A program made the position numbers and the translations under genes. The notes under the pieces were generated by a model that saw only the letters and a list, made by a program, of their open reading frames with translations, made no database searches and was not told where the DNA came from. DNA of 64,000 nt from Geoglobus ahangari (GTDB taxonomy: Archaea > Halobacteriota > Archaeoglobi > Archaeoglobales > Archaeoglobaceae): positions 558,001-622,000 of the forward strand of contig NZ_CP011267.1 in the NCBI RefSeq assembly GCF_001006045.1, given 5' to 3'. Below, piece after piece: positions 1 through 64,000 of this stretch (within the stretch, counting starts at the first letter, position 1; each line of letters begins with the position of its first letter).

Positions 1-147
1 TTTACCAGCCTTTTCCGGCCTCAGGATAATCTCATCACCTTTAACCTCAAAGATGACTTTTTTACCCTCTTTCAAACCAAATCTGTCTCGTATTTCTTTT
101 GGGATTGTGACCTGCCCCTTTTTACCAACAGTTCTTGTTCTTACCAT
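1..147 (-). CDS. AbrB/SpoVT-type DNA-binding protein, 3' end cut by window
   Basis: The 49 visible residues form a swapped-hairpin AbrB domain: VGKKGQVTIPKEIRDRFGL at residues 7-25 is the family's hallmark, followed by an alternating beta pattern ending in LRPEKAGK. Such domains are the DNA-binding halves of MazE/VapB antitoxins or stand-alone archaeal regulators. The ATG at 147 is the only sensible start. The C-terminus lies outside the window, so a toxin partner further left cannot be checked. Confidence 0.85.
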   Translation of the reverse strand, partial: MVRTRTVGKKGQVTIPKEIRDRFGLKEGKKVIFEVKGDEIILRPEKAGK

Positions 148-388
148 CAGGTATGAATTTTGATTTTGGGGTTAAAAAATTTGTCCACCTTCCACGAGGA
201 ACAGGAATCTCTCCCACCTCTGGTTTTGTCATAAAATCTCCCAATTCTGGAGATATGTTCAAGAGATTTCCTGTTGAGACCCGATAACACCTGCTCTTTT
301 TGTGGTATGGTGCTGTGAGATAATAGATAGTCTTCTTAGAGTACGACGATCCCAAAGTTTTACATTAAACCTGTGTATTGGATTGATT

Positions 389-703
389 ATGGAATTGAAC
401 GAAATAACCAGAATTCTGATTGATTTCAGGGATAGAAGAGACTGGAAAAAATACCACACCCCGAAGAACCTCGTGATTTCCGTGGCAGTTGAGATTGGCG
501 AGCTGCTTGAAATTTTCCAGTGGAAGAGCGATGAGGAGATTGCGAGACTTCTGGAAAGTGAGGAGTACAGGGAGAGGATTGGAGAGGAGATCAGCGACGT
601 GATGATCTACCTGCTCACCCTCGCCCACGAGTGCGGGATAGACTTGGAGAAGGCGGTTCTCTCGAAGATCGAGAAGAACGAGAGGAAGTACCCGGTTAAA
701 TGA
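389..703 (+). CDS. MazG-like nucleotide pyrophosphohydrolase (104 aa)
   Basis: Small all-alpha NTP pyrophosphohydrolase of the MazG/YpjD type, which hydrolyses (often aberrant) NTPs to NMP and PPi in the cytoplasm. The Mg-binding helices show the EIGELLEIFQW and EEISDVMIYLL segments, matching the EExxE and ExxD ligand pattern. The ATG at 389 is chosen because the family begins with such a MELNEI helix and a TATA-like TTTTACATTAAAC lies at about 358-370, so the transcript is probably leaderless; the reading frame extends upstream without similarity. Substrate preference is unknown. Confidence 0.85.
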   Translation: MELNEITRILIDFRDRRDWKKYHTPKNLVISVAVEIGELLEIFQWKSDEEIARLLESEEYRERIGEEISDVMIYLLTLAHECGIDLEKAVLSKIEKNERKYPVK

Positions 704-737
704 AAGGCTTTTTATTTTTGGGTGAGAACAGCAAGAC

Positions 738-1808
738 ATGCGCGACGAGATCCTCAGGATACTCTCCTCCTACGACCAGGAAGAGGTCAGGATAGGCACC
801 ATAGGCAGCCACTCGGCCCTCAACATTCTGAAGGGGGCGAAGGAGGAAGGGTTCGAGACCGTCTGCATATGCAGGGAGAAGGAGAGGTTCGTTTACGAGA
901 GCTTCGGGGTTGCGGATCACATAATTCAGGTTGACGATTACCGGGAACTGCTGGACGAGGTGATTCAGAGGAGGCTCATAGAGCTCAACACCGTGCTCAT
1001 CCCCCACGGCAGCTACAACGCGTACATAGGCAGCCTCTACAACCTGAAGGTTCCCGTCTTTGGCAACAGGGTTCTTATGGAGTGGGAAACTGTTAGAGAG
1101 AAGCAGAGGGAGTGGCTGGAGAGGGCAGGGCTGAAACTCCCCAGAACGTACTCCTCCCCAGAGGAGATAGACGGGCTCGTCATAGTGAAGTACCCCGGGG
1201 CGAGGGGAGGCAAGGGATACTTCATAGCCCGCGACAGGGACGACTTCTACAGGAAAGCAGGAGAGCTCGTCAGGAGAGGAGTAATCTCGGAGAGGGACGT
1301 TGACAGCGCCCACATCCAGCAGTACGTTCTCGGTGTGCCGGTCTACTTCTCCTTCTTTTATTCAGTTGTGAACGGCAGGATAGAGCTCATAGCCATAGAC
1401 AGGCGCTACGAGTCGAACGTGGACGGGATAGGCAGGATTCCGGCCGAGGAGCAGCTGGAGGCTGGAATCATCCCCACATACACGGTTGTGGGCAACATAC
1501 CGCTTGTAGTCAGGGAGAGCCTGCTCTCCAGAATACTCAGGGACGGGCAGAGGGTCTACGAGTACTCGAAGAGGATAGCGGAGCCGGGAATGGTTGGCCC
1601 GTTCTGTCTGGAGAGCATAATAGACGAGAACGGAGAAATCTACTACTTCGAGATCTCAGCGAGGATTGTGGCCGGCTCGACTGTGGGCATACCGGCCTCG
1701 CCATACTCCTACGTGCTCTTTGGAGAGAACATGTACATGGGCAGGAGGATAGCGAGGGAGATAAGAATAGGGATTGAAAAGGACATGCTGGGTGAGATGA
1801 TCTTCTAA
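738..1808 (+). CDS. purP: 5-formaminoimidazole-4-carboxamide ribonucleotide synthetase (formate-AICAR ligase)
   Basis: ATP-grasp enzyme of archaeal purine synthesis: AICAR + formate + ATP gives FAICAR, replacing the folate-dependent PurH transformylase step. The 356 aa match the family's usual length. The N-terminal TIGSHSALNILKGAK (21-35) and the glycine-rich ATP-binding loop PGARGGKGYF (153-162) are typical of true PurP, as is the C-terminal MVGPFCLESI region. It follows the MazG-like gene by 34 bp and ends 4 bp inside the convergent cofC. A second, divergent copy lies at 55106-56233. Confidence 0.93.
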   Translation: MRDEILRILSSYDQEEVRIGTIGSHSALNILKGAKEEGFETVCICREKERFVYESFGVADHIIQVDDYRELLDEVIQRRLIELNTVLIPHGSYNAYIGSLYNLKVPVFGNRVLMEWETVREKQREWLERAGLKLPRTYSSPEEIDGLVIVKYPGARGGKGYFIARDRDDFYRKAGELVRRGVISERDVDSAHIQQYVLGVPVYFSFFYSVVNGRIELIAIDRRYESNVDGIGRIPAEEQLEAGIIPTYTVVGNIPLVVRESLLSRILRDGQRVYEYSKRIAEPGMVGPFCLESIIDENGEIYYFEISARIVAGSTVGIPASPYSYVLFGENMYMGRRIAREIRIGIEKDMLGEMIF

Positions 1809-2407
1809 CTCCTCTTCAGCATGGGATCTTTCTCGGAGAAGTCCACGTAGAAGCCAAGCCCCTCAAGGTACTCGTAGCTCCTCTTCCCCTTCCCGTGTAT
1901 CATCAGCTCAAGCAGGTCGCTCTCGTCGTCAATGTCCACGCTCGCGTAGAACGAGTCGAAGATCTTATACTTAAGCCCGAGCGACTCGCATATCTGAACG
2001 TGCTTGACAAAGCTGCCGTAGTGGTAGGAGGTGCGAAAGCTCCTGCTTCTCGAGAGGAGCATGTTTGTCCCCCCCTTCCTCCCCGGGGCTAGGACAACCT
2101 CTCCATCGGAGCTCAGGAACCTCTCCACCACCCTCTCATTAAGCAGTGGGAGATCGGACATTACCACGGCCAGATCCCCTTTCTTTATCCTCGAAGTCAC
2201 CACCTCGTCGAGGCTCCTGCTGTCCACCTCGTACCTGAGGCCCTCAAGCCTCCTGTCCTCAGCGCTCGATATCACCACCGCCTCACCGCACGCATCAACG
2301 ACGTCCAGAAGGAGGTTGAACGCGAGCTCCTCCCTCTCCTCCCTTGTTAGAATGCCGGAGAGCCTTGTTTTCGGGTTGACAGGTTTGAACGGGATCACTA
2401 TTTCCAT
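1805..2407 (-). CDS. cofC: 2-phospho-L-lactate guanylyltransferase (F420 synthesis)
   Basis: CofC activates 2-phospholactate with GTP to lactyl-2-diphospho-5'-guanosine, the step before CofD in coenzyme F420 assembly. The protein (200 aa) has a nucleotidyltransferase-like fold with the signature IPFKPVNPKTRLSGIL at 5-20, a metal-binding SDLPLL at 84-89 and LAPGRKGGTNML near 107-118. Its stop overlaps the convergent purP stop by 4 bp. cofG and cofH, for the deazaflavin half of F420, lie 11 kb away on the other strand. Confidence 0.92.
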   Translation of the reverse strand: MEIVIPFKPVNPKTRLSGILTREEREELAFNLLLDVVDACGEAVVISSAEDRRLEGLRYEVDSRSLDEVVTSRIKKGDLAVVMSDLPLLNERVVERFLSSDGEVVLAPGRKGGTNMLLSRSRSFRTSYHYGSFVKHVQICESLGLKYKIFDSFYASVDIDDESDLLELMIHGKGKRSYEYLEGLGFYVDFSEKDPMLKRS

Positions 2408-2479
2408 GCTGGAAGAGGTTTAGCGGCAATTAATAAACTTGCGCAAATGATTTATCCCTGAACCCACAACACCGAAAAC

Positions 2480-2740
2480 ATGGATTTAATATGCCGCTTC
2501 GTTCGCAAGGATGGTGAGGAGGTCGGGGAGAGCATAGACGTTTTTGAGGGATACCTTATAGTCAAGAGTTCCGACAGGTTCTTCGGCGTTCCCCTCTCGG
2601 CGGTGAAGGAGGACGGAGACGCGCTCGTAATACAGGACTACGACGAGGAGGAGGCGAAGAAGGTAGGAGAGAGGTGGGTGGAGGAGAAGTCGAAGCCCGT
2701 AAGCCTCGAAGAGCTCGAGCAGTATGGTTTCGGAGAGTGA
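2480..2740 (+). CDS. Small archaeal beta-rich protein (DUF5749-like)
   Basis: Acidic 86-residue cytoplasmic protein with alternating beta segments ([35 protein letters not shown]) and a charged helix at the C-terminus. It resembles the archaeal DUF5749 family, recalled from memory rather than searched. No enzyme motif is visible. It overlaps the start of pth2 by 17 bp, so the two are probably translated from one mRNA. Function unknown. Confidence 0.75.
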
Positions 2741-3083
2741 GTACAAGCAGGTGATCGTGGTCAGGGAGGATCTTAAGCTCTCGAGGGGGAAGCTCGCGGT
2801 TCAGGTAGCTCACGCGGCAATAATAGGCTACGAGGCAGCCGATTCGAGTACGAGAGATAAGTGGAAGATGGAGGGGCAGAAGAAGATAGTGCTGAAGGTG
2901 AAAAATCTGGAGGAGCTGATGAGGATATTCGAGCAGGCGAGAAAAGCTGGCTTGCCGTCTGGATACGTGAAGGATGCGGGGCTTACGGAGATCCCTCCCG
3001 GAACCATCACAGCGGTGGTCATAGGCCCTGAGAAAGAGGAGAAAATAGACAAAATCACGGGAAGCCTTCCTCTTCTAAAATAG
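2724..3083 (+). CDS. pth2: Peptidyl-tRNA hydrolase, archaeal/eukaryal type Pth2
   Basis: Releases tRNA from prematurely dropped peptidyl-tRNA. At 119 aa it has the full Pth2 domain without the N-terminal membrane segment of eukaryotic forms. The conserved [15 protein letters not shown] (18-32) and [19 protein letters not shown] (84-102) carry the catalytic Lys/Asp/Thr region. The ATG at 2724 sits inside the preceding small gene. The 3' end overlaps the convergent sir2 gene by 29 bp. Confidence 0.95.
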
Positions 3084-3789
3084 GCAGCAGGGGTTCGAAG
3101 AATTTTCCCGCCCTCTCCCTCACGCTGAGGTCGGCGATATCCGTTACGGGAGTCACGTCGGGGTTTATCTCGATTACCATGTTTCCGTTTCTCTTCGCGT
3201 GGTGAGGGAGGTAGGCTGCGGGGTAAACGACAGCAGATGTTCCTATAACCAGAACGCTGTTCTCCTCGCAAAGGCTCATGGCGAGCTCGAGCTCCCTTTC
3301 CGGCAGCGCCTCTCCAAACCACACCACGTTCGGCCTCATCATCTCCCCGCACTCGCAGACGGGCGGAATGGCTTTGGGAGGTTTGGCAACCCTGACGATC
3401 CTGTCGCACCCCAAGCACCTCATCTCATCAATCCTGCCGTGCAGGTGAATCACGTTCCTGCTTCCGGCCCTCTCGTGCAGGTTGTCCACGTTCTGAGTTA
3501 TCACGGCCTTCAGAAGTCCCTTCCTCTCCATGATCGCCAGAGCGAGATGTGCCGGGTTCGGCCTCGCGCTGAAAACCTTCTCCATCCTCCACGCATACCA
3601 CTCCCAGACGAGTCTTGGGTTCTTCGCAAACGCCTGAGGTGTGGCAAGCTCCTCCGGCCTGTACTTGTTCCACAGTCCGTCCTTTCCCCTGAACGTCGGG
3701 ATTCCGCTGTCCGCAGATATCCCCGCTCCGGTGAGGGCAACGAGATTCCCGCTACACCTCCTGACCAGCTCGAGGAACTTCGAGATCAT
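3055..3789 (-). CDS. cobB: NAD-dependent protein deacylase, Sir2 family
   Basis: Sirtuin that removes acyl groups from lysines using NAD+, giving O-acyl-ADP-ribose. Motifs in order: [15 protein letters not shown] (21-35), [12 protein letters not shown] (98-109), catalytic His117 in HLHG, four zinc cysteines (125, 128, 145, 147) and a late [13 protein letters not shown]-binding segment. The frame is open far upstream, but the ATG at 3789 gives a 244-aa protein of the size of the Archaeoglobus Sir2 enzymes and begins just before the Rossmann strand. In archaea such enzymes act on the chromatin protein Alba. Confidence 0.93.
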
Positions 3790-3864
3790 TGAAGCATTCT
3801 TGAAAGGGGAAGGGATAAGGGTTGCGGAGACAAAGCTTAAAAGGGCAAAATCAAACGAAAAATC

Positions 3865-4650
3865 ATGAGGTTTGGATTCTTTGACTCCGACGGCCTTAAG
3901 CTCAGGTACTTTGAGGCCGGAAATGGCAGGCCGCTCATTCTCGTGCACGGCCTTGGAGGCAGCCTTGAGGCGTGGTCTGAGCAGTATGATGAGCTCTCGA
4001 GGAGGTTCAATGTTGTCGCCCTCGACCTCAGGGGCTTCGGGATGTCTGACGTGCCGGAGAGCGTTTCGATTGGAGACTTCGCGAGGGACGTGAGCAACCT
4101 CATGGAGCACCTTGGCATCCAGAAAGCCAGCATTCTTGGTCACTCAATGGGTGGCCTCGTCTGCATGGAGTTCTACGCCAGATACCCGGAAAAGGTTGAG
4201 TCCCTGATCCTCGCGAACACGTTTCACAGGCTGCCGGAGAGCATGAGAGAGGAGTTCGAGAAGAGGCTGGAGATCCTTGAAAGCAGCCCGGACATGAGCC
4301 AGATCGCCGCGTTCATCTCCCAGATCTCCCTCTACCAGAACAGACCCGAACACAGGGAGCTCGTGGAGACGATAATAAGAAAGAACGACAAGAGAATCTA
4401 CACGCTCGCCACTGCCGAGATCTTCCGTGCTGATTATGAAGATCTGCTTCCCAGAATCGAGGTGCCGGTGCTCGTAATCGTCGCTGAGCACGATGCCACT
4501 ACACCCCCAGCTTTCGGCGAGGCGATCCACAGGCTCGTGCCGAACTCGGTTCTGAAAAGAGTGTCCAGCTCGGCCCACCTGTCCATGCTCGAAAACCCGG
4601 AGGAGTTCAACCGGGCAGTGGTTGAGTTTCTGGAGGGGCTGCAACAATAA
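3865..4650 (+). CDS. Alpha/beta-fold hydrolase
   Basis: Cytoplasmic 261-aa hydrolase with oxyanion motif HGLGGS (29-33), nucleophile elbow GHSMGG with Ser94, acid Asp210 in VAEHD and catalytic His238 in [12 protein letters not shown]. The architecture matches the esterase / BioH / MhpC-like group; the substrate cannot be read from sequence. Divergent from sir2, with about 75 bp between the starts. The next gene, PolD, begins 73 bp downstream. Confidence 0.88.
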
Positions 4651-4723
4651 TATTTCTCCGCCGGAACATATCGCCCGGACTGTCATCACAAGAGTTAAAT
4701 TTTCACTCGCACTACAAGGTAAG

Positions 4724-8191
<3,468 letters not shown>

Positions 8192-8193
8192 CC

Positions 8194-9066
8194 ATGAAGA
8201 TCCAGATAATGGGTGCCGGTGCCCTCGGAAGCCTGTTCGGTGCGCTTCTGCTCAAAGCAGGATTCGACGTGGTTTTTGTTGCGAGGGGCGAGCAGCTGAA
8301 GGCTCTGCAGAGTAGAGGGCTGGAGGTATCAGGGCTAATGGAGGAGCACTTCGACGTCACAGCCGTCAGCGAACCCGTGGACGCCGATCTGGTGTTTCTG
8401 ACAGTCAAAGCCTACGACACCGAGAATGCCGCGAGGCAGCTTGAGAAGGTGAGGTTCAGGGCGATCTGCAGCCTCCAGAATGGGGTTGGGAATGAAGATA
8501 TTCTCGCAAGGCACTTCGACAACGTGGTTGGGGGCGTGACAACCTATGGAGCGAACCTGAGGGAGCCGGGACACGTAATCTACGCCGGGGAGGGCATGAC
8601 GCTCCTCGGGAACTTCAAGGGCAGCGGAGCAGAGGACTTCGAGCTCGTCCTCAGAGAGGCCGGGGTGAACGTTGAAGTCGTCGAGGACATAGAGCGCAGG
8701 ATATGGGAGAAGGCATGCATAAACGCGGTCATCAACCCGATCACGGCGGTCTGCAGGGTCAGGAACGGGAAGATCGTCGAGGTGCCGGAGCTGTGGGATG
8801 TCGCGAGGAGGATAGCGGGGGAGTGCAGAGAAGTTATGAGCAGGATGGGCTACGACGTTGATGTTGAGAGAGCTGCAAAAGATGTTGCGGTGAGGACGAG
8901 CATGAACAGGTCCTCCATGCTCCAGGACATCGAGAAGGGGAGAAGGACTGAGATAGAGTTCATAAACGGGGCGTTCGTGAGGAAGGCGAGGGAGTTCGGG
9001 ATTGACGCCACGTACAACGAGATCATGGTAAAGCTCGTTAGGGGGATTGAGCTTGGAGTGGATTGA
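8194..9066 (+). CDS. panE: 2-dehydropantoate 2-reductase (ketopantoate reductase)
   Basis: NAD(P)H-dependent reduction of ketopantoate to pantoate for CoA synthesis. The protein (290 aa) has the Rossmann loop GAGALGSLF (7-15), the SLQNGVGNED block and the catalytic-lysine block KACINAVINPITAV starting at 173. The ATG at 8194 follows the PolD stop by two bases, so co-transcription is likely. In many archaea PanE is regulated by feedback from CoA; nothing about that is visible here. Confidence 0.93.
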   Translation: MKIQIMGAGALGSLFGALLLKAGFDVVFVARGEQLKALQSRGLEVSGLMEEHFDVTAVSEPVDADLVFLTVKAYDTENAARQLEKVRFRAICSLQNGVGNEDILARHFDNVVGGVTTYGANLREPGHVIYAGEGMTLLGNFKGSGAEDFELVLREAGVNVEVVEDIERRIWEKACINAVINPITAVCRVRNGKIVEVPELWDVARRIAGECREVMSRMGYDVDVERAAKDVAVRTSMNRSSMLQDIEKGRRTEIEFINGAFVRKAREFGIDATYNEIMVKLVRGIELGVD

Positions 9067-9505
9067 CGTTCTGGTAATCTCAATGCTCCCGATCTCTGAG
9101 CTGAGGGGCGCGATACCCTACGCGGCGATAAAGGGACTTCCCCCCGCTGAGGCGTACGTGGTCTCCGTAATCGGGAACTTTCTTCCCGTCCCCTTCATCC
9201 TTTTCGTCCTCCACAGGGTCGAGGGGCTGATAAGGAGGATTCCCCTGATCGGGAGGCTCTACGAGTACGCTCTAAGCCTTGCTGAAAAGAGGAGGGGTGC
9301 TGTCGAGAGGTACGGTTACCCCGGGCTCACACTCTTCGTGGCCATTCCGCTGCCGGTTACAGGAGCGTGGACTGGCAGCCTGATAGCGTTTCTCCTCGGG
9401 CTTAACGGCAGGAAGGCGATGCTGTTCATCCTGCTGGGGATAATGGTCGCCGGAGTAATCGTGCTCTCAACAGCATACGGGATTAAGTTCATTATTTTCA
9501 GTTAA
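9047..9505 (+). CDS. Small integral membrane protein, COG2426 (small multidrug export family)
   Basis: Hydrophobic 152-aa protein with about four membrane segments and the family signature PISELRGAIPYA at 15-26 and PVTGAWTGSLIAFLLG near 102-117. The family is annotated as small multidrug export protein, but the transport role is weakly supported; it is distantly related to DedA/SNARE-associated proteins. The start is a TTG at 9047 inside the panE 3' end; a second in-frame TTG follows at 9053. Confidence 0.85.
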   Translation: MSLEWIDVLVISMLPISELRGAIPYAAIKGLPPAEAYVVSVIGNFLPVPFILFVLHRVEGLIRRIPLIGRLYEYALSLAEKRRGAVERYGYPGLTLFVAIPLPVTGAWTGSLIAFLLGLNGRKAMLFILLGIMVAGVIVLSTAYGIKFIIFS

Positions 9506-9618
9506 AAATTATTAGATTTCAATACAAACAGCCTTTTCTGGGTTGAAAAGGGCGATAGGAGAGCTGCAAAAAGCTTTAAAACCTGACGCCATAGCATATA
9601 TGTCGAGTGGTGATAAAA

Positions 9619-10146
9619 ATGACAGCAGACATCCCAGTCAAGGAGATAATGACACGAGAGGTCTGTACGGTCTCAAAGGAGGACTCTGTGCTCAACGCTT
9701 CCAGAAAGATGATAGAGTACGGCGTCGGGAGCGTTGTTGTCGTTGAGGACTCGAAGCCCATTGGAATCGTGACCGAGAGGGACATAATAGTCAAGGTAGT
9801 GTCGAGGAACAGGGTTCCGGCAGAGGTGACGGTCGAGGAGGTCATGAACTACCCGCTCATCACCGTCACGCCAGAAACCAGCGCGAGAGAGGCTGGGATG
9901 ATCATGCTCAGGAAGGGCATAAGGAGGCTCCCTGTCGTTAACGGAGATGCGCTCGTCGGCATCGTGACCGACACTGACCTGCTCTCATACTCCATAGACC
10001 TCGGAGAGTACATGGGGCTGATAAGGGAGGAGACCTACGTCAGAGAGGAGGTCGAAGTCGGCAAGTGCGAGAAGTGCGGCAGAATAGCCGAGCTGATAGA
10101 CGCAGACGGCATGAAGGTCTGCGAGGACTGCTATGAGACGATCTGA
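9619..10146 (+). CDS. CBS-domain pair with C-terminal zinc ribbon
   Basis: Cytoplasmic 175-aa protein with two CBS motifs (about 4-60 and 70-125) that usually bind adenosyl ligands such as AMP, ATP or SAM, then a four-cysteine zinc ribbon (Cys150, 153, 168, 171). The ATG at 9619 is preferred over GTG codons at 9607 and 9610 because GGTGAT at 9609-9614 is placed as its Shine-Dalgarno site. It precedes a second CBS protein by 10 bp. The pair probably senses nucleotide state, but no target is shown. Confidence 0.85.
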   Translation: MTADIPVKEIMTREVCTVSKEDSVLNASRKMIEYGVGSVVVVEDSKPIGIVTERDIIVKVVSRNRVPAEVTVEEVMNYPLITVTPETSAREAGMIMLRKGIRRLPVVNGDALVGIVTDTDLLSYSIDLGEYMGLIREETYVREEVEVGKCEKCGRIAELIDADGMKVCEDCYETI

Positions 10147-10156
10147 GGGTGATCGC

Positions 10157-11035
10157 ATGGTCAAGAACAGCAGGTTCGGATCGGTTATGGATCTCGCCTC
10201 GACCAACGTCATCACGATCCCGCCCACATCAACGATAATGACCTCAATGAAGACCATGGTCAAGTACAGCTTCAGGAGGGTGCCCATAGCAGATGCGGGA
10301 ACGAAGAGGCTTGAGGGCATCGTCACGAGCATGGACATCCTCGACTTCCTTGGAGGAGGGGACAGGCACAGACTCGTCAAGGACAAGTACATGGGCAACC
10401 TGATCGCAGCCGTTAACGAGGAGGTCAGGGAGATAATGGAGAAGAACGTCATGAGCGTCCACTACTCAAGCTCATGGGAGGACGCTTTAGAGCTCATGCT
10501 CCAGCACAACGTCGGCGGAGCGCCGATAGTTGACGACGAGGACTCGATTGTGGGTATAATAACCGAGAGAGACATAATGGTCTTCCTCGCCTCGAGGGCG
10601 AGGTACGATGGCAGGGTTAAGGACTTCATGACGAGGGGTGTCATCACCGCCGAGCCGGAGACGAGCATAGAGGACGCAATAAAGCTCATGGTCAGCAAGA
10701 GGTTCAGGAGGCTGCCGGTGGTCAAGGACGGGATTCTGCTCGGCCTGCTCACATCCTCAACACTCGTCCACTACTTCTCGGGCGAGGCGTTCAAGAAGCT
10801 GATAACCGGCAACGCTGAGGACGTGCTCTCACAGCCGATAACCACGATACTCAACAACGAGAAGGTGCTGAAGTACAGGGAGCCGCTCGTCGTTCACCCG
10901 GAGGACAGCGTAACCGACGTCGTCAGGAAGATGATCGAGAAGAATCAGGCCGCTGCGCTCGTCGTGAAGGACACGCTCGAGGGGATAATCACAGAGAGAG
11001 ACCTGATGAAGTTCCTATGCACGGTAAAGTGCTGA
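10157..11035 (+). CDS. Protein with four CBS motifs
   Basis: This 292-aa protein is made almost entirely of two Bateman modules. CBS motifs begin near VMDLASTNVITIPP, EIMEKNVMSVHYSS, DFMTRGVITAEPE and the C-terminal REPLVVHPEDSV, each ending in a GIVTSMD / GIITERD type strand. The ATG at 10157 has GGGTGATC just upstream; an earlier ATG inside the preceding gene is less likely. It lies between a two-CBS protein and RNA ligase in a closely spaced run, suggesting a regulatory subunit that reads adenylate ligands. Partner unknown. Confidence 0.85.
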   Translation: MVKNSRFGSVMDLASTNVITIPPTSTIMTSMKTMVKYSFRRVPIADAGTKRLEGIVTSMDILDFLGGGDRHRLVKDKYMGNLIAAVNEEVREIMEKNVMSVHYSSSWEDALELMLQHNVGGAPIVDDEDSIVGIITERDIMVFLASRARYDGRVKDFMTRGVITAEPETSIEDAIKLMVSKRFRRLPVVKDGILLGLLTSSTLVHYFSGEAFKKLITGNAEDVLSQPITTILNNEKVLKYREPLVVHPEDSVTDVVRKMIEKNQAAALVVKDTLEGIITERDLMKFLCTVKC

Positions 11036-11036
11036 C

Positions 11037-12179
11037 ATGTTCGTCTCAGAAGCCCTCGGACTTTCGAGACACGCCGGGAGAAAGCTCGAGGAGAAGAACA
11101 TACTGAGGCGTGCTTTCATCCCGCACCCCTTCTTTTCTGATGTTATTGAAGCCCTCAGGTTCGACAGGAAGTTTGGAGAGATTGAGGAGGGCAGCCTTGT
11201 AGCCAAAACCGTAAACGGCGTTAGGGTCGTCAGGGGCTTTCCCAAGATCAGAAGAGCGCTGACCCTCAAACCGACCATTAGAAAGCACTTCGAGAAGGAG
11301 GTTGCGGTCGAGGAGAAGATGAACGGCTACAACGTGAGAATAGCGAGGTTCGGGAAAAACCTCTACGCGATGACCAGAAGAGGGTACATCTGCCCCTACA
11401 CCACCGAAAAGGCAAGGGAGCTCGTAAACCCGGATTTCTTCAAAGACCATCCGAACCTCGTCCTGTGCTGCGAGGCTGTGGGCGAGGAGTCGCCCTTCGT
11501 CCCCAAGAGCCTGTACGGAATAGAGAGGCTCGACTTCTTCGTTTTCGACATCAGGGAGGAGAGAACGAACACACCGCTCAGCATAGAGGAGAAGATAAGG
11601 CTCTGCGAGGAGTACGGGCTGAAATACGCACCCCTCCTCGGGGTCTTCGACGTCAGGACGGCGCATGAAGAGGTGAGGGAGATAATAGAGAGGCTCGGCA
11701 GGGAGGGAAGAGAGGGCGTGGTGATGAAGGATCCTGAAATGAGGCTCGAGCCGCTGAAGTACACGACCTCCGAGACGAACGCCGGGGATTTGAGGTACGC
11801 CTTCAGGTACTTCAACGACTACGGCAAGGACTTCATGTTCTCGAGAATCGTGAGGGAGGGGTTCCAGAGCTTCGAGTTCAACGAGAGCGAGGAGGAGTTC
11901 AGGGAGAGGTGCCTGAGGCTCGGGATGGCGATACTGGAGCCCATGGTCAGGAGCATAAGGGAGGTTGCCGAGGGAGGGAAGGTTGTCGAGAGGGTGAGGC
12001 TGAGGTTCAGGGAGTTCGAGGTCATGAACCTCTTTCTGGAGCACATGAGAAGCACAGGGGTCGACTTCGAGGTCGCGGACATAAGGAAGGATGGCGGGGA
12101 GATAGTGATCTGGATAGAGAGGATCATGAGGAGCACCACGGACAAGATAAGGAACCATCTGGAGGGTAACCCGTGGTGA
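11037..12179 (+). CDS. ATP-dependent RNA ligase, archaeal Rnl3 type
   Basis: Homodimeric RNA ligase family known from Pyrococcus abyssi Pab1020 and Methanothermobacter. It seals RNA 5'-phosphate and 3'-OH ends through a lysyl-AMP. Nucleotidyltransferase motif I is EEKMNG with adenylated Lys94; later motifs include CCEAVGEESPFVP (III region), EGVVMKDP (IV) and LKYTTSE (V). The C-terminal ~130 residues are the helical dimerisation domain. The 380 aa are the family's usual length. It begins one base after the CBS gene stop and overlaps the next gene by 7 bp. Confidence 0.9.
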   Translation: MFVSEALGLSRHAGRKLEEKNILRRAFIPHPFFSDVIEALRFDRKFGEIEEGSLVAKTVNGVRVVRGFPKIRRALTLKPTIRKHFEKEVAVEEKMNGYNVRIARFGKNLYAMTRRGYICPYTTEKARELVNPDFFKDHPNLVLCCEAVGEESPFVPKSLYGIERLDFFVFDIREERTNTPLSIEEKIRLCEEYGLKYAPLLGVFDVRTAHEEVREIIERLGREGREGVVMKDPEMRLEPLKYTTSETNAGDLRYAFRYFNDYGKDFMFSRIVREGFQSFEFNESEEEFRERCLRLGMAILEPMVRSIREVAEGGKVVERVRLRFREFEVMNLFLEHMRSTGVDFEVADIRKDGGEIVIWIERIMRSTTDKIRNHLEGNPW

Positions 12180-13141
12180 GCGTTGGGATTGATGCCGGAA
12201 CTAAAAGCTACGGGGTTTTCGTTCTTGAGGAGGGAGAGCACTACGAGTTCTCCTCTTCCAAGGTCAAGGAGAGCCCCGAGGACTTCGTGGAGTTCCTCCA
12301 GTCGCTCGACTTCGACGTTGCCGCTGGTCTCTCAGGCTACGGACTGCCGGTAAAGAGGCTGTACGAGATTTCCGAAAAGGAGTTTGCGCTGATGACTCTG
12401 AACTTCGACAGAGAGCAGTCCCTCGGGATGAGGAGGGTTATAGAGCTTCTGAGGGAGAAAAGGCTCAACATCCACACAATTCCGGCGGTGATACACCTCC
12501 CAACCGTTCCGGACTGCAGGAAGGTGAACAGGATAGACATGGGCACGTACGACAAGGTGTGCAGCGTGGCATACGTCCTGCACGAGTTTGGTGTGGACGA
12601 GACGTTCATCCTCGCCGAGCTCGGATACGGCTTTAACGCGTTCATTGCGGTGGAGGAGGGCAGAATTGTTGACGGAATTGGAGGGACGTCCGGCTTTCCC
12701 GGGTACTCCAGCATTTCTGCAATTGACGGGGAGCTCGCCTACCTGATGGGGAGGATCACCAAGGACGTCATCTTCAGCGGGGGCCTTAAGAGCTACTTCG
12801 AGGCGAGAGGTAAGGATTTTGATGCAGACGTCTTTGCGGAGTGGGTCATGAAGGGGATAAGGGCGCTTACGGCAGTTGTTGATGCGAAGAAGGTTTATTT
12901 GTCCGGCAGGTTCGCCGGTGCGGTCGCAGAAAGGGTTGGAGAGCACTTTGAAGTTGTTGACCTGAGCCACGCTGGTGGTAAGGTCTCGGCAATTGGCGCA
13001 GCGGTTATAGCGAACGGTTATGCGGGCAAAGAGGGGAGAGAGGTCGTCGAAAGGCTCGAGCTCATGAGGGCGAGCGGGACGGTTCTCGACCACCTGACCC
13101 CAGACGTGAGGAAGAGGATAAGGTTCGATCACAATTTTTAA
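12173..13141 (+). CDS. DUF1464 family ASKHA-like protein
   Basis: This 322-aa protein begins VSVGIDAGTKSYGVFVLEEG, the phosphate-1 loop of the sugar kinase / Hsp70 / actin fold, and has a GGTSGFPG loop near 178 and an AIGAAVIANGYA block at the C-terminus. It fits archaeal DUF1464, sometimes called a predicted butyrate kinase-like protein; the substrate is not known. Start is GTG at 12173 or 12176, overlapping the RNA ligase stop, which indicates translational coupling. Confidence 0.8.
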   Translation: MVSVGIDAGTKSYGVFVLEEGEHYEFSSSKVKESPEDFVEFLQSLDFDVAAGLSGYGLPVKRLYEISEKEFALMTLNFDREQSLGMRRVIELLREKRLNIHTIPAVIHLPTVPDCRKVNRIDMGTYDKVCSVAYVLHEFGVDETFILAELGYGFNAFIAVEEGRIVDGIGGTSGFPGYSSISAIDGELAYLMGRITKDVIFSGGLKSYFEARGKDFDADVFAEWVMKGIRALTAVVDAKKVYLSGRFAGAVAERVGEHFEVVDLSHAGGKVSAIGAAVIANGYAGKEGREVVERLELMRASGTVLDHLTPDVRKRIRFDHNF

Positions 13142-13166
13142 CTATTACCCGTGCAAAAATTCGTCC

Positions 13167-14132
13167 GTGATTGTAACCTACTCCCGCAACGTCTTCATCC
13201 CCCTCACGAGGGTGTGCCGGAACAAATGCTATTACTGCGGCTTCAGAAAGGACGATGGTCTGGTTATGGAGGCTGATGAGGTGGAGGCTCTTCTGAGGGC
13301 AGCTAAGAATTCAACCGAGGCACTATTCACCTTCGGCGAGGGGGCTGACGAGTTCTCCCACGTGAGGGAGTGGCTTAAAGAGAGGGGGTTTAGGGATCTC
13401 ACGGACTTCGTGGTCTTCCTGAACAGGCTTGCGGTGAGGCACGGCCTACTGCCCCACACGAATGCGGGCGTGATCTCGAGGGAGGAGATGAGGAGGCTGA
13501 AGGACTGGAACGCGAGCATGGGCCTGATGCTCGAGCAGGCCGTCGAGCTCGAGTGCCACGCTGAGAGCCCGGGAAAAAAGCCTGAGGAGAGGATAAGGGT
13601 TATCAGAGAGGCTGGAAGGCTCGAGATTCCATTCACCACGGGAATCCTCGTGGGGATCGGGGAGAGCAGGGAGGATCGCCTCTACTCTCTCGAGGTTATT
13701 GCAGATCTGGCCGACAACTACGGCCACATACAGGAGGTGATCGTGCAAAACTTCTCGCCGAAGAAGGGGACGAGGATGGAGAGCTGGCCGCAGCCGAGCA
13801 TTGAGGACATGATCGACGCCGTCAGGTACGCAAGGAGGGTTCTGCCAGATGACGTTGCCGTGCAGATCCCGCCAAACCTCGTTGAGGACATAACGCCATT
13901 CGTAGATGCCGGAGCGAACGACATAGGCGGGATTTCAGAGGTCACCCCCGACTACATAAACCCGGAGCACCCGTGGCCGACGCTGGAGAAAATCGAAAGG
14001 AGTTTAAACGGAAAACATCTCCTAAGGGAGAGGCTACCCATACATCCGAGGTTTGTGGTTGAGGGCTGGTACAGCGAGGCTCTCGCCCCGCTCATCGAGG
14101 CGTATTCGGACGAAGAGGGATACAGATGCTGA
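13167..14132 (+). CDS. cofG: FO synthase subunit 1 (7,8-didemethyl-8-hydroxy-5-deazariboflavin synthase)
   Basis: Radical SAM enzyme that, with CofH, makes the deazaflavin chromophore FO of coenzyme F420. The cluster motif CRNKCYYC places Cys17, 21 and 24, followed by GFRKDD; the HTNAGVIS and GILVGIGES blocks are typical. The 321-aa protein starts at GTG 13167. Its 3' end overlaps cofH by 7 bp, so the two subunits are co-translated. Sits in the run from the CBS genes to shikimate kinase. Confidence 0.95.
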   Translation: MIVTYSRNVFIPLTRVCRNKCYYCGFRKDDGLVMEADEVEALLRAAKNSTEALFTFGEGADEFSHVREWLKERGFRDLTDFVVFLNRLAVRHGLLPHTNAGVISREEMRRLKDWNASMGLMLEQAVELECHAESPGKKPEERIRVIREAGRLEIPFTTGILVGIGESREDRLYSLEVIADLADNYGHIQEVIVQNFSPKKGTRMESWPQPSIEDMIDAVRYARRVLPDDVAVQIPPNLVEDITPFVDAGANDIGGISEVTPDYINPEHPWPTLEKIERSLNGKHLLRERLPIHPRFVVEGWYSEALAPLIEAYSDEEGYRC

Positions 14133-15154
14133 AGTCGGAGCTTAGGGAGATGGTGAAAAACCCCTACAGAACGATGGAGGTAGCCAACAGGCTCAGGGAG
14201 GAGCTCAAGGGAGATGTTGTGACCTTCGTTGTCAACAGGAACATAAACTTCACCGACATATGCGTCAACTCCTGCCTCTTCTGCTCATACAGCAACAGGA
14301 AGAGGTTTTTCCTGAGCGAGGAGGAGATAAGGAGGAAGGTCAGAGAAGCGGTGGAGTACGGATGCACGGAGGTGACGATTCAGGGAGGCCTATTTCCAAA
14401 TGCGGGTGTGGAGCACTACGTCAGCATCCTGAAGGCCGTCAGAAGGGAGTCAAAAGACATCCACATCCACGCATTCTCGCCGATGGAGGTCGTGCATGCG
14501 AGCAGGAATGACGGTGTGGACGTGGAGGACGTGCTCAGGGAGTTCAGAAAAGCAGGACTGAACTCGATGCCCGGCACGGCAGCGGAGATCCTCGTCGATA
14601 GAGTCAGAAAGGTGATCTGCCCGGACAAGCTGACGACGGACGAGTGGGTGGAGGTTATCACGACCGCACACAGCCTCGGCATCCCCACAACCGCGACCAT
14701 GATGTACGGGCACGTGGAGAGCTGGGAGGACAGGATGGAGCACCTCAACCTGATAAGGCAGATTCAGGAGGAGACCGGTGGCTTCACAGAGTTCATACCC
14801 CTTCCGTTCATGGACAGGAACAACAGGCTCGGAGAGATGGCCAGATCCCCCAACGGCTTCGAGGATCTGCTCGTTATAGCCGTGGCGAGGATCGTTCTTT
14901 ACCCGCTCATCGAGAACATACAGGCGTCGTGGGTCAAGATGGGGAGGAAGCTCGCTCAGGCTTCACTCTTCACCGGGGCGAATGATGTTGGTGGAACGCT
15001 CATGGAGGAGAACATATCCAAATCGGCCGGAGCAACAAGCGGAGAGTTCATGACGGTTGAGGAGCTCAGGGAGCTCATACTGTCCGCAGGGAGGATTCCG
15101 GCTGAGAGGGACACCCTTTACAACCTCAGGAGGGTTTATGAGAACCGAAGCTAA
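14126..15154 (+). CDS. cofH: FO synthase subunit 2 (5-amino-6-(D-ribitylamino)uracil-L-tyrosine 4-hydroxyphenyl transferase)
   Basis: Radical SAM partner of CofG. It cleaves tyrosine and joins its hydroxybenzyl part to the ribityl-aminouracil precursor. Cluster cysteines 46, 50 and 53 lie in DICVNSCLFC; EVTIQGGLFP, ATMMYGHVE and GANDVGGTLMEENISKSAG are diagnostic of CofH rather than of the menaquinone MqnE/MqnC relatives. Length 342 aa. It overlaps cofG at the start and shikimate kinase by 17 bp at the end. Confidence 0.95.
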   Translation: MLKSELREMVKNPYRTMEVANRLREELKGDVVTFVVNRNINFTDICVNSCLFCSYSNRKRFFLSEEEIRRKVREAVEYGCTEVTIQGGLFPNAGVEHYVSILKAVRRESKDIHIHAFSPMEVVHASRNDGVDVEDVLREFRKAGLNSMPGTAAEILVDRVRKVICPDKLTTDEWVEVITTAHSLGIPTTATMMYGHVESWEDRMEHLNLIRQIQEETGGFTEFIPLPFMDRNNRLGEMARSPNGFEDLLVIAVARIVLYPLIENIQASWVKMGRKLAQASLFTGANDVGGTLMEENISKSAGATSGEFMTVEELRELILSAGRIPAERDTLYNLRRVYENRS

Positions 15155-15989
15155 GAGCTTCGCCGCCGGAACTGTTGTGAACGCGCTCGCAACCCTCAAG
15201 GGGGTCGCCTTTGGCATTAAGCTCGAAACTCGCGTCGTTTTCAGGGAGGAGAACGATCTAAAGGGGTTCTACGTCCTTCAGGATGGCAGGATGGAGAGGA
15301 GCGCCATCGCTGAGAAGCTGATGAGGAACTCCGGAGTGGAGGGGGGAGTTTTTGAGGTTGAGAGCGAGATCCCGAGGAGGAGCGGGCTGGGGAGCAGCAG
15401 CGCCTTCATGAACGCCATGGTAATGGCTGCGATGAAGGCCATGGAGATGCCGCTGAACGCGGAGAAGATCTTGAGGATCAATGCGAGGATCAGCCTCGAG
15501 AGCGGGATGAGCTACACCGGTGCGTTTGATGACGCCTCCGCATCCCTGCTCGGTGGACTCGTGTTCTCCGACAACTCGAGGATGAGGCTCTACAGGAGGG
15601 ACGAGCTTGAGGGCGAGGCGGTGATCCTCCTGCCGGAGTGGGAGAGGGGGGAGGTCAACCTGAGGGAGATAAGGCGCGGAAGAGAGGAAGTGGACAGGGC
15701 TTTCAGGCTTGCCATGAGGGGGGAGCTGAAGGCCGCGATGTACCTGAACTCCATGCACTACTGCACCAAGCTGAACCTCCCCCTCGAGCCCGTAACCGCG
15801 GTGCAGCACCTCGACGTGAACGCCGGGCTTTCTGGTAACGGACCGAGCTACGTCGCGTTCGGGAGAGAGGTTGAGGAGGTCGTGAGGGTCTGGGAGAGCT
15901 TCGGGAGAGTCATTGTTAGGGAAATAGCCTCAGAGCCTGCGGAGGAGGTTGAGGTTCCGGACAGCCTTTTCACGTACTTTGAGGTTTAG
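15138..15989 (+). CDS. aroK: Archaeal shikimate kinase, GHMP superfamily
   Basis: Phosphorylates shikimate in aromatic amino acid synthesis; archaea use a GHMP kinase unrelated to bacterial AroK. The ATP loop PRRSGLGSSSAFMNA starts at 79, and the C-terminal GLSGNGPSYVAFG is the third GHMP motif. The ATG at 15138, inside the cofH end, gives a 283-aa protein beginning at the SFAAGTVVNALATLKG substrate strand; longer starts have no family match. The stop abuts the stop of the convergent ABC permease gene. Confidence 0.92.
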   Translation: MRTEAKSFAAGTVVNALATLKGVAFGIKLETRVVFREENDLKGFYVLQDGRMERSAIAEKLMRNSGVEGGVFEVESEIPRRSGLGSSSAFMNAMVMAAMKAMEMPLNAEKILRINARISLESGMSYTGAFDDASASLLGGLVFSDNSRMRLYRRDELEGEAVILLPEWERGEVNLREIRRGREEVDRAFRLAMRGELKAAMYLNSMHYCTKLNLPLEPVTAVQHLDVNAGLSGNGPSYVAFGREVEEVVRVWESFGRVIVREIASEPAEEVEVPDSLFTYFEV

Positions 15990-17105
15990 CTACTCGTACC
16001 TCAAGGCCTCGATTGGCTCGAGGTTTGCCGCCCTCCACGCTGGATAGAGGCCGCTTATGACGGCTGTGAAGACGCCAAACAGGAACCCCTCGGCTGCAAA
16101 CACCGCCGTGGTCGCGGTGAGCATGGCGCCAACGTCCCCGACTATCAGCTTCGTTATCGCGTAACCCCCAGCGATGCTCAGAACCGCGCCGACAACGCTC
16201 CCCGCGACGCCAAGGATTGCCGCCTCGAGCAGGAATATTCTGAGTATCACCGACTTTCTCGCCCCTATTGCCCTCATTATCCCTATCTCCTTCGTTCTCT
16301 CTATCGTTGACATGAGCATTATGTTCAGGATGCTGACTCCAGCCACAAGCAGGGAGATTCCGGCTATCGCCATCAGGAACATGTTTATCTGGTTGAACAC
16401 CTCGTCTATCCTCTCGAGGATCGACCGCATCTCGAATATCTCCACCCTCTCGTCCTTCAGGTTCACGGTCGAGGAGACGAACTTCTTGAAGGGCTCTATG
16501 TCGTCAATGCTCGCCAGCTTGACTATAACCATCGAGTATTCCGCTGGGATGTCCCTTGACGACACTATGATGACGCCGTTCGGGTTTATGTCGAACCTCG
16601 CCCCCTCCCTCTCGAGTATCGCGGAAACCCTGTATATCCTCCCTCCCACCGAGATCTTGCTTCCCACCTTCACCTCAAGCTCCTGAGCGAGAGACCACCC
16701 AACCACGCATCTGCCGGACTTCAGCGATATCGTGCCCTTCTCCGCCTTGAACATCTCCCTTACAGCGTCCTCATCCATTCCGTAGACCGTGACTATCCTC
16801 TTGCTCCCCCTGAAGAGCACCTCCCCCGCGTCGGTCTTCACCGGGATGATATCTGCAGTGAACGGTGCCTTCCGTATTGTCTCCACAACCTTTTCGTCTA
16901 TGCTCTTGTACCCTTCCCTCGCGTTCGGAATCAGAATCAGCTCGTTCGCAACGTCTCCAAAACCCTCTATCACGCTCTTCTTCAGATTCTCCCCAAAGAT
17001 CCCGATGGAGGTTATGGCGGTGACTCCGATTATTATCCCGATCACCGCGAGAGCGCTCCTGACCCTCGCCCTTCCGAGGTTCCTAACTGCCAGCTGCAGA
17101 TACAT
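15990..17105 (-). CDS. ABC transporter permease, MacB/FtsX type
   Basis: This 371-aa protein has one N-terminal membrane helix (ALAVIGIIIGVTAITSIGIFGE), a large extracytoplasmic MacB-PCD-like domain (about 40-225) and three C-terminal helices forming the FtsX domain, ending GLYPAWRAANLEPIEALRYE, the family's hallmark. It forms an operon with the ATPase (23-bp overlap) and an exported protein upstream. Such MacB-like systems act as mechanotransmission exporters or envelope stress machines rather than classical importers; the substrate here is unknown. Confidence 0.9.
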   Translation of the reverse strand: MYLQLAVRNLGRARVRSALAVIGIIIGVTAITSIGIFGENLKKSVIEGFGDVANELILIPNAREGYKSIDEKVVETIRKAPFTADIIPVKTDAGEVLFRGSKRIVTVYGMDEDAVREMFKAEKGTISLKSGRCVVGWSLAQELEVKVGSKISVGGRIYRVSAILEREGARFDINPNGVIIVSSRDIPAEYSMVIVKLASIDDIEPFKKFVSSTVNLKDERVEIFEMRSILERIDEVFNQINMFLMAIAGISLLVAGVSILNIMLMSTIERTKEIGIMRAIGARKSVILRIFLLEAAILGVAGSVVGAVLSIAGGYAITKLIVGDVGAMLTATTAVFAAEGFLFGVFTAVISGLYPAWRAANLEPIEALRYE

Positions 17106-17769
17106 CCACTATCCTCCCGTCCCTAAGCCTGACGACCCTGTCAGCATAGCCTTTGAGTGACTCATCGTGGGTGACGAGTATGACCGTCACCCCCTCCTCA
17201 TTCAGCTTTCGCAGGATCTCCATTATCTGCCTCCCCGTCTTCGAGTCGAGGTTTCCTGTTGGCTCATCGCAGAGCAGAATCTCAGGATCGTTTGCGAGGG
17301 CTCTCGCTATCGCGACCCTCTGCTGCTGCCCGCCCGACATCTCGAATGGCTTTCTGTCGGCCACATCCTCAAGCCCCACGAGGCTCAGCAGCTTCTCGGC
17401 TTTCCTCTTCCTCTCCGCAGCAGGAGTCCCCCGGAAGATCATGGGGAGCTCAATGTTCTCCTCCGCGGAGAGGGTGGGGATCAGGTTGAACTGCTGGAAT
17501 ATAAATCCGATCGTCTCCCTCCTCAGGTCGGTGAGCTCGTTGTCGCTAAGCCCCGAAACGGCTACCCCGTTTATGTAGATCTCCCCCTCCGTGGGCTTGT
17601 CCAGGCAGCCGATCAGGTTAAGCATCGTGGACTTGCCGCTCCCGGAGGGGCCCATCACAGCGAGGAACTCCCCTTTCTCCACCTCGAGGTTTATCCGGTC
17701 TAATGCCCTCACCTCGTAGTACTTCGTCCGGTAAACCTTGCTGACGTTCTCAAAGACCACGACCGTCAT
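17083..17769 (-). CDS. ABC transporter ATP-binding protein, LolD/MacB type
   Basis: This 228-aa ATPase has Walker A GPSGSGKST (40-48), Q-loop FQQFNLIPTLSAEENIELP, signature MSGGQQQRVAIARAL and Walker B LLCDEPTGNLDSKTG followed by the H-loop VTHDESL. The LIPTLSAEENI and GNLDSKTG wording is typical of the MacB/LolD subfamily, matching the FtsX permease just downstream. It overlaps the upstream exported-protein gene by 4 bp and the permease by 23 bp, so the three are one transcription and translation unit. Confidence 0.93.
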   Translation of the reverse strand: MTVVVFENVSKVYRTKYYEVRALDRINLEVEKGEFLAVMGPSGSGKSTMLNLIGCLDKPTEGEIYINGVAVSGLSDNELTDLRRETIGFIFQQFNLIPTLSAEENIELPMIFRGTPAAERKRKAEKLLSLVGLEDVADRKPFEMSGGQQQRVAIARALANDPEILLCDEPTGNLDSKTGRQIMEILRKLNEEGVTVILVTHDESLKGYADRVVRLRDGRIVDVSAAGS

Positions 17770-19025
17770 CTTCTTCTCAGAGCGTAAATCGCAATCGCCA
17801 CGATCACAACAGCTATCGCCCCCGAGGCTATCAGAATCTCGCTTCCACCCTCTGCTGCTTTCACGGTAACCCTCTCCCCTTCGATCTCCTCCGAGATGCT
17901 GAGAACATCACCAGATGCTGCCTTCCACGAGATTATGAGGGTGCCGTTGCTCGAGTTGCCCTTTATCGAGAAGACCTCGTAGTCCTCCGGCATTATCGTC
18001 CCCACGAAGTACTTCCTGCCCTCAAAGCTCACGACGACATTCTTGACCTCGGTCGAGCCGAAGTTGCACACCTCACCGGTGAGCATGCCCTTGTCGAACT
18101 CGTAGCTGCACAGCTGAACCGCACTCGCGTTTATGATGCCTATCTCCCTGCTCTCCGACATGACGTGCTTTATCCCCATCTCGTCAAGGTAGCTGAGCTC
18201 CACCCTGAGTATCCGGGTCGCCATCACGTTAAAGTCGAACTTCCACGCCTCTCCCGGGTTAAGGACTGGAATCTTCTTCTCAGATTCGCCCACCCTCACC
18301 GTGACGGCGTAAGCCGGGGTGTTTCTGAGGTTGGCCACTCCGACTGAGACCTTGATGGCCTCGTTCTCGTAAGCGTTACGGTTCACCGTAACGTTCATGA
18401 CGACATCCTTCATCTCGTTCCACGTCACGTTCACCGCCCTGATGATCCTGTGAACGTTCTCCCCGTTCCTGAACTCCACCTCGAACCTCAGATCCTCCTT
18501 CTTTTTAGGATAGTAAACGAACTCGAACATCCTTCCGTACGCTTCAGATGGCGTTGCGTTGAACAGCGGCCTGACGGTGACGTTCTCCGGCCACTCCACC
18601 CTGACCCTCAGCACGTTCTTCTCGCCGAGCGTTACCTCAGGGTTCTCGACAGTCAGGACAGGGTAAGAGGAGGAGACGGTGAAGGGCATGTAGTATGTTA
18701 TCGAGCCGTTGTACGTCCTGACCCTGACCTCAACCACATACTTCCCCGGCTCTTCAGCTTTAAACGTGAAAGGGAGCCGGTATGACGTTTTTGCGGGAAG
18801 CACTCCAATGTCCGTGATGATTCTGGGAGTTACAAGGTCAGAGTAGAACACTATGCTGCGAATTGTCTCTGAATGAAGGTTGGGGTTCGTGATCACGAGG
18901 TAGCAGTCAACCTCGTCTCCGGGCAGGATTTTGCTGAGTCCCACCTCGTAGTCGAGCGTCACCTGTGCGCTCGCCAGTTGCAGGAGCAGGAGCGATCCGA
19001 TCAATAGGAAAAAAAGTTTTTTCAT
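17766..19025 (-). CDS. Exported, membrane-anchored Ig-like protein of the MacB-type operon
   Basis: 419 aa with a signal peptide (LFFLLIGSLLLLQLASAQ), a long series of beta-rich repeats similar to CARDB / COG1361 S-layer-related domains, and one C-terminal helix (IASGAIAVVIVAIAIYALRRR) leaving a short basic tail inside. Topology is therefore mostly outside the cell. As first gene of the operon with an ABC ATPase and FtsX permease, it is probably the extracellular partner of that system; this resembles archaeal COG1361-ABC clusters. Specific role unknown. Confidence 0.8.
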   Translation of the reverse strand: MKKLFFLLIGSLLLLQLASAQVTLDYEVGLSKILPGDEVDCYLVITNPNLHSETIRSIVFYSDLVTPRIITDIGVLPAKTSYRLPFTFKAEEPGKYVVEVRVRTYNGSITYYMPFTVSSSYPVLTVENPEVTLGEKNVLRVRVEWPENVTVRPLFNATPSEAYGRMFEFVYYPKKKEDLRFEVEFRNGENVHRIIRAVNVTWNEMKDVVMNVTVNRNAYENEAIKVSVGVANLRNTPAYAVTVRVGESEKKIPVLNPGEAWKFDFNVMATRILRVELSYLDEMGIKHVMSESREIGIINASAVQLCSYEFDKGMLTGEVCNFGSTEVKNVVVSFEGRKYFVGTIMPEDYEVFSIKGNSSNGTLIISWKAASGDVLSISEEIEGERVTVKAAEGGSEILIASGAIAVVIVAIAIYALRRR

Positions 19026-19063
19026 GAAGCAAAGAACTTGGAGGGTGCATATAACACTTTCGA

Positions 19064-19453
19064 CTACTCCCTGCCAGAACCCTTCAGGATCCAGATTCCT
19101 ATGAGGATCAGTATCGCGGCGAAGATCTGCTCGTCGCTGAGCCAGAACGGGAACAGATCCTCCATGAAAACGAAGGCGCCGAACAGTATAAGCAGGTACG
19201 CGAGGAGCTTTCTCCTCGTCTCACCACCACCCTCGGGCTCCACCGCAGGCCTCTCCTCTTCCTCGCCATCCTCGGGCTCTTCCGGGATGATGAGCGCGAG
19301 GATTATGTAGATGAGAATCGTGACCCCCTTGAGGAGGGCTCCAACGACGAATATCAGCCTGATGAGGGTTGCATCCACCCCAAAATACCTCGCAAGGCCA
19401 CCACACACGCCGGCTATGACCCTGTCCGACCTGCTCCTGAAGAGTTTTTCCAT
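19064..19453 (-). CDS. PspC-domain membrane protein
   Basis: 129 aa: an N-terminal PspC domain (LFRSRSDRVIAGVCGGLARYFGVDATLIR then a hydrophobic helix), an acidic linker rich in Glu and Pro (about 61-75), and two further C-terminal membrane segments. PspC domains accompany phage-shock-like envelope stress responses in bacteria; in archaea the role is inferred only. ATG at 19453 is preferred to an in-frame TTG six bases upstream. It lies 38 bp upstream of the exported ABC-partner gene and may be in the same unit. Confidence 0.85.
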   Translation of the reverse strand: MEKLFRSRSDRVIAGVCGGLARYFGVDATLIRLIFVVGALLKGVTILIYIILALIIPEEPEDGEEEERPAVEPEGGGETRRKLLAYLLILFGAFVFMEDLFPFWLSDEQIFAAILILIGIWILKGSGRE

Positions 19454-19602
19454 GAGCAATTCCGGCCGTGAAAGTAGTTAAAGGTTGTGAGGTCTGGCAT
19501 GTCACATGATGATGAGGCACGAGAGTGGTTTAACAGCGATAACGTAATTCTCCAGAGCCCTGATTTCGCCATAGGGATAGCAAATCCCTCCAACGAGAAA
19601 AG

Positions 19603-19610
19603 TTTATAAA
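19603..19610 (+). promoter_or_regulatory. TATA box of the cohesin/dockerin operon
   Basis: TTTATAAA preceded by a purine-rich BRE-like GAGAAAAG. Transcription should start about 25 bases downstream, near 19634, giving a short leader that contains the GAGGTG ribosome site at 19642-19647 before the GTG start at 19653. Confidence 0.6.
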
Positions 19611-19652
19611 TGTTCCAGAAAAGATTTACAAAATTGGAAAAGAGGTGCGAAT

Positions 19653-21515
19653 GTGGTCAAAAATTGGTTCGTAGGTTTAACTATTCTGGTTTTGATGATG
19701 GCAACAGCAGAAGCGGGAGAGTGGAATCTTGTACGGCTTACCGACAACACCTTCGACGACTACTTCCCAGTCCCCGGAATGTCGAGCGATGGGAGCAAGA
19801 TAGTGTTCTTATCAGACTCTGACGACAACAGTTACAGCTACTGGGACAGGGAGGTATATATAATGGATCTGGAGACCTTGGAAACGACAAGAGTGACCAA
19901 CAACATATACCGGGACTATCAGGCCGCTGTCTCCTCTGACGGCAGCAGTATAACATTTATAGAGTCCATACCCGTGAGCGACACAGATACAATCAAAAAG
20001 GTGTACGTTGTCAGCAAAGATGACGGATGGAGGCAGGGTGACCCGCTGGTTACCCTGACAGTGGATGGGGCATTCATACCATTCCTCAGCACAAGTGGAG
20101 AATACCTCATACTCTTCCAGCGTACAGGAAACGATTACGACAAGATCAAAACATACCGCACCGTCGACGGGAAACTGATGGGCACATACACCCTCACCTA
20201 CGGTCTCAGCGGATGGCCTTCCCAGTCATCCGACAAGTCAAAGTTCGTGTATGTGGAGAACGTCCCGTATGCAGGAGATCCGGGCAAGAAACGCCAGAGA
20301 GTGCATGTAGCCTTAACATCACCCCCATTCACGGACACAATAGTGTACCAAACAGCCAGCAGCACTGATGTTGAAGAAATCTCTTCTGGGCTACCTGCGG
20401 TGAGCAATGACGGGAAAGTTGTGTTTTATATGGAGTCCCGCCACCCAGCGGAGGGAGATGCCAAGAAGGGTGTGTTCATCGTGGATGATAAGGGGATAAG
20501 GCTGCTGACACCCACAAATGGCTCCGTAGCTGTGGGGATCAGTGGTGACGGATCAAAGGTTTTCTACATGGAAAGAGGCAAGATTTACAAAATCAACTCG
20601 GATGGAAGCGGAAAGGAGCTGGTGGCAACCATGAGTGATGTGTTCGGGTTCGGAAATCTCGCTGTGAACGATGACGGCAGCAGGGTCGTCTTTTTGACCT
20701 TGCAGGCCAGCGAAGATGATTATGAGATATACATGCTCTCGAGGGAGCCTGCAAAGGCCATACCCAAAATTAAGATAGACCTCCTCCCGGCGTTCCCCTC
20801 AACGACGAGCGTTGTTGTGGGATCTGCAAAGGCCACTCACGGCGATACTGTTCAGATTCCGGTGGAGATCAGGAACGCCGACAAGATCGGTAGCATGGAC
20901 ATAGCGCTTGCATATCCGTCTCAAGTCCTCCAGTTTATCGACGTCATTCCGGGATCACTGACACAGAACTCCCTGCTCGAGCACAACGTGGAGGATGGAA
21001 GGATACGGGTGGGTATCGTCGAGACCAACGGGATAAGCGGCGATGGTTCTCTCTTCTACATGAGGTTCAGAGTTACCGGAGAACCAAAGCAGGAGAACAT
21101 GGGAAACGTCATGGGAATGGACACCGGAATAGTTGGAAGGATTTATCCAGACATGACGGAGTATTTCGGTAAAAGCGGGTACAGCCTCGTTCTCGAGGAG
21201 TTTTCAGTGTACGACACGGACGGCTCCAAGATTAACGCCATCGGAATAAACGGCACGTTCAGCCTTGTGAGCGAGGAAGAGATGAACAGGGGAGACGTGA
21301 ATGGAGACGGGAAGATAACGAGCGTCGACGCGCTTATGGCGCTGCAAATGGCCGTGGGTAAGCTCGAGGCCAGAGGCGTGGCAGACATGGACGAGGACGG
21401 AAAGGTGACATCCAAGGACGCAATGGAGATCATGAAGGTTGCGAACCAGAGGATGATTGAGTTCGCCCAGAAGTACATGCAACAGGGGGGCAAGATCCCC
21501 TCGATCGGTAAGTGA
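19653..21515 (+). CDS. Exported TolB-like propeller protein with cohesin and dockerin domains
   Basis: 620 aa. A signal peptide (VGLTILVLMMATAEA) leads into a WD40-like/TolB propeller with repeated DGSKIVF, DGSSITF, DGKVVFY, DGSKVFY and DGSRVVF blades (about 24-370). A cohesin-like domain follows (about 388-480; GDTVQIPVEIRNADKIGSMDIAL), then a dockerin from 546 with calcium loops DVNGDGKITSVD and DMDEDGKVTSKD. The GTG at 19653 has GAGGTG five bases before it. It is followed 10 bp later by a cohesin protein and then by a dockerin protein. Cohesin-dockerin binding is known from cellulosomes; similar genes exist in A. fulgidus. Confidence 0.88.
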   Translation: MVKNWFVGLTILVLMMATAEAGEWNLVRLTDNTFDDYFPVPGMSSDGSKIVFLSDSDDNSYSYWDREVYIMDLETLETTRVTNNIYRDYQAAVSSDGSSITFIESIPVSDTDTIKKVYVVSKDDGWRQGDPLVTLTVDGAFIPFLSTSGEYLILFQRTGNDYDKIKTYRTVDGKLMGTYTLTYGLSGWPSQSSDKSKFVYVENVPYAGDPGKKRQRVHVALTSPPFTDTIVYQTASSTDVEEISSGLPAVSNDGKVVFYMESRHPAEGDAKKGVFIVDDKGIRLLTPTNGSVAVGISGDGSKVFYMERGKIYKINSDGSGKELVATMSDVFGFGNLAVNDDGSRVVFLTLQASEDDYEIYMLSREPAKAIPKIKIDLLPAFPSTTSVVVGSAKATHGDTVQIPVEIRNADKIGSMDIALAYPSQVLQFIDVIPGSLTQNSLLEHNVEDGRIRVGIVETNGISGDGSLFYMRFRVTGEPKQENMGNVMGMDTGIVGRIYPDMTEYFGKSGYSLVLEEFSVYDTDGSKINAIGINGTFSLVSEEEMNRGDVNGDGKITSVDALMALQMAVGKLEARGVADMDEDGKVTSKDAMEIMKVANQRMIEFAQKYMQQGGKIPSIGK

Positions 21516-21525
21516 GGTGGTTTGA

Positions 21526-22062
21526 ATGATTAAGGTTGTGCTTTCCCTGCTACTGCTCGCATTTGCCGTCGGCACGGCATCTGCAGAGCTGAGCGTAAAG
21601 GTTCCCGACGTCAGCTGCGGTGTTGGAGAGGATGTGAACGTTCCCGTGGTTGTGGAGAACGCCCAGAATCTCGGAAGCATGGACATCGTCATCTCCTTCG
21701 ACCCTGAGGTTGTGAAGGTCAAGAGCGTTGGCAAGGGTGAGCTGAACAAAGGCATCCTCACGTCCAACGTGGGAGATGGCGTTGTGGCTATCAGCTTTGC
21801 CGACTCCAAGGGCATTGACGGAGACGGAGAGGTGGCAGTCATAAGCTTCGAGGCCCTCAAACAGGGAACAAGCGAGCTGAAGTTCGAAAGCGTGCAGGCC
21901 TACGATGTGGAAACCCACGTGGACATAAAGGTCACGTCCCAGAACGGAAAGATAACCGTGGAGGAGAGCAGCAAAGAGAAAGAATCCTCTCCGGGATTCG
22001 AGATCGTTATTGGGGCCGTGGCCCTGCTGGGCAGCCTCGCCCTGAGGAGGAGGTTGAATTGA
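21526..22062 (+). CDS. Cohesin-domain surface protein with PGF-CTERM anchor
   Basis: 178 aa: signal peptide (LLLLAFAVGTASA), one cohesin domain (about 22-150, with GEDVNVPVVVENAQNLGSMDIVISF and GDGEVAVISFEAL), a short charged linker and a C-terminal tripartite tail: PGF motif in SSPGFEIVIG, hydrophobic helix, RRR. That tail matches PGF-CTERM, the archaeosortase A processing signal, so the protein is probably lipid-anchored outside the cell and presents its cohesin as a docking site. ATG at 21526 after GAGGTGG. Overlaps the next gene by 4 bp. Confidence 0.88.
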   Translation: MIKVVLSLLLLAFAVGTASAELSVKVPDVSCGVGEDVNVPVVVENAQNLGSMDIVISFDPEVVKVKSVGKGELNKGILTSNVGDGVVAISFADSKGIDGDGEVAVISFEALKQGTSELKFESVQAYDVETHVDIKVTSQNGKITVEESSKEKESSPGFEIVIGAVALLGSLALRRRLN

Positions 22063-22643
22063 GGGGCAAGCTGGTCTCCCTAATTTTTTTAGTAGCCATT
22101 CTGTCAGCCACGTCCACCGCGGAGAAGCTAAGGGGAGATGTGAACGGAGATGGAAAGGTCACAAGCGTGGATGCGCTTATGGCTCTTCAGATGGCAGTTG
22201 GTAAGCTTCCGGAAGATGTCAGGGCAGACGTTACCGGAGACGGGACGGTCACTGCAGTGGACGCGTTCAGAATTCTTCAGTTCGCGGTTGGAGACCAGGA
22301 GGAACTCGTCTCGGAGATGTACGGAGTGATCTCGGGAATAGACGTTGGAAAGGTTGTGAAGGACGAGAGGATGAACTGGTACATCACAAAGGATGATGGC
22401 TCCGTCGTTGCCGTGAGCGTAGTCATAAGCGGTGGCACGGTTAAGGACTTCAGGAGGGGCGAGCTTCCGGATCCGACGATGAGGGTGTACACGAGCGAGG
22501 ATGTCGTTAGGGAGCTCCTGAAAACGAGAGATCCCGAGGTGCTCAAGAGAGACATCGGCAGCGGTAAGATCAGACTCGGAGGGGTGGGGTTCGCCAGCAA
22601 GATCAAGGCGGGAATTGCCTCATTCCTGACAAAGTTCACATGA
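22059..22643 (+). CDS. Exported dockerin-domain protein
   Basis: 194 aa with a signal peptide (SLIFLVAILSATSTA), a complete two-repeat dockerin (about 24-85: DVNGDGKVTSVDALMAL and DVTGDGTVTAVDAFRIL) and an unrecognised C-terminal domain of about 100 residues. The first dockerin repeat is nearly identical to that of the propeller protein two genes upstream. Start is TTG at 22059 within the ATTGA overlap with the cohesin gene. It should bind the anchored cohesin next door. No catalytic domain is evident. Confidence 0.85.
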   Translation: MRGKLVSLIFLVAILSATSTAEKLRGDVNGDGKVTSVDALMALQMAVGKLPEDVRADVTGDGTVTAVDAFRILQFAVGDQEELVSEMYGVISGIDVGKVVKDERMNWYITKDDGSVVAVSVVISGGTVKDFRRGELPDPTMRVYTSEDVVRELLKTRDPEVLKRDIGSGKIRLGGVGFASKIKAGIASFLTKFT

Positions 22644-22683
22644 GAGCGAAAGCTTTACAAGAAGTTTCGAAATACTGAATGAT

Positions 22684-22998
22684 ATGGTGAGCTATCTCGT
22701 GGAGGGTGTCGCGCTCCTCGTAACGTTCTTGGTCAACCTTCCCTTCGGTTACTGGAGGAAGGTTACAAGGAAGCTCTCCAAGGAGTGGTTCCTTGCCGTG
22801 CACTCTCCAGTCCCGATCGTCTTCCTGACGAGGTTCCTTGCAGGAGTCTCCCTCACCCACATACCGCTCTTCGTCGCTTCCTTCTTCCTCGGCCAGTTCA
22901 CGGGAGGGAAGCTGAGGAGCGCCCTTGAGCAGAGGTACGAGGAGCTCGGCCGGTGCCTGATAGTCGACCTCGGCAGGATAATGAGGGGCGTTTTTTGA
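22684..22998 (+). CDS. Small membrane protein of unknown function
   Basis: 104 aa with an N-terminal membrane segment (LVEGVALLVTFLVNLPFGYW), a second hydrophobic stretch (IVFLTRFLAGVSLTHIPLFVASFFLG) and a basic C-terminal tail. No family signature is recognised, though the compact two-to-three-helix layout with FGYWRKVTRKLS recurs in Archaeoglobales as far as I recall. The ATG at 22684 lies 40 bp after the dockerin gene. Role unknown. Confidence 0.65.
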   Translation: MVSYLVEGVALLVTFLVNLPFGYWRKVTRKLSKEWFLAVHSPVPIVFLTRFLAGVSLTHIPLFVASFFLGQFTGGKLRSALEQRYEELGRCLIVDLGRIMRGVF

Positions 22999-23032
22999 GA
23001 GAAGCAGGGAAAAATAAGAAAACCCGGAAAGG

Positions 23033-23536
23033 CTACGCGAACGGGTGGACCGCGCCTCCCCTCTTCTCCTCGATCTCGTCAACGGTTGGCAGCGCTTTAA
23101 CAGCCCTTTCAATGGCAAGCTTGGTCGCCTCATAGTTGTACTGGTAGACCTTTTTCTTGTCCTCAGCAGCTGGGTGGATGAACACGTTCGCGACTATGCA
23201 CCACTCGTGAACCTTGTCCTTGGGGATTATGCCCTCCTTCACAGCATCTGCAACTGCATCCGCAACCGCCTTCTGGGCGGGCCCGAATATCATCTCTCCC
23301 TGCTTCATGTTCTTGATCGTGACTGTCGGAACTATGACCGTTGGAGGCTTGACGGCAAGGTTCGGGGCGATTATGGCTGTCAATCCCCCATGCCCTGCTG
23401 AGGGTGCGCCAAGGGCCATTGCAAACGCGTAGCCAACCGGTCCATCCCTCCTGCCAACCAGAACATCCACATGCGCTACCTCATTGCCCTCTCCGACGAG
23501 GGCCTCACCAGCCATCAAAACATCGTGGTGGCTCAT
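23033..23536 (-). CDS. fae: Formaldehyde-activating enzyme
   Basis: Catalyses condensation of formaldehyde with tetrahydromethanopterin to methylene-H4MPT, or a related pterin-linked detoxifying role. The 167-aa protein has the family blocks GEGNEVAHVDVLVGRRDGPVG and TVTIKNMKQGEMIFGPAQKAVADAV, including the catalytic-histidine region near AHVDV. It is a stand-alone Fae, not the Fae-Hps fusion seen in many archaea. ATG at 23536 is preferred to an in-frame TTG three codons upstream. It may be a single-gene unit. Confidence 0.95.
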   Translation of the reverse strand: MSHHDVLMAGEALVGEGNEVAHVDVLVGRRDGPVGYAFAMALGAPSAGHGGLTAIIAPNLAVKPPTVIVPTVTIKNMKQGEMIFGPAQKAVADAVADAVKEGIIPKDKVHEWCIVANVFIHPAAEDKKKVYQYNYEATKLAIERAVKALPTVDEIEEKRGGAVHPFA

Positions 23537-23663
23537 AACATACAAATAGCATTCAACAACATAAAGCTATTGCCCTCTCAAAAGTGAAAAAGTTTGAGAA
23601 AAACGCAGTGGTTCTGCCTCCATTCCTCGCCTGCCTCGGCAAGTGAGTTGGTTTTTCCGGTGG

Positions 23664-24356
23664 TCAGGAGCTGGCAAACTCGGAGAGAATGTTCTGCACC
23701 AGCTCCTCCACAGCTTTTGTAACCGGATGATCCGGGTTCTGCTCGACGAAGAACGGGTAGTTCATGACCACATCGCAACTGCACGGAATCCGGGCAAGAA
23801 CCGGAAAGTCTATGTTAACATCCGTGTTTGCCCTGTTGAGCACCACGTACTTCGGTTTCTCTATGTTCCTCGATATTTTAAAAAGCATCTCCAGCCCGCC
23901 GAGTTCCGCCCTCTCCGGACGGGCTATGAAAAGTATGATGTCGCTCAGGAACATCGAGTTTATGCTCATGTACCCCAGCCCCGGAGAGTTGTCTATGATC
24001 ACGAACTCGTATCCCATCTCTTTCAGACCGGACATCACGTCCTGCAGCCTGTAAAGCGCCCTTATGCTCTCCACATCCTTTCTGACGAGCTCGTCCCTTA
24101 TGTCGCTGAACTCCGGTGATGCGACTATCGCGTCGAGGTTCTCCTTGACCTCCACCAAGCAGTCCTCCAGACCGCACCTACCATTGAGCAGCTCGTTAAC
24201 GTACCTTCTACCGTTGAAGAACGTGTACATGCTCGGTCCCCTCATGTCCATCTCCACTATACACGTCCTGCCCATCTGCGAAAGCATGTAGCCCGCGTTC
24301 AGCGCGACGAACGTTTTTCCACTCCCTCCCTTGAAAGAGTGCAGTCCGACTATCAT
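23664..24356 (-). CDS. ParA/MinD-like P-loop ATPase
   Basis: 230 aa with the deviant Walker A KGGSGKTFVALN (9-20), a switch-like EMDMRGPSMYTFF segment, and Walker B FVIIDNSPGLGYMS. The D-to-N and SPG changes keep a MinD/ArsA-like fold but differ from plain chromosome-partition ParA (no ParB gene is present). No C-terminal amphipathic MinD helix is obvious. It is the last gene of an operon with an HTH regulator and an MFS transporter (5-bp gap to the latter). Function unknown; perhaps polar positioning or a membrane-recruited regulator. Confidence 0.82.
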   Translation of the reverse strand: MIVGLHSFKGGSGKTFVALNAGYMLSQMGRTCIVEMDMRGPSMYTFFNGRRYVNELLNGRCGLEDCLVEVKENLDAIVASPEFSDIRDELVRKDVESIRALYRLQDVMSGLKEMGYEFVIIDNSPGLGYMSINSMFLSDIILFIARPERAELGGLEMLFKISRNIEKPKYVVLNRANTDVNIDFPVLARIPCSCDVVMNYPFFVEQNPDHPVTKAVEELVQNILSEFASS

Positions 24357-24360
24357 TCCG

Positions 24361-25404
24361 TCACCTCCTCCCCAACCACCTCACGTAGTCCTCAGGAGAG
24401 GTTAAAGGCTCCCTGAGCGTGCCGATCAGAAATGCAGAGAGGGTGAGCAGTATCGCGGAAAGTGCGGTATTGACAGGGTAACCAACGTGTCTGGAGAGCA
24501 TGAACCCGAAAAAGATTGACGAGGCGATGATTATCATGCCGAGTCCATACTGCCTCGCCTCAGACCCAAAGTTGCTCAGATCAGCCCAGATTATCATGGC
24601 AAACACGTCTATGAACGCGTAGGAGAGCTGAATGAGGTAAGCGGATGGTTGCAGGTAAACGGGAAACATGATGAATGAGGCTGTGAGAAACAGGATCCCG
24701 AAGATGGATGTCAGCTTCCTCCCGAACCTGTCGTACAGGTATCCCGCAACGAGGATTGCGAATGCGTAGAACAGAACGTGCACGCTGATTCCGTTCTCCC
24801 TGAACACGGGCTCCATCACTCCGTACATGATGCCACCGAGCAGGTAAAAGGTGAAGACGGGGACGGTGTAAAAGACGAAGTCCCGGTTCACGTGAGCACT
24901 TCGATAAGCAAAATCGAACCTTGGCAGGAGGAGAACGAGCAGGAGCGGGAGAGTGGAGAGGAGGACGAGATGGCCCAATCTTTCCCCGGAAAGGAACAGG
25001 AAGTAGTAAAAGTTGGCGAGAGAGGCTCCAATGGCGAACACCTTCCCCCTGTTCCACGGAACCACATGCCTCGCCAGAAAGGATCCGCTGGCAACGACAA
25101 TTATTCCGGCGAGAAACCCAGAAACGATTGCGGCACGAACGTCAACAGCCGCGGCCAGCACCGTCAGTACGAGCACCACCATCATGATCTTTATCAGCTC
25201 CATTCTCCTGACAACCCTGTCGAGAAGCGCTGCTGAAAACGCGATACCGGCAATATGGGACACGTAAATCCAGTTGACGAGCCAGAAGACGTCAACACCT
25301 TCAGCGTTCGCAAAATTCACAAGAACAGGACCGAGGTTCTGGAAGGAGAGCAGATAACAGCCGTAAGAAAAAACGAGCACAGCACCGGTAGTCTCAGATT
25401 TCAT
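24361..25404 (-). CDS. MFS-type transporter
   Basis: 347 aa and strongly hydrophobic, with roughly ten to twelve membrane segments. The half-protein linker sits around RFDFAYRSAHVNRDF, and the second half has YLYDRFGRKLTSIFG, an MFS motif A-like loop (DRxGRK). It is shorter than the usual 400 residues, mainly in loops. It shares 11 bp with the upstream HTH gene and is followed by a MinD-like ATPase, an unusual grouping. Substrate unknown. Confidence 0.8.
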   Translation of the reverse strand: MKSETTGAVLVFSYGCYLLSFQNLGPVLVNFANAEGVDVFWLVNWIYVSHIAGIAFSAALLDRVVRRMELIKIMMVVLVLTVLAAAVDVRAAIVSGFLAGIIVVASGSFLARHVVPWNRGKVFAIGASLANFYYFLFLSGERLGHLVLLSTLPLLLVLLLPRFDFAYRSAHVNRDFVFYTVPVFTFYLLGGIMYGVMEPVFRENGISVHVLFYAFAILVAGYLYDRFGRKLTSIFGILFLTASFIMFPVYLQPSAYLIQLSYAFIDVFAMIIWADLSNFGSEARQYGLGMIIIASSIFFGFMLSRHVGYPVNTALSAILLTLSAFLIGTLREPLTSPEDYVRWLGRR

Positions 25405-25711
25405 AGATTACCCTCCGCTCCTCTCTTCTTTTCCTCGCATAGCCCATCTTCACAAGTGTGTTCAGGTAGTGGCTCTCTATCGCCCTGCTCCTTCCCGTAA
25501 TCTCGGCCACGTCAGAAGCGGTGCCGCTGCCGATCTTGATTAGGGCCATGGCCGTGGTTCTTAGGTTGTCCGGGAGCTCGAGCAGCATAAATGGGTCGAC
25601 CCCAGATAGGTCCCTCCCGGGTCTCCCGTTGAGCTTTTCCTCGATTCTCTCCAGAGTCTGCAGTATCTTTTCCAGCAGCTCGACTATTCGCTCTCTCTCC
25701 TCCACGAACAA
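25394..25711 (-). CDS. Winged-helix regulator of the MFS/MinD operon
   Basis: 105 aa. An N-terminal coiled coil (ERERIVELLEKILQTLERIEEKL) is followed by a MarR/TrmB-like winged helix: IKIGSGTASDVAEITGRSRAIESHYLNTLVKMGYARKRREE. Starts are TTG at 25711 or GTG at 25705; a TATA-like TTTATTAA at 25729-25736 favours a leaderless start near 25705. It heads an operon with the transporter and MinD-like ATPase, and a palindrome lies just upstream, so autoregulation is likely. Confidence 0.78.
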   Translation of the reverse strand: MFVEERERIVELLEKILQTLERIEEKLNGRPGRDLSGVDPFMLLELPDNLRTTAMALIKIGSGTASDVAEITGRSRAIESHYLNTLVKMGYARKRREERRVIYEI

Positions 25712-25736
25712 TAGTTAGTCAGCACTCATTAATAAA

Positions 25737-25763
25737 TGGCTCGATCAAAAATGGATTGAGCCA
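25737..25763. promoter_or_regulatory. Palindrome upstream of the HTH/MFS/MinD operon
   Basis: TGGCTCGATC and GGATTGAGCCA form an inverted repeat around six central bases, directly upstream of the minus-strand TATA-like box at 25729-25736. The position suits an operator for the HTH protein encoded next to it. A transcript hairpin (terminator of leuC is excluded, as leuC also ends here on the minus strand and reads toward it) is an alternative reading. Inference only. Confidence 0.4.
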
Positions 25764-25791
25764 AAAATTGTTCTGGAGATGTGCGCAGCAG

Positions 25792-27060
25792 TCAGACCTT
25801 CCTCGGATCGGTTATCTCTCCGTATATCGCCGTTGCTGCGGCCGTTGCTGGGGAGACGAGGTAAACCCTGCCCTCCGGGCTTCCCTGTCTGCCAATGAAG
25901 TTCCTGTTTGAGGTCGAGACGCTGACCTCCCCGCTCGCAATTAGCCCGAAGCTTCCGCCCATGCAGGGTCCGCAGCTGGGGAACTCGACTATCGCCCCCG
26001 CCTCGACGAACACGTCTATGAGCCCCTCCCTGAGGGCCTTCATGTACTCCGCCCTTGAAGCCGGGATCACTATCAACCTCGTGCCTCTTGCCACCTTCTC
26101 GCCCTTCAGAATCTCCGCAGCGATCTCCAGGTCCTCATACCTGCCGTTGGTGCATGAGCCTATGAAGACCTGATCGGCTTTTGTTCCCTCAACCTCGCTC
26201 ACGGGCACGACGTTGTCAACCTTGTGGGGAACCGCCACCTGAGGCTCGAGGTCGCTGACATCCATCCCAAGCTTCCTGAAGTACTCGGCATCCTCGTCGC
26301 TCCTCAGCCACTCCCACTCCTCGAGGTTTCCTTCAACTCCCGCCTTTTTCAGGTACCTCTCGGTCTCCCTGTCGGGCTCGATTATGCCCGTCTTCGCCCC
26401 CATCTCTATCGCCATGTTCGTCATCGTGAAGCGCTGGGACATGCTCATCCTCTCAACCGCAGAGCCTGCAAATTCGGCGGCCTTGTAGTTCGCCCCATCC
26501 GCTCCAATTGTGCCTATGATCTTGAGGATCACGTCCTTGCTGTAAACCCTCCTCGGAAGTGAGCCGTTTATCTCGAACCTGATGGTCTCAGGAACCCTGA
26601 ACCACAGCTTTCCGAGGGCGAAGACCGCACCCATGTCAGTGGAGCCTATTCCCGTTGCAAACGCTCCGAGAGCCCCGTACATGCAGGTGTGGCTGTCAGC
26701 CCCGACGACGACCATTCCCGGGAGAACATGGCCCTTCTCTACCATCACCTGATGGGCTATCCCCTCGTAAACATCGTAGTTCAGTATTCCCTGCTCCTCC
26801 GCAAACCTCCTGAGCATCTTGTGGTTCTCCGCCGCTATAACGCTGTCAGCCGGAACCTGATGGTCAAAGGCTATGATTATCCTGCTGCTGTCCCAGACTT
26901 TGCCGTCCTCACCGGCAATCTCCTTAAACGCCTTAATGGCAAGCGGACCGGTTATGTCGTGAATCATCGCCCTGTCTATTCTGGCGAAGACGTACTCTCC
27001 GGCCCTGACATCCTTCCCTGCCGCCTGTGAGAAGATCTTCTCGGAGATGGTTTTACCCAT
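25792..27060 (-). CDS. leuC: 3-isopropylmalate dehydratase large subunit (LeuC / HacA family)
   Basis: Aconitase-family [4Fe-4S] enzyme; with a small subunit it isomerises isopropylmalate in leucine synthesis, or homoaconitate-type substrates. Cluster ligands are Cys303 (IGSCTNGR), Cys363 and Cys366 (PSCGPCMGG); [26 protein letters not shown] is typical. The 422-aa length suits the archaeal split-subunit form. No small subunit (LeuD) is adjacent in the window, so substrate choice between leucine and related pathways is unresolved. Confidence 0.93.
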
Positions 27061-27111
27061 GAAACCAGAACGGGCAGGAGAATTTTTAACCCTATCGGCT
27101 CAGCATTTCTT

Positions 27112-27504
27112 GTGATCGAGCTCGTACCTTTCAGGAGGTATGAGCGCTGGAGGTGCACCCACTGTGGCTTCTGCTGCGAGGAATATGACGTTTCTCTCGG
27201 CTATGAAGACGAGAAGAGGCTCAGAAGGTTCGGAAACGTGTTCAGGTATGGAAAGATAGGTGTGTACCTGAGAAAGAAGAACGGGAGGTGCATTTTCCGG
27301 AAGGACAAGTGCAGAATTTACAGGTTCAGGCCCATTGCGTGCAGGAAGTACCCGTTCTACTTCAGAGAAGAGGGTGGAGAGGACTCAAAATTTGAGTTTA
27401 TGGGAAGGACCGTTCACGTGTTCGTTGATCCCAGATGCAGCGGTCTCGGCGATGGGGAGAGAATCGAGGAAGTAATTTCCAGAATTCTCAAACAGGTCAG
27501 GTGA
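27112..27504 (+). CDS. YkgJ-type cysteine cluster protein
   Basis: 130 aa with eight-cysteine-class motifs: CTHCGFCCEEYDV (15-27), CIFRKDKCRIYRFRPIACRKYPF and a late DPRCSGLG. This is the CxxCxxCC and CxxCxxxP-type signature of the UPF0153/YkgJ family, thought to bind a metal or Fe-S centre. Start is GTG at 27112, divergent from leuC with about 50 bp between. No partner is suggested by context. Confidence 0.85.
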   Translation: MIELVPFRRYERWRCTHCGFCCEEYDVSLGYEDEKRLRRFGNVFRYGKIGVYLRKKNGRCIFRKDKCRIYRFRPIACRKYPFYFREEGGEDSKFEFMGRTVHVFVDPRCSGLGDGERIEEVISRILKQVR

Positions 27505-27827
27505 CCTCCACCCCTTCATTTCATGTGGAGATTGCTGAAATCCCGTTACGTTGCTTTTTTGCTGAGAAATGAAATTCAATCTGGGTTGTTTGACCTAAAC
27601 TCTGGAGATAACAACGGAATTGCGTAAAAAAGTTATATTAACCACGAATGGTTCGTAACAGGTTTCCGGTTTTGGTCCTCTTCACAACCCCACCCCATCA
27701 TTTCGTGTGGAGCTTCTGCCGGAGTTCTTGGCCAAACTGAAATTGCGGTGAAAAGCTGGCCCTATACCCTCCGACCCCTTTGTTTCCTGTGGAGCAGATA
27801 ACAATCCGGGAATAGTATATTCACAGC
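27505..27827. repeat. Gene-free stretch with three direct copies of a 23-bp dispersed repeat
   Basis: Copies at 27508-27530, 27690-27712 and 27772-27794, all in the same orientation. Shared core: CCACCCC, two variable bases, CATTTC (GTTTCC in the third), then TGTGGAG. The ends CCAC and GTGG form an imperfect dyad; copy one has perfect CTCCAC/GTGGAG arms at 27506-27511 and 27525-27530. Spacing (182 and 82 bp) is not CRISPR-like. No gene is visible between them. The reverse-oriented copies lie at 33473-33725. Confidence 0.75.
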
Positions 27828-28430
27828 CTAACCGCGGTCATCCACATAAAACTCGAACAACCAAATGGAAGTTAGAAACGCAACAACTGCGAGCACAAAT
27901 CCGCCTACCGACTCTGCCACAGTATGTGCGTCTACAACCGGCCTGTTTACAAGCATGACCAGCGGTACCACCATTACTGGCCACCACTTTCTGTCAAGCC
28001 ACACCAGAAAAAGCGCGGGAGCTGTCGTATAGGCTACATGTCCGGAGATGTTCCAGTAAGGGCTGATTGCAACGTAAGGAATGGACAGGATTGTCAGCAT
28101 GACCGCTCCTCTAACCACAACTCCGTTGTAGATCCCTTTCATCTGGGCAATTACCGCTATCACTATTGCGAAGAAGAGCCCGATTACCGCAAGTGCATCT
28201 TCAACCCACTGCGGAGCTGGCTGTAGGAGATGCCATGTGCTGTAGATCGAGTAAGCTACCAAGTATGCTCCAAAAGTTAACGCAAGCGCTTCTCTCAATC
28301 TTCCGGTTTTCTTGACATCATAGTGAATTACAATCACCGCACACATCATCAGAAAGTATACTGGGCTGAACACATCGTCGTAGATTTCCATAAACTGACG
28401 AAGACCTATCAAATTCATCTGTCTCCGCAT
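27828..28430 (-). CDS. Integral membrane PAP2-like protein
   Basis: 200 aa with about six membrane segments. Two short motifs recall the PAP2 phosphatase active site: ISGHVAYT (C2, SGH) and RPVVDAHTVAES (C3, Arg-x5-His-x3-acidic, with Glu instead of the usual Asp). The basic KxxxxxxRP motif is not clear, so activity is uncertain. PAP2 proteins dephosphorylate isoprenoid or lipid phosphates in the membrane. It lies just left of the CRISPR array, with no cas-like features. The upstream 40 bp are AT-rich. Confidence 0.6.
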   Translation of the reverse strand: MRRQMNLIGLRQFMEIYDDVFSPVYFLMMCAVIVIHYDVKKTGRLREALALTFGAYLVAYSIYSTWHLLQPAPQWVEDALAVIGLFFAIVIAVIAQMKGIYNGVVVRGAVMLTILSIPYVAISPYWNISGHVAYTTAPALFLVWLDRKWWPVMVVPLVMLVNRPVVDAHTVAESVGGFVLAVVAFLTSIWLFEFYVDDRG

Positions 28431-28474
28431 TTTCAGTGCTGAATTTAATTCAATCGCAGCGTTTAATGTCTGGT

Positions 28475-28842
28475 CGTAACCTTTAATCTTAGTCTGATTT
28501 TAACGCGAGAAGCTCAGCCCCGGATCGACAAGGAGCATACACCTTTCAATCCTATCTTAGTCTGATTTTAACTCGATTTGCAGACAATCTATGACATTTA
28601 TAATGAGATCTTTCAATCCTATCTTAGTCTGATTTTAACTGGCGGGCAACGAGATAAAGCTCGTCAACTTCGGAGAGCTTTCAATCCTATCTTAGTCTGA
28701 TTTTAACAACACGCTCAGGAAGATGAAGCCCAGCACCAGCAGGACTTTCAATCCTATCTTAGTCTGATTTTAACGGCCACCGAGGTTGCCAAGAAGATTA
28801 AGGAAGGAGAGGCTTTCAATCCTATCTTAGTCTGATTTTAAC
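28475..28842 (-). CRISPR. CRISPR array, six 30-bp repeats and five spacers
   Basis: Repeats at 28475-28504, 28543-28572, 28610-28639, 28678-28707, 28745-28774 and 28813-28842. The last five are identical; the first keeps only its last 19 bases (ATCTTAGTCTGATTTTAAC). Spacers are 37-38 bp. On the minus strand each repeat ends GGATTGAAAG, the archaeal 3' handle, so transcription should run right to left with the degenerate repeat as the distal end. No cas gene lies in the window, so it depends on cas genes elsewhere. Spacers three and five read as protein-coding fragments. Confidence 0.96.
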
Positions 28843-28960
28843 TTATGTAGTAGGCAACGATTGGGTACACAGTTCCAACTTTCAACCGATAATATTCCTC
28901 TCAATCCCTATAAAACGCTTTCTCCCGCCTTTTTCAGTTTAAATACTGCAGCGAAAGTTG
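28843..28960 (-). promoter_or_regulatory. Probable CRISPR leader
   Basis: AT-rich, gene-free DNA next to the repeat end with intact copies. It contains TATA-like boxes on the minus strand (TTTTATAGG at about 28907-28915 and TATTTAAA at 28938-28945), suited to drive the array. A partial CTTTCAA at 28879-28885 resembles a repeat end and could be a decayed repeat. Boundaries are approximate. Confidence 0.5.
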
Positions 28961-29227
28961 AGTAATGCATGGAGTATATAAAGGTGCGCGGAAGCACTTT
29001 TGCAAGCAATTGGCAAATAACAGCCACGAATAAAATATCACAAAACAACCTCACTCCAGAAAAGATAAACCACGAAAACTCAAACGAAAAGCAGGAAAAT
29101 CTGTCTACAAAGTCACAGGAAGGAGCCATAACTCAAATACCCCTCACACAGATCCCCTAACCAGAGCCTCGACAATCACAGAAAAATCATGAAAACCTTT
29201 AAATCTTACACGGGCGAGTAAAAACCC

Positions 29228-30925
29228 ATGAGCCAGATTATGGAAATGCTCGTCAGAAGGGGCTTTATCTGGCAGTCATTTGAGATTTACGGCGGAATGG
29301 CGGGTTTCATCGATTACGCTCCTCTTGGAAACGGTCTGAGAAGGAAGATAGAGAACCTGTGGCGAGAGTTTTTCGTCGTGAATGAGAGGAGTGTGGAGAT
29401 CGACACGCCTACTGTTGGAATAGAGGAGGTTTTCATAGCTTCGGGACATGCTGAGGGTTTCACGGATGTTGCGATAGAGTGCTCTGAGTGCGGTAGGGTG
29501 TTTAGGGCAGATCACTACGTGAAGGAGAAGTTAAACCTCGAGGTTGACCCGACAATAGAGGCTGTAAAGGCCGTAATCGAGGAGTTTGACCTGAGGTGTG
29601 AGTGTGGTGGAAAGTTCAAAGAGCCCGAGCACTTCAACCTGATGTTCGAGACGAAGATTGGCCCGGGAAGGGGCAAGAAGGGGTATCTCAGGCCTGAAAC
29701 CGCTCAGGGCATCTTCATAGCCTTCAAGAGGCTCTCAGATTACTTCAGACACAAGCTCCCGTTCGGAGTGGCGCAGATTGGGAGAGCCTACAGAAACGAG
29801 ATCAGCCCGAGGCAGGGTGTGATCAGGCTGAGGGAGTTCAATCAGGCCGAACTCGAGTTTTTCTGCCATCCCGGAGAGAAAAAGCACCCGGACTTTCACA
29901 AGTATGCCGATGATGTGGTCACTCTCGTTGACAAGTTCGACAAGGAGCACAGGATCACCCTGAGAGAGGCTGTGGAAAGGGGAATAATAGCCCACGAGCT
30001 CCTCGCCTATTTTGTCGGAAAGACGAGGAGGTTCCTACTCGCGGCGGGTATAAAGGACGACAAGCTCAGGTTCAGACAGCATAAGGACGACGAAAGGGCC
30101 CACTACGCAGTCGACTGCTGGGATGCTGAGGTTCTGCTGAGCTACGGGTGGATAGAGGTTGTGGGAATAGCTGACAGAAGCGACTACGACCTTTCGAGGC
30201 ACACGAAGTACAGCAAGGAAGATCTGAGCGTGTTCGTTCCATACGACGAGCCCGTGAAAGTGAAGAGAAAGAAAGTTGTTGCCAACATAGCAAAGCTCGG
30301 TCCCGTTTTCAAGGAGAAGGCCAAGAAGATTGCCGAGGAGCTTGCCAAGCTCGAGTCTGCTGGAGATGAGGTTAAGGTCGTCGTTGATGGAGAGGAGATC
30401 ACAGTAACCTCGGAGTTCTATGAGGTCAGGGAGGTTGAGGAGGAAATTCACGGGGAGAAGATAGTCCCGCACGTCATCGAACCGTCATTCGGGCTTGACA
30501 GAATAACCTACGCAGTCCTCGAGCATGCCTTTGATGTGGACCATGTGGACGGGGAGGAAAGGAAGGTTCTCAGACTGAAGAGATATCTCGCCCCCGTGCA
30601 GGTTGCTGTACTGCCACTCCTGTCTAAGGACAGGTTCGTGGAAGAGGCTGAAAGAATTGCCGAGAGCCTGAGGGAGAGTGGAGTTTACACGGAGCTTGAC
30701 ACTGCTGGGAGCATAGGCAGGAGGTATAGAAGGTACGACGAGATCGGCACTCCATTTTGCGTGACTGTGGACCACCAGACGTTTGAGGATGGAACTGTCA
30801 CGATCAGGGACAGAGACACGACATCCCAGATAAGGATCCAGAAGGACAGAATAGTCGATGTTATCAAGGAGCTCCTGAGCTCTGAGAAGGATATAAAGGA
30901 GTTTGGAGAGGTTTTCAGGCCGTAA
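29228..30925 (+). CDS. glyS: Glycyl-tRNA synthetase, archaeal alpha2 type
   Basis: Class IIa synthetase charging tRNA-Gly. The 565 aa have motif 1 near GGMAGFIDYAPLGNGLRRKIENLW, zinc-like CSECGR and CECGGK pairs (CECGGKF near 122), motif 2 RNEISPRQGVIRLREFNQAE from about 189, motif 3 in EPSFGLDRITYAVLEHAF and an anticodon-binding domain (APVQVAVLPLL to the end). ATG at 29228 follows a TATA-like CTTTAAATC at about 29195, so a leaderless or very short leader is likely. Confidence 0.96.
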   Translation: MSQIMEMLVRRGFIWQSFEIYGGMAGFIDYAPLGNGLRRKIENLWREFFVVNERSVEIDTPTVGIEEVFIASGHAEGFTDVAIECSECGRVFRADHYVKEKLNLEVDPTIEAVKAVIEEFDLRCECGGKFKEPEHFNLMFETKIGPGRGKKGYLRPETAQGIFIAFKRLSDYFRHKLPFGVAQIGRAYRNEISPRQGVIRLREFNQAELEFFCHPGEKKHPDFHKYADDVVTLVDKFDKEHRITLREAVERGIIAHELLAYFVGKTRRFLLAAGIKDDKLRFRQHKDDERAHYAVDCWDAEVLLSYGWIEVVGIADRSDYDLSRHTKYSKEDLSVFVPYDEPVKVKRKKVVANIAKLGPVFKEKAKKIAEELAKLESAGDEVKVVVDGEEITVTSEFYEVREVEEEIHGEKIVPHVIEPSFGLDRITYAVLEHAFDVDHVDGEERKVLRLKRYLAPVQVAVLPLLSKDRFVEEAERIAESLRESGVYTELDTAGSIGRRYRRYDEIGTPFCVTVDHQTFEDGTVTIRDRDTTSQIRIQKDRIVDVIKELLSSEKDIKEFGEVFRP

Positions 30926-31392
30926 TTTGTTATTTTTCAGATTTTTTGTTAATTTCAATGCTGTGCGATTCTCACACGGCAGTGATAAAACTTGCAAATG
31001 AAAATTCGAGTTATCAGAGCTCGTTTCGAATTATTTCCCCTAGAAAGGTAATCCCGATCATTTTTCTGAAAGGAAATAAAGCATAGTTGAGAATTCCATA
31101 GTGTTGCCAAGTAGCTGTCCATTATTTCAAGTGGAAATGACTTTGGGTTGACATCTCCAAAATCTTCTTGGGCAAGATGAAAGTGTGTGAACGTCTAATC
31201 CAGAAGTTGACAGAACAATTTCTAAAATATCACATCCAGATTGTGTTTAGCACTCTTCACAGATTGGATCTCCAGAATTCGGTTTTTATCCTTTCCAAGG
31301 CTAGAATTTTCATATGTCCTGTCTGCTAAATTCAGACAGTCCAAATTCCACACTGACAGATTAGAAAACTTCCCAACTTTTCCACCTACAGC
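30926..31392. other. 467-bp gene-free, AT-rich interval
   Basis: No convincing reading frame on either strand. It holds a 7-bp hairpin CTGTCTG/CAGACAG at 31319-31339, and ATTATTTCAAGTGGA at 31121-31135, a weak relative of the 23-bp dispersed repeat found at both edges of this region. It may contain a decayed gene or an untranslated RNA; nothing supports a definite call. Confidence 0.5.
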
Positions 31393-31806
31393 TCAGAGGT
31401 TTTTCAGCATCCTGTAAATTTCCGCAAGCTCTTTCATCACATGGACAATTTCCCGAATTTCAGCAATGCTCTCAGAACCTCTGGCCCTTTCGGCAAGCTC
31501 CCTCAACAGGATCTCAACACTCGCGATAGTATCCTCTGCTATTTCGTCTGCAGCCCCTCTACCCTCGGATTTGCTCTCAGCTTCGCTCGTCGCACTCTCG
31601 CCATTCTCCTTCTCCCCATTTACGGCGATGATCGTGACTTTTCCACCATCCTCCACGAGCGTGAACTCTCTCTTGCAATGGGGACAGAAAACCCTCTCGT
31701 CCTGCTGGAACAGGGGAAGGTAGCAGCTTGGACAGTGATGGCTGAGCATTTTCGCACCTTTCAGGAGAAGACCGACAGCTTCCGAAATTTTTTTATCTTC
31801 AGCCAT
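31393..31806 (-). CDS. UPF0148 (SSSCA1-like) zinc-binding protein
   Basis: 137 aa: a helix (ISEAVGLLLKGAKMLSHHCP) then a zinc ribbon CPSCYLPLFQQDERVFCPHC, which is the UPF0148 / Sjogren syndrome-scleroderma autoantigen 1 family signature, followed by an acidic linker and a long helical C-terminus. The family is conserved in archaea with no assigned role. It is divergent from the UPF0147 gene (51 bp between starts), and the two are often near each other in archaea as far as I recall. Confidence 0.87.
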   Translation of the reverse strand: MAEDKKISEAVGLLLKGAKMLSHHCPSCYLPLFQQDERVFCPHCKREFTLVEDGGKVTIIAVNGEKENGESATSEAESKSEGRGAADEIAEDTIASVEILLRELAERARGSESIAEIREIVHVMKELAEIYRMLKNL

Positions 31807-31857
31807 GTCAGAAGGTATAGACTTCCTGTATTTAATTCTGTTCGGGAGGTGGTATAT

Positions 31858-32109
31858 TTGACAGAGGCCTTAGATGAGGTGCTTGAGACTCTTGACAGAA
31901 TTATCCACGATGACACCGTGCCAAGGAACGTTAGGAGGACGGCAAGTGAGATAAAGGAGGATCTGCTCGCTGGTGGAGATATTGCCCTGAAGGCGGCAAG
32001 CGCGATCTCCGTGCTTGAGGAACTCTCCTCAGATCCAAACCTGCCGATGCACGTCAGGACCATGATCTGGAACCTTGTGAGCAACCTTGAGAGACTTTCA
32101 GTCCAGTAA
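31858..32109 (+). CDS. UPF0147 family helical protein
   Basis: 83-aa all-helical protein with the family core IIHDDTVPRNVRRTASEIKEDL and LEELSSDPNLPMHVRTMIWNLVSNLE. The frame is open upstream for 139 codons, but TTG at 31858 is chosen: it gives the usual family length, and GGGAGGTGG at 31844-31852 is placed as its ribosome site. Function unknown; conserved across euryarchaea. Confidence 0.88.
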   Translation: MTEALDEVLETLDRIIHDDTVPRNVRRTASEIKEDLLAGGDIALKAASAISVLEELSSDPNLPMHVRTMIWNLVSNLERLSVQ

Positions 32110-32173
32110 CTTCTCTTTTAATTTGGTGAAATTTCGGGAAAGGTTTTAACTGAGCTTTGCTCAAATCGGTTTT

Positions 32174-32710
32174 GTGGAGAGGCAGTTTGTGAGAGGGTTT
32201 ATAGATGGGGCACTTTCGGTGCTCGGAGTGGTCATAGGCGCATCTGCAGGGCAGATGGACATAATAATCTCCGCGGGAATAGGAGGAGGTGTTGCAAACG
32301 GAATCTCCAACATCTTCGGCGCACTCACAGCTGAGAGGGTGGAGGAGGAGAGAGAGTTCAGGAAGATAGAGAAGTCCATGCTCGTGGAGCTCAGAGACAC
32401 GGAGCTTTACAGGGAGGTGAGGAGGAGGGTTATAGTGAGGGGCATTGTAGACGGGATGTCGACGATTCTAGGAAGCTTGGTTCCCGTGCTACCGTTCATC
32501 GTCGCGTTTTTCATGGGGACGGGCGTTCAGGCTGCCCTTATTGCTTCGGTCTCGCTCACGGCTTTATCTCTCGGCGTAATAGGAATTTACTACGGCAGGA
32601 TCTCGAGGCAGAACCTGATGGTGTCGTCTGCCAAAATGATTCTGATGGGGCTTGTGACGGCCCTGATATCAATAGGGATAGAAAGGGGTGTTCACGTTTT
32701 TGTTAGGTGA
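32174..32710 (+). CDS. VIT1/CCC1-like membrane transporter (TIGR00267 type)
   Basis: 178 aa with a first helix pair (FIDGALSVLGVVIGASAGQMDIIISAGIGGGVANGIS), a charged cytoplasmic insert rich in Glu/Arg, and three more helices. The pattern FxDG...GxxxGA...GGGVANGIS resembles CCC1/VIT1 iron or manganese transporters, though archaeal members of this subgroup are uncharacterised. Start is GTG at 32174. It converges on the ferredoxin gene with abutting ends, next to Fe-S proteins, which loosely supports metal handling. Confidence 0.82.
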   Translation: MERQFVRGFIDGALSVLGVVIGASAGQMDIIISAGIGGGVANGISNIFGALTAERVEEEREFRKIEKSMLVELRDTELYREVRRRVIVRGIVDGMSTILGSLVPVLPFIVAFFMGTGVQAALIASVSLTALSLGVIGIYYGRISRQNLMVSSAKMILMGLVTALISIGIERGVHVFVR

Positions 32711-33013
32711 TTATTTTTCATCCTTAATTTCAGCTGGCATGTAGTGCCTGTAGAGCTTCTCCATGAAGTCGTCGAAGTCAATTCTCTCGAGTATGCTCCA
32801 GTCGAAAGGCTCCGCCTCCCTCTCCTCTATGTACAGCGAGTTTGTGGGGCACACTGCTATGCAGGAGCCGAATCCGTCGCACAGCTTCTCGTCCACGAGA
32901 GTAACCTTTCCGTCCACCATCTGAAGCGCGCCCGTGGGGCAGGACTCCACGCACCTGCCGCAGGATATGCAGGTCTCGTGGTTTATTGCTATGATCATCC
33001 TCCTCGTCTTCAT
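32711..33013 (-). CDS. Ferredoxin with one [4Fe-4S] and one atypical cluster motif
   Basis: 100 aa. The first motif CISCGRCVESCP (Cys15, 18, 21, 25) is a normal [4Fe-4S] site. The second, CDGFGSCIAVCP (Cys45, 51, 55), lacks the second cysteine. The same second motif is found in the N-terminal ferredoxin half of a bacterial family in which a C-terminal Cys-rich domain follows in one chain; here that second part is a separate gene immediately upstream (stop at 33014-33016, start ATG at 33013). Probable electron carrier. Confidence 0.85.
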   Translation of the reverse strand: MKTRRMIIAINHETCISCGRCVESCPTGALQMVDGKVTLVDEKLCDGFGSCIAVCPTNSLYIEEREAEPFDWSILERIDFDDFMEKLYRHYMPAEIKDEK

Positions 33014-33418
33014 TCAGAACCCCCTGTGGGCTCTCCTCTCAGCCTCAATCATCCTCTCGTCCACCACTCCCCTGTACTCCTCGACCTCTCCCGTAACCCT
33101 GACTATGAACCTCCTGACGTCCTTGTCCCCCTTCTCCCTCTCGACCATCATGTGGAGGGCCTGACAGCAGGGAACCTCCATCGTGTAGACCTCAACCTCC
33201 CCGAACTCTCCGGTCTCCATCAGGAGCTTTATCTTCTCGTATGTCCTCTTCGGGTCTTCGAGCATCGGACATCCTATCAGCACCGGAGTCTCGCCGAATT
33301 TCTCGGTTATCTCCTTGTCTATCAGGAGGGAGCAGTCAGATGCTATGATGATCCTGTCTCCCCTGAGGAACTCTGCCTTCGGGTGGACGAGGAGCAGTTT
33401 TACAGGCCACTGTCTCAT
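33014..33418 (-). CDS. Cys-rich partner of the ferredoxin (split C-terminal domain)
   Basis: 134 aa with Rossmann-like alternation and conserved ASDCSLLID, IGCPMLEDP and EVPCCQALHMMVE segments. It matches the C-terminal domain of fused 4Fe-4S proteins (WPVQLRLV... AADCVPF... LIGCPKLDD... EVPCC) known from clostridia and other anaerobes, quoted from memory. It is transcribed before, and directly adjoining, the ferredoxin gene. The family's reaction is unknown; the cysteine set suggests an Fe-S or redox site. Confidence 0.75.
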   Translation of the reverse strand: MRQWPVKLLLVHPKAEFLRGDRIIIASDCSLLIDKEITEKFGETPVLIGCPMLEDPKRTYEKIKLLMETGEFGEVEVYTMEVPCCQALHMMVEREKGDKDVRRFIVRVTGEVEEYRGVVDERMIEAERRAHRGF

Positions 33419-33809
33419 GCCATGAGTAGCACGGAGATCGGCATATAGATTCTCCCTAAGTTCTTAGGTGTGTTCCACATGAAATAAAGGGGTGGGTGTG
33501 TCTCAGACTCTCAGGGGGCATGCAGTGGGATTCCACAGGAAATGATGGGGTGGGAGACTCACGGGGGCGTTGGACAGAATAGGACTGGGAAAGAGAAAGG
33601 CCTTGTTCTCGCTTATCTGGAATTTTTCCACAGTTTTTTGTGTAAACGCTGATAGCTTTCTCGACATGGGAAAAATAAGGAAGGACATTGGAGATCGTCA
33701 GTTTCTACATGAAATGAAGGGGTGGGGGTCTAATACCTGAATTGAGTAACCGTGTTAATTCATGTTACTTTTGAAAAAATTTTTATTACAGCAAGCAGGC
33801 TTAGGTGTG
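33419..33809. repeat. Gene-free stretch with three reversed copies of the 23-bp dispersed repeat
   Basis: Copies at 33473-33495, 33531-33553 and 33703-33725, in the opposite orientation to those at 27.5-27.8 kb. Core: TCCACATGAAATGAAGGGG followed by TGG, with few changes per copy. Start-to-start distances are 58 and 172 bp. No reading frame is convincing between them. At the right edge an AAAAAATTTTTATT run at about 33774 is a likely TATA region for the next gene. Confidence 0.75.
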
Positions 33810-34109
33810 ATGCAGGCTGGTGAGATTCTGCTGAAAGCCAAGGAGCTTCACGGTCACATATGCCCGAATCTGGCCCTTGGGGTTAAGGCATCGCTTATAG
33901 CCATGGAGAAGCTCGGTGTGTCGAGAGCTGAGGACTACACGATCTCCGAAGACGTTATTGCCATTGTCGAGACGAACAACTGCTTTTCTGATGGCGTTCA
34001 GGTGGCAACCGGCTGCACGTTTGGAAACAACTCGCTGGTGTACCACGACATAGGGAAGAACGCGTTTACGCTCGTCAGGAGGTCAGGAGGTCAGACTGGA
34101 GAGCTGTGA
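33810..34109 (+). CDS. FmdE-like protein, N-terminal domain only
   Basis: 99 aa with the FmdE/FwdE domain: HGHICPNLALGVKASLIAM and VETNNCFSDGVQVATGCTFGNNSL, where His and Cys residues bind metal. Family proteins normally continue with a zinc ribbon in the same chain; here the zinc ribbon is the next gene, reached through a 4-base GTGA overlap. ATG at 33810 suits a leaderless start about 30 bases after an AT-rich TATA region. Homologues were named after a formylmethanofuran dehydrogenase subunit, but many act outside that enzyme. It heads an import operon. Confidence 0.82.
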   Translation: MQAGEILLKAKELHGHICPNLALGVKASLIAMEKLGVSRAEDYTISEDVIAIVETNNCFSDGVQVATGCTFGNNSLVYHDIGKNAFTLVRRSGGQTGEL

Positions 34110-34477
34110 GGGTTTACGTGGACTTTGATGAGGTCACGAGGAGGTACTTTGATGGGAAAGCGATGGAACTGTTTGAGAGGGTCATAGTCAGGAGGGAGGA
34201 GGAAGAGGAGCTGATGGAGGAGTTCAGGCGAATGTGGGAAGAAATAGGCTGGAAACTGCTTGAAGCGGACGACGTTTTCAGAGTTCACGAGGTTGAGGTC
34301 CCTCGCTTGGAAAAGGCGCCGATTTTTGAGAGCGTGAGGTGCGAGAGGTGCGGGGAGCTCGTAATGGGAACGAGGGTAAAGAACGGGCTGTGCCCGTCCT
34401 GCAGGGGAGAGTTCAACGCGGTCATCGGCAGGGGAATCGTGAGGTTCAGCAACGGCAGGTATGAGGAAATGGAGTAG
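34106..34477 (+). CDS. FmdE-like protein, C-terminal part with zinc ribbon
   Basis: 123 aa starting at GTG 34106 (VRVYVDFDEVTRRYF), with a helical middle and a zinc ribbon CERCGELVMG...CPSCRGEF near 77-101. It aligns in order with what should follow the preceding FmdE domain, and the two frames differ by one base. Either FmdE is genuinely split and coupled, or a frameshift (or sequencing error) separates it. Both halves look intact. It precedes trmO by 8 bp. Confidence 0.8.
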   Translation: MRVYVDFDEVTRRYFDGKAMELFERVIVRREEEEELMEEFRRMWEEIGWKLLEADDVFRVHEVEVPRLEKAPIFESVRCERCGELVMGTRVKNGLCPSCRGEFNAVIGRGIVRFSNGRYEEME

Positions 34478-34485
34478 GTGGAATT

Positions 34486-34926
34486 ATGGAGTTCACGCTG
34501 AAGCCCGTTGGGGTAGTGAGATCTCCATACAAAAATTTCTCTCAGGCTCCGTATCAGGGCCGGTTTTCAGATGCTGTGAGCGAGATCGAGGTGTTTGAGC
34601 AATTCTCCCCGGCGTTGAAGGATCTGGAGACCTGTACTCACCTCATTGTGCTTTACTGGCTCGACAGGGCGAGGAGGGATGTGATGGTCACAAGGACTCC
34701 TTACGGGGAGGAGGAGAGGGGAGTTTTCGCCACCCGCTCCCCTCACAGGCCCAACCCGATTGGGTTCTGCGTTGTGGAGCTTCTGGAGGTGAGGGGTAAC
34801 GTTCTCAGGGTGAGGTGGCTTGATGCCCTCGACGGGAGCCCGGTTGTGGACATCAAGCCCTACTCCTCGGACATAGACTCTGTAGAGAATGCTGTGATAG
34901 GCTGGTTCAGGGAGGTGAGCAAATGA
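34486..34926 (+). CDS. trmO: TrmO-type tRNA (t6A37-N6)-methyltransferase / TsaA
   Basis: 146-aa SAM-dependent enzyme of the YaeB/TsaA beta-barrel family; bacterial TrmO methylates t6A at position 37 of tRNA-Thr. The signature GVFATRSPHRPNPIGFCVVELLEV is clear, with the N-terminal GVVRSPY. Archaeal homologues near metal-uptake genes may act on other substrates. It lies between FmdE and the ABC importer genes and overlaps the binding-protein gene by 4 bp (ATGA), so it belongs to the transport operon. Confidence 0.88.
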   Translation: MEFTLKPVGVVRSPYKNFSQAPYQGRFSDAVSEIEVFEQFSPALKDLETCTHLIVLYWLDRARRDVMVTRTPYGEEERGVFATRSPHRPNPIGFCVVELLEVRGNVLRVRWLDALDGSPVVDIKPYSSDIDSVENAVIGWFREVSK

Positions 34927-36014
34927 GGAGGGTTTTGTCGGTTCTGGCTCTTCTTGCTCTTTCCATACTTCTCGCTGGCTGTGCACAGCAGGCTGAGGAG
35001 AATGGAAAAAAGACAGTCACGGTAACAGACGCTGCCGGCAGGACTGTTGAGGTTCCGGAGAACGTTGAGAGGATCGTGGCCATTGGACCGGGAGCACTGA
35101 GGCTCGTCGTTTATCTGCAGGCGACCGATATGGTGGTGGGTGTTGAAGATGCCGAGACGATGTGGGGTGAGACGGGCAGGCCCTACAGGATGGCACATCC
35201 AGAGCTTGCCGAAAAGCCGGTAATCGGCAGAGGAGGACCGTATCCATCTCCCAACTACGAAAAGATTGCTGAGCTGAAGCCAGACGTTGTCTTCGTCTCC
35301 GCATATCCCGAAATCGCCGAGGATGTGCAGCAGAAGACGGGAATTCCGGCGGTTGTCGTGAGCTACGGAAAGCTGGGCAGCTTTGACGACAAAACTCTCC
35401 TCGACTCTCTGAGGCTCATGGGCATGATACTCGGAAAGGAGGAGAGGGCCGAGGAAGTGGTCTCGTTCATAGAAAGTGCGGTTGAGGACCTCTCCACCCG
35501 TGCCGAAAGGGCAGGAGAAAGCCCTACAGTCTACGTGGGGGCAATCAGCTACAAGGGCGGGCACGGGATAGAGTCCACCCAGTGCAGCTTCGCACCTCTC
35601 ACAGTTCTGAAGGCCAGAAACGTTGCGTGCGAGGTGAACATGAGCGGGGCAATTTTCATAGACAAGGAGAAGCTCGCAGAATGGGATCCTGATGTGGTCT
35701 TTATAGACCTGTCCAACCTCGAGCTTGTGAAGGCTGACTTCCAGAAGAACCCGGACTTCTACAGGGAGCTGAGAGCATTCAGGGAGGGCAGAGTTTACGG
35801 AATTCTTCCGTTCAACTACTACTGGACCAATGTGGAGATTGCGATTGCTGATGCGTACTACATGGGGAAGGTGCTGTACCCGGAGCAGTTCTCGGACATC
35901 GACCCGGTGAAGAAGGCCGACGAGGTGTTCAGGTTCTTCGTCGGAAAGGAGCTTTACAGCGAGCTCGCGAGCTACTACGGAGGGTTTGGCGAGATCTCCG
36001 GAGAGTTCACATGA
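34923..36014 (+). CDS. ABC importer substrate-binding lipoprotein (BtuF/FecB type)
   Basis: 363 aa with a lipoprotein signal (LLALSILLAGC, lipid-modified Cys20) and a class III helical-backbone binding domain: DAAGRTVEVPENVERIVAIGPGALRLV and LKPDVVFVSAYPEI. It should capture an iron chelate, cobamide, haem or tungsten/molybdenum complex outside the cell. It overlaps the permease gene by 4 bp. The family cannot be assigned to one ligand by sequence reading; the FmdE gene in the operon hints at a metal or pterin complex. Confidence 0.92.
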   Translation: MRRVLSVLALLALSILLAGCAQQAEENGKKTVTVTDAAGRTVEVPENVERIVAIGPGALRLVVYLQATDMVVGVEDAETMWGETGRPYRMAHPELAEKPVIGRGGPYPSPNYEKIAELKPDVVFVSAYPEIAEDVQQKTGIPAVVVSYGKLGSFDDKTLLDSLRLMGMILGKEERAEEVVSFIESAVEDLSTRAERAGESPTVYVGAISYKGGHGIESTQCSFAPLTVLKARNVACEVNMSGAIFIDKEKLAEWDPDVVFIDLSNLELVKADFQKNPDFYRELRAFREGRVYGILPFNYYWTNVEIAIADAYYMGKVLYPEQFSDIDPVKKADEVFRFFVGKELYSELASYYGGFGEISGEFT

Positions 36015-37024
36015 GCTATCAGGAGCTGGTCAGGAAGAGGCTGGCCTTGGGAGTTGCGGTGAGCTTAGCTCTCCTCATCTCTCTTTTTGCATCCGCACTC
36101 CTCGGACCCTACCACATCTCGCTCGAAGATGTGCTGTCGAGAAACGTGGTTTTCTGGAACATCAGGCTCCCGAGGATCGTAACGGCCGTCATAGTGGGTG
36201 CAAGCCTTGCCGTGAGCGGTGCCGTGATGCAGTGCATCCTCAGAAACCCGCTTGCATCATCATTCACCCTCGGCATATCCCATGGCGCTGCCTTCGGGGC
36301 GAGCTTCGCGATACTCTACCTCGGCGCAGGCTTGACACACCGAGCCGGAGAGGGTGTGACGTTCCTGAACCCCTACCTCGTCACGCTCTTCGCCTTCCTC
36401 GGATCTCTTATTGGCGTGGTGGTGATACTGGCTCTCGCAAGGCTGAGGAGCATGAGCCCAGAGGCCATGGTGCTTGCTGGCGTTGCCATGGCGTCCCTCT
36501 TCTCAGCATCCACCATGCTGCTCCAGTACTTTGCCGAGAACGAGATCCTCGTCGCTTATGCGGTTTTCTGGACCTTTGGCGACATGGGGCGGACGGGCTG
36601 GAACGAGATCTGGCTCATGACAATCTCGTTTCTCGCAATCTTCCCCTACTTCTACCTGCGCAGGTGGGACTACAACGCCCTCCTGCTTGGAGACGAGACA
36701 GCAAGATCTCTGGGTACCAATCCGGAGAGGGTGAGGCTCACGGGAATGCTCGCGGCTGCGTTTTTAACCGCAGTCTCCACAGCATTTGCTGGAATAGTGG
36801 GTTTCGTCGGCCTCGTCTCCCCGCACATAATCCGGATGCTCATCGGGAGCGACTACCGGTTTCTGATACCACTTAGCGCAATCTTCGGGTCGCTCCTGCT
36901 GCTGACTGCAGACACTTTTGGCAGGATTGTCCTCTCTCCAGTCATCCTCCCCGTGGGGATAGTGACGTCCTTCATCGGTGCTCCGCTTTTCATCTACATT
37001 CTTGTGAGGGGCGGGGGAAGATGA
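36011..37024 (+). CDS. ABC importer permease, FecCD/BtuC family
   Basis: 337 aa with about ten membrane helices. Conserved LPRIVTAVIVGASLAVSGAVMQCILRNPLASSFTLGIS (near 57-92) and GIVGFVGLVSPHIIRMLIG (C-terminal) mark the FecCD family. It is coupled to the binding protein and ATPase by 4-base overlaps, so all three components of an importer are made together. It forms the channel as a dimer. Confidence 0.95.
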   Translation: MSYQELVRKRLALGVAVSLALLISLFASALLGPYHISLEDVLSRNVVFWNIRLPRIVTAVIVGASLAVSGAVMQCILRNPLASSFTLGISHGAAFGASFAILYLGAGLTHRAGEGVTFLNPYLVTLFAFLGSLIGVVVILALARLRSMSPEAMVLAGVAMASLFSASTMLLQYFAENEILVAYAVFWTFGDMGRTGWNEIWLMTISFLAIFPYFYLRRWDYNALLLGDETARSLGTNPERVRLTGMLAAAFLTAVSTAFAGIVGFVGLVSPHIIRMLIGSDYRFLIPLSAIFGSLLLLTADTFGRIVLSPVILPVGIVTSFIGAPLFIYILVRGGGR

Positions 37025-37767
37025 TACGGCTGGAAAACGTCTCCTTCTCCTACAACGGTTTTCCCATCCTCAGAAACGTGGACCTCGTTGTTGGGAGGAG
37101 TGAGGTCACATTCATACTGGGCCCCAACGGGAGCGGGAAGACGACGCTCCTGAGGTGCATTGCCGGAATTCTGAGACCTAAGGGGGTGGTTTACGTTGAG
37201 GAGCTAAACGTCGCGAAAGCAAACTCAGATGAGGTGGCGAGGAGAGTAGCATACGTTCCTCAGAGGACTGAAGCTCCTCCTCTCACGGTCTTCGACACCA
37301 TCCTGCTCGGGAGGAAGCCGCACATAAGGGCGGGAGTGAGCGAGAGGGACGTGGGGGTTGTGGAGAAGGTTATGAGGGAGCTGGGGATTGAGAGGCTGGC
37401 AGCGAGAAGGCTCACCGAGCTCAGCGGGGGAGAGCTGCAGAAGGTGGCAATAGCCAGAGCGATGGCTCAGGAGCCGAGGGTGCTGCTGCTGGACGAGCCG
37501 ACGAACAATCTGGACATAAGGAGCCAGCACGAGGTGATGAAGGCCGTTCTCAGACTCGTGAGAGAGAGGGAGATTTCGGCGGTAATCACGACCCACGACC
37601 TCTCGATCGCCGGAATGTACGCGGACAGGATAGTGATGGTCAAGGACGGGAGAATCCACGGGGTTGGTGGCAGGGAATTGCTTACGGCCGAGACAATCGG
37701 CGAGGTCTACGGAATGGAGGTTGAGGTGCACGAGGTGAACGGGAGGGTTGTGGTGTTTCCGAGGTAG
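37021..37767 (+). CDS. ABC importer ATPase, FepC/BtuD family
   Basis: 248 aa: Walker A GPNGSGKTT (34-42), Q-loop VPQRTEAP, signature LSGGELQKVAIARAMAQEP, Walker B VLLLDEPTNNLDIRSQ and H-loop TTHDLSIAG. This wording is typical of iron-siderophore/B12 importers. It overlaps the permease by 4 bp and is the last gene of the FmdE-TrmO-importer operon; a 34-bp gap precedes the next gene. Confidence 0.95.
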   Translation: MIRLENVSFSYNGFPILRNVDLVVGRSEVTFILGPNGSGKTTLLRCIAGILRPKGVVYVEELNVAKANSDEVARRVAYVPQRTEAPPLTVFDTILLGRKPHIRAGVSERDVGVVEKVMRELGIERLAARRLTELSGGELQKVAIARAMAQEPRVLLLDEPTNNLDIRSQHEVMKAVLRLVREREISAVITTHDLSIAGMYADRIVMVKDGRIHGVGGRELLTAETIGEVYGMEVEVHEVNGRVVVFPR

Positions 37768-37801
37768 GATACCTTTAAAATCCTGAAAGCTAAGCAGACC
37801 T

Positions 37802-38065
37802 GTGGGGGCGAGGGTGAGGGTTCACGTCACGCCAAAGTCCAAAAGGAGTGAGGTTGCTGGCTACGACGAGTGGAAGAAGGCGATAATTGTCAGAGTGAGA
37901 GCTCCGCCGGAAGGCGGGAAGGCGAACAGGGAGGTCGAGCAGCTGCTGTCTGAGTTTTTTGGGACGAGCGTAGAGATAGTCTCCGGACACAGGTCGAGGG
38001 ACAAGGTTGTTGAGATCAAGGGCATGTCTGAAGAGGAGGTTTATGCTTGGGTTAAGGGAGTTTGA
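37802..38065 (+). CDS. DUF167 (YggU) family protein
   Basis: 87-aa alpha/beta protein with the family core RVRVHVTPKSKRSEVAG and VRVRAPPEGGKANREVEQLLSEFF, ending IVSGHRSRDKVVEIKG. Structures of homologues exist, but no function is assigned. Start is GTG at 37802. It overlaps the Toprim gene by 23 bp. Confidence 0.88.
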   Translation: MGARVRVHVTPKSKRSEVAGYDEWKKAIIVRVRAPPEGGKANREVEQLLSEFFGTSVEIVSGHRSRDKVVEIKGMSEEEVYAWVKGV

Positions 38066-38429
38066 GAGGCTCCTGAGGGTGGTGGAAGAGCTTAAGACGA
38101 GGTCGAGCTGCGGGGCAGTTGTGGTTGTGGAGGGCAGGAGGGACGTTGCAGCTCTAAGGAGCCTCGGGGTCGAGGGGGAGATAATCGAAGCCTCTGCCAC
38201 GCCGATTAGCGCCGTCGTGGATGCCATCGGGGGCAGGGAGGTGATAATCCTCACAGACTGGGACTCGAGGGGCAGGGTGATGAAGGACAGGCTGTCCTCC
38301 CTCATCAGAAACGCGAACCTCGAGATATGGAACGAGCTCTCCTCCATAACGGGCAGGTACATCCACTCGGTTGAGGAGCTCCCCGGGCTCATCGAGACTC
38401 TTTACGGGCTTCACAGGAAGAGGATGTGA
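38043..38429 (+). CDS. Small Toprim-domain protein (UPF0292 / RNase M5-like)
   Basis: 128 aa with a stand-alone Toprim fold: VVVVEGRRDVAALRSLG carries the conserved Glu, and VIILTDWDSRGRVMKDRLSS carries the DxD metal pair. The archaeal UPF0292 family is small like this and of unknown role, possibly a nuclease acting on structured RNA like RNase M5. ATG at 38043 lies inside the DUF167 gene; longer starts have no similarity. Confidence 0.85.
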   Translation: MLGLREFERLLRVVEELKTRSSCGAVVVVEGRRDVAALRSLGVEGEIIEASATPISAVVDAIGGREVIILTDWDSRGRVMKDRLSSLIRNANLEIWNELSSITGRYIHSVEELPGLIETLYGLHRKRM

Positions 38430-38466
38430 CGACACGTATTTATCCCTCCGCGTAAACCAGTTATCT

Positions 38467-39090
38467 GTGGCCGTTGGCTACTGCGACAACTGCGGGTACT
38501 TTGAGGGAATGTGCCCCTGCGGAAAGGGGCGTCTGCTGATGACCTCAGAGGAGAGGAAGAGAGTCAGTAAGTTTCTGAGCGGCCTTCTCAGGCACTACCC
38601 AGACAGATTTGGAGTCGAGGTGGACAGGAGCGGGTTCGCAAACCTGAATGACGTGCTGAGGGTGCTTGAAGAGAGGTACGGAGTTGGGGAGGAGCATCTC
38701 AGGGCTATAGTGGCCCTTGACGGGAAGAGGAGGTTCGAAATCTGCGACGGGAAGATTAGAGCGAGGTACGGCCACAGCATAGACGTGGACGTGAGGTGGA
38801 GCGAGGGAAACGCGCCGCGAAAGCTCTACCACGCAACCGCCCCGGAAAACATCGGCTCGATAATGAGGTATGGCCTTTTACCGATGAGGAGAAGGGAGGT
38901 GCACATGACAGAGACTCCGGAGGAGGCTCTGGAGGTTGGACTGAGACACTCCAAGACTCCGGTGCTGCTTGAGATCGACGCTGAAAACATGATCAGGGAT
39001 GGGCTGGAGATCAGGAAGAAGGGAAGGGTTTTCACAGCCGACTCCGTGCCTCCACGGTACATAAGGGTGGTCGGATGGAAGAGGAGCTGA
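38467..39090 (+). CDS. kptA: RNA 2'-phosphotransferase, Tpt1/KptA family
   Basis: NAD+-dependent removal of an internal 2'-phosphate from RNA, the last step of fungal-type tRNA splicing; in archaea its RNA substrate is uncertain. The 207 aa begin with a zinc-binding CDNCGYFEGMCPCGKG, then KFLSGLLRHYP (N-lobe Arg-His), RARYGHS, LYHATAPENIGSIMRYGL and a C-terminal FTADSVPPRYI. Start is GTG at 38467. The 3' end overlaps thiL by 16 bp. Its presence near an RNA-active Toprim gene is suggestive only. Confidence 0.93.
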   Translation: MAVGYCDNCGYFEGMCPCGKGRLLMTSEERKRVSKFLSGLLRHYPDRFGVEVDRSGFANLNDVLRVLEERYGVGEEHLRAIVALDGKRRFEICDGKIRARYGHSIDVDVRWSEGNAPRKLYHATAPENIGSIMRYGLLPMRRREVHMTETPEEALEVGLRHSKTPVLLEIDAENMIRDGLEIRKKGRVFTADSVPPRYIRVVGWKRS

Positions 39091-40013
39091 TCCTTGCAGG
39101 GATGGCTGCGATAATGAGGAAGTCTGAGGAGTTTGGGGACGACGGAGGTGCGTTCAGGCTTGGAGATGTGTGGGTAGTCGTTACCAACGACATGCTGGTC
39201 GAGTCGACTGATGTCGTTCCCTCAATGTCCCCGGAGGACGTGGGCTTCAAGGTTGTGACCATGAACGCAAGCGACCTCGCGGCCATGGGGGCTAAGCCAG
39301 GGTTTTTCGCGTTCTCCGCTGGTTTTCGTGAGGGAGATGCTGAGTTTGCGAAGAGGCTGTTCCGCGGCATAAACGAGGGGCTGGAGCGCTACGGGATGAA
39401 TCTAATTTCAGCGGACACCAACAACGCGAAGGAGCTGGTGGTTGACGGAGTGGCCATAGGCTTTGCAAAAAACCTTCTGAGGAGGAGTAAGGCAAAGCCC
39501 GGACAGCTTGTATGCGTAACCGGGGAGCTTGGAAGACCCCTTTCAGCCCTGCTCGTCGAGCTGAAGGGGTTCAGTGCCGCGAAGTCGGTGAGGGAGAGGC
39601 TGATGGAGAAGCTCTTAAGGCCCGTGGCGAGGGTCGAGGAGGGTTTGAGGCTGTCTGAGGTTGTGGGCTGCGCCATAGACGTGAGCGACGGTCTGGTGAA
39701 GGAGCTGAAGGCCATAGCGAGCGCGAGCGGGGTTGGGATCGTGATTGACCCGGCACGCGTTCCGGTGTGTGACGAGGTCAGGGAATTCTGCGAGGAGAAC
39801 GGGCTTGACGTCAGCGAGGTGGCAATGAACTCTGGGGAGGAGTATGAGCTCGTGTTCACGATTGATAGGGAAAAGCTCGGTGAGCTGGACTTTGACTTTG
39901 CTGTCATCGGCAGGGTTGTGGAGGGAGAGGGCGTCTGGGTTGAGGAAGGTGGAAAGAGGGTGGAGGCGAGGGACTTATCGTGGAGACACTTTTCTGATTG
40001 GTTTGCTGGATAA
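39075..40013 (+). CDS. thiL: Thiamine-monophosphate kinase
   Basis: Phosphorylates thiamine phosphate to the active diphosphate. 312 aa with the PurM-like fold: DDGGAFRLGDVWVVVTNDMLVESTDV near 21-48, MNASDLAAMGAKPGFF, a DVSDGLVKELKAIA block at about 206 and NSGEEYELVF near the end. Overlaps kptA. It closes a short run of small enzyme genes; the next 120 bp hold the leader of the following envelope protein. Confidence 0.94.
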   Translation: MEEELILAGMAAIMRKSEEFGDDGGAFRLGDVWVVVTNDMLVESTDVVPSMSPEDVGFKVVTMNASDLAAMGAKPGFFAFSAGFREGDAEFAKRLFRGINEGLERYGMNLISADTNNAKELVVDGVAIGFAKNLLRRSKAKPGQLVCVTGELGRPLSALLVELKGFSAAKSVRERLMEKLLRPVARVEEGLRLSEVVGCAIDVSDGLVKELKAIASASGVGIVIDPARVPVCDEVREFCEENGLDVSEVAMNSGEEYELVFTIDREKLGELDFDFAVIGRVVEGEGVWVEEGGKRVEARDLSWRHFSDWFAG

Positions 40014-40097
40014 AATGAACCACCCCCTCCCCACTTAAACCATCCTGAACCATCTCCTTCCCCTTCAATGCCTCGTTTTCACCCCATATCCCTATTG

Positions 40098-40129
40098 CCT
40101 CTGAGCGCATACTCTCGCTCAGAGGTGAT
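40098..40129 (+). promoter_or_regulatory. Hairpin containing the ribosome-binding site
   Basis: CCTCTGAGCG (40098-40107) and CGCTCAGAGG (40116-40125) are perfect complements around an 8-base loop. The Shine-Dalgarno GAGGTGAT (40122-40129) of the next gene, ATG at 40135, begins inside the right arm. In the RNA, the 10-bp stem would hide part of the ribosome site, so translation could depend on temperature or a binding factor. A CTTAAA at about 40037 is a possible TATA box, putting the hairpin within the leader. Confidence 0.55.
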
Positions 40130-40134
40130 GTGAG

Positions 40135-40632
40135 ATGAAGAAGAACGTGATGCTGGGTGTGGTGATCGGGCTTGCAGCCCTTGCGATATACACAGCATCA
40201 GCCCACATGGGCGGGTTCGGGTTTGGATACGGCATGCCCGGGATGATGGGCTACGGGTTTGGCTACCCGATGATGGGGTATGGCTATGATGCAGATGACG
40301 TGCCCGCAAATCAGGTAAAGGTTGAGGTCACCGAGGTGAGCGGGAAAGTTTCAGCACTCTATCCAATGGGAATACTGCTTGACAGCGGGAAGTACGTGAC
40401 ACTTCCGTGGTGGTTTGCAGCGAACCTTGGAATAAAGCAGGGGGATGACGTGAAGGCCAAGGGCTTTGAGTACGGAAACTCGGTAATTCCAGTCTACATT
40501 GAGGTGAACGGAGAGAGTTTTGGAGACGAGAACTCTAACACTCCAGTGTGGATGCAGGGAGTCCAGCAGTACGGCTACGGGTATGGATACGAGTATGGTT
40601 ACGGCTACCACTGCCCCATGATGGGGTGGTAG
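40135..40632 (+). CDS. Exported Gly/Tyr/Met-rich protein
   Basis: 165 aa with a signal peptide (LGVVIGLAALAIYTASA), a low-complexity GFGFGYGMPGMMGYG region (about 27-51), a beta-rich middle domain with GILLDSGKYVTLPWWFAANLG, and a second YGYGYGYEYGYGY tail ending HCPMMGW. Methionine and histidine clusters could bind copper or other soft metals, but this is inference. It is followed 34 bp later by a small membrane protein that opens with the same MMGYGGMMGYG composition, suggesting the two work together. Confidence 0.75.
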   Translation: MKKNVMLGVVIGLAALAIYTASAHMGGFGFGYGMPGMMGYGFGYPMMGYGYDADDVPANQVKVEVTEVSGKVSALYPMGILLDSGKYVTLPWWFAANLGIKQGDDVKAKGFEYGNSVIPVYIEVNGESFGDENSNTPVWMQGVQQYGYGYGYEYGYGYHCPMMGW

Positions 40633-40666
40633 CATTTCCCAATTTTTTGAAGGAGGTGGATGCGAC

Positions 40667-40921
40667 ATGATGGGCTATGGTGGAATGATGGGCTACGGAT
40701 TTGACGGCATGGGCTATGGCCTTGGTTTCCTCTGGCAGATGGTGTGGCTGGTGCTGATAATAGCCGTGATTTACTTCGTCGTGAACTCGCTCAGCTCCAG
40801 CAGGGGACAGGCTCAAACCTCGACAGGTAGTAGGGCGCTCAGGATTCTGGACGAGAGGTTTGCGAGGGGAGAGATTGACGCTGAGGAGTACAGGAGGATG
40901 AGGGAGGAGCTTTTGAGGTGA
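40667..40921 (+). CDS. Small membrane protein with SHOCT-like C-terminus
   Basis: 84 aa: Gly/Tyr/Met-rich N-terminus (MMGYGGMMGYGFDGMGYG), one membrane helix (MVWLVLIIAVIYFVV), a Ser/Gln linker and a short SHOCT domain (ALRILDERFARGEIDAEEY). SHOCT domains are usually C-terminal oligomerisation modules of membrane proteins. An AAGGAGGTGG-type ribosome site lies before the ATG. The composition matches its upstream neighbour. Confidence 0.8.
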   Translation: MMGYGGMMGYGFDGMGYGLGFLWQMVWLVLIIAVIYFVVNSLSSSRGQAQTSTGSRALRILDERFARGEIDAEEYRRMREELLR

Positions 40922-40922
40922 T

Positions 40923-41162
40923 TTACCCGAATATAACGTCAAGCACGTCTCCAATGACTCCCTTCTTCCCCTCCACAACGTCAAGCCTGTAGAACTCGGT
41001 GTAGCCGCAGTAGAGGCATGAAACCTCGAGATACTTGTTCATCTGAATGTCGAGAATCTTGCTCAGCCCCGTGCCTGTCATTGCGAGCTTTTTGGCCTGA
41101 GCCTTGGTGTTTCCGCATTTTGGGCACCTGAATCGCGACTCAAACTCCCTTTCGAGAGACAT
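40923..41162 (-). CDS. Zinc-ribbon protein
   Basis: 79 aa with CPKCGNTKAQAKK and CLYCGYTEF forming a four-cysteine zinc ribbon (near 13 and 51), the archaeal COG3478-like nucleic-acid-binding type. It starts at ATG 41162; its stop lies 1 bp from the convergent SHOCT gene stop. No operon partner is visible. Function unknown. Confidence 0.82.
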   Translation of the reverse strand: MSLEREFESRFRCPKCGNTKAQAKKLAMTGTGLSKILDIQMNKYLEVSCLYCGYTEFYRLDVVEGKKGVIGDVLDVIFG

Positions 41163-41247
41163 GGTCAAAAATGGGTTTTGATTCTAAAAATTTTTTCCAC
41201 CCTTACTTGCGATTGATTTTTATAATCTGGAGGGGATAACCTATCTG

Positions 41248-41589
41248 ATGGATTTCAAAACCTTGGTTGACGAGGTTGTTGCAGTTGCAAAACCAAAGCT
41301 TGTTGCAATTTTTGGTTCACAGGCAAGGGGGGATGCCGGTAAATTCTCGGATATTGATGTGCTCGTTGTGACGGATAGCGATGTGGTTGCTGAGAGGCTG
41401 AACACAATACGAAAGGATAATGTCGAGTTTCATGCCCTCTCAATGAGAAGAGCTCTCGAACTTGTTCACAGGAACGATCCGTTTTTCAAAAAGATTTTGA
41501 GCGAGGCAATCCCGCTTTACGGCCATTTTTATTTATCATTCCTGAGAGAGGTAGCGGAAAATGTTGGAAAAAGCAAAAATATGGCTTGA
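41248..41589 (+). CDS. MNT-type minimal nucleotidyltransferase
   Basis: 113 aa with the Pol-beta superfamily motif GSQARGDAGKFSDIDVLV (Gly23, Ser24, Asp35, Asp37). MNT proteins normally act with a HEPN partner as toxin-antitoxin or AMPylation pairs. The gene overlaps the HEPN reading frame by 29 bp, the usual layout. The region 41.2-44.3 kb is AT-richer than its surroundings, which suggests transfer. Confidence 0.85.
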   Translation: MDFKTLVDEVVAVAKPKLVAIFGSQARGDAGKFSDIDVLVVTDSDVVAERLNTIRKDNVEFHALSMRRALELVHRNDPFFKKILSEAIPLYGHFYLSFLREVAENVGKSKNMA

Positions 41590-41980
41590 AAGAGCAAAGG
41601 CGGATTTGAAGTCAGCGGAGGTGCTGATCGGAGTAGTCCCTGCAGATAGTGTATACCACAGCCAGTAAGCTGTTGAAAAGGCCATCAAGGCGGCACTTTC
41701 GGTTAAGGGAATAGAGGTTAAGGAGCACAGAGTTTCTGGATTATTTTATGACGAATTCGTTGTCTTGTTCCCCGAGCTTGAGGAAATTTACGGCATCGCT
41801 GTAGAGCTTGAAAAACACTGGCTAAAAAGCAGGTATCCAATAGACTATTCTCGCGGTGTTTGGGATCTGTTGCGCGCATATTCCTCTGAAGATGCCGAAA
41901 AATTTTTTGAAATGGCAAAAACTTTTGTTTTAAAGCTTGAAGAGTTTTTGGTTAGAGAATTTGGTTTAGAAATGGAGTAG
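41561..41980 (+). pseudogene. HEPN-domain partner of MNT, interrupted by an in-frame stop
   Basis: From ATG 41561 the frame reads MLEKAKIWLERAKADLKSA..., a classical HEPN start, and reaches VYHSQ before TAA at 41666-41668 (codon 36). The same frame continues with AVEKAIKAALSVKGIEVKEH and the rest of the HEPN helices to 41980, with no further stop. The family has a Gln there (YHSQQAVEK), so a single CAA-to-TAA change explains it. It is therefore a recent nonsense allele, a readthrough product or a sequencing error; a remnant start near 41765 gives only the C-terminal 71 residues. Confidence 0.85.
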
Positions 41981-41981
41981 A

Positions 41982-42209
41982 TCACTCTATGAGAAGTTTG
42001 AGAAGCTGTTCTCCCTTCTCTGTTAAACGGTAGATCTTTCGTCTCTTGCTGACTTCATGCTCAATAAAGCCACCCTCCTCAAGCTCGGAAAGGTGTGTGT
42101 AAACGGAGGAGATAGTAATGTTCAGCTTTTTTGCAAGTGCATAACCGTGCTGGGGACTTTTTGACAACTCTTTTAGGATCTCAAATTTAGCTTTGCTGAT
42201 AATTGCCAT
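41982..42209 (-). CDS. Winged-helix transcription regulator (75 aa)
   Basis: Single winged helix: KFEILKELSKSPQHGYALAKKLNITISSVYTHLSELEEGGFIEHEVSKRRKIYRLTEKGEQLL, of the ArsR/PadR-like type. It ends 1 bp after the HEPN frame (convergent) and starts divergently from a lipoprotein gene. TTATATAA at about 42241-42248 serves as its TATA region, and a perfect palindrome lies upstream of that, so it probably controls the divergent lipoprotein and itself. Confidence 0.85.
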   Translation of the reverse strand: MAIISKAKFEILKELSKSPQHGYALAKKLNITISSVYTHLSELEEGGFIEHEVSKRRKIYRLTEKGEQLLKLLIE

Positions 42210-42260
42210 TGTGGTTGAAGTTCAGTATATTTGGTAAAAATTATATAACAGGAAAATCAG

Positions 42261-42284
42261 TTATATCTGAAAAATCAGATATAA
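42261..42284. promoter_or_regulatory. Perfect palindromic operator between regulator and lipoprotein genes
   Basis: TTATATCTGA (42261-42270), four A bases, TCAGATATAA (42275-42284). The ten-base arms are exact. It lies between the divergent starts at 42209 and 42300, about 16 bp before the TTG start of the lipoprotein gene, so a bound dimer would block that gene and could affect the regulator's own promoter. The binding protein is inferred to be the adjacent winged-helix protein. Confidence 0.6.
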
Positions 42285-42299
42285 TTGAGGTGATGGGCT

Positions 42300-43232
42300 T
42301 TGAGGAGGAGGGTGTGGGTTGTTGCATTGATGATACTGGCAGTAATCTTGGCTGGTTGCTTGGGTGAAGAATCAAAAAATACTGATGTAGATGAATCTAA
42401 CAGAGGAACATCTGGCCAAACAGAAGTGAAAACAACTGCTACGCCGAGTTATACGCCCACTTACACGCCGCAATACGTACAAAAAACACTATATTCTGGT
42501 TCGGTAATATTGCCCAAGGATACAAACATAGTGAGGGATAGTAGGCAGACAATGGCAGTCATACCATTCATTGTGGATAGAGATAACTCCGATATAACAA
42601 TAGTGCTGAGTTCGAGACCTTATGGGGCATATGCTGTCGTATTAAATGAAGAAGATTATTACAAGTTTAGGGCAGGAGAACAACCGTCGGTGAATCAAGT
42701 AGTTATGTTTAATGGTGACTATACGCTCAACTTAAAACTAAATCGTGGCAAATATTATTTATTGCTCGCATACGGAGCATCTGAAAATGCAGAAGAGCAG
42801 ACCATCCTTTTACACAGTGGAGTAGAGGTCATAAAAGCTGGACATTATTTAGCATTGCCCTTCAAAATTAGCGAGAACACACCCGAAATAGCGGGGAAGG
42901 TTATTGGGAAGGAGTACTATAGACTGGAATTAAACCTCAAAATACGAGAGGATTTGGACATAAATATCCTGTTGTTCGACAAATCTGAATTCGATGTATG
43001 GGCGAATGGTGGTACGGCAACGCCGCTTTATTTCGTTAAGCGTGGTGAAAGTGGAGATTACTATATTGTTCCTACTGAGCTCCCGAGAGTGAATGAAGAA
43101 TACGTTTTAGTGCTGGACAATTCCTATTCGATTCTCACAAAAAAGACTGTTGAATATTCGTTGTATGCCTTTGTTGACGTTGTGGAGAGGGAAACAATTG
43201 ATGTAGAAATCATCGAGAGTTGGTATGAATGA
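42300..43232 (+). CDS. Exported lipoprotein of unknown function
   Basis: 310 aa with a lipoprotein signal (ALMILAVILAGC), a Ser/Thr/Pro linker (KTTATPSYTPTYTPQYV) typical of archaeal surface proteins, and beta-rich domains with no recognised catalytic motif. TTG at 42300 follows GAGGTGATGGG. The divergent winged-helix regulator and palindrome suggest inducible expression. Base composition is AT-rich. A ligand-binding or surface role is only a guess. Confidence 0.75.
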   Translation: MRRRVWVVALMILAVILAGCLGEESKNTDVDESNRGTSGQTEVKTTATPSYTPTYTPQYVQKTLYSGSVILPKDTNIVRDSRQTMAVIPFIVDRDNSDITIVLSSRPYGAYAVVLNEEDYYKFRAGEQPSVNQVVMFNGDYTLNLKLNRGKYYLLLAYGASENAEEQTILLHSGVEVIKAGHYLALPFKISENTPEIAGKVIGKEYYRLELNLKIREDLDINILLFDKSEFDVWANGGTATPLYFVKRGESGDYYIVPTELPRVNEEYVLVLDNSYSILTKKTVEYSLYAFVDVVERETIDVEIIESWYE

Positions 43233-43274
43233 GGCAATTTTCAGATTTTTAGACCAAACTTTTTATTCGTTTTA

Positions 43275-43799
43275 TCAGATATAAATCAGCATTCCGTTGC
43301 TAACCCTCGCGTGTCTGCTCAGCCTGTGCCTTCGCACGCTGCTCGCGTCAATTATGTGCAGAACCTCAAAGCCGAGAACAGCGTGAAGGTAATCGGAGAG
43401 AAGCATCCTGTGGCATCTCCAGTAGAGCTTCTCGGCGCACATAATCGCGACCTTTTTCTTCAAAGCCAGCTCCGCAAGCTTTTCAGCAGCACGCCTGAAC
43501 TCTTCGGTTAGCATGTGGTCGGCGTAGTTTCTGAAGCCCTCGCTTTCTATGGCCCTGTTTGGGGAGTTTTCGAGGACTTTCCTTCTGTAACCTCCAAGCT
43601 CTTCGAACCACGCGTATTCGATTCCGTTCTCTGGCAATGCCCTTTCGAGATACTCTTTTCTGAAGTGCTCGAACTTTGAGCTTGGGAACCTCCTGACGTC
43701 TGCGGGAACAGCTATTTCGAACCTTTTCAAAATTCTGAGAAATTCCTCGAAGCTCCTGCTGGAGTGGCCGAGAGTGTAGATAGTGCATTTTCCTGCCAT
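43275..43799 (-). CDS. DUF488 family protein
   Basis: 174 aa with the DUF488 hallmarks: IYTLGHSSRSFEEFLRIL at the start, VPADVRRFPSSKFEHF, and near the C-terminus AIMCAEKLYWRCHRMLLSDYL, whose Cys and His/Arg are invariant in the family. Members are small cytosolic proteins of unresolved function, sometimes linked to stress or DNA metabolism. It converges on the lipoprotein gene. Confidence 0.88.
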   Translation of the reverse strand: MAGKCTIYTLGHSSRSFEEFLRILKRFEIAVPADVRRFPSSKFEHFRKEYLERALPENGIEYAWFEELGGYRRKVLENSPNRAIESEGFRNYADHMLTEEFRRAAEKLAELALKKKVAIMCAEKLYWRCHRMLLSDYLHAVLGFEVLHIIDASSVRRHRLSRHARVSNGMLIYI

Positions 43800-43924
43800 A
43801 ATTTAAAAAGTGATAGCCAAAGGGGGTTAAATGTTTTGACGGGTGACAAAGTTGTTTGTTTTTGTTAGAGGTTCTATACTTGAGGAGTAAGATATAACTT
43901 TTTTCAGAAAACATAAAGATTAAT

Positions 43925-44263
43925 ATGAGGGACGATTCATTTGAACAGTTTGCCAAAAAGTGGAACAAAATTATCGAGTATGTCAATAAAGCGCAGGATG
44001 GGTTGGATGAGAGAGGGGCGGAGCAAATTAGGCTTAATTTTAGAGAAGACGTGCTTCTTTTGATAATTGATTCAAAAAGAATGGGTATTAAATTTCGCCA
44101 ACGTGACGTATCCTTAATTGAATCTGAGCTTGAAGCCGCTCTAAATATTGCTGAAAGCAGATATAAGTTAAAAAACGAAAAACTCAAATTAGAAGAAAGG
44201 AAATCGATTATGCAACTGTTAAAAGAGGTTTTAGGTTTTATAAGAGACGTCTTACGGAAATGA
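43925..44263 (+). CDS. Helical protein of unknown function
   Basis: 112 aa, rich in Glu, Lys and Arg, predicted mostly helical with a coiled-coil-like C-terminal half (ALNIAESRYKLKNEKLKLEERKSIMQLLKEVLGF). No motif is recognised. The frame is intact, in an AT-rich accessory patch beside tRNA-Thr. An ATG at 43925 preceded by TATA-like sequence around 43890 is plausible. It might belong to a mobile or defence island, but nothing shows that. Confidence 0.55.
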   Translation: MRDDSFEQFAKKWNKIIEYVNKAQDGLDERGAEQIRLNFREDVLLLIIDSKRMGIKFRQRDVSLIESELEAALNIAESRYKLKNEKLKLEERKSIMQLLKEVLGFIRDVLRK

Positions 44264-44351
44264 GATATTGAATGTACCGTTTGTGGACCCTACAATTGGT
44301 TTGTGGAGGTTCTTGTAATTCTTTCGATAAGTTTTGAACCAAAAGTAAAAG

Positions 44352-44424
44352 AGCCACGGCCGGGATTTGAACCCGGGACCTCGTGCTTACCAAGCACGCG
44401 CTCTACCTGCTGAGCTACCGTGGC
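44352..44424 (-). tRNA. tRNA-Thr (anticodon GGT)
   Basis: 73-nt cloverleaf on the minus strand: acceptor GCCACGG pairs with CCGTGGC, D-arm GCTC/GAGC, anticodon stem CGTGC/GCACG with loop TTGGTAA (anticodon GGT, reading ACC/ACT), T-arm CCGGG TTCAAAT CCCGG. The discriminator is T73, as in archaeal tRNA-Thr. No CCA is encoded. No intron is present. It lies at the edge of the AT-rich patch, a typical integration landmark. Confidence 0.97.
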
Positions 44425-44571
44425 AGCAGTGGATTGTTGAGGGGCAGTTTTTAATAAATTTACGGTGGTGCAGGTTGGCGTGCAACGGTATCGAAATGTA
44501 GATTTTTGACTTTTGCTTTTGTAATTTGATGATGGGAAAATTTTTAATTAACAGGTATGAGGCTTAAGTCG

Positions 44572-44781
44572 ATGCCCGCACTCGAAGTCAACGAAATATC
44601 CAAAACGCTCGGGAGCTTTCACCTCTCGAAAACCTCTTTTAGGGCGGAAAAGGGGGAGGTTTTCGGGACACTCGCAACGCTGAAGCTCTCAGCAAGGATG
44701 TTCTGCTTCTACGCTCTCGTATACACAAAACCACAGTGGAAAGAGGTGTTCAGAAACGCTATCAGGCCCCGTGGAGCTTGA
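44572..44781 (+). pseudogene. Relic of an ABC transporter ATPase
   Basis: The first 32 residues from ATG 44572 (ALEVNEISKTLGSFHLSKTS then FRAEKGEVFG) align with the start of ABC ATPases, up to the strand just before Walker A. There the P-loop is missing: GTLATLKL replaces the expected GPNGAGKT, and the remaining ~35 residues show no ABC motifs. It looks like a truncated, decayed copy. TTTTTAATTAAC just upstream could be its old promoter. Confidence 0.6.
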
Positions 44782-44856
44782 TTTCTTCCAGTTTTTCAAG
44801 ATTTTTTGTGCGCTTTACGACCAAAATTCTTAAATAACGATCAGGGACAAGGTAGA

Positions 44857-44983
44857 GATGCCGACGGTCATAGGGACGGGGGAAACACCCGGACCCATTC
44901 CGAACCCGGAAGTTAAGCCCTGTCCCGTTCCGCGTTGTACTGCCTTCCGAGAGGGGGCGGGAAGCGCGGAAACTGTCGGCACC
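44857..44983 (+). rRNA. 5S ribosomal RNA
   Basis: Helix I pairs TGCCGAC (44859-44865) with GTCGGCA (44975-44981). The conserved loop A/B region GACGGGGGAAACACCCGGACC and the CCATTCCGAACCCGGAAG arm of loop C are clear. Length about 123-127 nt; exact ends are estimates. A TATA-like TTCTTAAATAAC at about 44828-44838 lies 25 bases upstream, so this 5S gene is a separate unit, away from 16S/23S, as in Archaeoglobus. Confidence 0.95.
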
Positions 44984-45097
44984 TCCTCCCCTCCCTTCTG
45001 AACTGATTTTAAGCGCAAACGCGAGTTTTGTTGGGTTTATGTTTTCCGGCATGAATGAAATTTAAAATCGAGAAAATGGACAAAAAAGAGGAGGAAA

Positions 45098-46399
45098 TCA
45101 GATTTTTCTCCTGTCTATAACTCTCTTCGCCTTGCCCTCGAACCTCTGCAGGGTTCCGGGGTTGACGACCTCGATCTTTGCCCACACGTTCAGGACGCTC
45201 TTGAGCCTCTCCGCAATCTCCCTCTCGAGGTTGAGGATGTCTGTGGTCGTGTCGATCTTGGCGTTCTCGCTCAGTTCAACCTGAATCGTCATCTCGTCCA
45301 GCCCGCTCTTGGCTCTGTCGAGGATGATCATGTAGTGCTCCCCTATTTCCGGAATCTGCATGAGGACGTGCTCTATCTGGCTCGGGAACACGTTAACTCC
45401 TCTGACGATGATCATGTCGTCTGCCCTGCCGAGGATCCTCATTATCCTCGGATGCGTCCTTCCGCAGGCGCACTTTTCCTCTTCAAGTATCGTTATGTCT
45501 CCTGTTCTCCACCTCACGAGCGGAAGAGCCTCCTTGCTCAGCGTCGTCACCACAAGCTCCCCCTTCTCTCCCTCTCCGACCTGCTCTCCAGTCTCAGGGT
45601 CAATCACCTCTACCAGAAAGTGGTCTCCCCAGATGTGTATCCCCTGCTTCTCCGTGCACTCGGTGAAGAGGGGCCCACTCAGCTCCGAAGTCCCGTAGAC
45701 GTCGTACGCATCTATCCCGGTTTTGTTCTCTATCCTCTTCCTCGTCTCCTCGCTCCAAGGCTCGGCGCCGAAAATCCCCATCCTGAGGTGGGTATCGCTT
45801 GCTATGTCTACTCCCATCTTCTCGGCCTGTTCGGTCAGGTAGAGCATGTACGACGGGGTGCAGGCTATGACCGTGGTCTTGAGATCCTTCATCAGCTCTA
45901 TCTGCCTTGCCGTGTTTCCGGCCGAGATCGGGATCACCGCCGCACCTATCCTCTCCCCGGCGTAGTGGAAGCCGAGGCCTCCTGTGAATAGGCCGTATCC
46001 GTAGGCTATCTGCATCACGTCCTCCCTACCAACCCCACACGCCACGAGGCTCCTTGCGAGGCTCTCGACCCACACCTCGAGGTCGTTCTGGGTGTATCCG
46101 ACGACCGTCGGCTTTCCTGTGGTTCCGCTCGATGCGTGAAACCTCACGACGTGTGAGAGGGGGACTGCAAACATTCCGGTTGGGTAGTTGTCCCTCAGAT
46201 CCTGCTTCTTCGTGAACGGCAGCTTGGACAGGTCTGAGAGCCCTTTGAACTCAGAAGGGTGAATTCCAGCCTCCTTAAACCTTTTCCTGTAAAACGGTGA
46301 GTATTCGTAAACGTAATTGACGAGAGCTTTCAGCTTTCTCTCCTGCAGATCCTTCAGATCCTTGGCAGGCATCGTTTCAACGAACGAGTTCCAGTACAT
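45098..46399 (-). CDS. paaK: Phenylacetate-CoA ligase (PaaK family)
   Basis: 433-aa adenylate-forming enzyme: aryl acid + CoA + ATP gives the aryl-CoA thioester. The AMP-binding P-loop SSGTTGKPT is at 90-98; IFGAEPWSEETR, YGTSELSGP and RWRTGDIT follow in order, and a C-terminal RGVNVFPSQIEHVL domain is complete. ATG at 46399 is the best start. In Archaeoglobales such ligases feed aromatic-acid or aryl pyruvate fermentation pathways; no partner oxidoreductase is adjacent. Confidence 0.94.
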   Translation of the reverse strand: MYWNSFVETMPAKDLKDLQERKLKALVNYVYEYSPFYRKRFKEAGIHPSEFKGLSDLSKLPFTKKQDLRDNYPTGMFAVPLSHVVRFHASSGTTGKPTVVGYTQNDLEVWVESLARSLVACGVGREDVMQIAYGYGLFTGGLGFHYAGERIGAAVIPISAGNTARQIELMKDLKTTVIACTPSYMLYLTEQAEKMGVDIASDTHLRMGIFGAEPWSEETRKRIENKTGIDAYDVYGTSELSGPLFTECTEKQGIHIWGDHFLVEVIDPETGEQVGEGEKGELVVTTLSKEALPLVRWRTGDITILEEEKCACGRTHPRIMRILGRADDMIIVRGVNVFPSQIEHVLMQIPEIGEHYMIILDRAKSGLDEMTIQVELSENAKIDTTTDILNLEREIAERLKSVLNVWAKIEVVNPGTLQRFEGKAKRVIDRRKI

Positions 46400-46423
46400 G
46401 ATATTGCCAAATATTAGCACAAT

Positions 46424-47068
46424 TTAAACGTTTTGTTTTCCCACCCGTTCTCTCAAAATCTCCTCTATCTCAGGCGTGCGCGGCAGAACCGCGATTGGAA
46501 CACCTGAACCGTTCTGGAGAACAACCGAATTTCTGCAGAAGTCAATCTTGCCGATTTTATCCCATCTCGTAAGCGTGTCCCCTACCACGAGACCCTCTCT
46601 TGCGATTATGACCTCCCGGCAGAGTCTTGCTACTATTGCAGTGAGAAACGCCGGTAAAGTTGTTAGAAAAACTGGAAGTGACTGTGGACTTCTGCTTAGA
46701 ATCATCAGGGGGATAGAGATTGTGTATGTGATTGCTACTGCCTGAAACAGCCTGTTTCTGATAATGGCTGCAAAAACTTCTTTCGGTTCGACCCTTGCTG
46801 CCTTGATGGGCGTAACTTCGACAAACTCTATCACGGTGGACTTTTTGCTGACAATAATGGTTACTGCCACAAGCACAAGCAGAGAGGAGATGAACAGCGC
46901 CATTGGTGGAAGCACCTCAGCCTGTGAGTCTGACAGTGAGGAGAGGATGACTAAAACACCAGTAAAAGTGAAAGTGGAGAATGAAATGAGGAGGGCAATT
47001 TTGTGCTTTGTTTCGAGTTTGTATGCAATCTCGCTGACAATCATCAGCTTTTTTACTACGTGAAACAT
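46424..47068 (-). CDS. Membrane protein with two hydrophobic hairpins
   Basis: 214 aa, about four membrane helices in two pairs (LLISFSTFTFTGVLVIL with ALFISSLLVLVAVTIIV, then AVAITYTISIPLMIL with VFLTTLPAFLTAIVARL), followed by a soluble C-terminal beta-rich tail (GLVVGDTLTRWDKIGKIDF), reminiscent of PH-like bacterial membrane-protein domains. Not recognised as a named family. It lies between PaaK and a sensor-like gene on the same strand, with 13 and 24 bp gaps. Confidence 0.65.
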   Translation of the reverse strand: MFHVVKKLMIVSEIAYKLETKHKIALLISFSTFTFTGVLVILSSLSDSQAEVLPPMALFISSLLVLVAVTIIVSKKSTVIEFVEVTPIKAARVEPKEVFAAIIRNRLFQAVAITYTISIPLMILSRSPQSLPVFLTTLPAFLTAIVARLCREVIIAREGLVVGDTLTRWDKIGKIDFCRNSVVLQNGSGVPIAVLPRTPEIEEILRERVGKQNV

Positions 47069-47081
47069 TTAATTGTTTCTG

Positions 47082-48620
47082 TCAAAACTTTTTGAGCTTT
47101 TCCTTCAGACCCTCGGACTCCCTCCAGCTCCTCTCGACCCGCCTGACTATGTCCAGTATCCTCTCAATCTGCTCGTCGATCTTCTCGTACGCGTCCCTGC
47201 AGAACATCTCGGAGTACCCCCTTATTATGGACAGGGGGTTCTTTATTCTGTCGACGAGGGCCATCATGTCGCCTATGTTCCTCTCCAGCCTCTCCAGCAT
47301 CGCGTCCTTCTCGCTCTCCATTTCGATGCTGTGTATTGCGAAGGCTATGTCCTCCGCAAGAACCCGCAGGAGCTTGACCTCTTGACTGAGCAGCCTGAAC
47401 GCGCTCTGAATGAACAGGATCCCCTTCACGTCATCTCCGTAGGTGAGGGGGAAAACGTAGCTGTGGAGCTCCTTGCCGTCCCTGGAGTGGATGCACTCCT
47501 CTGGGTGCGTGCCCGGCGGGAAGTACGTCATCCTTCTCGACTCTACTGCCCTCCTTATGCACCTGTAACCGAGCAGGTCCTCAACACCCCTCACGTTGTG
47601 GGGCACGTTTCCCCTGATGATGGCATCACCATTCCGCCTGAATATCGCCACCATCGTGTTGAGGTAGTCTCCGAGCACGCTGGCGGACATCGTGGCGAGC
47701 GACTCAAGATCCCTCTCCCTCAGCATGATCTCGTTGATCCTGCTGACTCTCATGAGAAGCGTGTGGGCCCTGTAGAGCTCCTCTTCCTTTCTCCTGAGCT
47801 CCCTCTTCAGGTAGAACTCCCTGTAAATCCCGAAAAGGGAGATGATGGCAAGGAGGGCGAGGATGGGGTAGATCCACTTCGGAACCTTTCTCTCCTCCTC
47901 CCCAATCCACTTGTCCAGATACGTGTAGTACGCGGAACCCCTGACGCTCTTCGCCTCGGACAGGTACGCGTCTATGGATGCGAGGAGCTCCTCGTTCCCC
48001 TTGGGGCTTGCGAACCTCAGCTCAACCGGGGAGAAGACGATTGGTGTGAGCTTCGTGTTGTAGTCCTTGGCGTGCAGCTCACCGTAGAGCCTCGACACGA
48101 CTCCAGCATCAGCTCTCCCGTCCCTGACGGCGGCAAGCACGTCCCCGTAATCGCCGTCCACCTCCAGAAACGTGCACCTGATGTTGAACGCCACGGCAAG
48201 CTCCCGGAGACTCTCGAAGTATATGTCCTCCCTGACCCCAGCCACGGTCAGGCCATCGAGGTCGAGGATGGAGTCCAGCTGGTCTCTCGAGCACACGACC
48301 CCCCAGTTTGAGAGCACGGTCTCGTTGTTGAAGCTTATGCTGTCGAGCCTCTCCTCGGAGTATGCGACGTCCAGGAGTATGTCTATCTCTCCCTTCTCGA
48401 GGGCGGACATCAGCTCGGGAAAGGGTGCTGCAACGTAGTGCAGCCTCCACCCCTCGATGCGGGCCACATCCTCGAGAATGTCTATGAAGAGCCCCTTTGC
48501 CTGACCGTTCTCGTAAAACACAAGGGGGGAGTTGTTGTAGACTCCAACGGTAACGTCCCGTGCGCTCACTGGAAATACCAGAAGCAGCAGTAGCAGCAAT
48601 GCATAGTATGTTTTTGTCAC
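47082..48620 (-). CDS. Sensor-like protein: periplasmic binding domain, membrane helix, GAF-like and degenerate kinase DHp region
   Basis: 512 aa from GTG 48620: signal (YYALLLLLLLVFPVSA), an SBP-type extracytoplasmic domain (RDVTVGVYNNSPLVFYENG onward, ~20-250), a helix (WIYPILALLAIISLFGIY), a GAF-like region around GYRCIRRAV to FPLTYGDDVKGILFIQ, and a final helical segment with DRIKNPLSIIRGYSE. In histidine kinases that last box reads H-x-x-R/K-N-P; here Asp stands at the phospho-His position, and no HATPase domain follows. It is probably not an active kinase. GTG at 48620 follows best from the signal peptide; a longer frame begins at 48686. Confidence 0.78.
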   Translation of the reverse strand: MTKTYYALLLLLLLVFPVSARDVTVGVYNNSPLVFYENGQAKGLFIDILEDVARIEGWRLHYVAAPFPELMSALEKGEIDILLDVAYSEERLDSISFNNETVLSNWGVVCSRDQLDSILDLDGLTVAGVREDIYFESLRELAVAFNIRCTFLEVDGDYGDVLAAVRDGRADAGVVSRLYGELHAKDYNTKLTPIVFSPVELRFASPKGNEELLASIDAYLSEAKSVRGSAYYTYLDKWIGEEERKVPKWIYPILALLAIISLFGIYREFYLKRELRRKEEELYRAHTLLMRVSRINEIMLRERDLESLATMSASVLGDYLNTMVAIFRRNGDAIIRGNVPHNVRGVEDLLGYRCIRRAVESRRMTYFPPGTHPEECIHSRDGKELHSYVFPLTYGDDVKGILFIQSAFRLLSQEVKLLRVLAEDIAFAIHSIEMESEKDAMLERLERNIGDMMALVDRIKNPLSIIRGYSEMFCRDAYEKIDEQIERILDIVRRVERSWRESEGLKEKLKKF

Positions 48621-48719
48621 TAACCCGATGGTACGATACCCGTTTATTTTTAGTTTTCTCTCTGGTGATGGGGCCGAGAAAAGCAAAAGGTTAATTACGT
48701 TTACTGCGGGACAACTTTT

Positions 48720-49367
48720 GTGGACATCATTTTCGGTGGTGGGAGGTACGGCTTGGAAGCGGCAGAGTATCTGGCCTCGCAGGGAAAGAAGTTCGTGGTG
48801 ATCGACGAGGATGAGAACTGCTTGGTCAGGAGAGAGCTAAACCTTCCTGAGTACAGGGAGGGGGTTGAGGATAGCGCCTTCGTCAGGGGAGGGATAAAGG
48901 AGCTCGTGAGGCTGTTCTTCGACCTCCAGCCGGAATACGTCTTCCCCACCGCCCCCATCCACGTTGCCGGGGCGTTTCTCATGGAGCACCTCGGCTTTGA
49001 GGTGTGGTACGAGGGGGTGGACCTTGCTCTGGCAGGAATACCGATGAAGGTCGTCGTTTCAGCAGGCAGGGGGAGCGTGGTTGTGAGCTACAACAGGGAC
49101 AGGGATTGCCTTCCGAAGTGCAGGGCTCCGGACGTCTGTCCTGTTACAGGGATAAAGAAGCCCGCTCCGATGTACGAGCTCGTGAGGTTCGCGATACCCG
49201 ATGGGTTCGTCATAGAGAGCCACTACCTGCAGCCCGGTCTTGGTGCGATAAGGGGTGAGAGGCTGAGGGAGATGGTGGAGTGGGCAGAGAGGAGGGAGAA
49301 CGCCCTCGTGGCAACAGCCTGCAGGTGCCATGGCGTTATAACCGCTCTCAGGAGGGCTGAGAGATGA
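48720..49367 (+). CDS. Rossmann-like archaeal protein of unknown function
   Basis: 215 aa. The N-terminus IIFGGGRYGLEAAEYLASQGKKFVVIDED has a glycine-rich nucleotide-binding pattern, like TrkA-N/NAD-binding folds. Later cysteines cluster in CLPKCRAPDVCP (Fe-S or Zn possible) and CRCHG. GTG at 48720. It overlaps the exonuclease gene by 4 bp, so it heads that operon. The reaction is not known. Confidence 0.7.
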   Translation: MDIIFGGGRYGLEAAEYLASQGKKFVVIDEDENCLVRRELNLPEYREGVEDSAFVRGGIKELVRLFFDLQPEYVFPTAPIHVAGAFLMEHLGFEVWYEGVDLALAGIPMKVVVSAGRGSVVVSYNRDRDCLPKCRAPDVCPVTGIKKPAPMYELVRFAIPDGFVIESHYLQPGLGAIRGERLREMVEWAERRENALVATACRCHGVITALRRAER

Positions 49368-50128
49368 AAATCGTCACCTTCAACGTCAATTCAATCAGAG
49401 CAAGGCTGCACATCGTCATTCCATGGCTCAAGGAGAACAGGCCGGACATATTCTGCATGCAGGAGACAAAGGTGGATGACAGGAACTTTCCCGAGAGCGA
49501 GTTCTCCAGAGCTGGATATCAGGTTTACTTCTCCGGCATAAAGGGGAGGAACGGTGTCGCCATAGCCACACTTCACGAGCCGGAAGAGATAATCATCGGC
49601 ATGAACGGGGAGGAGAGGGACAGGGTCATCACCCTGAAGTTCGAGAAGCTTGCAGTAACGAACGTCTACGTTCCGCAGGGGCAGAGCATAGAGTCCGAGA
49701 AGTACCAGTACAAGCTCGACTTCCTGAGGAGATTCAGGGACTATTTGAGGGAAATTGTGGACTTCAACGGCTATCATGCCGTCTGCGGTGACATGAACGT
49801 TGCACCTGATGAGATAGACGTTCACAGCCCCCAGAGGCTCAGGAACCACGTGTGCTTCCACATTGACGCGAGGAACGCTTACAGGGAGCTGCTGTCTCTG
49901 GGTTTCGTCGACCTCCTCAGGAAGTTCCACCCGGAGGAGAGGGTTTACACCTTCTACGACTACAGGGTGAGAAACGCGATAGAGAAGGGCTTGGGGTGGA
50001 GGGTTGACGCGATACTCGCGACCCCAAAGCTTGCAGAAAAGTGCAGGGACTGCTACATAGACATCAAGCCGAGGCTGATGGAGAGGCCGAGCGATCACCT
50101 GCCCTTAATAGCGGAGTTTGACCTATGA
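49364..50128 (+). CDS. xthA: Exodeoxyribonuclease III / AP endonuclease
   Basis: 254-aa EEP-fold enzyme of base excision repair. FNVNSIRAR (6-14), MQETKVDD (27-34), DMNVAPDEIDVHSPQ with the metal/catalytic Asp-Asn pair, and SDHLPLIAEF at the end are all present. It cuts abasic sites and has 3'-exonuclease activity in characterised homologues. Overlaps neighbours on both sides by 4 bp. Confidence 0.95.
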   Translation: MKIVTFNVNSIRARLHIVIPWLKENRPDIFCMQETKVDDRNFPESEFSRAGYQVYFSGIKGRNGVAIATLHEPEEIIIGMNGEERDRVITLKFEKLAVTNVYVPQGQSIESEKYQYKLDFLRRFRDYLREIVDFNGYHAVCGDMNVAPDEIDVHSPQRLRNHVCFHIDARNAYRELLSLGFVDLLRKFHPEERVYTFYDYRVRNAIEKGLGWRVDAILATPKLAEKCRDCYIDIKPRLMERPSDHLPLIAEFDL

Positions 50129-50739
50129 GACTGCTGGAGAACATCTACGCCTACACGTGGGGAAGCGCCTTCTACGACTCATCCAACAGCTACGTTATTG
50201 TGGATGGCGAAGCTGTTCTCATCGACCCCGGCACGTACAAGAGCTACACCAACCTGTTCGGCCTGCTGAGGAACGACGGAATCGAGGGGATAGACTACGT
50301 GCTCAACACCCACCTCCACAAGGATCACTGCGAGAGCAACCAGATGTTCATGCGGAAGGGAGCGCTCGTGGGCTTTGACGAGAGGGAAAGGGTGGTGAGC
50401 CAGTTCAGCTACTCCCCCGACCTCAGGCTCGGAAAGGTGTTCGTTGTTGGCGAGACGGAGATAGAGGTGGTCAGGACACCCGGGCACTCCCCCGGAAGCC
50501 TGACGTTCTTCGTTCAGGAGCACGGTGTTGCGATAACCGGTGACCTGATTTTCGAGAACGGAATTCCCGGGAGGTTCGACCTGTACGGCAGCGACAGGCG
50601 GGAGTTCATAAGATCGCTCGAGAGGCTTGTCAGTCTGGAGCCTGAATATCTGCTGCCCGGACACAGGAGGGTGATGAAGGGCAGGAAGGGGATAGCCGCG
50701 CTTGTTGAGAAGGCGATAGAGATTGTGACCCACTACTGA
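50125..50739 (+). CDS. MBL-fold metallo-hydrolase
   Basis: 204 aa with the zinc motif NTHLHKDHCE (HxHxDH, near 60-68), TPGHSPGSLTFF, GDLIFENGIP and PGHRRVMKG. It is glyoxalase II-like in size but a specific substrate cannot be inferred. It overlaps xthA, and 59 bp downstream begins the small peptide gene, so the peptide and radical SAM gene may be read through from this operon or have their own promoter. Confidence 0.88.
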   Translation: MRLLENIYAYTWGSAFYDSSNSYVIVDGEAVLIDPGTYKSYTNLFGLLRNDGIEGIDYVLNTHLHKDHCESNQMFMRKGALVGFDERERVVSQFSYSPDLRLGKVFVVGETEIEVVRTPGHSPGSLTFFVQEHGVAITGDLIFENGIPGRFDLYGSDRREFIRSLERLVSLEPEYLLPGHRRVMKGRKGIAALVEKAIEIVTHY

Positions 50740-50798
50740 TGTATTACCATTGTAACACAAAAATTAACCTTTTATTCTTTTCCAGCAGACCCTCAAAC

Positions 50799-50882
50799 AT
50801 GGCCTACAGCTTCATGTACGAGTGCGAGGTTGGCGGGGGACTCACCCACTACGTCATGCCGGGCGAGGAGTCCCCGTTTTAA
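50799..50882 (+). CDS. 27-residue candidate precursor peptide for the adjacent radical SAM enzyme
   Basis: ATG at 50799, TAA at 50880-50882, too short for routine gene calling. The peptide begins MAYSFMYECEVGGG and ends PGEESPF, with a single Cys (position 9) followed by a GGG turn and a THYVMPG segment. The stop is 17 bp before the ATG of a radical SAM/SPASM gene that has a strong GAGGTGATC ribosome site. A TTTTATT run about 28 bases before the ATG is a plausible TATA, making this a leaderless message. A small acidic peptide in front of a SPASM enzyme is the standard RiPP arrangement; modification is inferred. Confidence 0.62.
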   Translation: MAYSFMYECEVGGGLTHYVMPGEESPF

Positions 50883-50899
50883 TTTTTTGAGGTGATCTC

Positions 50900-52135
50900 A
50901 TGAAGGAGCTGGAGTTCGACGGCTTCAGGGTCATTCTCGATCCCGACACAAACTTCTGGGCGATTTATGAGCGCGAGCTTCCGGAGAACGTTCTGAGGTT
51001 CTACGAGGAGAACAGGAGTGTGCTTGAGGAGAGGATGAGGAGGTACAGGTTCGAGGTGGACTTCAACACCGCCTACATAAACCCGACCGAGAGGTGCAAC
51101 GCCAGCTGCGAGTACTGCTACATCCCTCCTGAGATCCGGAGAAGGGGCAGGGAGATGAGCTATGAAGCGCTCAGAGACATACTCGAGAGGCTCGAGAGCC
51201 TTGGAGTGAGGAACGTGATATTCCACGGTGCAGAGCCGCTTCTGGTGAAGGGCGCAATCTTCAGGGTGATGGGTGAGTTTGACTACCGTTACGGCATTCA
51301 GACCAACGGATTTCTGCTCGAGGAAGAGGACGTGGACTTCCTGAAAAGCATGAACGCGAACGTTGGCATCTCTTTCGATTCACCCTTCAGGGAGGTTGAG
51401 GATTTTCTTAGAGGGAAGGGACATTATGACAAAATCATGCAGATTCTCGACTGGTTTGACGGGTACGCGAACCTGAACGTGATAACAACCATAAACAAAC
51501 ACAACTACACCCAGCTTGAGGAGATGGTTGATCTGCTCGCGGGAAAGGTGAGGCTCGTTCTGATGAACCCCGTGAGGGGGACGAGCGAGGGTGGGAGAAG
51601 GCTGAGACCCGATCCAGTGAAGGCCGCGGAGCACTTCTTGAGGGCCGTTGAGAGGGCGATATGGCACACAAAGAACGGAAGGAGAATCGTGATAGGCGAT
51701 TTTGCCAACATCCTGCTGGGCATAGTTGCCCCCTACTCGAGGGTTCTGCAGTGCGACATCTCTCCATGCGGGGCGGGCAGGAGGTTCATCTCAATAACTC
51801 CTGAGGGCATTTTCCCGTGCGGGGAGTTCATAGGATTTGAGGAGTTTGGAATTGGCCTTGACGAGCTCGAGCTTGCGGGCGAGAAGTTCTTCGAGGTAAG
51901 GGAGAGGGTCGTGGAGCGCATAGAGGAGTGCAGGGACTGCGAGTACAGAAACATCTGCGGAGCGCCGTGTCCGGCTGAAGTCTACGCGGAGAAGGGAACG
52001 ATGTTCGAGAAGGCCCCGTTCTGCGAGTTCTACAAGGCAGTCATAGAGAAGGCGTTCGAGGTGATCCACAGAGGGGATCTGGAGCACGTGGTGAACCTGA
52101 GGGCCCTGAAACGGGTTTACGAGATCCGGGCGTGA
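50900..52135 (+). CDS. Radical SAM/SPASM protein, probable peptide-modifying enzyme
   Basis: 411 aa. The SAM cluster site is CNASCEYC (Cys66, 70, 73). The C-terminal SPASM-like region has eight cysteines (285, 290, 307, 344, 347, 353, 357, 375), including CDISPCGAG and CRDCEYRNICGAPCP, enough for two auxiliary [4Fe-4S] clusters. SPASM enzymes are best known for peptide maturation such as thioether formation. Archaeal homologues have been grouped in peptide-modifying families, from memory. The 27-residue peptide gene just upstream is the likely substrate. ATG at 50900 after GAGGTGATC. Confidence 0.88.
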   Translation: MKELEFDGFRVILDPDTNFWAIYERELPENVLRFYEENRSVLEERMRRYRFEVDFNTAYINPTERCNASCEYCYIPPEIRRRGREMSYEALRDILERLESLGVRNVIFHGAEPLLVKGAIFRVMGEFDYRYGIQTNGFLLEEEDVDFLKSMNANVGISFDSPFREVEDFLRGKGHYDKIMQILDWFDGYANLNVITTINKHNYTQLEEMVDLLAGKVRLVLMNPVRGTSEGGRRLRPDPVKAAEHFLRAVERAIWHTKNGRRIVIGDFANILLGIVAPYSRVLQCDISPCGAGRRFISITPEGIFPCGEFIGFEEFGIGLDELELAGEKFFEVRERVVERIEECRDCEYRNICGAPCPAEVYAEKGTMFEKAPFCEFYKAVIEKAFEVIHRGDLEHVVNLRALKRVYEIRA

Positions 52136-52193
52136 TGATGGGTCAGTGAAAGTTTAATATATAGGTGTCTTCAAGGAATTACTGGTGGGTGGA

Positions 52194-52463
52194 ATGATCG
52201 GAGAAGTCTCATCGATTCTCGGACTTAGGGTTTACACCGATGAGGGAAGATACGTTGGCAGGATAGCCGACCTCTCCATAGACATAGACACGAGGCAGGT
52301 TAAGGGAATAGCGGTTGTTGATGTTAACAGGATGCTGATAGACACGAGGGCGAATGGCGTGATAATTCCCTACAGGCTCGTGAAGGCCGTCGGGGACATC
52401 GTGATAATCAAGGACGTGTTCAAGAGGATGGAGAGGAAGAAGGAGCAGACCGAGGAGACCTGA
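52194..52463 (+). CDS. PRC-barrel domain protein
   Basis: 89-aa PRC-barrel (as in photosynthetic reaction centre H subunit and RimM): ISSILGLRVYTDEGRYVGRIADLSIDIDTRQVKGIAVVDVN then VIIPYRLVKAVGDIVIIKD. Such proteins are widespread in archaea, with proposed roles in cell division (CdpB-like) or RNA processing. ATG at 52194 with GGTGGG just upstream; a GTG at 52185 is also possible since TTAATATATAGG at 52154-52165 is a clear TATA region. It converges on the JAMM gene with 44 bp overlap. Confidence 0.85.
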   Translation: MIGEVSSILGLRVYTDEGRYVGRIADLSIDIDTRQVKGIAVVDVNRMLIDTRANGVIIPYRLVKAVGDIVIIKDVFKRMERKKEQTEET

Positions 52464-52857
52464 CCTCCACTTCTGCCTCCTCAAAACCCTTTTCCCCTGC
52501 AAGGTACCACCTGACCTCCCCTCTCGCTATTATAACCCAAACCCCCGGAAACACGCTCGCCCCCATTGCATCCTTCCCGGATGGTTTAGCATAGCCAACT
52601 GGATGGGTATGCCACACTCCCACAACATCGAGGCCTGATTGCTCGGCGCGCTCGAAAACTCTAAGCACCTCAACCGGGTTGAGCTCGAATTCTACTGCCG
52701 AGGCCTTCACGTTCTCGACCTCATGAGCCTCGACAACCTCGACATCTTTCCCGGCCCTTCCGACGAGCAGGCCGCACCTCTCAACTTCTCCGGGATTTTC
52801 TGCAACGCTCTGCAGGAACTTCTCCACATTTTCATCCACGATAACGCGTTTGGCCAT
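52420..52857 (-). CDS. JAMM/MPN metalloprotease-like protein
   Basis: 145 aa with the full JAMM motif: Glu26 in ERCGLLVG, then HTHPVGYAKPSGKDAM with His83, His85, Ser93 and Asp96, which bind zinc. Archaeal relatives remove SAMP-type ubiquitin-like modifiers (HvJAMM1) or process related proteins. ATG at 52857 is the best start. Its 3' half overlaps the PRC-barrel gene on the other strand. Confidence 0.9.
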   Translation of the reverse strand: MAKRVIVDENVEKFLQSVAENPGEVERCGLLVGRAGKDVEVVEAHEVENVKASAVEFELNPVEVLRVFERAEQSGLDVVGVWHTHPVGYAKPSGKDAMGASVFPGVWVIIARGEVRWYLAGEKGFEEAEVEVRSPRSAPSSSPSS

Positions 52858-52861
52858 AGCA

Positions 52862-53617
52862 TCACCACGGGAGCCTGAGGTTGGGCAGCCCACCAGTTGC
52901 GAGAAGAAGTATTCCCACAAACAAGGGCTGGTGTAGTAGGTAGATCTCGAGGGTGTGCCTCCCAATCCCTGCAACTGCGTGGGCGATTCTGGAATTCAGC
53001 TGAAGGTTCATCCTTCTTCTACCTTCAGGATAGACGAGTGCTCCAACTCCAAGTCCAAGCAGAAACACCCCGAACCACGGGAATACCGGGAAGTAGTCGA
53101 GCGTGAAAAACGGAACAGGAGTTATGCCGAGTGGAAGTAGCAGGAGGTTGTCTGAGTGTACGTTCTCGAGGAGCAGCTTTCCCGCAAAGAAAACTGGAAC
53201 GAGGAGCAGGTTCTTCCATCCGAGCCTGTAAAACGGGATCACGAGGATGCTCGCAACTCCCAAAAAGTGCAGGACTCCGAAGTATATTGTTCCCTCACTC
53301 AGCAGAAGGTAGGTTACGAGGGTTATCAACATTCCGAGACCGAACAGCTTTGCAAACCTGAAGAGGTACCTTCTGTAGTATTTCGTTTTGAAGTGGGCAA
53401 CCCACATAGAAACTCCAGACACGGCGACGAAGAGCCCGGCGGTCGTGTAGGCAAATGCCCTCCAGAACCACTCGTGCTGATTGAATCCAAGGAAGAACTG
53501 CAGGTCTGTTACGAAGTTGGAAACCAGCATCATGAGCAGTGCTGTGCCCCTGACAAGGTCTATCTCCACGTACCTCGGGTGCGTCTGCAAACTCTGCACG
53601 TCTCTCTTCAGGCTCAC
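52862..53617 (-). CDS. DUF1624 membrane protein (acyltransferase-like)
   Basis: 251 aa, six to eight membrane helices, with the family start RYVEIDLVRGTALLMMLVSNFV (Arg/Asp pair) and the C-terminal GRHTLEIYLLHQPLFVGIL. DUF1624 is related to heparan-alpha-glucosaminide N-acetyltransferase and acyltransferase 3 folds, suggesting transfer of an acyl group across or at the membrane. It precedes the JAMM gene by 4 bp on the same strand. Confidence 0.85.
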   Translation of the reverse strand: MSLKRDVQSLQTHPRYVEIDLVRGTALLMMLVSNFVTDLQFFLGFNQHEWFWRAFAYTTAGLFVAVSGVSMWVAHFKTKYYRRYLFRFAKLFGLGMLITLVTYLLLSEGTIYFGVLHFLGVASILVIPFYRLGWKNLLLVPVFFAGKLLLENVHSDNLLLLPLGITPVPFFTLDYFPVFPWFGVFLLGLGVGALVYPEGRRRMNLQLNSRIAHAVAGIGRHTLEIYLLHQPLFVGILLLATGGLPNLRLPW

Positions 53618-53705
53618 GTTTTCATGTTTTGCGGATGCACTTTTAACGTCTGCGGAGCCATAAGGAAACCCTTAAATACTAACGGTAGTTAGAGCGTCCA
53701 AATGT

Positions 53706-55109
53706 ATGAACAAATATGACGTGATTATAATCGGAGCAGGACCCGGTGGGCTGTTCGCGGCTTACAAGCTTGCAGGAAAGCTCAGTGTCGCTGTTTTTGA
53801 GATGGGCAGGGCGATAGAGAGGAGAAAGTGTCCGAGCGATCTTTCAGAGAGCTTCTGCCTCAAGTGCGATCCCTGCAACGTCACCGCTGGAGTGGGAGGG
53901 GCTGGTGGCCTTTCAGACGGGAAGCTGAACTACGTCCATCCCCAGTTTCCGGAGAGCTTCACGGTTGGTGGAGACTTTCTCGGACTGGTGGATGAGGATT
54001 ACCTTGTGGAGAAGATGGAGGAGGTTGACAGGATATTCCTCGAGCACGGCGCTCCTGATGAGCTTTACGGGGATAACGTGGACGAGCTTCTGGCTCTGAT
54101 GAGGAAGGCGAACTCGGCCGGAATAGAGTTTGTGCCGCTCAGGCAGAGGCATGTTGGGAGTGACGAACTTCCGAAGGTCATAGGAAGCATGCAGAACTAC
54201 CTCACCGGCAACGGGATCGAGATATTCACCAACACAACCGTGGTGGACATAAAGCCGGACGAGAAGAAGGTGGTAACCGAGGACGGGAAGGAGTACTATT
54301 ACGATTACCTCATCATTGGCGTTGGAAGAGGGGGGGCTGAGTGGCTCGAGAAGTGGGTCAGGGACTACGGCTTTGCGGTGAGCAAGGAGGCGAAGGCAAT
54401 AGATGTGGGAGTCAGAGTCGAAGTGCCGGCGACGATAATGGACGAGATAACGTCGATAATCTACGATCCAAAGCTCAGGATAACGACGAAGAAGCACGAC
54501 GACTACATGCGTACCTTCTGCACCTGCCCGAGGGGGTGGGTGATAAGGGAGGACTACGGGGAGTTCAGCCTCGTAAACGGCCATAGCAAGGCGAAGGAGA
54601 AGACCAACAACAGCAACTTCGCCCTCCTCGGACACTACGTCTTCACCGAGCCGTTCGACATGCCAAACGAGTGGGGCAGGGATCTTGCTAAGATAACAAC
54701 GAAGCTCGGCGGAGGAAATCCGCTCGTTCAGAGGCTCAAGGATTTGAGGCTCGGAAGGAGGAGCACGGAGATGAGGATAAAGAACAACAGACTCCTCAAG
54801 CCCACGCTCAAGACAGCGGTACCGGGAGACATAAGCTTGGCCTATCCGGGAAGGGTTGTTGACGACATCATTGACGCGCTCGAGCAGCTCGACAAGGTTA
54901 TTCCTGGAGTTGCGGACGACTCAACCCTCCTCTATGCTCCGGAGATCAAGTTCTACTCGCTCAAGCTCGAGATAAGCCCCGAGATGGAGACAAACATCCC
55001 CGGCATTTACGCCATAGGAGACGGAGCGGGGATAAGCAGGGGAATAGTTGGTGCAGCGGTCACAGGGCTGATTGCTGCAGAGAGCATCCTCAGGAGGGTT
55101 AAGAAATGA
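53706..55109 (+). CDS. FAD-dependent dehydrogenase, COG2509 type
   Basis: 467 aa. FAD-binding loop DVIIIGAGPGGLFAAYKLAG (5-24), a CPSDLSESFCLKCDPCNVTAG segment with four cysteines near 40-60, and a final FAD contact YAIGDGAGISRGIVGAAVTGL. COG2509 proteins are uncharacterised FAD dehydrogenases common in archaea and anaerobes. The start ATG follows a TATA-like CTTAAATACTAACG. It overlaps the purP paralogue by 4 bp (ATGA), so the two are co-translated. Confidence 0.9.
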   Translation: MNKYDVIIIGAGPGGLFAAYKLAGKLSVAVFEMGRAIERRKCPSDLSESFCLKCDPCNVTAGVGGAGGLSDGKLNYVHPQFPESFTVGGDFLGLVDEDYLVEKMEEVDRIFLEHGAPDELYGDNVDELLALMRKANSAGIEFVPLRQRHVGSDELPKVIGSMQNYLTGNGIEIFTNTTVVDIKPDEKKVVTEDGKEYYYDYLIIGVGRGGAEWLEKWVRDYGFAVSKEAKAIDVGVRVEVPATIMDEITSIIYDPKLRITTKKHDDYMRTFCTCPRGWVIREDYGEFSLVNGHSKAKEKTNNSNFALLGHYVFTEPFDMPNEWGRDLAKITTKLGGGNPLVQRLKDLRLGRRSTEMRIKNNRLLKPTLKTAVPGDISLAYPGRVVDDIIDALEQLDKVIPGVADDSTLLYAPEIKFYSLKLEISPEMETNIPGIYAIGDGAGISRGIVGAAVTGLIAAESILRRVKK

Positions 55110-56233
55110 TCGACGAGGCGAGGAAGATTGCTGAGAGCTACGAGGACATCACCATAGGCATCTTCGGCTCCCACTCTGCCAAGGAGACGGGAATGGCCGC
55201 AAAGGCATTCGGACTGAAGACGGTGGTTGTGGTCCAGAAGGGGAGGGAGAAGCTCTACACAAAGTACAACCGCCACCTGTTCGACGAGGTGATTCTGCTG
55301 GACAGCTTCAGGGATCTGGTCAACGAGGAGGTTCAGGAGACTCTCATCGAGATGAACACCGTCTTCATCCCCAACAGGAGCTTTGCGGTTTACGTTGGAT
55401 ATGACGCGATAGAAAAGGAGTTCAGGGTGCCCATTTACGGGAACAGGTACCTGCTGAGGGCTGAGGAGAGGAACTACGAGAGGGGACAGTACTATCTGCT
55501 GGAGAAGGCGGGTCTGAGGTATCCAAAGGAGTTCAAAAGCCCGGAGGAGATTGACAGGCTCGTCATAGTCAAGGTTCAGCAGGCCAAGAATCCGCTCGAG
55601 AGGGCGTTTTTCTACGCGAACTCTCCCGAAGACTACTACAGGCAGGCGGAGAAGCTCCTGAAGGAAGGCGTTATAGACGAGGAGGGGCTGGAGAAGGCGA
55701 GGATCGAGGAGTACGTCCTTGGAGCGAGATTCAACGCCAACTTCCACAGCTACGCTCTCAAGGACGTTTTCGGCAACTTCGACTTCGTTGGTTTCTCTGA
55801 CAGAAGGCAGGTAAACCTGCAGGGCTTCCTGAATCTGCCAGCCAGAGAGCAGCTCAAGATAGACGTGCCGGTCAAGAACGAGGAGATCGGCCACTTTGGC
55901 GTCACGATGAGGGAGAGCAAGCAGGAGATGGTCTACGAGGCTGGAGAGAGGTTCATAGATGCGTGCATGAGGGAGTACCCTCCCGGGATAATCGGCATGT
56001 TCGGGCTGCAGGGGGCCATCGCGTACTCTCCTGAAGATGAGACAAGGCTGGAGTTCGTGATCTTCGACGTCTCAATGCGCGTCCCTGGAGATCCGGCAAT
56101 AGGCCCCACGTCTCCTGAGATGAGGAACCTGAGCCTTAAGCACGGCATCAGGATTGAGGATCCGCTCGACCTGACGATGATGGAGCTTAAGAAAGCCCTC
56201 GAAGCGGGACGGCTGAGCGAAACGGTAACCTAA
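55106..56233 (+). CDS. Divergent PurP paralogue (ATP-grasp)
   Basis: 375 aa with the PurP N-terminal [25 protein letters not shown] and the C-terminal [19 protein letters not shown], but the glycine-rich ATP loop of true PurP is absent: where the copy at 738-1808 has PGARGGKGYF, this one has [15 protein letters not shown]. It therefore may bind ATP differently or have lost activity, or act on another carboxamide. Fused translationally to a flavin dehydrogenase gene by a 4-bp overlap. Second PurP clades are known in archaea; the role of this one is not fixed. Confidence 0.82.
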
Positions 56234-56913
56234 CTCCTCCTTTTTATGTGTATCAGGAGCAAGATGAACGAGATGGTTATAAGGGCTACTGCCGCGTAGA
56301 ACATAACCTCCGCGCCACCCAGAGCCTTAGCAGCTTCAACTGCAGGGGTTTTAGCTGGTGTGGGCATTAAGGCCGGTGTTGGGCTCGGTGTGGCGGTTGG
56401 GGTTGGCACCGGCGTGGGAGTGGGCGTCGCCGTTGGAACGGGTGTGGGCGTGGGTGTTGGCGTTGGTGCGGGAGTTGGAGAGATTGTCGGCTGGGGAACA
56501 GCCTTCTCGGCCACTTCTGGTGTGGGAGTTCTGACGATCTCGTAGGCTGGAGCCTCCTTCTGTACCCTCGTTCCGCTCATGAACGAAAGCAGCAGCATGA
56601 CGATTCCAGAAATGAAAGCTGCTATGGAGGCGAAGAGCTCTATTGCCGGCCTCCTTGCCTTTTCCGGCATCACGACCTTCAGACCCTTGGGCGTGATCTC
56701 GTAGTATATCCACTTTCTGCCCTCGTCCACCCTCCTTATCAGCCCAGCCCTCTCAAGGCGCTCGAGGTGCTCCTTGACAGACGACTTCGACACCCCGACC
56801 TCCTTGGAAAGCTCGCTGAGGGTTTTCCTTCTGTCTGATAACCTTTTCAGAATCTCCACTCTCGTTTCCGACGAAAGCAGGAGAAGCGCCTCTCGATCAA
56901 GGCTGATTTTCAC
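56230..56913 (-). CDS. Membrane-anchored winged-helix regulator with Pro/Thr repeats
   Basis: 227 aa. An ArsR-type winged helix ([20 protein letters not shown] to [14 protein letters not shown], ~8-75) is followed by a helix ([15 protein letters not shown]), then a 50-residue PT/PTPTPTP linker that should lie outside the cell, and a second helix ([19 protein letters not shown]). DNA-binding domain inside, repeat segment outside: a one-component sensor layout. GTG at 56913. The gene converges on purP-like gene ends by 4 bp. Confidence 0.83.
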
Positions 56914-57020
56914 CTCAATGCCTCCGCGGGAGAGAATTTAAAGGATTTGAAAACGTTAGTTTTTATAAATTTCTGCCAATATTCAAGCCACGTCATGCTT
57001 TTTTGGGACATTTTGTGGAA

Positions 57021-57437
57021 CTAAATGTGCATGTAAATCCATGAATCAAAAACAATGCATACGCCGGTGAATGATATTGCCGTTGCTCGCAAGCCAAACT
57101 CTAAACGTTCATACCCTCGTTTTTTTGCGAGGTATATGGCGGGAATTAGCACTGCTGGTATTACTGGCAGTACTGGGCCCAAAATCAGAGAGAGCACCGG
57201 GTTCAGGTAGTAATAGTTTCCCAGCACTATCATGGAAAATGGCAGGATGAAGGATAAACCGGCTTTACCCACTCTGGCTGTTACAGTTATTGTGGTAATT
57301 GCTGACCATATGAGGAGAACGTACACAATTTCGCTTTTTGAGGGGAGCATCGGGTAGCTTTCGGAAAGCAGGATTCCAACAACTCCAGAAAATATGCCGG
57401 AAAAAAGTAGTGCTGAATTTTCAATTATTCCTTTCAT
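57021..57437 (-). CDS. Small multi-helix membrane protein
   Basis: 138 aa with four hydrophobic segments (LLFSGIFSGVVGILL, VYVLLIWSAITTITV, FILPFSMIVLGNYYYL and LILGPVLPVIPAVLIPAIYLA). No family is recognised. It lies 49 bp downstream of the metzincin-like gene on the same strand and may be its companion. AT-rich like its neighbours. Confidence 0.6.
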   Translation of the reverse strand: MKGIIENSALLFSGIFSGVVGILLSESYPMLPSKSEIVYVLLIWSAITTITVTARVGKAGLSFILPFSMIVLGNYYYLNPVLSLILGPVLPVIPAVLIPAIYLAKKRGYERLEFGLRATAISFTGVCIVFDSWIYMHI

Positions 57438-57485
57438 GGTTGATCTCCCAGTCCGTTGATGTTTACATTAACGATATCCCAGTGT

Positions 57486-58520
57486 TCACTGCACCACACA
57501 TCTGTTCCTGCCCCCAGCATAATAGTAATTCATAATGCATTCGGGATGCTCCCATGGCCACATCCCAGCATCATTGGCGTTAAAGTTGTGTGAGATTTCA
57601 TGTTGAGCGATGCTGTCATGCTGCCAATCCACTCCGGCTGCCTGTGTTGCACCTATGCTGAAAAAGCCATTTGTTTTTGCCATTCCGTTGCGGTCGGCGT
57701 ATTTTACCCAACCAATAACTATGTCGTTCACGGGATCTCTGTCGTTGTATTCTCCTCTCCACCAGTCCGTATCCTGTGCAAGGTCGTCTAAAAGGTCTTC
57801 GGAAATGTCTGATGAAACATCGCTTGCGTCCCAGTAGTCGGTTATGTGATAGTAATAGAGTGTTCCAGGATTGAACTGGTAGAATCTCGAATAAGCATTG
57901 ACTGTATCTTGTAAATATGCTTCAATAGGTTTATGTTTTTGATCTATAGCCTCAAAAATCCATAAATAGAGCACATCATTTTTTGCCCATGGTCCTGTGG
58001 CAACAGATGTAGCCATTGCCCCACCATCTGATGGTTTTAGTATTCCTCTCTCTACGAGTTTTCTCACATACTCTACTGGAAGTGGTACGCCATCAACAAT
58101 CTCAACCTTGGGATTTTGCGGGTCGACACCGTATTTTCTCATGTACTCCTCTCTGGCTTTTTCTTCTATTTCAAACCATTTGGTTGCATTTATTATCCTG
58201 TATCCATTTTTCAAAGCCCATTTGTAGAGTTCTGGATCAACCCAATCCTCTACAGCAGTTCTTCCGTTCTCCACCTTCACTTTTCCCATGGTAATGACCT
58301 TGCCATCAAGAGCAGTTCCGGCGAGGTAATGGGGCAGCTCTCCTTTTGCGAATTTTATGTCGTTTTCTGTTACATTGTACTTGTCGTACAACATTGTCAA
58401 CTCTTCTTTCGTGAGCTTTTCTGGGGGTTTCAGTTCTTCACCAATGTTTAGTGCTGAAACCGCTATTATGCCTATGAGGACTGCGCTTAAAACTGCTGAG
58501 GCAATTGAAGCAGGTTTCAT
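57486..58520 (-). CDS. Exported metzincin-like zinc metalloprotease
   Basis: 344 aa. Signal peptide (IASAVLSAVLIGIIAVSA), a pro-like charged region, and near the C-terminus the zinc site HEISHNFNAND (His307, Glu308, His311, Asp317) followed by ECIMNYYY, a Met-turn. That is the metzincin pattern HExxHxxxxxD plus Met-turn. ATG at 58520 follows GGTGGT five bases upstream; a GTG 12 bases earlier is possible. Its promoter shares a 40-bp element with the PPC-protein operon at 61277-61316. Peptidase activity is inferred. Confidence 0.75.
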   Translation of the reverse strand: MKPASIASAVLSAVLIGIIAVSALNIGEELKPPEKLTKEELTMLYDKYNVTENDIKFAKGELPHYLAGTALDGKVITMGKVKVENGRTAVEDWVDPELYKWALKNGYRIINATKWFEIEEKAREEYMRKYGVDPQNPKVEIVDGVPLPVEYVRKLVERGILKPSDGGAMATSVATGPWAKNDVLYLWIFEAIDQKHKPIEAYLQDTVNAYSRFYQFNPGTLYYYHITDYWDASDVSSDISEDLLDDLAQDTDWWRGEYNDRDPVNDIVIGWVKYADRNGMAKTNGFFSIGATQAAGVDWQHDSIAQHEISHNFNANDAGMWPWEHPECIMNYYYAGGRNRCVVQ

Positions 58521-58566
58521 ACTTACCACCACTCATAAATTTCTTTACGCTTACATAACGATTCCG

Positions 58567-58606
58567 ACTGTTTCAACCCAAATTGAAGTAATAGAAAGGT
58601 TTATTT
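58567..58606. promoter_or_regulatory. Shared 40-bp promoter element, copy 1
   Basis: Lies 47 bp upstream of the metzincin ATG, directly before a minus-strand TATA-like TTATGTAA at 58551-58558. It contains the inverted repeat TTTCAA-x6-TTGAAG. About 33 of 40 bases match copy 2 at 61277-61316. The likely binder is the HTH protein encoded at 61339-61965. Confidence 0.55.
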
Positions 58607-58708
58607 TGGGTCTTGGTCTGCTAACTTAGATTTCTAAAAGGCATTTATAAAAATGAACTCTAAAGTCTCTCCTCTATAGTAACGGTAAGTTGTCAGGAGT
58701 GAACACCA

Positions 58709-59251
58709 TCACGGTGGTGGAATTTTAGAGGGTTTAAACGGAATGAAAACTTCGTAATCAACCGCATCACACTCATTACAGAGCACATACAGCTTGAAAA
58801 TAGCAATTTCTCCACTTTTCACGTGAACTACAGTGAAACGATCTGGTCTTTCTGGCTGCACAACCATTCCAGTTTTTTCTCCTTCAGAATTGTATAGCAC
58901 TGCACTGAGGGGGATGTAATAGTCCTCATCGTAATCGTTTCTAATCACCCCGCTGATAATTACGCAGGTGTCGCCTTTCTCCACATACTGCCAGAGGTTT
59001 CGATCGTATTTGCCGAATTTGGCACTTACATTAACGAGGTATATCTTACTTTGCTCAGTGTCTGAAATTTTTAGATAATATCCTCCCTTTGACGGGAGCT
59101 GGTATTCATGTGTTCGATTTAATTTGTGGGGTTCATCGACTTTCTTACTGAAATCTTTAGATTCGTAAAGTTCTGGTGTGCGATACCAAATAATCAGAGC
59201 GGTAATGGACAGAATGATCAAGAGAGTTAGGAAAGTTTTTAACGCTTTCAT
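58709..59251 (-). CDS. Membrane-anchored extracellular protein
   Basis: 180 aa with one N-terminal helix (FLTLLIILSITALIIWY) and a beta-rich exposed domain (LVNVSAKFGKYDRNLWQYV, CVIISGVIRNDYDEDYYIPL, AIFKLYVLCNECDAVDYEV). The middle recalls DUF4352/FxLYD-type domains that bind ligands outside the cell. ATG at 59251 with GGTGGT before it. It is 38 bp after the PPC-protein gene and so in its operon. Confidence 0.65.
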   Translation of the reverse strand: MKALKTFLTLLIILSITALIIWYRTPELYESKDFSKKVDEPHKLNRTHEYQLPSKGGYYLKISDTEQSKIYLVNVSAKFGKYDRNLWQYVEKGDTCVIISGVIRNDYDEDYYIPLSAVLYNSEGEKTGMVVQPERPDRFTVVHVKSGEIAIFKLYVLCNECDAVDYEVFIPFKPSKIPPP

Positions 59252-59289
59252 CTTTACCACCTATAATCTTTTCTAACAGAGCAAAAAAT

Positions 59290-61218
59290 TTAAAAAATTA
59301 GGCCAAGTACTGTATATTCACCACTGCCTGCGAAAGACCTCACCATGAAATACACTTTTCCGGACCCCTCAGCTGGTCCAGCAACTTCTTGTGACCAAGA
59401 AGAATAGCCGTAGGCGTCGTAATCTGTGGTGGTAGGTTGGGAGTTCCACTTGAGGTAGAGGTCAAAATCGCTATCGTCAGGACCAGAACAGAAGGCGTAT
59501 CCCTTGCCAAAACTCGGAGTTGTGGAGTACGCTTCTGTGTCTCCTCCACCAGACAGACTACCAGTTTTTCTGCCACTATCCACTTTGGGAAATCCAGATA
59601 TCGCCCAAGCTTTCCAATGGCCACTACCACTGTATGAACGTACCATTATATACAGTGTTCCAGAACCCTCAAGCGTAAAGTACTCCAAAGACGTTACCGA
59701 GTATCCGTGTGCATCGTAATCGCTCGTTGTAGGTGGTGAGCCCCACTTTGCATATAAATCGAAATCAGCGTTTTCATTGCCTGCCATGACAACTGTAACA
59801 TTCGACTGGGTAGATACGTAAACTGAGAAAGTATAAGTTTCGCCACTGCTGGAAAGTGTACCGCTCTCACTCTTAAGTATAATCCCTGGTTCTGGGTATT
59901 TTGTTTCGTGCTCTGTGCGCGTTATCCCATCGCTATTCCACGTTGCGTTAATCTCAACGTACGGTTTCTCTTCCGAGTATTGTTTGAATTCAAAGATTTC
60001 AGCAGGACGATACCACTTGTCGCCTACTTTTGTCCAGTCATCTTGTATTTCAGTGAATAGATCGAAAGCCTTACTTAAACTGTCGTAATAAAGCTCTGTT
60101 GAGCCCATAAAACAGTTTATGTAACTACTGAAATCGTCTGAATCGTCGTAGTAGTTATACCTCGTTATTTCTCCGTATACCAACCACATGTGGTATTTTC
60201 TGCCAGTTTCATCTATGTAAAAATAATACTCGACTGGACCGCTCACGTTCTGGATATACAAAGTGAAATTCGTCATCCACGTATCATTATCGTAGACTGC
60301 GACCCATATGTTCCTTTTCCCATCTTGTAAATGGTGGCTTATGAATTCTACAGTATCTCCAGTACCGTAACCAAGATATACTTCTCTTTCGTGGTAGCTT
60401 GTAAAACTCTGACCAGTGTTGTAAGGCGGTGCGGGATCAATTTTTCCAGAAATCCAGTATGGTTTTTGAGAGTTATCTTTTCGATAAAAGCTTGCCCACT
60501 CGCCGACAAAAGTGCTGGATTTCACGGTTACAGTTGTGACTGGGAGCCCATACGAGTCTAGTTTTTTGGTTTCAATATTTTTTACACCCGACTCTTTTTC
60601 TTTGATTTCTCGGAAGGCAGTAAAGAACTTCTTCTGAATATTCATGAAATTTTCTTTACCCAATCTTTCTAAAGTTCCAGCTGGTGTTTGTATAAGTCCA
60701 TAAGGTGTTTTTACAGTAGTCCATTTTACTGAGGGCAGTCTTTCTATTACAGGTGTTATTAACTTTCCAGAAGTGGAGTTTACTGTGATCTCTATCTTTT
60801 CTCCTACTTTCTTCACATATTCCTTCGGAACGGTAACATTGCCATATTCCTCCACACCAACGGTTGTAAAATCGATAGTTTGGGATCCAGCTGTTTTTGC
60901 ACCTCCAATAACTGTACTCTTTTCACTTTTATTGGATTTGACGACTTTATCACTAGTTTCAGTTACAGTAGATACAGTATTTGCTGCATTTATGGAGTAC
61001 TCCCCTCTAAGATATTTTTCAACAATTTCTAGTGGAATAACGAGTTCTTCAGCAATTTCTTTAACACTCCGACCCTTTCCGTAAAGTTCAGAAATTTTCC
61101 TAAGCGAATCCTTTGGAATCTCATTCCAGTACATATTTTCGTTATTTACGACTGTTGCTGTTGCAGTGCTTCCGAGCATAATCAAAGTTACCAACACTAT
61201 TATGGCGCTCTTCCACAC
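59290..61218 (-). CDS. Large exported protein with two PPC-like domains
   Basis: 642 aa from GTG 61218 with SD GGGGTGAT. Signal peptide (IIVLVTLIMLGSTATA), an N-terminal helical segment with HTH-like spacing (DSLRKISELYGKGRSVKEIAEEL), a long unrecognised middle, and two C-terminal PPC domains (~450-545 and ~555-642) with DFDLYAKW / DFDLYLKW and GTLYIMVRSYSGSG / GKVYFMVRSFAGSG. PPC domains are typical of secreted peptidases and other exoproteins. The N-terminal helix may be coincidental, since it follows a signal peptide. Confidence 0.75.
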   Translation of the reverse strand: MWKSAIIVLVTLIMLGSTATATVVNNENMYWNEIPKDSLRKISELYGKGRSVKEIAEELVIPLEIVEKYLRGEYSINAANTVSTVTETSDKVVKSNKSEKSTVIGGAKTAGSQTIDFTTVGVEEYGNVTVPKEYVKKVGEKIEITVNSTSGKLITPVIERLPSVKWTTVKTPYGLIQTPAGTLERLGKENFMNIQKKFFTAFREIKEKESGVKNIETKKLDSYGLPVTTVTVKSSTFVGEWASFYRKDNSQKPYWISGKIDPAPPYNTGQSFTSYHEREVYLGYGTGDTVEFISHHLQDGKRNIWVAVYDNDTWMTNFTLYIQNVSGPVEYYFYIDETGRKYHMWLVYGEITRYNYYDDSDDFSSYINCFMGSTELYYDSLSKAFDLFTEIQDDWTKVGDKWYRPAEIFEFKQYSEEKPYVEINATWNSDGITRTEHETKYPEPGIILKSESGTLSSSGETYTFSVYVSTQSNVTVVMAGNENADFDLYAKWGSPPTTSDYDAHGYSVTSLEYFTLEGSGTLYIMVRSYSGSGHWKAWAISGFPKVDSGRKTGSLSGGGDTEAYSTTPSFGKGYAFCSGPDDSDFDLYLKWNSQPTTTDYDAYGYSSWSQEVAGPAEGSGKVYFMVRSFAGSGEYTVLGLIF

Positions 61219-61276
61219 TTTAAATCACCCCCTCCTTCCTCTAATCAGTTGGATTAGCATTTACTTAAGAATTCTT

Positions 61277-61316
61277 ACTGTTTCAATCCAGATTGAAGTG
61301 ATCGAAAAATTCATTT
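61277..61316. promoter_or_regulatory. Shared 40-bp promoter element, copy 2
   Basis: Located 58 bp upstream of the PPC-protein GTG and 23 bp before the divergent HTH regulator ATG at 61339. It carries the same inverted repeat TTTCAA-x6-TTGAAG as copy 1; a minus-strand TATA-like TTAAGTAAA lies at about 61260-61268. As it sits between both genes, it may serve autoregulation and activation together. Confidence 0.55.
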
Positions 61317-61338
61317 AGATCAATTTAGAAACTGAAAT

Positions 61339-61965
61339 ATGGATAAACAGATAACTGGAGATTCTAACTTTCCAGAGCGCTTAGACGACGTTTTTTATAT
61401 TGAGCATCTGCATTCGGAAAAAGCTAAGCTACTCGCCTCGGAAATATGCAACGATACTGCTTGTAGAATACTAAAAGAGTTGTACAGGAATCCGTTGTCC
61501 ATTACAGATTTGTCAGAGAGACTGAATATGCCCGTGTCAACCGTACAGTATCACGTCAACAAGCTGATGGAGCTTGGCGTGATTAAAATAGCCAGAAAAA
61601 GGCTTGGTAGAAGAATGAGGGATGTGAAAATGTATGTTTATGACAAAGAGAGCATAGTGTTTCTCTCATCAATGGAAAAGCACGAATTTGAACGTTTGCT
61701 GAAAATGTTTGTAGTGCATTATGTGAAAAGACAACTACCAGCAGTTTTGACGATATCTTCTTTGTTGGGGTTGGTTTTCGGTCTTGCTGGAAGCGTGGCA
61801 ATCCGCAGGTTTATTGAAAGCAAATTTGCAGTTTTTCGAGACAATGTAGCCGGCGGTGCTGGTGGAGTTGATGTCGGACACATCTTCGTGATCTTTTTTA
61901 TTGTGTGTTTTATCACTGCCATGGCCAATTTTGTGGTAATCATTTTCATTCTAAAACGGAATTAG
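61339..61965 (+). CDS. Membrane-bound ArsR-type HTH regulator
   Basis: 208 aa. Winged helix at ~30-115 (ARILKELYRNPLSITDLSERLNMPVSTVQYHVNKLMELGVIKI, preceded by a Cys-rich CNDTAC), then two membrane helices (AVLTISSLLGLVFGLAGSVAI and IFVIFFIVCFITAMANFVVIIFI). A one-component membrane regulator like those common in archaea. It is encoded divergently from the PPC operon beside the shared promoter element. Ends 4 bp inside the convergent gene at 61962. Confidence 0.85.
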   Translation: MDKQITGDSNFPERLDDVFYIEHLHSEKAKLLASEICNDTACRILKELYRNPLSITDLSERLNMPVSTVQYHVNKLMELGVIKIARKRLGRRMRDVKMYVYDKESIVFLSSMEKHEFERLLKMFVVHYVKRQLPAVLTISSLLGLVFGLAGSVAIRRFIESKFAVFRDNVAGGAGGVDVGHIFVIFFIVCFITAMANFVVIIFILKRN

Positions 61966-62234
61966 CCAGAGTCTTTCTGCCCCAGAGCTTCCCTCTTCCC
62001 CTCCTGATACTTCTCGTACAGCAGGACTCCGAAGCCGTAGAGGAAGACGACCATGCCTGCAACCTTTACGGATGGAGAGAACCACAGGATGAGCCCGACG
62101 ACGATCAGGTCCTTCACCCGGTTTCTCCTGCTCTCCTCAAGGCTCTTTGCGGGATTCAGCACCGACAGCAGCAGGACGATTATGAATACCACGAGCAGAA
62201 CTATTATCATCTCGTTTGCCCCGAAAGAGACCAC
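61962..62234 (-). CDS. Small membrane protein of a three-gene set
   Basis: 90 aa with two hydrophobic segments (MIIVLLVVFIIVLLLSVL and VGLILWFSPSVKVAGMVVFLYGFGVLL). GTG at 62234 is chosen because GGGAGGTGAT lies four to five bases upstream (about 62239-62248); a GTG inside that ribosome site at 62243 would be a poor start. No family is recognised. It is translationally coupled to the next gene upstream. Confidence 0.65.
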   Translation of the reverse strand: MVSFGANEMIIVLLVVFIIVLLLSVLNPAKSLEESRRNRVKDLIVVGLILWFSPSVKVAGMVVFLYGFGVLLYEKYQEGKREALGQKDSG

Positions 62235-62235
62235 T

Positions 62236-62646
62236 CTAATCACCTCCCACCGGCACAGAAGTCCCCAGAGGAACGGGCTTCACGGGCTGATAGCAGACAA
62301 CAGCCTTCTTGAGGTCTCCTGCCCTGACCACAAAGACCCTCGTTTCGTTGAGGATGCTGGTGTTAATGTAGCACACCTCCTCGCTGCCCTTGCCAATGCT
62401 GTCGAACCTGCAGAGCTCTTCTCCCCTTGCACTCACCACAACGTCTTTCAGGTCTTCTCTCGCGGTGATTATTATCGCGTCCTCAACGCACCTTGCCCAG
62501 AGCGGCTCCTGAACTCCACCTCCCCTTTCCATGCTCTTCTTCAGCTCAAGGTAAAAGCCGATTGCAGCTATGCCTATGAGCAGAACTCCGATTGCCAATA
62601 TCACCGAGCTGAGCTTGAAAAGTTCGGTTTTCCTCTCTGAGGACAT
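62236..62646 (-). CDS. Membrane-anchored protein of unknown function
   Basis: 136 aa with one N-terminal helix (LSSVILAIGVLLIGIAAIGFYL) and a beta-rich exposed domain with a CVEDAIIITAREDLKDVVVSARGEELC pair of cysteines and a further Cys in VCYINTS and VVCYQPV. Four cysteines may form disulfides outside the cell. Not recognised. Overlaps or abuts the following gene on the same strand. Confidence 0.65.
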   Translation of the reverse strand: MSSERKTELFKLSSVILAIGVLLIGIAAIGFYLELKKSMERGGGVQEPLWARCVEDAIIITAREDLKDVVVSARGEELCRFDSIGKGSEEVCYINTSILNETRVFVVRAGDLKKAVVCYQPVKPVPLGTSVPVGGD

Positions 62647-62721
62647 ACAATCAAAAATCTTGGTTAAATACTTAAAATTTCCGGTACAGATTTATTTTTG
62701 TTTTTTATTTCGAGCACATCC

Positions 62722-63234
62722 CTAAGTCGTCGCGACGTTTATCAGGTACTTCTCTCCCTTGTACACAACACACCTCCCGTAAAGGCCGCTGAGCGCTTTG
62801 ACCTCGCTGGCGTCAATCTTCACAATCTCCTTTCCAGTCGTTTCCGCCTCCTCAAGTGCCCTTTTGAGGAAAGGCATTCTCGACATGTCCTCCTCCGTCA
62901 GCGTGATGCAGTTCGACTCACTCTCCACCTTCTCGACGAAGAGGTACGCGGAGTACTCGGACATGAGGGCGAAACCGAGTATTAGCGTGAACGTTGCAAT
63001 CGAAATGACAGACACAATTGCAAGCGAGGCGAGAAAGCCAGCTGAAGCGAGTCCTCTGCCGGAGGCGCGGTAGTACAGCGCGGTCAGGATTGCGCAGGTG
63101 ATGAGCAGCAAGACAATCAGCAGACCCGGGCTCCTGATGCTTTCGAGCCTTTCCATTATCGCCAGATTTGCCGTGCCGACGAGAATTCCCATCACCAGCA
63201 GTGAAGCGATGTGCTTCATTTTCGCACTGGCCAT
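62722..63234 (-). CDS. Membrane protein with four helices
   Basis: 170 aa: helices LLVMGILVGTANLAIME, GLLIVLLLITCAILTALYY, SAGFLASLAIVSVISIATFTLILGF, then a charged C-terminal domain (ESESNCITLTEEDMSRMPFLKRAL) and a final beta-like KYLINVATT. No family is recognised. A 75-bp gap separates it from the gene at 62236-62646 on the same strand. Confidence 0.6.
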   Translation of the reverse strand: MASAKMKHIASLLVMGILVGTANLAIMERLESIRSPGLLIVLLLITCAILTALYYRASGRGLASAGFLASLAIVSVISIATFTLILGFALMSEYSAYLFVEKVESESNCITLTEEDMSRMPFLKRALEEAETTGKEIVKIDASEVKALSGLYGRCVVYKGEKYLINVATT

Positions 63235-63363
63235 TGCTGAAACTTCACTTGCTAAATATTAACTTTTTCTGTCAAATAAATGGAAAGATTTTCGAAATTG
63301 GTATGGGCATTTATTGTTGCCATTGAGAATAAATTAAATAGCTCTTTTGCGAAAAATGGTTTG

Positions 63364-63570
63364 ATGGCCTCTATTACTCTCAGGGAGGGCACATTTAGAA
63401 AGCTCGAGAAGCTTAGGAGGAATGATGAACCAATAGATGAAGTTATTGAGAGGTTGATTGAGTCATACGAAGAACTCCAAAATTACATTGAAGAAAAATG
63501 GGAAAAGGTGGTTAAGGATAGGGGCAAATTCATTACCATAGATGAGTACGAGGGCTCGAGAGGACTCTGA
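63364..63570 (+). CDS. Antitoxin-like protein of a RelBE/VapB-type pair
   Basis: 68 aa from ATG 63364: SITLREGTFRKLEKLRRNDEPIDEVIERLIESYEEL, a ribbon-helix-helix/VapB-like beginning, with an acidic helix after it. An upstream extension to 63280 is open, but its residues look unlike the family. Its stop directly precedes the ATG of a RelE-like toxin at 63571, the usual order of such modules. Confidence 0.75.
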   Translation: MASITLREGTFRKLEKLRRNDEPIDEVIERLIESYEELQNYIEEKWEKVVKDRGKFITIDEYEGSRGL

Positions 63571-63837
63571 ATGTTTTCGGTCTCTCTTCATCCAGATGTT
63601 GTGAAGTTTCTCGATAGATTAGCTGAGCCGGATAGAAAAAGGTGTGTGGATGTTTTGAAGAAGCTAAAAGAGGATCCTTTTACTCCCCGCTCTGGCGTAG
63701 ACATCAAAAAACTGAAAGGAGAGAAGAGGGTGATGTATCGGTTGAGAATTGGAGATTACAGGTTTGAATACTTTGTTGAAGGAAATTCCGTCTACGTTGT
63801 TGAAGCATTTAAGAGGAGCAGAGGGTATAGGAAATAA
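63571..63837 (+). CDS. relE: RelE/ParE-family toxin
   Basis: 88 aa: VSLHPDVVKFLDRLAEPDRKRCVDVLKKLKEDPF, LKGEKRVMYRLRIGDYRFEYFVEGNSVYVVEAFKRSRGYRK. The RLRIGDYRFEY and C-terminal KRSRGYRK are the RelE mRNase or ParE gyrase-toxin fold. It abuts the antitoxin gene. In RelE, such Arg/Tyr/Lys residues cut ribosome-bound mRNA. Confidence 0.87.
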   Translation: MFSVSLHPDVVKFLDRLAEPDRKRCVDVLKKLKEDPFTPRSGVDIKKLKGEKRVMYRLRIGDYRFEYFVEGNSVYVVEAFKRSRGYRK

Positions 63838-63856
63838 AATCTCCAGACCCTATTTA

Positions 63857-64000
63857 TCAGAGGATCTCAAGCACCTCCACACTCGCCTCTGGCTCGACTG
63901 AGTAGTCTATCTCGTTCACTTTCGCCTTGGTAACCGGCCTTTTCGGAAGAAATGGGCAGGAGTACTGCTCCCTGGTTGAAATATCGTACGTGCCAATTCT
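63857..64000 (-). CDS. C-terminal end of a gene cut by the window edge
   Basis: The last 47 residues of a minus-strand frame end with TGA at 63857-63859 (EASVEVLEIL). The part visible includes STREQYSCPFLPKRPVTKAKV and EIDYSVEP. No domain can be recognised from so short a tail. The upstream part lies outside the window. Confidence 0.6.
   Translation of the reverse strand, partial: RIGTYDISTREQYSCPFLPKRPVTKAKVNEIDYSVEPEASVEVLEIL

Follow-up and report, generated by a model that had tools for sequence, protein, structure and literature searches.

Archaeal cohesins and dockerins have, to our knowledge, been called an enigmatic vestige since 1999, with no cargo known for them. Three neighbouring genes of the thermophilic, iron-respiring archaeon Geoglobus ahangari 234T that encode such domains raise the question of whether they form a working assembly and, if so, what it carries. 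The window analysed here is a stretch of 64,000 nucleotides (contig NZ_CP011267.1, positions 558,001 to 622,000), and coordinates refer to it unless another locus is named. That cohesin and dockerin genes occur in the Archaeoglobales is already known; what is new is the SCP2-like fold predicted for part of the third protein, the recurrence of a compact cassette with a swapped propeller, and a remnant of gene 3 in Archaeoglobus fulgidus. With a probability of roughly one half, we read genes 1-3 as encoding a minimal lipid-anchored cohesin-dockerin surface assembly, linked by an adaptor, that presents an SCP2-like, putatively lipid-binding subunit.

Domains of the three proteins

The list of open reading frames places three consecutive genes exactly where a sequence-only reading of this DNA had put them, in a cluster described as having overlaps or 10-bp gaps (Table 1). 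Genes 1 and 2 are separated by a 10-bp gap, while genes 2 and 3 overlap by 4 bp, the TTG start of gene 3 overlapping the gene 2 stop. The N-termini of all three proteins are signal-peptide-like. The Pfam matches to Cohesin, Dockerin_1, PD40 and PGF-CTERM all exceed the curated cut-offs and are therefore not chance. A BRE/TATA-like box and a GAGGTG motif ahead of gene 1 may be its promoter and ribosome-binding site. Immediately upstream of the cassette and divergent from it, a MacAB-like row of genes on the minus strand (15990-19025) encodes an FtsX-like permease, an ABC ATPase and a membrane-anchored protein whose match to CARDB falls short of the threshold.

Table 1. Coordinates of the three genes, their domains and the candidate upstream signals in the window.
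Feature	Position	Strand	Description	Evidence
Candidate archaeal promoter	19597-19610	+	BRE/TATA-like, GAAAAGTTTATAAA, ~43 bp upstream of gene 1	Read from sequence
Candidate ribosome-binding site, gene 1	19642-19647	+	GAGGTG	Read from sequence
Gene 1	19653-21515	+	620 aa, GTG start; secreted propeller + cohesin + dockerin	ORFs, Pfam, orthologue alignment
Beta-propeller, gene 1	19719-20741	+	7-bladed, PD40/TolB-like repeats	Pfam PD40 2.2e-5, AlphaFold2 model, VIA
Cohesin, gene 1	20805-21287	+		Pfam Cohesin 1.3e-13; phmmer vs PDB 2xdh
Dockerin, gene 1	21291-21437	+	DVNGDGKITSVD + DMDEDGKVTSKD loops, both canonical	Pfam Dockerin_1 1.8e-9
Gene 2	21526-22062	+	178 aa; signal peptide + one cohesin + PGF-CTERM anchor	ORFs, Pfam
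Cohesin, gene 2	21592-21960	+		Pfam Cohesin 6.2e-18
Archaeosortase signal, gene 2	21991-22053	+	PGF-CTERM: SPGFE + hydrophobic helix + RRR	Pfam PF18204 8.9e-6, over cut-off
Gene 3	22059-22643	+	194 aa, TTG start; signal peptide + dockerin + SCP2-like domain	ORFs, Pfam
Dockerin, gene 3	22134-22271	+	DVNGDGKVTSVD + DVTGDGTVTAVD loops; Thr at position 3 of second loop	Pfam Dockerin_1 3.4e-12
SCP2-like domain, gene 3	22299-22640	+	No Pfam family	AlphaFold2 model, Foldseek, VIA, profile-profile match

The propeller of gene 1 has seven repeats when counted by eye, and residues 20-363 of an AlphaFold2 model, built from a shallow alignment and of low confidence in its dockerin part, match 7-bladed propellers with VIA Z scores of 22-23. 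Residues 385-545 match PDB 2xdh, which we take to be an A. fulgidus cohesin (phmmer E 4.3e-42), with a low-confidence insertion at residues 478-508. Carrying both a dockerin and a cohesin of its own, the protein is most likely a bifunctional adaptor. In bacterial adaptor scaffoldins such as ScaB of Acetivibrio cellulolyticus, a protein with dockerin and cohesin links the anchor to a dockerin-bearing subunit. Gene 1 combines the same two domains in one protein, but has a single cohesin, includes a propeller in the chain and lacks any cellulase or carbohydrate-binding module.

At the C-terminus of gene 2 a PGF motif, a transmembrane helix and a basic tail are all present, the score against TIGR04126 being 20.0 bits, under the cut-off of 24.5. 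The G. ahangari genome encodes archaeosortase A (ArtA; TIGR04125, E 6.7e-70), and only four PGF-CTERM proteins were found in it, gene 2 among them. Together these findings support a predicted lipid anchoring of the gene 2 protein at the cell surface.

Both dockerins consist of two calcium-loop/helix repeats, as expected for the partner of a cohesin in a type I-like pair, and their calcium positions are canonical except for the one Thr that replaces Asp/Asn in gene 3. The near-identity of their first calcium loops, already remarked on in the sequence-only reading, extends through the following helix: this stretch reads GDVNGDGK[I/V]TSVDALMALQMAVGKL, with a single residue different. Over the 27 residues compared, 13 of the 23 identical ones are written with different codons, which points to constraint on the protein instead of a fresh copy; on this ground gene conversion was rejected as the source of the match in this genome. 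In one other genome (G028) the two dockerins are identical at 78 of 81 bases, and gene conversion or recent copying there is possible. Loops so alike would be consistent with recognition of one common cohesin surface.

A whole-genome search with Pfam models found two cohesins, those of genes 1 and 2, and two dockerins, those of genes 1 and 3; for dockerins the search ran up to E=1, and it answers the question, raised earlier, of whether more lie elsewhere in the genome. With only these four domains genome-wide, the system is closed and no dockerin is borne by an enzyme. The same search found no scaffoldin with several cohesins in the genome, only the two single-cohesin proteins, and no dockerin on a glycoside hydrolase or beside a carbohydrate-binding module, since both dockerins sit on non-enzymes. 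As the earlier reading had stated, no glycosidase domain was matched within the three genes (Pfam, NCBIfam), barring NCBIfam CelK matches far under cut-off that fall on the dockerin alone. A reduced cellulosome-like complex for degrading polysaccharides is suggested by the homology of these domains to cellulosomal ones, yet we consider it very improbable: no catalytic or carbohydrate-binding domain was matched in the cassette members scanned, and the genome holds no further dockerin to carry an enzyme.

The C-terminal domain of gene 3

Gene 3 had been described simply as a dockerin protein. The dockerin is there, but the description overlooked some 110 C-terminal residues, for which a scan of gene 3 alone returned no Pfam or NCBIfam match. 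An SCP2 fold was suspected from the sequence ahead of any structure search, and weak Pfam matches to Alkyl_sulf_C, a family of SCP2 fold, pointed in that direction too. Sequence-profile matches to PDB entries (TorS and factor X among them) were at chance level and uninformative.

An AlphaFold2 model of gene 3, made from a 3-sequence alignment, has block means of mostly 64-79 pLDDT across this domain and low confidence in the dockerin. With moderate confidence, it predicts the element order beta-beta-beta-beta-alpha-alpha-beta-alpha. When the domain was compared with the PDB by Foldseek, the top 19 matches were all of the sterol-carrier/SCP2 type, the best being A. fulgidus AF1534 (E 7e-6). VIA gave a Z of 10.5 against Aedes SCP2-like-2 (3.3 Å over 107 residues) and of 10.0 against AF1534. 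Profile-profile alignment with 18 archaeal SCP2 sequences gave E 6.5e-4 and a probability of 28%, compared with E 0.17 and 0.4% for a cohesin control. The Pfam SCP2 model matched one of 23 relatives of the domain, at a non-significant E of 0.023. Structure comparison and profile-profile alignment are thus the sole grounds on which we call the domain SCP2-like; the assignment of the predicted fold is good, while homology to SCP2 is weakly suggested by sequence taken by itself.

The predicted fold and element order are shared with the SCP2/sterol carrier proteins (A. fulgidus AF1534, PDB 3bn8/3cnu; the C-terminal domain of SdsA1). Gene 3 differs from these in being a secreted protein with a dockerin attached, and the Pfam SCP2 model does not pick it up; the archaeal SCP2 proteins collected for comparison have neither signal peptide nor dockerin. 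A literature search found no paper combining a dockerin with SCP2. Proteins of the SCP2 fold characteristically contain a hydrophobic cavity, and it is from the fold only that a lipid role for gene 3 is suggested.

Of 392 genomes sampled from the phylum, 132 contain relatives of the domain, mostly as proteins of ~160 residues; those inspected have a signal-peptide-like N-terminus and lack a dockerin. The only fusions to a dockerin observed were those in Archaeoglobi and in one metagenome-assembled contig labelled Thermoplasmata (L006). The secreted SCP2-like domain thus represents a widely distributed family that goes unrecognised by Pfam. Many Halobacteriota distant from Archaeoglobi have it with no dockerin attached, so that a use for fatty acids specifically is doubtful.

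The family also turns up in other settings. A second member in G. ahangari lies outside the window (G000:C1:335475-335768, locus L106), forming the C-terminal part of a large protein that matches Peptidase C13 (legumain-like); this protein is conserved in other Geoglobus (L099, L100). At L076:4657-7293 the domain is N-terminal in an 878-residue protein with a segment that looks transglutaminase-like by eye, and the gene is convergent with the dockerin-SCP2-like cassette of the same contig.

The cassette in other archaea and in A. fulgidus

The order of propeller/cohesin/dockerin, anchored cohesin and dockerin/SCP2-like protein recurs in at least six other archaeal genomes (G002, G028, G051, G053, G009 and L006), always compactly, with gaps or overlaps up to ~22 bp; in G009 gene 1 runs off the contig, and locus L005 is the same contig as G051. 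L006 carries a double cassette as a run of five genes (L006:81-6417), in which an adaptor with a PD40-type propeller, an anchor, an adaptor with an FG-GAP propeller and a second anchor are followed by a single dockerin-SCP2-like gene. The adaptors of G051 and G053 have FG-GAP repeats in place of PD40. A further variant comes from G030, a metagenome-assembled genome that is 9% contaminated: its gene 1 pairs BNR repeats with a dockerin and lacks the cohesin, and the tail of its anchor protein, judged by eye, is of CGP type instead of PGF type. The propeller is therefore exchanged among cassettes (PD40, FG-GAP, BNR), and the dockerin-SCP2-like protein is constant in the intact ones. The gene 1 cohesin is kept in G000, G001, G002, G009 (C84), G013, G028, G051, G053 and both copies of L006.

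Exchange of the propeller, as happens in adhesins, and the accessory-like presence of the domain on a C13-type peptidase would fit a mainly propeller-based structure for adhesion or sensing, associated with the S-layer, in which the SCP2-like domain is a ligand-free structural or protein-binding spacer. We think this unlikely, as it is the SCP2-like subunit that stays constant while the propeller varies, and the fold family is one with a hydrophobic cavity.

No two of the genomes compared share the genes that flank the cassette (NAD kinase, Ftr/ammonium transporter, nitroreductase/acetyl-CoA hydrolase, TPR), and the idea that neighbouring genes fix its role was rejected because they are unrelated between genomes. 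Between G051 and G053, dN/dS is 0.19 for gene 1 and 0.10 for gene 3, indicating purifying selection on both; gene 2 differs at too few sites for a verdict. In several genomes the proteins of the intact cassette share 36-60% identity and keep their calcium residues.

Genes 1 and 2 have their A. fulgidus orthologues in ORF2375 and ORF2376, which lie in the same order (Bayer 1999; Voronov-Goldman 2011; PDB 2xdh), the gene 2 proteins being 53% identical. The dockerin of ORF2375 and the cohesin of ORF2376 formed the strongest and most specific pair in an all-against-all comparison (PMC9705933), and the pair serves as a biotechnology tool (PMC9705933; PMC6394049); the binding assay proposed in the sequence-only reading therefore already exists in part, for these tightly pairing orthologues (PMC9705933). 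Two differences from G. ahangari stand out. Gene 1, intact in G. ahangari, is split by a frameshift in A. fulgidus, which is why the published ORF2375 (L067:7281-9240, strain DSM 4304) lacks the signal peptide and first propeller blades; these lie in an overlapping upstream frame. The split may be genuine or may stem from a sequencing error. The other difference is that DSM 4304 has no gene 3 counterpart beside the cluster. A displaced open frame at ~32.7 kb (G001:C1; L094, around 1350-1830) nevertheless encodes a hydrophobic N-terminus, the second half only of a dockerin, missing the first calcium ligands, and a complete SCP2-like domain that groups with that of G. ahangari gene 3 in a domain tree (support 0.95). 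This displaced, truncated copy explains the missing second dockerin, and hence why just one dockerin is known there. That single dockerin was reportedly bound, in a study of 2011, by both A. fulgidus cohesins. It appears that A. fulgidus, the reference organism, holds a damaged version and Geoglobus the intact one.

Damage of this kind, a broken gene 3 in G050 and the absence of cohesins from 46 of 59 genomes of the class are what would be expected if a formerly larger cohesin-dockerin system were decaying in the Archaeoglobales and the cassette were what is left of it. The low dN/dS, the intact and diverged copies with their calcium residues kept, and a compact order preserved amid unrelated neighbourhoods make such a vestige quite unlikely. 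Although it has been lost repeatedly, the cassette has the appearance of a functional unit that is conserved, not of a leftover.

A proposed surface assembly

Gene 2 offers a cohesin only, gene 1 a dockerin and a cohesin, and gene 3 a dockerin only. The sequence-only reading had inferred an extracellular assembly in which the anchored protein holds the other two. An anchored, extracellular assembly agrees with the signal-peptide-like N-termini, ArtA, the calcium positions and the binding of the A. fulgidus pair (PMC9705933). The arrangement, though, has to be revised: with a single cohesin, gene 2 can take one dockerin at a time and cannot hold both partners simultaneously, and the cohesin of gene 1 is required.

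The analysis itself shows the domains, their gene order and conservation, the predicted fold of the gene 3 domain and the presence of ArtA; binding partners in G. ahangari, chain formation, ligand and physiological role are all points that we infer. After secretion, archaeosortase A would exchange the C-terminus of gene 2 for a membrane lipid, and a single cohesin would then face outwards from the membrane. The dockerin of gene 1 would plug into this cohesin, and the gene 1 cohesin would stay free beside the propeller. Gene 3 would be the terminal subunit, its dockerin entering the cohesin of gene 1 (or gene 2) and bringing a putative hydrophobic-ligand-binding domain to the cell surface. Adaptors might also dock onto one another, with gene 3 capping the chain. 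We advance tentatively, as a rather doubtful extension, a head-to-tail surface polymer that an anchored cohesin starts, propeller adaptors extend and the dockerin-SCP2-like protein caps, giving a fibre or scaffold under calcium control on which hydrophobic substrates are captured. Were it true, it would amount to modular capture of hydrophobic substrates outside an archaeal membrane, with the propeller swapped between lineages.

A simpler arrangement dispenses with the adaptor chain: the gene 2 cohesin would hold gene 1 or gene 3 independently, and the gene 1 cohesin would dock intramolecularly or go unused. The strongest Pfam cohesin match is that of gene 2, the published tight pair is ORF2376 cohesin with ORF2375 dockerin (PMC9705933), and the G030 gene 1 has done without a cohesin. 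Elsewhere the gene 1 cohesin is kept across genomes despite the exchange of propellers, which argues that it is in use, and we regard the simpler arrangement as possible but on the doubtful side.

For the adaptor-linked assembly, the most likely job would be that of a lipid- or fatty-acid-binding protein held between membrane and S-layer, where hydrophobic compounds would be taken up or handled. Long-chain fatty acids are plausible ligands, since G. ahangari oxidises them (PMC4600277). They are one option only, the domain being common elsewhere in the phylum, and given the breadth of the family a membrane lipid, quinone or polyprenol is equally possible. Against a necessary role stands A. fulgidus, which keeps genes 1 and 2 with gene 1 frameshifted and gene 3 truncated, so that this species may be able to do without the system. 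The conserved pairing of an SCP2-like domain with a dockerin in the cassette puts forward a specific cargo and a function open to experiment, surface lipid binding, as the fold suggests.

The dockerin and cohesin proteins of ANME archaea are likewise archaeal, non-cellulosomal and surface-associated (PMC9012536). They include scaffoldin-like proteins with multiple cohesins, and their dockerins are found on ABC-transporter binding proteins or S-layer domains (PMC9012536), whereas the G. ahangari cassette has single cohesins, a propeller and an SCP2-like cargo. Within the Archaeoglobaceae, one genome (G032, loci L080-L082) encodes several larger cohesin/dockerin proteins in a different organisation, with open frames of up to 1694 residues.

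What the first reader, a model, noticed from the sequence alone, without database searches (positions are those of the whole stretch)
50799..52135. 27-residue peptide gene beside a SPASM radical SAM enzyme: candidate RiPP pathway
Seen: a 28-codon frame (MAYSFMYECEVGGG...) too short for usual gene calls, ends 17 bp before a radical SAM protein with CNASCEYC and eight C-terminal cysteines; it has its own TATA-like run and the enzyme a strong ribosome site. Known: SPASM enzymes modify small peptides encoded next to them. Inferred: Cys9 followed by GGG, with acidic residues after it, is a likely crosslink or thioether site. No protease or exporter is adjacent, so maturation may use general factors. 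The small gene may simply be conserved but unannotated in Archaeoglobales genomes.
Basis: partly seen in the sequence, partly recalled or inferred. Interest (0 to 1): 0.85.

Follow-up and report, generated by a model that had tools for sequence, protein, structure and literature searches.

The report
Peptide-enzyme pair tied to B12 assembly
A 27-residue peptide gene and the radical enzyme beside it form a catalogued but unstudied pair (CbpA/CbpB), and in this archaeon and its relatives the pair shares a private DNA switch with cobT, the gene that attaches the lower base of vitamin B12-type cofactors, so it probably serves B12 assembly rather than making a secreted peptide.

Summary
The 27-aa gene (50799-50882) is real: against the nearest relative all 12 base differences are at third codon positions (pS 0.68, pN 0.015). 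The enzyme (50900-52135) is NCBIfam CbpB (TIGR04163: 478.6 bits, cut-off 375); the peptide is a divergent CbpA (TIGR04164: 20.9 bits, cut-off 35). In 71 archaeal and bacterial loci (66 distinct peptides) cbpA lies upstream of cbpB; 70 peptides have exactly one Cys and all carry C-x(4-7)-GL[ST/A]H[YF][VILM].

New here is a function link. cbpAB lies inside cobamide-synthesis operons in two bacteria and beside cobT, cobN or cbiM in another archaeal lineage. In the window genome the palindrome TTGTATTAC-N4-GTAATACAA occurs at two places only: about 59 nt before cbpA and about 59 nt before cobT, whose product activates the lower base of the cofactor. At cbpA it tracks an RHH regulator: 16/18 genomes with the regulator have it, 0/9 without.

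Best reading: CbpB docks CbpA by its N-terminal strand and crosslinks the Cys/Ser-His-Tyr core, giving a peptide-derived factor for cobamide nucleotide-loop assembly. The chemistry and exact step are inferred. The pair is catalogued; I found no paper on its role.

The parts
50739..50760 (.). Palindromic operator ATGTATTAC-CATT-GTAACACAA (consensus TTGTATTAC-N4-GTAATACAA), shared with cobT elsewhere in the genome
   Evidence: one site in the window (0.01 expected), two in the genome; the other is about 59 nt before cobT (G000:C1:1360994-1361015)
50768..50776 (+). TATA-like element (CCTTTTATT) about 26 nt before the peptide ATG; spacing fits a leaderless transcript
   Evidence: Sequence; conserved in same-genus relatives; function inferred
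50799..50882 (+). cbpA-like precursor peptide gene, 27 aa
50889..50896 (+). Ribosome-binding site GAGGTGAT of cbpB
   Evidence: Sequence
50900..52135 (+). cbpB, radical SAM/SPASM peptide-modifying enzyme, 411 aa
   Evidence: TIGR04163 478.6 bits, cut-off 375; Radical_SAM Pfam; fold nearest to CteB

Best explanation
cbpA-cbpB is a self-contained RiPP-type module that serves cobamide (B12-type cofactor) synthesis, most likely assembly of the lower nucleotide loop at or around the CobT step. SHOWN from sequence: a selected precursor gene with a single Cys and the core C-x(4-7)-GL[ST]H[YF][VILM], strictly paired with a SPASM radical SAM enzyme; placement in cobamide operons in several lineages; an operator shared with cobT; that operator's presence follows an RHH + AIRS-like protein. 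INFERRED: that protein binds the palindrome and senses a cobamide intermediate; CbpB holds CbpA by the strand just before the Cys (AYSFMYE here) and makes a radical crosslink involving the Cys and the GL[ST]H[YF] core; the matured peptide, whole or trimmed by general peptidases, acts inside the cell with CobT as a cofactor-like or carrier factor for lower-base attachment.
For: Family match of both genes. Coding selection. Pairing in 71 loci and absence of CbpA from 13 genomes without a full CbpB. Operons: G485 cbiC-cbpA-cbpB-cbiX-cbiM-...-bzaF-cbiQ-cbiO-cbiD-cbiE-cbiL-cbiF-cbiG; G671 cbiA-cbpAB-cbiM with cobU, cobD-cbiP and cobT upstream on the same contig; cobT directly after cbpB in six archaea of two other families, and cbiMNQO/cobN around it in relatives. 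Private operator at cbpA and cobT in G000, G001, G002, G003, G009, G016 and, weaker, in G020, G135, G144; regulator/operator co-occurrence 16/18 against 0/9 at cbpA, and at cobT 8/8 genomes with the regulator against 0/2 without. CobT in 30 of 31 CbpB-positive bacteria. Two fusion models place the pre-Cys stretch as a strand.
Against: No experiment. Most bacterial and several Archaeoglobaceae loci have no cobamide gene nearby. Operator counts come from related genomes and are not independent. CobT is also common without CbpB (archaea), so CbpAB is not essential for CobT. The core of CbpA is unplaced in the models (pLDDT below 50), so the modified residues are not identified.
Confidence: 0.55

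Rival explanations
1. Cobalt handling: the matured Cys/His peptide is a cobalt chaperone or chelator that passes cobalt to the chelatase (CbiX/CobN) or secures it when scarce.
For: Invariant Cys and His; cbiX, cbiM, cbiN, cobN neighbours in G485, G671 and f7 archaea.
Against: In Archaeoglobaceae the shared operator is found at cobT, not at cobalt transport genes; a single Cys and single His make a weak metal site unless the peptide dimerises or is crosslinked.
Confidence: 0.18
2. PQQ- or mycofactocin-like product: CbpAB makes a small redox cofactor needed for a corrinoid reduction or adenosylation step rather than for base attachment.
For: Two-gene, widely spread, no exporter; precursor invariance fits a defined small product.
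Against: No conserved dedicated peptidase or oxidoreductase beside the pair; the operator partner is cobT.
Confidence: 0.12
3. A generic RiPP (signal or antimicrobial peptide) with only incidental cobamide neighbours.
For: RiPP-type architecture; many loci without cob genes.
Against: No exporter, immunity or protease gene conserved with it; core invariant over archaea and bacteria, unlike variable antimicrobial cores; recurrent cob operons and the cbpA/cobT operator.
Confidence: 0.1
4. The small frame is a regulatory leader (attenuator) ORF for cbpB, not a substrate.
For: Short and immediately upstream of cbpB.
Against: Amino acids rather than codons are conserved; no terminator-like hairpin; in G345 the peptide gene is far from cbpB and still intact; variable spacing to cbpB.
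Confidence: 0.02

Closest known systems
NCBIfam TIGR04163 (CbpB, rSAM_cobopep) and TIGR04164 (CbpA, cobo_pep)
   Same: CbpB above the curated cut-off; peptide upstream with the same C...GL[ST]H[YF] core
   Different: This peptide scores below the CbpA cut-off and has an Archaeoglobaceae-type GGLTHY...SPF tail; the operator, regulator and cobT link are not part of the family description seen here
CteB / SCIFF maturase (5WGG, 5WHY; TIGR03974), thioether-forming
   Same: Nearest solved relative by sequence and fold; rSAM plus SPASM
   Different: 18% identity; TIGR03974 74.8 bits against a cut-off of 425; CbpA has one Cys, not six
PqqA/PqqE and mycofactocin MftA/MftC
   Same: Short precursor beside a SPASM enzyme, intracellular cofactor-type product (comparison from own knowledge)
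   Different: No dedicated chaperone or peptidase conserved with cbpAB; TIGR03962 63.5 bits against 265; different precursor motif
Cobamide nucleotide-loop pathway (CobT and partners)
   Same: Shares an operator or operon with cbpAB
   Different: CbpAB is not one of the established steps of that pathway (own knowledge)

Membership tests
CbpB (NCBIfam TIGR04163) | Score above the curated cut-off | tested here: met
   478.6 bits against 375
CbpB (NCBIfam TIGR04163) | rSAM CxxxCxxC and SPASM cysteines | tested here: met
   CNASCEYC plus eight C-terminal Cys, seven invariant and one at least 90%
CbpB (NCBIfam TIGR04163) | Modifies the adjacent CbpA peptide | not testable with these tools
   Needs biochemistry
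CbpA (NCBIfam TIGR04164) | Score above the curated cut-off | tested here: not met
   20.9 bits against 35, E 1.8e-4; homologous, but not a member by the curated threshold
CbpA (NCBIfam TIGR04164) | Shared core motif and position upstream of cbpB | tested here: met
   32 of 32 scanned peptides match the model at E<0.01; C, G, L, H invariant
SCIFF/ranthipeptide system (TIGR03974) | Maturase score and six-Cys precursor | tested here: not met
   74.8 bits against 425; one Cys in the precursor
TIGR04084 (AF0577-type) and TIGR04083 archaeal rSAM/SPASM families | Score above the curated cut-off | tested here: not met
   82.3 against 225 and 76.2 against 300
Cobamide-synthesis module | Operon or operator shared with cob genes | tested here: met
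Cobamide-synthesis module | Loss alters cobamide or its lower ligand | not testable with these tools
   Needs genetics
RHH-controlled cbpA/cobT regulon | The RHH protein binds the operator | tested here: inconclusive
   Only co-occurrence, divergent adjacency in f7/f9 archaea and an autoregulatory-looking site in G020

The most novel reading that the evidence does not exclude
The CbpA-derived product is itself what CobT handles: a ribosomally encoded lower ligand (for example a modified His/imidazole-containing fragment), or a peptide that stays with the cobamide as its lower axial ligand or carrier, which would make CbpAB the first gene-encoded-peptide route into a cobamide.
Probability: 0.1. 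Interest if true: 0.95.

Novelty: new member of a known kind. Interest (0 to 1): 0.64.

Why it matters
The pair is catalogued but, as far as the searchable literature shows, unstudied. Tying it to CobT gives it a testable function and would extend peptide-derived factors (PQQ, mycofactocin) to vitamin B12 metabolism. How lower-ligand attachment is controlled in archaea and many anaerobes is poorly known; this offers a two-gene handle with a candidate regulator and operator. It also shows that a 27-residue gene scoring below the curated cut-off of the matching family model is real and under strong selection.

Tried and rejected
Chance ORF: rejected. Attenuator ORF: rejected. GGG/acidic stretch as the core: rejected, only the last Gly is invariant. 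Conserved local neighbours in the window (metallo-beta-lactamase fold, exonuclease III, PRC-barrel, JAB): not conserved with cbpAB beyond the genus. CobT presence against CbpB in archaea: uninformative; in bacteria 30/31 against 23/29, weak (Fisher 0.049). BzaF/ThiC: one homologue nearly everywhere, so ThiC and BzaF could not be told apart and the lower ligand was not resolved. Order-level searches around G485 and G608 added few pairs. A second rSAM near the Methylovirgula pair is a distant, non-conserved neighbour. Literature searches for CbpA/CbpB, the motif, Archaeoglobus RiPPs and CblR gave nothing relevant.

Full report
What is there. The frame at 50799-50882 encodes MAYSFMYECEVGGGLTHYVMPGEESPF. 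Its stop lies 17 bp before the ATG of a 411-residue radical SAM protein (50900-52135). NCBIfam names the enzyme CbpB (TIGR04163, 478.6 bits, cut-off 375) and sees the peptide weakly as CbpA, 'modified peptide precursor' (TIGR04164, 20.9 bits, cut-off 35). The pair therefore belongs to a catalogued precursor/maturase family, and the peptide is a divergent form below the curated threshold. No paper in the held library mentions it.

The small gene is real. Between the window and its closest relative (G003) all 12 base differences are at third codon positions, with pS 0.68 and pN 0.015; window against five relatives gives pS 0.56-0.83 and pN 0.015-0.15. A peptide gene of the same kind lies upstream of every archaeal CbpB examined; in the G157 MAG the copy is frameshifted. 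Bacterial loci have it too. The one exception, G345, keeps an intact peptide gene elsewhere in its genome. A genome-wide profile search found one strong CbpA in each of four CbpB genomes tested, and nothing better than E 0.03 in 13 genomes without a full CbpB.

What is conserved. In 71 loci (66 distinct peptides; a few loci come from two records of one genome) the pattern is C, 4-7 residues, G-L-[S/T, once A]-H-[Y or F]-[V/I/L/M]; 70 of the 71 contain exactly one Cys. Invariant in the 33-row alignment are Cys9, Gly14, Leu15 and His17, with Tyr18 nearly so. One archaeal peptide ends right after GGLTHFV, so the C-terminal tail is dispensable.

The enzyme. CbpB has the rSAM CxxxCxxC, and of the eight C-terminal cysteines seven are invariant and one at least 90% conserved in 51 homologues. 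The nearest solved structures by sequence and by fold are CteB, the SCIFF thioether enzyme (5WGG, 5WHY), then the anaerobic sulfatase maturase. In some genomes peptide and enzyme are in frame, so reading the single stop as glycine gives a peptide-enzyme fusion. Two were modelled, one from the window's genus and one bacterial. Both fold well (mean pLDDT 90 and 87) and both place the stretch just before the Cys as a strand (pLDDT about 85 and 68), while the core stays undetermined (below 50). This suggests leader-strand docking; coordinates could not be inspected, so the contact itself is inference.

Function: operons. Most loci have no fixed neighbours, but cobamide genes recur. In G485 cbpAB sits inside a long anaerobic operon: cbiC, cbpA, cbpB, cbiX, cbiM, cbiN-like, bzaF, cbiQ, cbiO, cbiD, cbiE, cbiL, cbiF, cbiG. 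In G671 it lies between cbiA and cbiM, with cobU and a cobD-cbiP fusion upstream and cobT on the same contig and strand. In six archaea of two other families cobT follows cbpB directly, and in relatives cbpAB sits among cbiMNQO and cobN. CobT, CbiM, CbiX-type, BzaF, CobN and CbiP were identified by profile or by BLAST to annotated genes; the other cbi/cob names rest on my reading of the sequences and on pairwise matches.

Function: a shared switch. Just ahead of the TATA-like element of cbpA lies the palindrome TTGTATTAC-N4-GTAATACAA (window 50739-50760). With up to three mismatches it occurs once in the window against 0.01 expected, and at two places in the whole genome: here, and at 1360994-1361015, about 59 nt before the start of cobT. 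A base-composition model expects 0.4 such sites per genome, and the reversed control pattern gives none in the window genome. Of ten Archaeoglobaceae cobT genes, the window genome's included, eight carry the palindrome at the same distance, three of them at four mismatches. An RHH (CopG-type) protein with an AIRS-like C-terminal part is divergently adjacent to cbpAB in f7/f9 archaea and present in the window genome at 837663-838511. The operator follows it: at cbpA 16 of 18 genomes with the protein have the operator and 0 of 9 without it (Fisher 1e-5, not corrected for relatedness); at cobT the two genomes lacking the operator (G010, G157) are the two lacking the protein. In G020 its own gene carries the site. 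I infer that it is the regulator. From memory, AIRS-fold alpha-ribazole kinases exist (CblS), so it may sense a lower-ligand intermediate; this was not tested.

How it probably works. CbpB binds the strand before the Cys, and radical chemistry joins the single Cys to the GL[ST]H[YF] core or crosslinks within it. The product stays inside the cell, since no exporter or protease travels with the pair, and acts with CobT in attaching the lower base of the cofactor. Because genomes with CobT and the regulator but without CbpB exist, it is an accessory rather than an essential factor. Cobalt handling is the main rival. That the NCBIfam short name 'cobo' reflects the same cobamide link is my guess.

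Identity of the genome.

Verdict. The pair is a new member of a catalogued family whose likely role, cobamide nucleotide-loop assembly under a shared cbpA/cobT operator, I did not find reported in the searchable literature.

Noticed in passing
L184:170-1584 (G345:C22:73121): In G345 the CbpA gene (MKKVKVFSYRRVCKGVNGTGLSHYILLTPSK) is not beside cbpB but 120 nt downstream of a different radical SAM/SPASM-like protein of 398 aa, which may act on the same peptide.
   Followed up: partly
L001, L017, L018 upstream of cbpA (about -60): Genomes lacking the RHH regulator carry a different palindrome, TCTTGATTT-C-AAATCAAGA, at the same distance from cbpA, suggesting that another regulator took over.
   Followed up: no
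L043 (G157:C10), upstream of cbpB: cbpA is split by a frameshift between the Cys part and GGLTHYV; a sequencing error in this MAG or a recent decay.
   Followed up: no
L110:3849-4775 and L104:4894-5748; G000:C1:837663-838511: RHH (CopG-type) proteins with an AIR-synthase-like C-terminal part: a candidate cobamide or alpha-ribazole-sensing regulator family in archaea, also in genomes that have cobT but no cbpAB.
   Followed up: partly
window 52185-52463: A PRC-barrel protein follows cbpB in the window genome and in three same-genus genomes (G001-G003); not conserved elsewhere.
   Followed up: partly
G006:C66:6-146: A fragment matching only the last 47 positions of CbpB at a contig end in a same-genus MAG counted here as lacking CbpB; it may be an assembly-truncated copy.
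   Followed up: no
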